From a virus: a stretch of DNA of 23,732 nucleotides. Where the stretch lies: the IMG/VR virus record IMGVR_UViG_3300027686_000034, positions 1 through 23,732 of that record. One strand, written 5' to 3'. A program made the translations under genes and the position numbers. The notes below the pieces were generated by a model. The model ran no database searches, was not told the origin of the DNA, and saw only the letters and a program-made list of their open reading frames with translations. Below, piece after piece: positions 1-23,732 of this stretch (position 1 is its first letter; each line of letters begins with the position of its first letter).

Positions 1-3000
1 TAGCAAACTCTTCAGCATTTAATTTACCTTTAGTTCCATCAGGAGATGTATATAGTACATTACTCTTAGTAAGAGCTAATGTATCGTCAAAGTCAAATAC
101 TCTAATTTTTTTAACAGGCTGATTTAATGAATTAGCTAATTCTAAAGCTTGATCCATTTTATTAAAATCACTTAGTATATCCTCATTAGTTTTTGAAAAC
201 TGCTGGCCTTTATTAGCAGGCGTTTGAACTCCGGATTGTAAAGCCTCTTCATTATTTAGTACTCTAGATTCTTCTACAGTTTTTTCTAATTGTATAGGTT
301 GACCGTAAGTGGTTTCGTCAGATATATCATACAAAGACATTGGGAACCTACTTTTATCTGAATATCTACCTGTTTCACTTAAAGCAAAATCTCCTGCTTT
401 TCTAATAGCCGGTGAAGTTCTTAAATATAGTTCTTTACCATCTTTCCTATTAACTAACGTATCAAAGTTATAAGGAATTATAGCACTGTGGTATTGATCT
501 AATTCTGAATCAAATAAATCCATAGAAGCCTTGTCATTTCCTAGTATAGCATTGAAAGCAGCTAGCTTAACTCTATTTCCAGGTACAGTGTGCTCTAAAA
601 CAAATGGATCTTCAATATATTTAGGACTACCGTCTTTATTTTTACCTCTTTTTATTTTAGGTAATTTAAATATTTTCTTTAAGTCTGCTTTAGTATTATT
701 AGGTATAAACCTAACATCTGAAGCTAACTTACCTAAACCGTCCATTCTAGCAAACTGTAAATCTATAAATACTGAAGCTGCTTGTGGTGTTATTTTATTT
801 TCAGATCTAAGAGAAGCCATTTTTTTAACAACTACATCTAATATTTCTTTAGCTCTTAAGCCATCAGGTTGTATTTCATTTTTAACAAATTTAGCTCTTT
901 TTTCTAAAGGTAAATCATCAAAAAACTTTACTCCATATTCTTTTTGTTGCTTTTTACTTAGTTTTTGATTGTACCAAGAGTCATGTGCGAATACTTGTTT
1001 ATTTATCTTTTCACTACTATCTATACCAGCATTAGCATTAGCATCTGTAGCGCTTCCAAATATGCCTTGTCTAATATTTCCTTCATCTATAAAAACTTCT
1101 CCTTCATTTAACTTTATAGATGGAGCTTTTTTATTATCCTTCAACTTGAATCTACCCATTTTATAGGATCCTACTAAAGCTGGTAGTATATACTTAGATA
1201 TTTCGGCGTCTGTAATAGCTCTTTTAGAATTACCTTTCTCATCTACAACTTCTTCTAACTTTAGTTCATCAATAAGTGTTACTATATCACTTCTTAAAAT
1301 ATTTATATTATCTATATCTTTGTAAGCTTCAATACCTGTTTTTATATCTATTTTTCTAGCTTTTGCTATTTGTTTTAAAGTAGAATATACACCAATATTA
1401 ACTTCTTCAAGTTGTATTTTAAGAGCTTTTTTTACGTAATCTTTCCAACTTTCTTTAGGGTCAAACTCCCTTTGAAACTCATCACCTATTGTTCTTAAAT
1501 TCTTTCTACTAAGTAAAGTTTTTAATTTACTGCTAGCTGTATTTACTAAAGCACTGGCAAACCACGCAGAATTACCTTGTTTTCTTAAAAGATCTGCATT
1601 TTCTAAAAACGTTTCAGATGACATATCTTCAGCTAAAAGTACTTGAACAATTTTATCTTGATTTTTAGCTGTTCTACTAAACAATTGAGGTGGTATACCA
1701 TCTCTAAGAGTTCTTAATGCTTCTATAGCTTCGCCATCTTGTATTAATTGTTCTCTAATTTCTTGACTAGATATTACTTGATCAAAGTTTCTTACAAAAC
1801 CTTTTAATATATCACTTACGCCACCTTTTTTAGAGGGAACTTTTTGATTCCAATTGTTTTGATCTTTACCTGTAATACCAAAAGCTTCTTTAAATTCAAT
1901 GTCTGATATATTAGGTTTTTTAATTTGAACTTCTAAACCAGCTCCAGTTTTAGATCTAACACTACGTTTGTTGTAAAATTTTTCTAATAATTTATTTACA
2001 ACACCTGTAGCTTTAAAATCACTAGTATATCCTTCAATTAAAGAAACTTTAGCTACATCCGTGTTTGAATTAATAAATTTTTGTATAGCTAACATTTCAG
2101 CTTTATTAAGATCAGAGTTTTTACTTATCTTATTAAATATGGACTTGCCTAGCTCTTCATCTCTACCTATCATTATAGATAACTCTTCAAGAGCTGTGCC
2201 TTTTAATTGCTTTATGTTTTTAGCTTTTAATGATTTAGCTTTTGATCTAATAGATTTAACTACCTTGTCTATATCGTAAACTTTAGGTAACTTCTCTCTA
2301 ACTTTAATACCTTCTCTCTCATCTTGTCTTACTTCTCTTTCAGTTCTAGTGTCTCTCGATGTTTCTTCTTCAGCTGCTATCTGCTTTGTATCTTCTGTTA
2401 TTCTTATAGTTTGATCTTCGGCTGATCTAACACCTAACTCTGTAGCTAATGTTTTTAACTCTAACATACCTTTATTAGCAATATACTGATTAAAAGGCTG
2501 TCTAGTTCCATTCCACTTTTTAATCCATTTTGATCCTAATATGCTATTTTTAGCAGAGTCTACATAAGACTTTCTTGTAATACCTGCTTCTTCTAAAATG
2601 TTTTTAGGTATTTTACTACCGTAAGAATTCCAAGCAGCTCCAGCAACTCTACCAGCTATTTTTTCAACTTGATCAGCTTTTATTACTTCAGCGTCTTCAC
2701 CAACACTTTTTAACTCTTGTATTTTAGCTGGACTTTTAGAAAACTTTTTACCACCAGCCTCTGCTTCTTCTGTACCTAGTTCAGATATAGCTTCACTAAG
2801 TTTACCTTCTTTAACACTTTTATTATATTCTCTTAAGAAATTATATACATCTTTACCTGTTTCAAACTTGATCTTAGCAAAACCTGCTTTACGCAATATA
2901 GGTGTTAAAAAATCTTTTAATTTAGTAAATACATTTTCATCGTAAGCTATTTCTTTCTTAGCTACAGCATCAGAAAATAAAGTCAATGCCTCGTCAGGGT

Positions 3001-4849
3001 TTTGTGTCAAGTAATCGTCTGAATAAAGTCTATTACCTTTTTCATCTACCGCTTGCAGCTTACTATCAAGAACACTTAATTGGTTTTCGTTTAGCTGGCT
3101 TTTAAATTCTTGTACTAATTTAGTAGCATTTTTACCTTTTAACTCTTTATTAAGTATACCATGTAATAACTCGTGGCTACCAACAGATACAGCACCTGTT
3201 TCTTGAGCTACTTCTTCATTAATATATATAATTCCATCTTGTATAAAACCATCTGCCTCAGCTTCTGTTTTTCCAAATCTATCACCAAATTCTTTTTTAG
3301 AACCTACAGCTTCTGTTTTTAAACCAAACTTTTTACCTTCTGTTTCTGCAAATTTAACACTTTCAGCTACTTGAACCTTTCTATCTTCTTTAAATACATC
3401 ACTTATAGTAGAACTTACCTCTTCTAATCTAGCGTCTATTTCTTTAATTCTTTTTTCTTGAGTTTTAGTTAAACTAGACTCATTAACTGCTTTTCTTTCG
3501 CCATCAAGAATTTCTTTTTCTTTTAATAATGCAACTACCTCAACCTCGTTTTCTCCTTTTAAATTTGCTCTTTTAGCTTTATTAGTAGCCGATTGTGTAG
3601 CTCTAAAATTCTTTTTAATAGCTTCTCCTTGCTCAGGAGTTATTTGAGTATTTTTAACTTGAGTATCTACTTGTTCATCTAATATCTTAGTAGAATTTTT
3701 TATTTGAGATATATTTAAATCAGCTTCAGTTACATTGGTTGACGGATCAAAAGCTTCAACTAAATTTTTGAATTCAGTATTTTTTAATTGATTATTTATT
3801 TTAACTCTATCAATGTTTGTGTTTATATTAAGCAATTGTTGCCCAGCAGTTAATGGTGCACTTCCTAATCCTGCAAAAGCTTCAAAACCTATTTCAGCTA
3901 TGTCCATCTCTTGACCAGCCACCGCTCTACCAGCAACCTCACCTAAGCCACCACCCGCTATTTCTACAGCTCCTGTGGCTGCAGCACCAACTAAAGGTGC
4001 AGATCTAAAACCTGCGGAGGCTATTTTACCACCAACACCTTTTGCTAAACCCATGGTAGCAACTTCAACAGCTCCAATAGCTAAACCTCTACCACCAGCT
4101 TTTACTCTTAGATCATGCAATTTTTCTGGATCATCTAATATCGCTCTAATTTTTTCTTTTGTTAAATCACCACCTGCCTCTTCTTGTAATAACTCAGCAA
4201 ATGTTAAACCAGTCTCCATAGCTGTCATACTACCAGTCATTAATCCAGTAATAGCACCAGCAACATTTCCAACAATAGGAACTGCAGTACCCACACCAAA
4301 ACCAACAGCTCCAGCAGCAGCACTAGCCGCAGCCACTTGCTCAGATGTTCTTATAGAATTTAGTTGCCCAGATATAGAACTAACTAACATAGATGTTAAA
4401 GTTGTTGGATTATTCCAAGCACCTATTACAAAACCAGCCCATCCTCCACCTTCTTCTTCATATATCTTATTAAAAGATTTCATCTCGTCAGACTCCATAC
4501 TTACTTCTGCAAGATTTTTATTAGCTTCTACAAACTTTAAAATTTCTTCATCTGTAGATTCACTTCCTTCATAGAATATATCTAAACTAGGATCAACTGA
4601 TTTAGCTTGTTCTACACCTTGAGTCCAAGCCCTAGATATGTCACCAAAGAAATCTGTTACTGCATTTTTTCCAATACCAGGTATTTTTTCAATTGCAGTA
4701 AGTTTTTCACCTGACTCTTCTTCATCTTCTTTAATAGGTTCAATTTCAGTTTCTTCACTTATTATTAAATCATCTATACTATTAGTTTCTTCTACAACTT
4801 CTTCTACAGTGTCTTCTATTATTAAATCCTCTATACCGCTTTCTTGCAT
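1..4849 (-). CDS. Giant multidomain virion/ejection-type protein, partial at C-terminus
   Basis: The frame is open from an ATG at 4849 to the left edge, giving 1616 codons with no stop, so the C-terminus is missing. In order I see: an acidic leader (about residues 8-50); Gly/Ala-rich hydrophobic stretches (about 134-216 and 250-340) that could be membrane-active; a charged helical region; an HELLH motif at residues 559-563 (bases 3161-3175), which fits the HExxH zinc-binding signature of zincin peptidases; a long Lys/Glu-rich helical region; and at the visible end VFDFDDTLALTKS with DFDDT at 1586-1590 (bases 80-94), the motif I signature of HAD phosphatases. KKFSKS (701-706) and QQFSKT (1549-1554) look like related linkers. 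It starts 6 bases after the upstream stop. Size, composition and position after internal-protein genes suggest a packaged, ejected protein. Enzyme activities are inferred from motifs only. Confidence 0.8.
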   Translation of the reverse strand, partial: MQESGIEDLIIEDTVEEVVEETNSIDDLIISEETEIEPIKEDEEESGEKLTAIEKIPGIGKNAVTDFFGDISRAWTQGVEQAKSVDPSLDIFYEGSESTDEEILKFVEANKNLAEVSMESDEMKSFNKIYEEEGGGWAGFVIGAWNNPTTLTSMLVSSISGQLNSIRTSEQVAAASAAAGAVGFGVGTAVPIVGNVAGAITGLMTGSMTAMETGLTFAELLQEEAGGDLTKEKIRAILDDPEKLHDLRVKAGGRGLAIGAVEVATMGLAKGVGGKIASAGFRSAPLVGAAATGAVEIAGGGLGEVAGRAVAGQEMDIAEIGFEAFAGLGSAPLTAGQQLLNINTNIDRVKINNQLKNTEFKNLVEAFDPSTNVTEADLNISQIKNSTKILDEQVDTQVKNTQITPEQGEAIKKNFRATQSATNKAKRANLKGENEVEVVALLKEKEILDGERKAVNESSLTKTQEKRIKEIDARLEEVSSTISDVFKEDRKVQVAESVKFAETEGKKFGLKTEAVGSKKEFGDRFGKTEAEADGFIQDGIIYINEEVAQETGAVSVGSHELLHGILNKELKGKNATKLVQEFKSQLNENQLSVLDSKLQAVDEKGNRLYSDDYLTQNPDEALTLFSDAVAKKEIAYDENVFTKLKDFLTPILRKAGFAKIKFETGKDVYNFLREYNKSVKEGKLSEAISELGTEEAEAGGKKFSKSPAKIQELKSVGEDAEVIKADQVEKIAGRVAGAAWNSYGSKIPKNILEEAGITRKSYVDSAKNSILGSKWIKKWNGTRQPFNQYIANKGMLELKTLATELGVRSAEDQTIRITEDTKQIAAEEETSRDTRTEREVRQDEREGIKVREKLPKVYDIDKVVKSIRSKAKSLKAKNIKQLKGTALEELSIMIGRDEELGKSIFNKISKNSDLNKAEMLAIQKFINSNTDVAKVSLIEGYTSDFKATGVVNKLLEKFYNKRSVRSKTGAGLEVQIKKPNISDIEFKEAFGITGKDQNNWNQKVPSKKGGVSDILKGFVRNFDQVISSQEIREQLIQDGEAIEALRTLRDGIPPQLFSRTAKNQDKIVQVLLAEDMSSETFLENADLLRKQGNSAWFASALVNTASSKLKTLLSRKNLRTIGDEFQREFDPKESWKDYVKKALKIQLEEVNIGVYSTLKQIAKARKIDIKTGIEAYKDIDNINILRSDIVTLIDELKLEEVVDEKGNSKRAITDAEISKYILPALVGSYKMGRFKLKDNKKAPSIKLNEGEVFIDEGNIRQGIFGSATDANANAGIDSSEKINKQVFAHDSWYNQKLSKKQQKEYGVKFFDDLPLEKRAKFVKNEIQPDGLRAKEILDVVVKKMASLRSENKITPQAASVFIDLQFARMDGLGKLASDVRFIPNNTKADLKKIFKLPKIKRGKNKDGSPKYIEDPFVLEHTVPGNRVKLAAFNAILGNDKASMDLFDSELDQYHSAIIPYNFDTLVNRKDGKELYLRTSPAIRKAGDFALSETGRYSDKSRFPMSLYDISDETTYGQPIQLEKTVEESRVLNNEEALQSGVQTPANKGQQFSKTNEDILSDFNKMDQALELANSLNQPVKKIRVFDFDDTLALTKSNVLYTSPDGTKGKLNAEEFA

Positions 4850-4855
4850 AATGTG

Positions 4856-6688
4856 TTATTTAATTTTAGATAATTTATTTTTACCGTCTATAGTTACTAT
4901 CTTGTATCTAGCGCCATTGTAAACTACTGTATCCCCTTCATTTAATTTTTCGACGTCTTCTGCTTTTTTAACTTCTATTTCAGAAATACTTCCACCTCCT
5001 TGACCACGTGGAGCAGCGCTATTTACACTATTACCACTTTTAGGCTTTTGAGATCCAGGTCCTATGTATATAGGGTTTGGATAAGTTCTTCCGTTATGTT
5101 TAAAAGTCTTTTGATCTCCAGTAGGTTTTGGATTTACAGATTTATAAGCAGCTACAGCAGCTTCATTTCTACGTCCAGCATATATAGTTTGTTGATCTAA
5201 GTTAATACTTCCTTCATCAGCTAACGCAGCTCTTATACCTTCAGCAGTATTAGTTCCTGGAATTACATCACCTTGCTCGTCGATTATAGAACCTATAACT
5301 AATTCATTGTTTTTAGCTAATTCACTAGCAAATTTTGTTTTTTCTTCTTTAGTGTCTAGGTCATTGTATTCATCAAACTTATCATCATCCATAATACCTA
5401 CTATATAGGTCTCGTCAATAACACTATAAGTTTTACCAACTGGATTAACTTCTGTTAAGGCGGCAGCTATTTCATTAGGATTACCAACTAACTCATTTGA
5501 TTTTTCAGCATAAACATTATACCTTTGCTCTCTAGCTTGGTCAGTTAGGTTTGACTTTGTTGATCCAGTGTTTCCACTTCCAGGTTTTTTATACTTAGAT
5601 CTACCAATAACCATTTTAACTCCGTCAACAGCAGCATTATCCTCAAGAGACTTATTAGCCATCCATATAGCTGCTTTTTCTCTTTGAGCTTTTATATTTA
5701 AATCAGTTTCAGACGCTGTAGAACCTTCCACATCCATCCAGTCGCTGTCTTCCCCCATCAAATCAGCCCAAACGCTTTGCATTCGTTCTTCATCATCTAA
5801 AATTCCTTTAAATTGATTAGCGTTAACCATTGAATCAACAGCTTTTTTTCTTTGTTCGCTAGTCATAAATTTAGTAGTAACCTCTTGATCTCCTACTTTT
5901 TTATTTTCAAACATAATTAAATCAGCATTATCTTTACCTCCAGGCTTAACAATATTATCATAAGCTACTTTTAAAGATTCAGATACATCAGGTACTTTTT
6001 TAAAATATTCTATACCGCTATTTTCTAAATTCAAAAGCTCTGTAACATTAATCATTGCTTCTTCTTTATCACCTGATTTAGGTCTAAAAAGTACTAATTC
6101 TCCTTTATTGTCTACTAAATTAACATCTCCTCCTTGAATTAAATCTAATAACAACTCTTGTTGATTTGTTGGAACTCTAGAGCTTATAGAACCAGGTTGT
6201 CCAGGCGGTATTTTTAAAGCTTCTTGTAATTGTTTAGCTTGTGCTGTTATTGGAACAACAGCATCTTTAAATTGTGTAACTTGATTATTTAAATAAGACA
6301 AAGTTCTATTGCCTTCCATTTGAGAAACAGAACCATCTTTCATGCCTTGTTTTATTTTAAAATATTTTTCCACTTGCCCATCAAAAAAACTATTTAAATT
6401 TTTATCAAATGTACCGTAACCAGTTTCTTTAATACCAGCAACTTTATCAAACATAGCTCTTTGCTCAGTATTTTGTGCTGCAAACAATTGCTCTTGACTT
6501 TGTCTTTGCAAAATATTATTAGCTATTATTTTTGCTGAATTTTTGTCAATTTCATTATTAAAACTTTTATTTCTTTCAACGAAATCATCAAACAAGCCAT
6601 TAGTTACTTTTTGAGGATTTGCATAAGCACCTTGCTTTCTTCTAGCTGAAGGTAAACCTCCTGAATATGTTTGAACTTTAACTGCCAT
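4856..6688 (-). CDS. Probable internal virion protein, 610 aa
   Basis: I do not recognise a named family. The protein is soluble-looking, rich in Gln, Asn, Lys and Glu, and mostly helical in character. The first 170 residues (including the stretch NNEIDKNSAKIIANNILQRQ) look like an amphipathic or coiled-coil region. A Gly/Ser/Pro-rich linker at about 540-575 precedes a short C-terminal beta-type module with LNEGDTVVYNGARYKIV, which resembles a small SH3-like barrel. It lies between the gp14-like gene and the giant ORF, where podophages encode internal core proteins, so a role as a virion cargo or ejection protein is the best inference. It starts with ATG after an A-rich leader containing AAATAAAAATATA and has no Shine-Dalgarno sequence. 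There is no cysteine-rich or catalytic motif I can point to. Confidence 0.75.
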   Translation of the reverse strand: MAVKVQTYSGGLPSARRKQGAYANPQKVTNGLFDDFVERNKSFNNEIDKNSAKIIANNILQRQSQEQLFAAQNTEQRAMFDKVAGIKETGYGTFDKNLNSFFDGQVEKYFKIKQGMKDGSVSQMEGNRTLSYLNNQVTQFKDAVVPITAQAKQLQEALKIPPGQPGSISSRVPTNQQELLLDLIQGGDVNLVDNKGELVLFRPKSGDKEEAMINVTELLNLENSGIEYFKKVPDVSESLKVAYDNIVKPGGKDNADLIMFENKKVGDQEVTTKFMTSEQRKKAVDSMVNANQFKGILDDEERMQSVWADLMGEDSDWMDVEGSTASETDLNIKAQREKAAIWMANKSLEDNAAVDGVKMVIGRSKYKKPGSGNTGSTKSNLTDQAREQRYNVYAEKSNELVGNPNEIAAALTEVNPVGKTYSVIDETYIVGIMDDDKFDEYNDLDTKEEKTKFASELAKNNELVIGSIIDEQGDVIPGTNTAEGIRAALADEGSINLDQQTIYAGRRNEAAVAAYKSVNPKPTGDQKTFKHNGRTYPNPIYIGPGSQKPKSGNSVNSAAPRGQGGGSISEIEVKKAEDVEKLNEGDTVVYNGARYKIVTIDGKNKLSKIK

Positions 6689-6709
6689 TATATTTTTATT
6701 TAATTATTA

Positions 6710-7393
6710 TTAACCCACGCTACCTATGGGAATTCCTGAGGTGTTAGCTCCACCTAACCCAGGTACAAGACCAGAAGTTACTGCACTTGAGGCAAAATTA
6801 CCGGTGGCTGATACTATTTGTGCGTTAGCAGCGGCTTTAGCTTGTTGAGCTTGTCTTTCTAAGCCTTCAGCATTATCTTTGTCAACTTGAAGCTGATTTA
6901 ACTTAGCATCGTCTCTTGACTCTTGAGCGTTGAATTTAAATGCTTCACCTTGAGCTTTAAGCTGAGAAACTTGATTAGCACCTTGTGCTCTAGCTTCGTT
7001 ATTAGCTTGTTCTTGTTTTTGTATGCTAGCGGAAATACCTCTTTTACTTTGCAATGCCGCTTGTGCTAAAGCAGTTGCTCCACCAGCACCACCACCAGTG
7101 GCCATTATAGTGTCTAAAGTATTTGCCAAGGCTATATCAGCTTCTTCTGCTTCAAATTCAGAAGCTTGAGTTGATACTCCTATATTTTCAAATTCATTTG
7201 CCATATCCCCGTATGGGTTTATAACTTCTTGCCTGTTTCTTTCTAATTCAGACATAGCAGCTTTTGCATCAGCTGCTTTTTGAGCTTGTGATTTCATCTC
7301 ATCTCTAGCTCTGTTTTTTTCCATTTGAGCTTGAGTGATTTTTGTAGCTGCTGTTATTCCGCCTACTACTAACGCTGCTGTTAATACTCCCAT
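6710..7393 (-). CDS. Internal virion protein, T7 gp14-like
   Basis: This 227-residue protein has the layout typical of gp14-like internal core proteins of podophages. It has a short hydrophobic N-terminus (LTAALVVGGITAA, about 3-17), then a Gln/Ala/Glu-rich helical body, a Gly/Ala-rich hinge (ATGGGAGGATALAQAAL, about 98-114), and a long helix with AQ/QA repeats (about 120-190). It ends in a small Gly/Ser/Pro-rich tail. Such proteins are ejected with the DNA and help form the channel across the envelope in T7-like phages. Assignment rests on composition, size and position, not on an alignment. It starts 4 bases after the GNAT-like gene stops, with the A-rich leader overlapping that stop codon, which suggests co-translation. 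Confidence 0.7.
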   Translation of the reverse strand: MGVLTAALVVGGITAATKITQAQMEKNRARDEMKSQAQKAADAKAAMSELERNRQEVINPYGDMANEFENIGVSTQASEFEAEEADIALANTLDTIMATGGGAGGATALAQAALQSKRGISASIQKQEQANNEARAQGANQVSQLKAQGEAFKFNAQESRDDAKLNQLQVDKDNAEGLERQAQQAKAAANAQIVSATGNFASSAVTSGLVPGLGGANTSGIPIGSVG

Positions 7394-7397
7394 ATTT

Positions 7398-7802
7398 TTA
7401 TTTTAATATTTTTACTAATTCATGAGATGGTTTTTTATCATATCCCCAACCCAATTTCTTGTGCGTTTCTATTAATTTTTTGTGTTGTATTACTGAAAAA
7501 AAATATTTATAACCTAAAGACTTTACTTTTTCTTCAGCATTAGTTATAAGAAGCTCTATAGCGTCTTCTCTGTCATCTTCTCTATATTCTGGATTAGATA
7601 TAATCCATTCTAATAAAGCTGTTTTAGAGTTTGTTAAATAAATAAAGCCTGCAACTATAGGTTTATTATTTTTTTCAATAATTAATCCTCCTGTACCATT
7701 TTCAGGTAAAAAATCTTTTACTGGCGTATCCCATTCAGGCCAATTATTCCACCAAGATACTAATACATCCCAGTCTTTTTCTTTTAATTCTCTTATATTC
7801 AA
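7398..7802 (-). CDS. Small GNAT-like N-acetyltransferase, TTG start
   Basis: The 134-residue protein resembles the short GNAT-fold acyltransferases often found among phage structural genes. It has an N-terminal IRELKEKDWDVLVSWW segment, a central strand pair (GGLIIEKNNKPIVAGFIYL, LLEWIISNPEYR), then a helix and a C-terminal HKKLGWGYD stretch typical of the GNAT end region. The canonical acetyl-CoA loop (Q/R-x-x-G-x-G/A) is not clear: the equivalent stretch reads YREDDREDAI, so catalytic activity is uncertain. The start must be TTG at 7800-7802. The codon immediately upstream in frame is TAA, and no internal Met exists near the N-terminus. Neighbours are a tail protein and a gp14-like protein. 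The substrate is unknown; modification of a virion or host protein is a guess. Confidence 0.72.
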   Translation of the reverse strand: MNIRELKEKDWDVLVSWWNNWPEWDTPVKDFLPENGTGGLIIEKNNKPIVAGFIYLTNSKTALLEWIISNPEYREDDREDAIELLITNAEEKVKSLGYKYFFSVIQHKKLIETHKKLGWGYDKKPSHELVKILK

Positions 7803-7813
7803 TTATATTTAAT
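7803..7813 (-). promoter_or_regulatory. Leader before the TTG start of the GNAT-like gene
   Basis: On the minus strand the gap reads ATTAAATATAA immediately before TTG. It resembles the A-rich leaders of the ATG-started neighbours and contains the in-frame TAA that rules out a start further upstream. Confidence 0.45.
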
Positions 7814-9619
7814 TTAAAATGAAGAAACAACAAACTCAGTAGAAGAAGACCATAACTCTTTAGGTCCACCTATTTCAGTTGTTTCATCTGTTTCTATTGT
7901 TACAGTAGCAAAATAACCTTTTATACCTGTCATTTGTGAACCAAATATTATTTCACCAGCCCTAGCTGTGGAATTAGAAATTAAATTAGCTACATAATTA
8001 TTTTCTTTTCTTGAAAACCCAGCTCTTAATGGCTGTCCAGTTACGGTGTCAGTATACAAGCCTTCGCTGTAGCTTTTAACAGAAACACCAGGAGGAGTAG
8101 GTGTTGTGGAGTCTTGATTCTGTACATAACTACCTGGCACAAGTGGATTAATGTTGTCAAATCCTTCAAAACCAGAAACAAAAGAATCAACTTCCCATCC
8201 ATTGCTGCCTTTATAAGATATTGTTTTAAAGTTTTTTACTATAGAAGATTGTTGGTTAAACACAAAAGTAACACTAGACGGTTTTCTAACTCCATAAAAC
8301 AAACCTCTGTTATTAACTGTTGAGCTATCGTTATGAATATACAGGTTATTGTCATTAAAAGAATAAAATTTATTTTTTAAACTAGTTATAAAAGTAGGTT
8401 TATATGTTAAAAAACTAACCCATCCGTTTATTTTCTCGTCAAATGCTAGTGTACTAAAAGTACTTTCATCAGAGCTTGTTAAATATGGATTTTTTTGAAT
8501 AGATATCACATAGTTTTGGTTCCATATATCCCATCCACCTTTTATTTCTCCTTTAATAAAATTATAAAATCTTATTTTCACTACAGCACTACCTGGATTA
8601 GGCACAACTATTGAAGAAGAGTAAGTAATTAAAGTTTTATTATTAGAATCATTTTGTATGTCAACAATTCTTCCAGGTATTTCAATGTAATTTAAACCAT
8701 TGTCTAAACTATAAGAAAATATAAAACCAATACCTAGAGTTCCTGTAATATCATTAGTGACTGCTGTTAATTGATTTGAGTTAACACTAGTAGTGGAAGT
8801 ATGAGTACCAATATCTACATTGTTTATTATTAAATTTTCACTTATTTCAGCTAAACTATCTCTAAAATAGTCTTGCATGCCATAAGAACTTATTTCAGTA
8901 AGACCATCATTTGATAATCTCATCACAGCATTTCTATTTTTATCAGAAAAATATTTTCTATAACCGTACTTAGCAAATGATTCTGGATTTTTACTTATAC
9001 CGTATTCTCCTTTATAAGGAACTATTTGACCTATAACAATCGTACCGGCTTGTGTTTGGGTACCACCTTCAGATGTGTATATAGTATCTTTATCTATCAA
9101 AGCTCTGCTTATTTTATTTTCTTGAAATACGATCAAATTAGTATCTTCAGCATAGGTCAACTGTATAGATCCATTAACTGGATCTGCAGATCTTGTTAAA
9201 GCATCTCCAACAGAAAACACGTTTGTTTGATTTAAACCAGTTTTAGAATTATATATACCTGAGTATATTAAAGAATTAAATCTATGCTGCTGTAATGGCT
9301 CTTCTTCATTTAAATAAGCTTTTACTCCGTAATCTGTTGAAACATTATTAAAACCGCCTCTTATTCTTGACTCTTCAATAAAAAAATTAGCATTACCAAC
9401 TTCAGCGCTACCCTGAGTATTTTTAGTTGGACCATCTCCACCAAAAGTTATAGGAGCAATGTTTCCATCGCTTAAAAGGCCAGGATAAGCTTTACCAGGG
9501 TGATAATTTGCTACAAATTGAGTTGTTAACCAGCTTTCACTTTGCCTGTTTGTTAGAGATGTACAAACTTTTTTTAATGTATAAGAATTAAAATATTCTA
9601 CTTCTATTATTGCTGCCAT
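7814..9619 (-). CDS. Tail/stabilisation protein, 601 aa, beta-rich
   Basis: The protein is rich in Ser, Thr, Asn and aromatic residues with an evenly spaced beta-strand pattern, which fits a beta-propeller or beta-sandwich tail component. Around residues 165-270 it carries LIVFQENKISRALIDKD, then GEYGISKNPESFAKYGYRKY, then NRNAVMRLSNDGLTEISSYG, a set I recognise as recurring in podophage tail-stabilisation and hub proteins. The C-terminus has ARAGEIIFGSQMTGIKGYFA followed by a strand-rich end (KELWSSSTEFVVSS). It begins 38 bases after the 1461-residue tail protein and may form one assembly with it; in some relatives these segments could be part of one longer protein. The start is ATG with leader TAATAAATT and no Shine-Dalgarno. 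The exact virion location is inferred. Confidence 0.7.
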   Translation of the reverse strand: MAAIIEVEYFNSYTLKKVCTSLTNRQSESWLTTQFVANYHPGKAYPGLLSDGNIAPITFGGDGPTKNTQGSAEVGNANFFIEESRIRGGFNNVSTDYGVKAYLNEEEPLQQHRFNSLIYSGIYNSKTGLNQTNVFSVGDALTRSADPVNGSIQLTYAEDTNLIVFQENKISRALIDKDTIYTSEGGTQTQAGTIVIGQIVPYKGEYGISKNPESFAKYGYRKYFSDKNRNAVMRLSNDGLTEISSYGMQDYFRDSLAEISENLIINNVDIGTHTSTTSVNSNQLTAVTNDITGTLGIGFIFSYSLDNGLNYIEIPGRIVDIQNDSNNKTLITYSSSIVVPNPGSAVVKIRFYNFIKGEIKGGWDIWNQNYVISIQKNPYLTSSDESTFSTLAFDEKINGWVSFLTYKPTFITSLKNKFYSFNDNNLYIHNDSSTVNNRGLFYGVRKPSSVTFVFNQQSSIVKNFKTISYKGSNGWEVDSFVSGFEGFDNINPLVPGSYVQNQDSTTPTPPGVSVKSYSEGLYTDTVTGQPLRAGFSRKENNYVANLISNSTARAGEIIFGSQMTGIKGYFATVTIETDETTEIGGPKELWSSSTEFVVSSF

Positions 9620-9657
9620 AATTTATTATCACTTATTTTTATTAATATTTCCTAAAA

Positions 9658-12600
9658 TTAAACAACTCCAGGATTAACTAATTTAACTGTAAAAGAATCT
9701 GATAACGTAGTTAAACCACCAAACTTACCATTAAAGTCAGTAATTCTTAATTTAAGAGGATCGCTTGTTATGTCTGGTAAATATCCATTTGGGTATCCAG
9801 CACTTCCCCATGCGCTAACTGGTATTTCACATCTCCAAGCTAATTGATCTCCCTGATTTCCATAAAGGCCTCCACCACCTTGTTCAAAAACTAAATTATC
9901 ATATTTTAAACCTGTTGACGCATATACAACTTCTCCTATCATTTGCCTGTGCTTGGTGACATTACCAGCAGAAGCTGAACCATTTTCAATAGCTTCTCTT
10001 GGCAGTCCAAACACAATTGGAACACTAATAGACCCATTTTGAAATGGATTATCTGGAAAACCACTAACTAAATTAATAGGTGGAGGCTGGATAGTGAAAG
10101 AAGGTGCTATATTTGTTAGCAAGCCTCTGTTTATTATAGTATAAACTTGAGGTTGAAATGGCGGATTAGCAAGTTTTGAAGTAGCTTTTACTCTAAAAGT
10201 AAAAACATTTTGTTCATTATTTGATGCGACAGCCAAAGCAGTTGAAGAGTATAAAAATCCAAAATATGAACCATTAAGAGAACTAATCCCAGATGTTTTT
10301 ATTACAAAACTAGAGCCTACAGTCTGTAATTTAAATTTAAATGTTTGATTACTACCATTTCCATTTAAAACATCTAAAAGTTCTAAGTCAACATCATTAA
10401 AAGGTATAACTGTTCCAAAAGTATCTACAACTTCAAAAGTATTTGTTATGTTAGAGTCTGTAGGCACATTTTCTTTTAAGTCAAAGTAAATTACTTGTCC
10501 CAATGCCGTGTTATTGCCGCTTGAATCCTTTACTCCTCCTGGAGTTCCGTCAAGATCATTAGTATCGTTTTCTATTGCGTTGTTTAAATCTGATATTAAA
10601 CCAGAGGTTGAAGTTTCCCAATATATATCAATTGCAGACTCAGGTGGTTTAACTTCTAAAACACCAAAAGCGTTATAACCCACTTCTTCTGTAATTCTAA
10701 AGGGCGGATTAGTACTTGATCCACCAAAAATAGGATTATCAAAAGCAGCTCCAATTAAATTAGAATTAGTACTTAGTTTCCCTACAACTGGATTACTCTT
10801 AGCATTATAAACTCCAAAAGCTTCTGGCGGTCCCGAAGCTAAGTCAGTATTTGTTATGGCCCATTCTGCCTCTACATATAATCTTTTAGATATGCCAATG
10901 CAAGGATCTCCAAACAACTGGTCACTAGCATATAGTTCAACTTGATTTTTGCCTACTATTAGGCTGTCTATTATTTCATAAGGAGATTTTCCAACAAATT
11001 GAGGCTCTTGAACAGAAGAAGTTGTTAAAGCAGTTGAATTGCATGTACCAAGTACAAATGCACCACAGCTCCCTTCTGGTGTTCCATAACTAACAAATAA
11101 TGCTCTAGTAAATACAGCACCTGGTGGAGCAATAAGCCATTCTGTCTCTGCTTCACTTTTTGGAATATTATTTAATGTTTGGTTAATTTGAACACAAGAA
11201 GTTCCAGTTTGAAAAACTGTATTTAATGATAAGTCAGTTAACTTTCCTAAAGTAGGTACAGTACAAAAATTAGTTCCTAAATTATATTGAATACTCCAAG
11301 CTGTCCAATCATACCAAGGCGGAGAGCGAAAAGGCTGTGCCGTACTGTTTTCCGTATTTATATTAGGCACCCAAGTTGAAGTCGCAACTCTTGGGTATAA
11401 TATAGTGTCACTAGTTCTGAATTGAGTTTGTTGAGGTTGGACTTGTGCTAAATCTGCAGGTATTTTATTTATATTATCACTAATTAAAGTTATATAGCTA
11501 GAACTAGAAGATGCTGTAAGACCTGGCCTAGCAATATTAGCCCTAGGTTCGCCACTAAGTATTCCAGGAACATAAGCGTTGTAATAATCTTGTTGAGCTT
11601 GCTTTACTACAACTTTATATGAATACCAACCTAGCTCGTTGCGGTCTGATAATATATTTATTGAAGGTCCAATACCTCCTATAATTGATAAATCAGCACC
11701 AGGATCTGTTTGAATTGTTTTGTTAGACGCGTTTATAGATGTTATAATATTATTAAATACACTGCCAGAAAGATCTCTACCTGAAACGATTTGTCCAACA
11801 GATATTTCATTATTCCAACTTGAAAGAGTGTAAACATCAGCAGCTCCTCCTGTAGATGCTTGAGAAACAACATTTACTTTTATTATTCCATCAGAGTATA
11901 AACCAGGATATCCACCTGCATAATCAACTACATTAGGTATCTTATCTTCAAAAAGAATTTTTAAAGAATTACCAAACCACTTAAATGGATTAACATCTTC
12001 ATATGGCGCATATATTGTAGATCCTGAAAATGAAATACCATTTTTAATAACTTTTTCGTTACCAATGGAAGAAAGTATAACGTCAGATTGTCTACCATAT
12101 TTGTCTGAAAGTACTATTCCAACTTGATAAGTTCTATTTTGTTTTAAAGTGTGATTAGGGTATTGAGACTTAGAACCTGTACTAATTAAACTAGAGGTTT
12201 TTGTTGTTGGAGAAGAAGCATCGCATTTGCTAGATACACCTACACCAAAATCTAAAGTTAATGGAGGTGTTTGTCTATCAAAAAAATTACCATAAATTAT
12301 TCTGTTACCAGAAGAAGATTGAGTCTTTGCTCTAACAGGTATTTTGTCGTAAACTCTAGTTATATCTTTAGCTGGCAAAACTTTTGTTGGTCTTCTTGAT
12401 TGGTAGTCGTATTTTAAAATATTACTTGAATTAGTAATTAAACTAGGGTCTGTTGTGGAAATAGTATCTAAAACTTTTACTGCTAAACCATTAGACTCTT
12501 TATATAATATGTCTATTTCAATAATTTTTAATTCTGAATTTAATTTATTAACGCTAGTTGGCGTAGTTATATTTATACCTACCTCATTTACTTTATTTTC

Positions 12601-14043
12601 AAAAAATGAAACAATAGAACTAGATCCAATTTCACACTCTTGAGACAATAAAAAAGCATTGGTTTGGGTATCTACCGGGTTTCCTGCGTTAGACTGCTTT
12701 GTAGGTACAGACAATATATAGCCATCTTGCTTTGGTATAAAAGCTGGTTGAGTAAAAGGAGAAATAAGAGAATATTCGCCGTCATCAAACTTGTATCTAT
12801 AACCAAATCTAACAAATTTATCTTTTAAAAAATCAGAGTCTCCAACAAAATTTGCATTGTAATATGGGTTTTGCTCGTGAAACATTATTTGCGCGGTAGC
12901 CGGGTTTGGCGGCGCTGGGTTACCGGGTATTAGCTCACCTAACAAGGCATTAGAATTTATTTTTTGATTAAGAGAAAGTTGAATTTCACTACCTCCTAAT
13001 GCTTGCCTAGATAATATATAAGTATTTTCTGGTATAGCACTACCACAAGATATTTTCATACCCGGTTTAATGAGATCAAGCGCATCGGACTGGCTTGTGA
13101 TAGCTCCAAAATCTCTAACTGTAAATAGGAAAGTACCAGCCGCGGGGTTTGTAGTACCACCAATACCTGTTCTTAACAATGAAAATGAAGGTGGCAGCCA
13201 TTCTTCAGTTCTATTAACCATTGAGCTATCAATAAAAGTTATTGAACTATTTACATTACTAATACTCACTGTTAATCCTGTAATTAAATTAATAGCAGAT
13301 ACCTCAAGGCTAGATGAGTCTATTATTTTAAGCACTTGAATATTAACATTGTCAGGTTGATTTTGAAACTGCAAATACATTCCTTCTGTTAAACCAGAAG
13401 TTCCTAATAATCCTACAATTGTGAAAACATTATTATTTATACTACCGTTTCTTACTGTAGTATTATGTAAAAAAGGAGCATTATAAGGGAAATATTTTGC
13501 AACAGATATTTGATCAGAATTAGTATAGTAAGGCGATGTTGAATTAGCATCACTAGACATTGCTCTATTAATATTTATTTTTCTAGGTTGATTTCTATTG
13601 TCTGTCCAAAAAAGTAAATCTTCTATCAAGTCTATACCAAGCACATTGTGAGTAGTTGAGAAATTTAAAAAAGAATTATTAATTAATATTTGAAAAGATT
13701 CGTTTTTTAAATCATAAACAGCTATTGCACAGTAAGCTCCAGAAGGTGCTGGTATAGAAATTTGATTATTAGAAGTATCACTAAAATTAGTTAAAAAAGC
13801 AAATATTCTACTATTATCTATTTCTGTATAAAAGCCAATACAAGTCAAGCCCGTTACGTCGTCTAGGTTAAAGCTTGTTAAAAGCTTATTTCCTAAAACA
13901 TTTTCAAGAGCCCCAACGTCATCTCCTTCAGACCTACTTACACTAACGTTTTTAGCTTCTCTATATTCTCCATTAGATAATAACCTATCATCTAGGTCTT
14001 TGTTCATTTTAGACTTAACAAAAGTATTTTGTATTTTACTCAT
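9658..14043 (-). CDS. Large tail hub / muzzle-like protein, 1461 aa
   Basis: This is the longest complete gene here. Residues about 4-52 contain the recognisable start signature KMNKDLDDRLLSNGEYREAK, then SRSEGDDVGALENVLGN. I associate these with the large tail-tube/muzzle proteins of crAss-like phages and with T7 gp12-like tail proteins. The body is Ser/Asn/Thr/Ile-rich and beta-strand dominated, and early on has the propeller-like segment GIDLIEDLLFWTDNRNQPRK. The middle has segments that look inserted (about 950-1150), with several Cys residues (CGAFVLGTC, DPCIGISKR). The last 250 residues look like one or two Ig- or cadherin-like domains (NVFTFRVKATS, APSFTIQ), possibly for surface contact. 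It follows the ring-protein gene by 6 bases. Role in the short tail is likely; the fine assignment (muzzle, hub or nozzle) is inference. Confidence 0.75.
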   Translation of the reverse strand: MSKIQNTFVKSKMNKDLDDRLLSNGEYREAKNVSVSRSEGDDVGALENVLGNKLLTSFNLDDVTGLTCIGFYTEIDNSRIFAFLTNFSDTSNNQISIPAPSGAYCAIAVYDLKNESFQILINNSFLNFSTTHNVLGIDLIEDLLFWTDNRNQPRKININRAMSSDANSTSPYYTNSDQISVAKYFPYNAPFLHNTTVRNGSINNNVFTIVGLLGTSGLTEGMYLQFQNQPDNVNIQVLKIIDSSSLEVSAINLITGLTVSISNVNSSITFIDSSMVNRTEEWLPPSFSLLRTGIGGTTNPAAGTFLFTVRDFGAITSQSDALDLIKPGMKISCGSAIPENTYILSRQALGGSEIQLSLNQKINSNALLGELIPGNPAPPNPATAQIMFHEQNPYYNANFVGDSDFLKDKFVRFGYRYKFDDGEYSLISPFTQPAFIPKQDGYILSVPTKQSNAGNPVDTQTNAFLLSQECEIGSSSIVSFFENKVNEVGINITTPTSVNKLNSELKIIEIDILYKESNGLAVKVLDTISTTDPSLITNSSNILKYDYQSRRPTKVLPAKDITRVYDKIPVRAKTQSSSGNRIIYGNFFDRQTPPLTLDFGVGVSSKCDASSPTTKTSSLISTGSKSQYPNHTLKQNRTYQVGIVLSDKYGRQSDVILSSIGNEKVIKNGISFSGSTIYAPYEDVNPFKWFGNSLKILFEDKIPNVVDYAGGYPGLYSDGIIKVNVVSQASTGGAADVYTLSSWNNEISVGQIVSGRDLSGSVFNNIITSINASNKTIQTDPGADLSIIGGIGPSINILSDRNELGWYSYKVVVKQAQQDYYNAYVPGILSGEPRANIARPGLTASSSSSYITLISDNINKIPADLAQVQPQQTQFRTSDTILYPRVATSTWVPNINTENSTAQPFRSPPWYDWTAWSIQYNLGTNFCTVPTLGKLTDLSLNTVFQTGTSCVQINQTLNNIPKSEAETEWLIAPPGAVFTRALFVSYGTPEGSCGAFVLGTCNSTALTTSSVQEPQFVGKSPYEIIDSLIVGKNQVELYASDQLFGDPCIGISKRLYVEAEWAITNTDLASGPPEAFGVYNAKSNPVVGKLSTNSNLIGAAFDNPIFGGSSTNPPFRITEEVGYNAFGVLEVKPPESAIDIYWETSTSGLISDLNNAIENDTNDLDGTPGGVKDSSGNNTALGQVIYFDLKENVPTDSNITNTFEVVDTFGTVIPFNDVDLELLDVLNGNGSNQTFKFKLQTVGSSFVIKTSGISSLNGSYFGFLYSSTALAVASNNEQNVFTFRVKATSKLANPPFQPQVYTIINRGLLTNIAPSFTIQPPPINLVSGFPDNPFQNGSISVPIVFGLPREAIENGSASAGNVTKHRQMIGEVVYASTGLKYDNLVFEQGGGGLYGNQGDQLAWRCEIPVSAWGSAGYPNGYLPDITSDPLKLRITDFNGKFGGLTTLSDSFTVKLVNPGVV

Positions 14044-14049
14044 TTATTT

Positions 14050-15195
14050 TTATTTAATCCATTTAGATTTACCTCTCATTACCTGAGTAACTTGATCTAA
14101 TTTTAAATTAGATAATCTTATTTTAGCATTTCTAAGCTTAGCTGATCTTTCTTTTTTGTATCTTTGAACAATATATTCTGGAAAATTAGCTCTAGTAGCT
14201 ATTATAGAATACATTATATGAGCATATAAGGCATCTTCTGCCATTTTAGGTATTCTTGTATCCATATCATATGATAAACCGTCTGAGATGTATTCTAGCA
14301 CTATTAAAGAAAGTGCCATACCACTAGAAAAAGAAAAAGTACCTAGTCTTTCGTTTATATTAAACCAACCATTAGATTGAGATATTTCAGGTTCTAATCC
14401 ATATCTTTGACCATAATTAAGTTTCCACCAATCATAATCATAAACATCATTTGAATCATTTGTGACGTCTCCTGTAAGTTCTTCCGTGTTAAGGCTTTGC
14501 CATCTTTCTTCTGTAAATGATTGTTGAGCTTCATTATTACCACCAAAGGAATTTTGAGTTGGAATACCAGAAGAATCTTGTAAAGGCAATTCTGTTGGAT
14601 CAGCTGTTAAATTATTTACAGGGTATATTATACGCTGTACACCATCTAAATCTATCCAAGAGCATCTAACGTAATTTACGTAATCCTGGGGTATTGGTAA
14701 TGATAAGCTTGGCGGTATTGTTAATTCCTGTGATTTAATACTTTTTAAAGTATCATAACTAAACTCTTGTAAACCTCTTTTAGCATGAAATATAACATCA
14801 GATCTTTTGCATCTAGGTATTAATTTGTCCATACCTACATAAGCAACCATAAAATTATTAACTATATCTACAATGCTTACATAAGAATAGCTATCATAAT
14901 TTTTATTTATAGATGGTTGTTTTAATTGTACAAATACACTCCCAGAAGATATAGTTCTTAAAGTTATTATATTGTTAGGAATGTCAGAAATATATGACAA
15001 ATTTTCTGCTACTGGAGAGCCGTTTACATATATAGTGTAATTAGATGCATCATGTATTTGAACACCTGTAGAATTAAACGCGCTGATAACATCAGTTTCA
15101 AAAGTGCATTTAAAAGACGTATTAACAGCCGTTATATCTGGAAAAACCTGTTGTCCAGAATAGTATTGAGCATTTGTTTCAGTTATTATTGCCAT
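14050..15195 (-). CDS. Ring/adaptor (head-to-tail connector) protein, 381 aa
   Basis: Conserved blocks include DVIFHAKRGLQEFSYDTLKS (about 133-152), PIPQDYVNYVR (about 167-177), LEYISDGL (about 299-306), EDALYAHIMYSIIATRANFP (about 319-338) and a basic C-terminal tail ending GKSKWIK. I recognise this combination from adaptor or ring proteins that stack below the portal in crAss-like and related podophages. The N-terminal 100 residues look like a separate beta domain (YTIYVNGSPVAENLSYISD). It lies 3 bases downstream of the companion ring-protein gene and 6 bases upstream of the large tail protein, so head-tail joining is consistent with position. The start ATG at 15195 has leader AAAAAAGATAAAAT. 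No membrane segments or catalytic motifs are seen. Confidence 0.75.
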   Translation of the reverse strand: MAIITETNAQYYSGQQVFPDITAVNTSFKCTFETDVISAFNSTGVQIHDASNYTIYVNGSPVAENLSYISDIPNNIITLRTISSGSVFVQLKQPSINKNYDSYSYVSIVDIVNNFMVAYVGMDKLIPRCKRSDVIFHAKRGLQEFSYDTLKSIKSQELTIPPSLSLPIPQDYVNYVRCSWIDLDGVQRIIYPVNNLTADPTELPLQDSSGIPTQNSFGGNNEAQQSFTEERWQSLNTEELTGDVTNDSNDVYDYDWWKLNYGQRYGLEPEISQSNGWFNINERLGTFSFSSGMALSLIVLEYISDGLSYDMDTRIPKMAEDALYAHIMYSIIATRANFPEYIVQRYKKERSAKLRNAKIRLSNLKLDQVTQVMRGKSKWIK

Positions 15196-15198
15196 ATT

Positions 15199-15939
15199 TT
15201 ATCTTTTTTGATTTGCTTCGCCACTTGCTAGTTCTTGAGAAACTGCTTGTACTATTTGTGGATCTCTTATAACTACACCTGCGTATTTTAATACTTCTAG
15301 TACAACTTCCGATTGCTGACTATCATCAATTTCAAATTGTTTAGTTCCGGTATTAGGTATTATTCCAGATCCAATTGTTTGTGATTGATATATGTATTGA
15401 CCTAAAGTACCCGTGCTATAAGCCCAAACAACGTCTTGAGGTTTTCTAATATAATTAAAGCTTATATCTTCTTTTACTGGTGAATTTGTAGTTGGAAATA
15501 CAGTTAATTTATTTCCTTTATACTTAGCTACTGGAAAATTTGAGCTAGGTTGAGTTAGTGGAGATAGTTTTATTTGATTGTAATCTCTATTACTTAATAT
15601 TTCTATAGGAGGAGAATTTAAACCTCTATTGTAAGAAGCAGAACCAAATCTATGTAAGTTAGTTGGCTGAGTATAAACATTACCAGAAACACTTAGTGCA
15701 AAATTGTTTTCTTCAAAAATTTGAAACTCTTCCATTAGATGATCCATTCTTGAAGCAAATTCTACATTTGTTTTAGGCATGCGTATATACTGGTTGTAAT
15801 CTTCAAAGAATTTTTCAAAGATTTCTAATTGAACTTGAGTAGCTATTTGATTAAACTCGTAAGGAGTTAAATAACCACGCTGTTCTTTATTAAGAATACT
15901 TAATACTGTTGTATATACCGTGTTTACGTCTATTGCCAT
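15199..15939 (-). CDS. Ring/adaptor-type neck protein, 246 aa
   Basis: I place the start at ATG 15937-15939 (MAIDVNTVYT), not at the upstream in-frame ATG at 15975. That upstream codon lies inside a terminator hairpin, while 15939 has the A-rich leader AAAAATATTAAA seen at other starts. The N-terminal block LNKEQRGYLTPYEFNQIATQ (about 16-35) is one I associate with neck or ring proteins of crAss-like phages. It is followed by a helix (VQLEIFEKFFEDYNQY) and a beta-rich body (KGNKLTVFPTT, ISFNYIRKPQDVVWAY). The C-terminal helix (SEVVLEVLKYAGVVIRDPQI) ends in a charged QELASGEANQKR tail. It lies just upstream of the 381-residue connector gene. It likely sits between portal and tail; which ring it forms cannot be told. 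Confidence 0.74.
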   Translation of the reverse strand: MAIDVNTVYTTVLSILNKEQRGYLTPYEFNQIATQVQLEIFEKFFEDYNQYIRMPKTNVEFASRMDHLMEEFQIFEENNFALSVSGNVYTQPTNLHRFGSASYNRGLNSPPIEILSNRDYNQIKLSPLTQPSSNFPVAKYKGNKLTVFPTTNSPVKEDISFNYIRKPQDVVWAYSTGTLGQYIYQSQTIGSGIIPNTGTKQFEIDDSQQSEVVLEVLKYAGVVIRDPQIVQAVSQELASGEANQKR

Positions 15940-15957
15940 TTTAATATTTTTAAAAAA
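15940..15957 (-). promoter_or_regulatory. A-rich translation leader that decides the 15939 start
   Basis: Read on the minus strand, the bases before ATG 15939 are TTTTTTAAAAATATTAAA. There is no Shine-Dalgarno, but it matches the TAAAAATA-type leaders in front of the genes at 6688, 7393, 14043 and 17196. This supports 15939 over the ATG at 15975. Its 5' end overlaps the U-tract of the preceding terminator. Confidence 0.55.
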
Positions 15958-15979
15958 AAAGGTGGCGTAAACCACCTTT
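15952..15979 (-). terminator. Intrinsic terminator after the 264-aa gene
   Basis: On the minus strand an 8-bp perfect stem AAAGGTGG / CCACCTTT closes a 6-base loop (TTTACG) and is followed by nine T residues (complement of A15952-15960). It lies 16 bases past the TAA of the upstream gene at 15995 and before the ring-protein start at 15939. On the plus strand only TTTATTT follows the stem, so it is mainly a minus-strand terminator. Confidence 0.82.
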
Positions 15980-15994
15980 ATTTATAATCACTTG

Positions 15995-16789
15995 TTATTT
16001 TAGTTTTTTATTGATGGATTTATGAACCTCAAGCCCTTCATCTGTTTTAAACCAAGAGGCCATTGCCGAGTATGGGTTTTCATCAAAAGGAACGTTCATT
16101 AATTTACGACCATTACTTGCCCACATAAATGATTTATTATCTGGTGATAATTTTATTATATTAGCTTCAGTCGCTATAATAGCAAAATTTCTAAGCTGTA
16201 CATTATCATCATTAGCTAATTCTATAAATAGAGCTGGATTTCTTTTTGAAAATAGCAATAAATCTCTTTTTAGTTCTTTAGAACTTAGTTTAGATACAGA
16301 AGAACCTTGTTCAACTCTTAATATAGCCTCTGCAAAGTCGATATCCATTTGAGAAGCTGCGTTCATAGCTAATAATTGTAATTCTAAAGTTTCTACTTCA
16401 TCTATAGCTTCTTCAACTTGGTCATGCTCTCCAAAAACAAAACCTATATGAGGGTGTTTATACAAAAACTCTTGTAAATTTCTTTTTTCTTTAGGAACCA
16501 TTAAATGACCACTTTCAAAAACAATATGTTTTAATGTAACCTGCCCTTGTTGTTCATCTACAAAAATACTTTTTTGATTTGTTGCATATCTTAATTCTCT
16601 TTCATATCCTAATTGTTTGTCAAACCAAACTAAAGGGTATCTAGTATTGTGCTTGCTAGGTAAAGTATATGTTAAAGGATTTTTACCTCCTAAAAGGTAA
16701 TAATTTCTATCTTTATATTCCCAAGTGTCTTTTTTTACCTCAGGAGTTTTTACAGCTTTAGCTGTGGTTTTCTTTTCTTTTGTTTCCAT
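15995..16789 (-). CDS. Conserved phage protein of unknown function, 264 aa
   Basis: I do not know the function. The protein begins with a Lys/Thr/Ala-rich disordered stretch (ETKEKKTTAKAVKTPEVKK). It continues with a beta-rich region (YLLGGKNPLTYTLPSKH, RELRYATNQKSIFV), an acidic helix (about 120-145, DQVEEAIDEVETLELQLLAM) and a helical C-terminal half with LSSKELKRDLLLFSKRNP, LANDDNVQLRNFAI and NGRKLMNVPFDENPYSAM. Blocks of this kind recur, in my recollection, beside capsid genes in environmental phages. It is alone between two intrinsic terminators, which suggests it is expressed at a different level from the capsid genes. No enzyme motif, signal peptide or membrane segment is visible. A structural or assembly role is inferred only from position. 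Confidence 0.7.
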   Translation of the reverse strand: METKEKKTTAKAVKTPEVKKDTWEYKDRNYYLLGGKNPLTYTLPSKHNTRYPLVWFDKQLGYERELRYATNQKSIFVDEQQGQVTLKHIVFESGHLMVPKEKRNLQEFLYKHPHIGFVFGEHDQVEEAIDEVETLELQLLAMNAASQMDIDFAEAILRVEQGSSVSKLSSKELKRDLLLFSKRNPALFIELANDDNVQLRNFAIIATEANIIKLSPDNKSFMWASNGRKLMNVPFDENPYSAMASWFKTDEGLEVHKSINKKLK

Positions 16790-16812
16790 AATATAATATA
16801 ATATAATAATTA
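16790..16812 (-). promoter_or_regulatory. AT-rich leader shared with the scaffold gene
   Basis: The bases before ATG 16789, read on the minus strand, are TAATTATTATATTATATTAT followed by ATT. The scaffold-like gene (start 19924) has nearly the same leader, shorter by one ATA unit. It could be a translation enhancer or an AT-rich promoter element. No -35 or Bacteroidota -7 (TAnnTTTG) box is evident. Confidence 0.4.
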
Positions 16813-16837
16813 AAAAAGACCCCGCCGAAGCGGGATC
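16812..16837 (-). terminator. Intrinsic terminator behind the capsid genes
   Basis: On the minus strand an 8-bp stem GATCCCGC / GCGGGGTC (one G-T pair) closes a TTCG tetraloop in the stable C(TTCG)G context and is followed by six T residues. It sits 26 bases past the stop of the 110-residue gene and about 20 bases before the next start. It is the most GC-rich short stretch in the surrounding sequence. It should end or attenuate transcripts carrying the capsid genes. Confidence 0.88.
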
Positions 16838-16863
16838 TTATTATTGTTTTTTGCTAATTCACC

Positions 16864-17196
16864 TTAAGCGATTCCTCCAGCAATTCCAACTGACTGTACT
16901 TCCATAGTTGGAACAGTAGGTGCATTACCACCGTCTGTACCAGCTAACTGCATTGTATCAATAACTGATTGAACAATACTTGGTCTAGTTAAAGTTATAC
17001 CTGTTAATGCAGCAACTTGAAGAGTATAGACAAGAATCTCTGCTGCTGCTGCCCCAACTCCTTCTTTAGTTACTAGTGCAGTTTTAATTGTTAAGTTTGT
17101 TGTACTTGTAGAATTTATTGTAACAATATCATCTACGTTTAACAACATCTCAGTAGCTTCGTTTGTTTGGTTTCTTTTAAATTTTATGTATGCCAT
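16864..17196 (-). CDS. Small probable capsid accessory protein, 110 aa
   Basis: The protein is short and strand-rich: a basic N-terminus (MAYIKFKRNQ), then MLLNVDDIVTINSTST, a run of beta-type residues (NLTIKTALVTKEGV, ILVYTLQVAALTG) and a Gly/Ala-rich end (VQSVGIAGGIA). It has no cysteines or obvious enzyme motif. It lies 31 bases downstream of the major capsid gene and is followed by a strong terminator, so it should be made at high level with the capsid protein. A head decoration, vertex or stabilising protein is the natural inference, but I do not recognise a named family. The leader TTTAAAAATATAGAAATT contains no Shine-Dalgarno. Confidence 0.65.
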   Translation of the reverse strand: MAYIKFKRNQTNEATEMLLNVDDIVTINSTSTTNLTIKTALVTKEGVGAAAAEILVYTLQVAALTGITLTRPSIVQSVIDTMQLAGTDGGNAPTVPTMEVQSVGIAGGIA

Positions 17197-17227
17197 AATT
17201 TCTATATTTTTAAATGTTTATAATTAA

Positions 17228-18724
17228 TTAAGCTCCTTTAAATAACACGAAGTTATTAGCAGCTTGAGTTACTAAACATCTTTCAGATAAGAAGTTTACA
17301 GTCATTGCATCTAAATCAGAAGTGTAAGCTCCACCAACTGAACCAGTAATCCAGTTTTTGAATCTTCTATCTTCAGTTTCAGAAGCTCTGTATCTTACAT
17401 GTAAGAAAGGTCGTCTAATATTAGATCCTAACATTTGATCGTATACTGTAGTTGTTCCAGCAGGAATCATTACACCATCAATCTCTTTGTCTAATCCTCT
17501 TGTAGAAGCGTCATTTAAGTACTTCCAGTCAGTCTTATAAAAGTCATAAGAACCTCTTCTAAATCCTGAAAATCCAAAATTCATTGCCATATCTTCTTCA
17601 TTATCGAATAAACCATAAGAAGCTGACTGAGTAGAAGCATAACCTCCACCAGCTTGAGCAGCAATCATATCGTCAAAATCAAGAGCCGTAGATCTTGATA
17701 AGAATAACATGTTTTCTTCAATAGCACCTTGCTTGTCTAAGTTTTTAAGGATTTCATCAAAATCACCTAAAGCACCTGAACCAGGAGCAGCAGCCCCAGC
17801 AAAACCAGAGTATACATTACCTCTATCTTCAATAGCAGCAAATAAACCTTGTGTACCTTCATAATTTAAAGCACTCAAAGCGGTAGCGGCTCCAGCAGTT
17901 GTTTTTGCATCTTCACCTTCAACCATCATCATTTCAAGATAATCTTCAAAACGTAATCTAGTTTCAGACTCAGCCTTTAGATACCATAAGTATCCAGATG
18001 TTCCATCTTCAGTAGCAACTTCTACCCACCCAATTTGAGCAGTATCAGATCCATTTATTTCGTAAGTATCTTTGATAATTACAGGTCTGTTAGAAAACTG
18101 AGTAAAATTTGGCTCAATAGAACCTATCATACCAATTGTTCCTTTTCTAAATTCAGAACCGTAAACAAATATGTTTACAGCATTAGTTGCAAGTAATGCA
18201 CCAGGAACAGTACTTGTTCCGTATAATCTACATACGACAGTTGTATCAGTAACACTAATTACTAACAATTTAGCAGTAACTAAACCAGTAGCTTGATCAG
18301 ATATTAATATAGTTTGGTTGGCTCTTATAGCGTGCTTAGTTTGGTTTGCTCCGCCTAAACCTGTCCCAGTCAATGAAGGTGTAATAGTCACATCGTTACC
18401 AACATCTTTTGCACCAGCATTTCCAGGTGCAGATTGGCCAATATTTGCTCCTAAACCTTTATAAGCTACATGTAGTCTATTTTGTTCAGACCAAATTACT
18501 TGATCAGAAGTCATTGGCATTTCAGCTCCTACCATTCTCAAGAAACCACCTAAAGTTCTGTTTCCGTATCTTTCTACTTCCGCTTCATAAAGCTCAGGTA
18601 GATATTGTTGTGCGAAATCTTTTCCAGTTCCAGTATTGAACTCTAGGAAATTAGTTTCTAATGCCATTTTCTTTTGCGCTGGCACTATTGACGCCGGGAA
18701 ACTCCCTTGATTTACTAAACTCAT
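17228..18724 (-). CDS. Major capsid protein (probable HK97-type fold)
   Basis: This 498-residue protein has the size, position and residue profile of a major head protein of crAss-like or related podophages. It lies after portal and scaffold-like genes and before a small accessory gene. Notable blocks are KDFAQQYLPELYEAEVERYG (about 35-54), GNRTLGGFLRMVGAEMPMTS, YLWYLKAESETRLRFEDYLE, a Gly/Ala-rich loop (GFAGAAAPGSGALGDFDEI), DKQGAIEENMLFLSRSTALD, and a C-terminus with SDLDAMTVNFLSERCLV. It uses more C-ending codons than most neighbours, as expected for a highly expressed gene. The HK97 fold is inferred, not shown. The start ATG at 18724 is preceded by AATAAATAAATAAA. No cleavage site for a maturation protease can be assigned. 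Confidence 0.82.
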   Translation of the reverse strand: MSLVNQGSFPASIVPAQKKMALETNFLEFNTGTGKDFAQQYLPELYEAEVERYGNRTLGGFLRMVGAEMPMTSDQVIWSEQNRLHVAYKGLGANIGQSAPGNAGAKDVGNDVTITPSLTGTGLGGANQTKHAIRANQTILISDQATGLVTAKLLVISVTDTTVVCRLYGTSTVPGALLATNAVNIFVYGSEFRKGTIGMIGSIEPNFTQFSNRPVIIKDTYEINGSDTAQIGWVEVATEDGTSGYLWYLKAESETRLRFEDYLEMMMVEGEDAKTTAGAATALSALNYEGTQGLFAAIEDRGNVYSGFAGAAAPGSGALGDFDEILKNLDKQGAIEENMLFLSRSTALDFDDMIAAQAGGGYASTQSASYGLFDNEEDMAMNFGFSGFRRGSYDFYKTDWKYLNDASTRGLDKEIDGVMIPAGTTTVYDQMLGSNIRRPFLHVRYRASETEDRRFKNWITGSVGGAYTSDLDAMTVNFLSERCLVTQAANNFVLFKGA

Positions 18725-18736
18725 TTTATTTATTTA

Positions 18737-19924
18737 TTAGTTTTTGTTTTTACGTTGTATTTTTAACTTAGAACTATCAACACCGGACATTGCCTTTACT
18801 TTAAATCCACTAATAAAAATATCACCTTCAGACGCAGGCGTCCTTGGAGTATTATTTATATTTTTAGATTTAGCAATAACATCTTTAACAGCATCAGCTT
18901 TGCCTTGCTCATAAAAATGTTTTGCTATAGTATCGGAATTTCCTGCCGCATAAATAGCTTTATGATAGCCAACATAATCTTTAACGTTACCGTCTTCATC
19001 CAAGAACCTCTTAACAAATTCAGATAGGTCAGATTGTTGTTTAGCAACTTCATTTGGGTTTGAAACTCCATATCTAAATCTTTTATCTCCTATATTAAAT
19101 TCAAAACCTTTGAATTCCTCGGATAATAAGTCATTAGTATTTGCTTTAAACTCCTCGTGACGTTGTGCAACTATTTCTTGTTCCTTGTTATATCTATTGA
19201 AAAAGTCCGTAGCTTTCTGTTGTTCTTGAGTAACGCCCGGTCTCAACTTGATCTCGTCGTAATATTTACTCTTTGTTTTTTCCAGAAAATTACGTGCTTG
19301 TGCAATTTCTTCTTTATAAGCGAGTTTTTTCTTTTTTATAGCTCGCTCTTCATCCACTTCTTCATCCCAAGAAAAATTGTCTTCAAGTATGAAGTCAACT
19401 TCTTCTTTGTTTAAATGTGGTTTAGTATTTTTATAATATTCTCTCAGTAATGTATCTTCATCTATTTTAGTATAGTCAGCATTTAGTCTTACGTAATCTT
19501 CTACATTGCCTCCTGTATCTTCCATGAAGCTAACTAGTTTTTCTATGTTTTCTGGTAATTTCTTACTAATTACTTCTTCATCTCTAACAGCTTCTTTTAG
19601 TTCTTTAGTTACTTTTTGAGTTTCTTCTTTTATTTCTTCTTCAGTTATCTCTTGAATTATAGAAGGTTTTGTATCAACTTTTTCTTCTTTAATTTCTTCT
19701 TTTTCAACTTGCTCTATTGGGCTTTTTTTATCAACTGCTTTAACTTCTTCTTTTATTTCTATTTTAGTTATATCTTCAGTTTCTTTTTCTTTTGGTTTAG
19801 ATAAATCAACTTTAACAGTTTCATTATTATTAACAAGATTTTTAGGTCTATTTATTTTCTTTTTTATTTTTAAACCTTCTTTTGTTTCGTCTACTATCGG
19901 TTGTTCTTTTGTTTTATTTGACAT
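18737..19924 (-). CDS. Scaffold-like capsid assembly protein, 395 aa
   Basis: The protein is highly charged. Residues about 1-115 are a low-complexity Lys/Glu/Val/Ile tract (KEEIKEEKVDTKPS and similar), likely disordered or coiled. The middle has acidic helices, then a coiled-coil candidate (ERAIKKKKLAYKEEIAQARN, about 195-215) leading to RHEEFKANTNDLLSEEFKGF. The C-terminal third is better ordered (FNIGDKRFRYGVSNPNEV, DYVGYHKAIYAAGNSDTIAK, ASEGDIFISGFKVKAM) and ends in a basic tail (SKLKIQRKNKN). Position between portal and major capsid genes, high charge and helical content fit an internal scaffolding protein. It could instead be a structural protein that stays in the head. Its AT-rich leader is shared with the 264-residue gene. 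Confidence 0.7.
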   Translation of the reverse strand: MSNKTKEQPIVDETKEGLKIKKKINRPKNLVNNNETVKVDLSKPKEKETEDITKIEIKEEVKAVDKKSPIEQVEKEEIKEEKVDTKPSIIQEITEEEIKEETQKVTKELKEAVRDEEVISKKLPENIEKLVSFMEDTGGNVEDYVRLNADYTKIDEDTLLREYYKNTKPHLNKEEVDFILEDNFSWDEEVDEERAIKKKKLAYKEEIAQARNFLEKTKSKYYDEIKLRPGVTQEQQKATDFFNRYNKEQEIVAQRHEEFKANTNDLLSEEFKGFEFNIGDKRFRYGVSNPNEVAKQQSDLSEFVKRFLDEDGNVKDYVGYHKAIYAAGNSDTIAKHFYEQGKADAVKDVIAKSKNINNTPRTPASEGDIFISGFKVKAMSGVDSSKLKIQRKNKN

Positions 19925-19946
19925 AATATAATATAATAATTAATAA
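19925..19946 (-). promoter_or_regulatory. AT-rich leader shared with the 264-aa gene
   Basis: Read on the minus strand the bases are TTATTAATTATTATATTATA followed by TT and ATG. The core ATTATTATATTATATT is the same as in the leader of the gene starting at 16789. The function is unknown; a translation-initiation element is the simplest explanation. Confidence 0.4.
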
Positions 19947-19949
19947 ATG

Positions 19950-22361
19950 TTATGAAACAGAAAACTGTTCCAATCCAAACCCGCCTAGGTTGTCATTACC
20001 TGCAGATTCAAAATTTGTTGGTAATAAATCATTTTTCTTTTGATCTATCATTTGGCTTTGTTGAGTTCCAATAAGCTTAGCTCTTTCATCTTTTCTATCT
20101 TCAATAAATTGTTCTTTATTTCTTTCAGATTCACCTTTAGCTTTAGTTAATTCCATATTAAAATTAAACTCGACTTCCATTAATTGTCTTTTTATCTCTG
20201 CTTCTCTTTCCATTTTGTTTATTTGAAACTGAGACTTAGCTTGCTCTATATTAACTGTAGTGTCCGCTAAAGCTTGTTGTTTTTGTACTTCAGCCATTGC
20301 AGTTCTTTCAGCAGTTTCAGCTTGCGCAGCCGCTTGAGCTTGTATATTAGCTTGTTGCGTTTGTTGATCTTGTTTTTGTTTAATTTTTCTTCTTTGCTTT
20401 AATAATTGATTAGCAAGTTTTAAATTATTAACTTGTCTAATATCAATTGCATCTTCTAAATTTATTTGACCACTTTGTAAAGCTACTTGAATATTTTGCT
20501 CTAATTTTGCTTTTTCTTCTTCATCAGGAGTAAGATCTAATAATATTCCAAAATCATATAAATGCAAATCAACTATATCTTCTAAAGTTCCTACATTATA
20601 AGAGCTTATACTTGATTTTAGTGCTTCTCTTGTTAAATCAAACTTAAGGCAATCAGCAACTCTTAATGCTATGTTTTCACAAGTTCTTAGCGTTAAATAA
20701 AGACTAGCTTGAACTATGTGTCTAGTGGCTGTATTAGAATTAGCTATAGCTATTTTTTGTAATCCAACCAAAGAATCTTTAGAAGGAGTACTACCGTCTC
20801 TAGCTTCGTTTAATCCAGTTACATCTCTTATCATTTGCAAGTAATATTGATAAGTTTGTATAAGTGATTGTATTTTAGCTTGACCACTTGAGGTTGACAA
20901 TTCCTGTATAGGGACTTTACCTGGATTCATATTACCATCTTGAGTCATAGATCTACCTATTATACTACCAGTTTGAAAATACATATTCAGAGCCTCTTGT
21001 GGATTGTAATTTGTTCCATTGCCTAAATCTATCTCAGCTAAACCATCAGCATCTAAATAAACACCATCAGGAACTACTCTAGACATGACTTGCTGCAGTT
21101 TTAAATGTGTTAATTGAATCATATCAGCAAAACCTGTTATACGAGAAACTAAAGACTGTATACGCCCTTTATACATTCTAGGTGCACATAAGCTATAATT
21201 CATATTAACTTTGACTAAATTCGACTCAGGTCTTGTCATATTTTCAGATAAACCCCAACTTAACATCATTTCATGCCCTAGTAATTTAGCTCCACTATAT
21301 AATACTTCAATTGATCTAGATAATCTATCAAAGTTGTCATTTGGCTCTGGGTTAAACGTGTCTGGTTTTTCTAATGCTTTTTCTAATCCCGTAGCTGTTT
21401 GTTTTATTTTAAAAACTTGATCAGTATATGTTTTATATTCAAAGTATAATACGTAAATACTATTACTGTCATTGCCACCATCGTATTGATTAAGATAACT
21501 GCTATTACCAGGATATTTTTGTATTTTTTCTAATTCTGACTCTGTTAATTTTGGAAATTCTTGTTTAAGCTCAGCTAAACTTATTTTTTTAACTTCTCCA
21601 ACATACCATATATCTTCAAAATTAGGATCTTCACTATAGGAGTATACTAATCTAGCAGGATCAACATAGTCTACAGTTATACCTTCTGCTTTATTGAAAC
21701 TTGTTTTAACAGCTCCTATACCTAAAATAACTAAATCTTGATTAAACCTTCTTCTAGTTAATTCATATTTATTCCTATCTAAAGTATTATTTATTAATTC
21801 TTCTTCAGCTATTTCAACAGACTGCTTATAGTCTAGTTGCATATGAAGTTCAAGTTCTTCAGAATTTTGAGGAAGATTAGCAGGATCTTTAGAAGAATAT
21901 AAATCTAAATTTAATACATTTTTTATATTATCTAAATATTCTTTAGTTTCTATATCTCTAAGTATTCTAGTAGCATATTCAGTTCTTTGTTTTAGAGATG
22001 CTGGATCTTGTGCGTAAGCTTTTACTTCATAAAGTTTTTCAGACATACCATTAACTACTATATCTACAAATTTAGATATCACTGGAACAGGTTGCCAGTC
22101 TAGGTTTAAATAAGACAAATCACCATTAATAGCTAATTCATCTTTGTATTTTTGCACAGGCTGTTCACCTCTAGCATATAACCTAAGATTTCTAAAATTG
22201 TTAAAATTAGTAGAATATCTATTACCTAAACCGTTTCTAGTTCCACTAAACCATTCGCCTTCTACAGCTCTACCTACTTGCAAACCATATTCATAGCTTG
22301 ATTTTATCTCATCGGAAACTACTTGATCTGGGAAAGTGCTATTAGTATCAGTGTATATCAT
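19950..22361 (-). CDS. Portal protein, 803 aa
   Basis: The portal forms the dodecameric DNA-entry ring at one capsid vertex. Recognisable blocks are LYARGEQPVQKYKDELAING and DLSYLNLDW near residues 61-89, then PVISKFVDIVVNGMSEK. The central clip/stem region contains LCAPRMYKGRIQSLVSRITG, and the strongest block is VTGLNEARDGSTPSKDSLVG at about 512-531, followed by NSNTATRHI. This set matches my memory of crAss-like portals. From about 607 to the end the protein is a long Gln/Ala/Glu/Lys-rich coiled coil (QQANIQAQAAAQAETAE near 667-683), consistent with a C-terminal barrel or crown reaching into the head, followed by a flexible tail. Its ATG directly follows the terminase TAA, implying translational coupling. 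Confidence 0.88.
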   Translation of the reverse strand: MIYTDTNSTFPDQVVSDEIKSSYEYGLQVGRAVEGEWFSGTRNGLGNRYSTNFNNFRNLRLYARGEQPVQKYKDELAINGDLSYLNLDWQPVPVISKFVDIVVNGMSEKLYEVKAYAQDPASLKQRTEYATRILRDIETKEYLDNIKNVLNLDLYSSKDPANLPQNSEELELHMQLDYKQSVEIAEEELINNTLDRNKYELTRRRFNQDLVILGIGAVKTSFNKAEGITVDYVDPARLVYSYSEDPNFEDIWYVGEVKKISLAELKQEFPKLTESELEKIQKYPGNSSYLNQYDGGNDSNSIYVLYFEYKTYTDQVFKIKQTATGLEKALEKPDTFNPEPNDNFDRLSRSIEVLYSGAKLLGHEMMLSWGLSENMTRPESNLVKVNMNYSLCAPRMYKGRIQSLVSRITGFADMIQLTHLKLQQVMSRVVPDGVYLDADGLAEIDLGNGTNYNPQEALNMYFQTGSIIGRSMTQDGNMNPGKVPIQELSTSSGQAKIQSLIQTYQYYLQMIRDVTGLNEARDGSTPSKDSLVGLQKIAIANSNTATRHIVQASLYLTLRTCENIALRVADCLKFDLTREALKSSISSYNVGTLEDIVDLHLYDFGILLDLTPDEEEKAKLEQNIQVALQSGQINLEDAIDIRQVNNLKLANQLLKQRRKIKQKQDQQTQQANIQAQAAAQAETAERTAMAEVQKQQALADTTVNIEQAKSQFQINKMEREAEIKRQLMEVEFNFNMELTKAKGESERNKEQFIEDRKDERAKLIGTQQSQMIDQKKNDLLPTNFESAGNDNLGGFGLEQFSVS

Positions 22362-23732
22362 TTATTTTATTATTTGAGAAGAAAACCCTTCATTATTATA
22401 TCTTTTAATTCCTAAATCAATATTTTTATTTGCTCTTTTAGGAGTTGGTCTATATAAGTTTTTATTACAAGCCATTATAGCCAAACCAGAACTAATTGTA
22501 GCATCGTGTTTTGTTCTATTATTTATATTAAAAACAGCCCAGTCTTCTAATGTTTTTTGGTGATACATATCACCATAATTGTTTCCATTAACTCCTACGT
22601 ATTTTTCTATATAAGACTCTATTGCAGCGGCATGCGCTTGTTTAATATCTTCACTTGAATTAGGTATTCCACCTATTTCTTTTTCTGTTACAGATAATTT
22701 ATTCCAAATTTTATCAGGACGATTAATTGAAAAACCTCTGTAGCCTCTTCTTTTAAAATAATACAATAATCTAGGTTTATTATTTTCACATAATATAGGC
22801 ATACCATAAAATAAACAAGCCATTAGTATTTCTTCAAAAAATATTTCAGCAGTTTGAGGTCTAGCTATGTATTCTAAAAAAAAATGATTAGGTGGAGCAT
22901 TTTCCATGCTAAACTTTGTTAAACCGTGTAAAGATCCATTAGATCCTTTACCATCAACAGTTCCACTTATATCATAACTATCACAACCAAAAGCACCTAC
23001 ATGCTCATTACCAGGATATTTATTTCCATTTTTTAATATAATTGAATTTTGCAAATCAACTGGAGGAACCCAAGATATATTAAATCTACCATTTTTATTA
23101 GGATAAAATACTACTTTACTATCTTTAATTCCATTAATCCATTTAAAACTTCCTTTTGTTACTGAATTATTGTTATTAATTTCTTCATTATAGTCTATTT
23201 GTTGGTAAATTCTTGTTAAATTAAATAAACTTTGTTTAGACTCATCTCTAAAAGCGTGTTGTTCTGTTCTTGGGAATTGACGATAATATTCATTTAAACT
23301 GTCTTGATCAGACTTTAATCCTTCAACCTCGTTTTGCCAGTGTTCAATAACGCCTGTTGTAATGTCGTAACCGTCGACTCCTTTGATTGAATCTTTTTCT
23401 CTAACGAAAACAGGTGATCCGTAAGAATCCATGAATCCTTCGTAGTTCCATTCCATAGGGACGAACAAAGAATAGAGTCCAGAAGAAGTTTGTCCGTTGC
23501 GATTTCTTTTTGTAACGTCTGAATTATAGTATAATTTTTTGAAATTATTTCCACCTTTATCTAATGCGTTTGAAGTTGAGCCCATCATACACTTGCCTAC
23601 GATTCTTGATCCTAGCCTTAGTGTTGTTTTTGTAACTCGCCAGTTGTTTAATATGTTGTCCGGTCTTTCCCATTTTCCGCTTTCGTCGTGTGCTAATAAT
23701 TTTAATTTCTCACCATCGTAAGAGTTGTCACC
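22362..23732 (-). CDS. terL: Terminase large subunit, C-terminal part
   Basis: The frame stays open to the right edge, so 456 residues are visible and the N-terminal Walker A ATPase region is outside the window. The Met codon pair at 23583-23588 is internal. Near the ATPase-nuclease junction is KCMMGSTSNALDKGG, which fits the ATPase coupling region. The RNase H-like nuclease domain shows three acidic sites: FGCDSYDISG (Asp at visible residue 251, bases 22980-22982), LCENNKPRLLYYF (Glu at about 315) and TKHDATISSGLA (Asp at residue 410, bases 22503-22505). The surrounding LEYIARPQTAEIFFEEILMA is characteristic of this terminase group. It cuts and pumps DNA into the head through the adjacent portal. 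Codon usage changes sharply near base 23265. Confidence 0.9.
   Translation of the reverse strand, partial: GDNSYDGEKLKLLAHDESGKWERPDNILNNWRVTKTTLRLGSRIVGKCMMGSTSNALDKGGNNFKKLYYNSDVTKRNRNGQTSSGLYSLFVPMEWNYEGFMDSYGSPVFVREKDSIKGVDGYDITTGVIEHWQNEVEGLKSDQDSLNEYYRQFPRTEQHAFRDESKQSLFNLTRIYQQIDYNEEINNNNSVTKGSFKWINGIKDSKVVFYPNKNGRFNISWVPPVDLQNSIILKNGNKYPGNEHVGAFGCDSYDISGTVDGKGSNGSLHGLTKFSMENAPPNHFFLEYIARPQTAEIFFEEILMACLFYGMPILCENNKPRLLYYFKRRGYRGFSINRPDKIWNKLSVTEKEIGGIPNSSEDIKQAHAAAIESYIEKYVGVNGNNYGDMYHQKTLEDWAVFNINNRTKHDATISSGLAIMACNKNLYRPTPKRANKNIDLGIKRYNNEGFSSQIIK

Follow-up and report, generated by a model that had tools for sequence, protein, structure and literature searches.

A giant polyvalent-type protein of a crassvirus-like podovirus carries an exchangeable module between predicted zincin peptidase and PNKP-type HAD phosphatase domains

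Zincin-like metallopeptidases are found in several polyvalent proteins of phages, including the N4 virion RNAP and P1 DdrB (Iyer et al., 2017, PMC5512222). The metallopeptidase fold described for these proteins consists of three core strands, a helix with the HExxH motif and a glutamate on a later helix, and self-cleavage by the zincin has been proposed (PMC5512222). In phiCrAss001, cargo proteins gp45–gp50 were found in virions by mass spectrometry (PMC10172136). Phage proteins that are injected with the DNA act before any phage gene expression and therefore reveal which host defences matter first.

The window, i.e. the whole stretch of DNA analysed here, is a 23.7-kb virus record in which all long genes are on the minus strand; the coordinates of genes, domains and motifs given below refer to that strand. 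The gene order is terminase, portal, an unknown gene, major capsid protein (MCP), tail and ring-like proteins, and a muzzle-like virion protein (9658–14043; Pfam crAss_MUZ, E-value = 1.4e-11), which anchors the locus to the crassvirus-like podoviruses. A muzzle C-terminal-like protein and three small to middle-sized genes follow, and then the giant gene. The giant is thus preceded by portal, MCP and tail/muzzle homologues, in agreement with the position after virion genes given in the original prediction. Because portal homologues are present in Flavobacterium phage elemo, Cellulophaga phages phi38:1 and Calle, Tenacibaculum phage Gundel and Maribacter phage Panino, and because the muzzle genes match the Pfam crassvirus muzzle models, the virus is assigned by sequence comparison to the crassvirus-like podoviruses infecting Bacteroidota. 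Judging from these relatives, the host is most probably found among marine flavobacteria. A scan of a genome collection gave 11 MAG contigs with mixed bacterial and archaeal names, which are no guide to the host.

A 610 aa protein is encoded directly upstream of the giant (4856–6688) and corresponds by synteny only to elemoD gp71 and phi38:1 gp100; no sequence match was found. Positions 7398–7802, between virion genes, encode a 134 aa protein that matches PHROG 17252 (E-value = 5e-32, annotated unknown function); its positional counterpart in ctfjg026 carries the annotation N-terminal acetyltransferase.

The giant gene (2–4849) is cut by the left edge of the window. The reading frame extends from an ATG at 4849 to base 2 and consists of 1616 codons with no stop, while none of the other five frames over the same bases stays free of stops for more than 219 codons; the uninterrupted frame originally reported is therefore real. 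A second contig, L002, is near-identical to the window over ~22 kb (99.985% over 13.2 kb and 100% over another 8.9 kb) and contains the whole giant, a protein of 2411 aa (L002:10001–17236). The L002 copy adds ~800 residues past the left edge, where further domains had been anticipated and are found. Domains were defined by HMMs made from segments of the L002 protein and iterated over about 100 giants. They comprise N (residues 47–401), a zincin (509–692), D3 (730–855; 2285–2662), D4 (862–1059; 1673–2266) and a middle module, M (about 1063–1554), followed in L002 numbering by HAD (1553–1740), C1 (1743–2010) and C2 (2011–2384). D3 and D4 are conserved domains recognized as HMM segments. The architecture read from sequence is thus an acidic leader, a glycine-zipper-like N domain, zincin, D3, D4, the EHxxP module M, a PNKP-type HAD and the conserved C-terminal domains C1 and C2.

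Pfam gives no significant family for the giant, for its complete L002 sister or for ten M modules, and a search of the whole giant against the sequences of solved structures gave nothing convincing. No annotated phage was found by tblastn, either with the giant or with the HAD and C-terminal region. The family is nevertheless common in marine viral contigs, with more than 570 HAD relatives, and is almost unannotated. Among the best 80 HAD matches, the HAD domain is situated in an open reading frame of 2200–3600 aa in 80 of 80.

The leader (residues 1–46; 4712–4849) carries a motif in two copies, GIEDLIIEDT/SIDDLIISEE; this repeat was seen by eye and does not reach the significance threshold applied to the family. 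The net charge over residues 1–50 is −19. The N domain (3647–4711) matches PHROG 32588, annotated unknown function, and displays Gly/Ala-rich hydrophobic stretches that resemble glycine zippers, e.g. at about residues 172–204. Both the acidic leader and the Gly/Ala-rich hydrophobic segment of the original prediction are thus present. Leaders of the giants are strongly acidic, the first 60 residues having a net charge below zero in 97% of them. They often consist of a short motif doubled in tandem, the motif sequence varying between phages. Of 82 non-redundant giants, 34 show the doubling at p ≤ 0.02, vs 2–6 of about 82 in control windows. Leader relatives include L003, L012, L033, L044, L045, L083 and L094, among others. 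The acidic doubled-motif leader may act as a signal for docking or packaging.

The zincin metallopeptidase domain (2774–3325) is recognized by HMM, alignment and an AF2 model. A HExxH motif is expected by chance 0.002 times in a protein of the composition of the giant, and HELLH (residues 559–563; 3161–3175), at the position originally given, is therefore notable on its own. In 57 zincin relatives the only fully invariant columns are H559, E560, H563 and E620, and a separate alignment of 47 sequences shows these four alone. E620 (2990–2992), invariant in 57/57, provides the third zinc ligand, and the resulting pattern of HExxH, about 56 residues and Glu is that of a gluzincin-type active site. 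The AF2 model (pLDDT 85, pTM 0.82) shows a core of three strands, a helix that bears HExxH and, further along, a helix (126–137 of the model) that contains E620. Its top fold matches are all zincins: LF and Certhrax (lethal factor family), PPEP (Pro-Pro endopeptidases), Zmp1 and IrrE, with modest scores (Foldseek E-value of at least 0.14, Z of 5.8 or less) that are below the level decisive alone. The zincin profile gave no match to sequences of solved structures. By conservation and model, then, the giant carries a zincin-type metallopeptidase domain with predicted activity; the third ligand and the zincin core bear out the suggestion first made from HELLH.

The explanation that is favoured, by a small measure, is that the giant is a late-expressed polyvalent protein of a marine Bacteroidota podovirus, made together with the virion proteins and probably head cargo. 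Packaging and ejection are proposed by analogy, because the gene occupies the position of the phiCrAss001 cargo proteins and because homologous giants are annotated 'structural protein'. The zincin could instead be a maturation protease of assembly whose substrates, cut before packaging, are head proteins or the giant itself, with nothing of it working in the host. This appears somewhat unlikely; the polyvalent protein DdrB of P1, which has an MPTase, undergoes processing ahead of packaging, but the N4 virion RNAP with its MPTase is packaged unprocessed (PMC5512222).

The HAD phosphatase domain begins within the window (residues 1568–1616; 2–148, by HMM and alignment), which stops 26 residues past motif I, so that motifs II–IV are visible in relatives only. 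Motif I is DFDDT (residues 1586–1590; 80–94), in the context FDFDDT (1585–1590), again where originally located. By chance the giant should contain 0.34 bare DxDxT motifs; motif I alone is therefore unconvincing and the HAD claim needed other tests, the decisive one, as for the zincin, being conservation in relatives. The nearest relative is L002; the final 190 nt of the window are 90% identical to it in DNA. In L002 and 80-odd relatives, motif I is found in 84/84, motif II (T1650, in LTAR) in 81/81, motif III (K1687) in 81/81 and motif IV (DD1706–1707) in 81/84, levels that are biased upward because the set was collected with HAD as query and the best 80 were retained. With motifs II–IV and a Rossmannoid fold (Z up to 12.0) in the complete sister, the domain is, by sequence and model, a phosphatase with the HAD fold, as had been predicted from motif I.

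The only strong sequence family for the HAD is PHROG 415, polynucleotide kinase (E-value = 8e-9). It gives one match each in 13 of 15 related virus records; of the matches listed, 12 are in open frames of >2300 aa and one in a frame of 2371 aa, all of them giant frames. The best structural match of the HAD part is the T4 Pnkp 3′-phosphatase (Z = 12.0, rmsd 2.4, 126 residues), and Pnkp1 of the Pnkp1/Rnl/Hen1 RNA repair complex has Z = 11.4. On structural re-alignment PNKP 3′-phosphatases are first (Z = 10.8–12.0), with Z below about 10 for every other HAD; PNKP phosphatases also turn up repeatedly among viral models. Searched alone against the sequences of solved structures, the HAD yields weak PNKP matches only (E-value = 0.3), and the M+HAD profile yields nothing convincing.

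Because the PNKP fold is best (Z = 12.0) and PHROG 415 matches at 8e-9, a nucleic-acid 3′-end phosphatase is the likelier prediction when compared with a general nucleotidase. The earlier wording, phosphatase/nucleotidase, is changed accordingly, the closest proteins by sequence and fold being PNKP-type 3′-end phosphatases. Phage HADs are often nucleotidases, and an alternative to consider is that the HAD, as a nucleotidase or general acid phosphatase, dephosphorylates nucleotides or signalling nucleotides for takeover of the host, with no part in end-healing. The Foldseek ranking by E-value is indeed led by class C acid phosphatases, e(P4), at weak values of 0.04–0.15. However, with PNKP 3′-phosphatases at the top of the structural re-alignment and PHROG 415 as the sole strong sequence family, such an enzyme seems doubtful. 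RNA ligase PF09414, the one ligase family searched, is found in 0 of 15 related phage records, some of which are incomplete, and no kinase domain was found on the giant; a full RNA-repair pathway is therefore not seen.

Module M (residues 1063–1554; 188–1663) consists of ~490 residues between the zincin-side domains and the HAD, and in the window it is an allele unlike that of L002. From the ATG of the giant to residue 1053 there is no mismatch to L002; beyond this junction (position 1691) the two diverge abruptly. Leftward of 1691 the DNA is unrelated and the protein about 20% alike, and 85–90% identity resumes shortly before the HAD. The window and L002 alleles are distant homologues (hhalign 99.1%, E-value = 6e-19) and share an invariant EHxxP motif, which is EHTVP in the window (residues 1419–1423; 581–595, by profile comparison). 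A third M cluster also has EHxxP (hhalign 98.9% and 96.2%). Viral contigs scanned with the window M as query gave no match. Relatives of it surfaced within the HAD set, namely L097 and then L102 and L103; the L097 module is 36% identical and likewise directly precedes the HAD. In a structure search with M+HAD the list was filled by HAD matches, and the result covers the HAD part. A further M cluster, in L042 (about residues 1735–2200), L045, L063, L078 and L081, is without EHxxP. The L042 type shows a pattern, ISDF...NVEVK, that by eye only resembles a PD-(D/E)XK nuclease; Pfam gives nothing.

The same replacement is found in two other pairs of close contigs. L035 and L036 are 99.6% identical in C1, 98.9% in HAD and 94% over 200 residues upstream, with M showing no similarity. 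L061 and L089 share 96% in zincin, 95% in HAD and 98.5% in C1, and everything between zincin and HAD is unrelated. In both pairs the DNA can be aligned again from a point no more than a dozen or so codons away from the start of the HAD. The exchange is thus bounded on the right by the conserved HAD in each of the three pairs, and its left boundary is variable. As sequence comparison has it, phages that are otherwise almost the same in sequence have exchanged M, and this is a new finding here, absent from the original prediction because a second genome is needed to see it. The simplest mechanism that we infer is recombination of co-infecting phages anchored in the conserved flanks.

The difference between the window and L002 might also be an assembly chimera and not a biological exchange, since only one junction is seen, close to where a metagenome contig ends, and identity to L002 is no more than 90% in the leftmost 190 nt. 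However, the reading frame stays open across the junction, a window-type M directly precedes the HAD in L097 too, and M is replaced between close flanks on both sides in L035/L036 and L061/L089, two independent pairs from other data sets. These pairs make a chimera unlikely as a general explanation, and for the window itself it is improbable. It is very improbable that the giant is a virion RNA polymerase or a subunit of one, as found at this position in crassviruses: the place after muzzle and cargo genes and a size like that of phiCrAss001 gp47/gp50 would fit, but the window and L002 proteins have no DxDxD, whereas gp50 has DFDVD, and on this ground the polymerase reading was rejected; profile comparison with gp47, gp49 and gp50 gave nothing. 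A search with the RNAP family PF00940 was uninformative, with no match in any control.

For the favoured reading, a polyvalent giant carried as head cargo, the sequences show the architecture, the catalytic residues, the place of the gene and the exchange of M, and the following steps are proposed in order of decreasing certainty. The giant would be packaged and leave by way of the muzzle, either together with the DNA or before it; the glycine-zipper-like N domain would help passage across the inner membrane; the zincin would cleave the giant itself and release M and HAD in the cell; where defence nucleases of the host have cut RNA or DNA, the HAD would strip 3′-phosphate or 2′,3′-cyclic phosphate from the ends; and M would meet a variable host target, hence its replacement by recombination anchored in conserved flanks. 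A more far-reaching possibility, which we regard as quite unlikely, is that the giant is an injected counter-defence cartridge in which one exchangeable module is swapped to match different host defences. The constant carrier would then consist of the leader, the membrane domain, a self-cutting zincin, the 3′-end-healing phosphatase and the C-terminal packaging domains. This arrangement can be likened to polymorphic toxins, but with the variable part in mid-protein.

If carried in the virion, a PNKP-like end-healing enzyme would directly answer host nucleases, and replacement of M between near-identical phages points to the part under the strongest host-specific selection. Cultivable relatives in which both ideas could be tested are elemo, Calle and Gundel.

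Giants annotated as 'structural protein', perhaps by similarity, are found at the same position in Flavobacterium phage elemo (gp72), Tenacibaculum phage Gundel_1 (gp74) and Cellulophaga phage phi38:1 (gp101). ElemoD gp72 matches the zincin (E-value = 3.9e-8) and Gundel gp74 the C-terminal region (E-value = 5.6e-11), with no detectable match of phi38:1 gp101 to the giant; no HAD was found in the three. Passages of the literature on phages of Cellulophaga, the North Sea and the Baltic gave no virion proteomics of the giant. ElemoD gp72 (L116:2640–13913), a 3757 aa protein, carries a DUF3293 domain (E-value = 1e-12) upstream of its zincin. The Maribacter phage Panino giant in this slot (L113:35435–40924) contains a tRNA methyltransferase-like domain (PHROG 4752, E-value = 1.7e-16), another kind of enzyme built into the giant slot.

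The cargo proteins gp45–gp50 of phiCrAss001 are large as well and occupy the same slot after the muzzle. Profile comparison of the giant with gp47, gp49 and gp50 showed no homology; these three lack a HAD and the giant lacks the RNAP motif. gp47 (L119) also has a HExxH, HEAFH at 2157–2161, followed by a Glu in AEGF, which is a zincin-like pattern, but profile comparison gave no support for homology to the zincin beyond the motif itself. For the HAD, the best structural neighbours are T4 Pnkp 3′-phosphatase and bacterial Pnkp1/Rnl/Hen1 (Z = 11–12). In contrast to these enzymes, made after infection, the HAD of the giant is built into a probable virion protein.

The closest likeness is to the polyvalent proteins with a zincin-like metallopeptidase, with which the giant shares a huge multidomain chain, HExxH with a later-helix Glu, a late structural gene neighbourhood and varied other domains. 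The main text of PMC5512222 lists no HAD or phosphatase among polyvalent-protein domains, and its supplementary files may list the combination. With its several globular domains, enzymes included (zincin, HAD, M, N and C), distinct within one polypeptide encoded among virion genes, the multi-enzyme protein originally proposed is recovered. From its sequence the giant, a probable virion protein, is best filed as a novel variant of the phage polyvalent proteins, one that differs in belonging to another host group and in having its middle module swapped while the neighbouring domains stay nearly constant.
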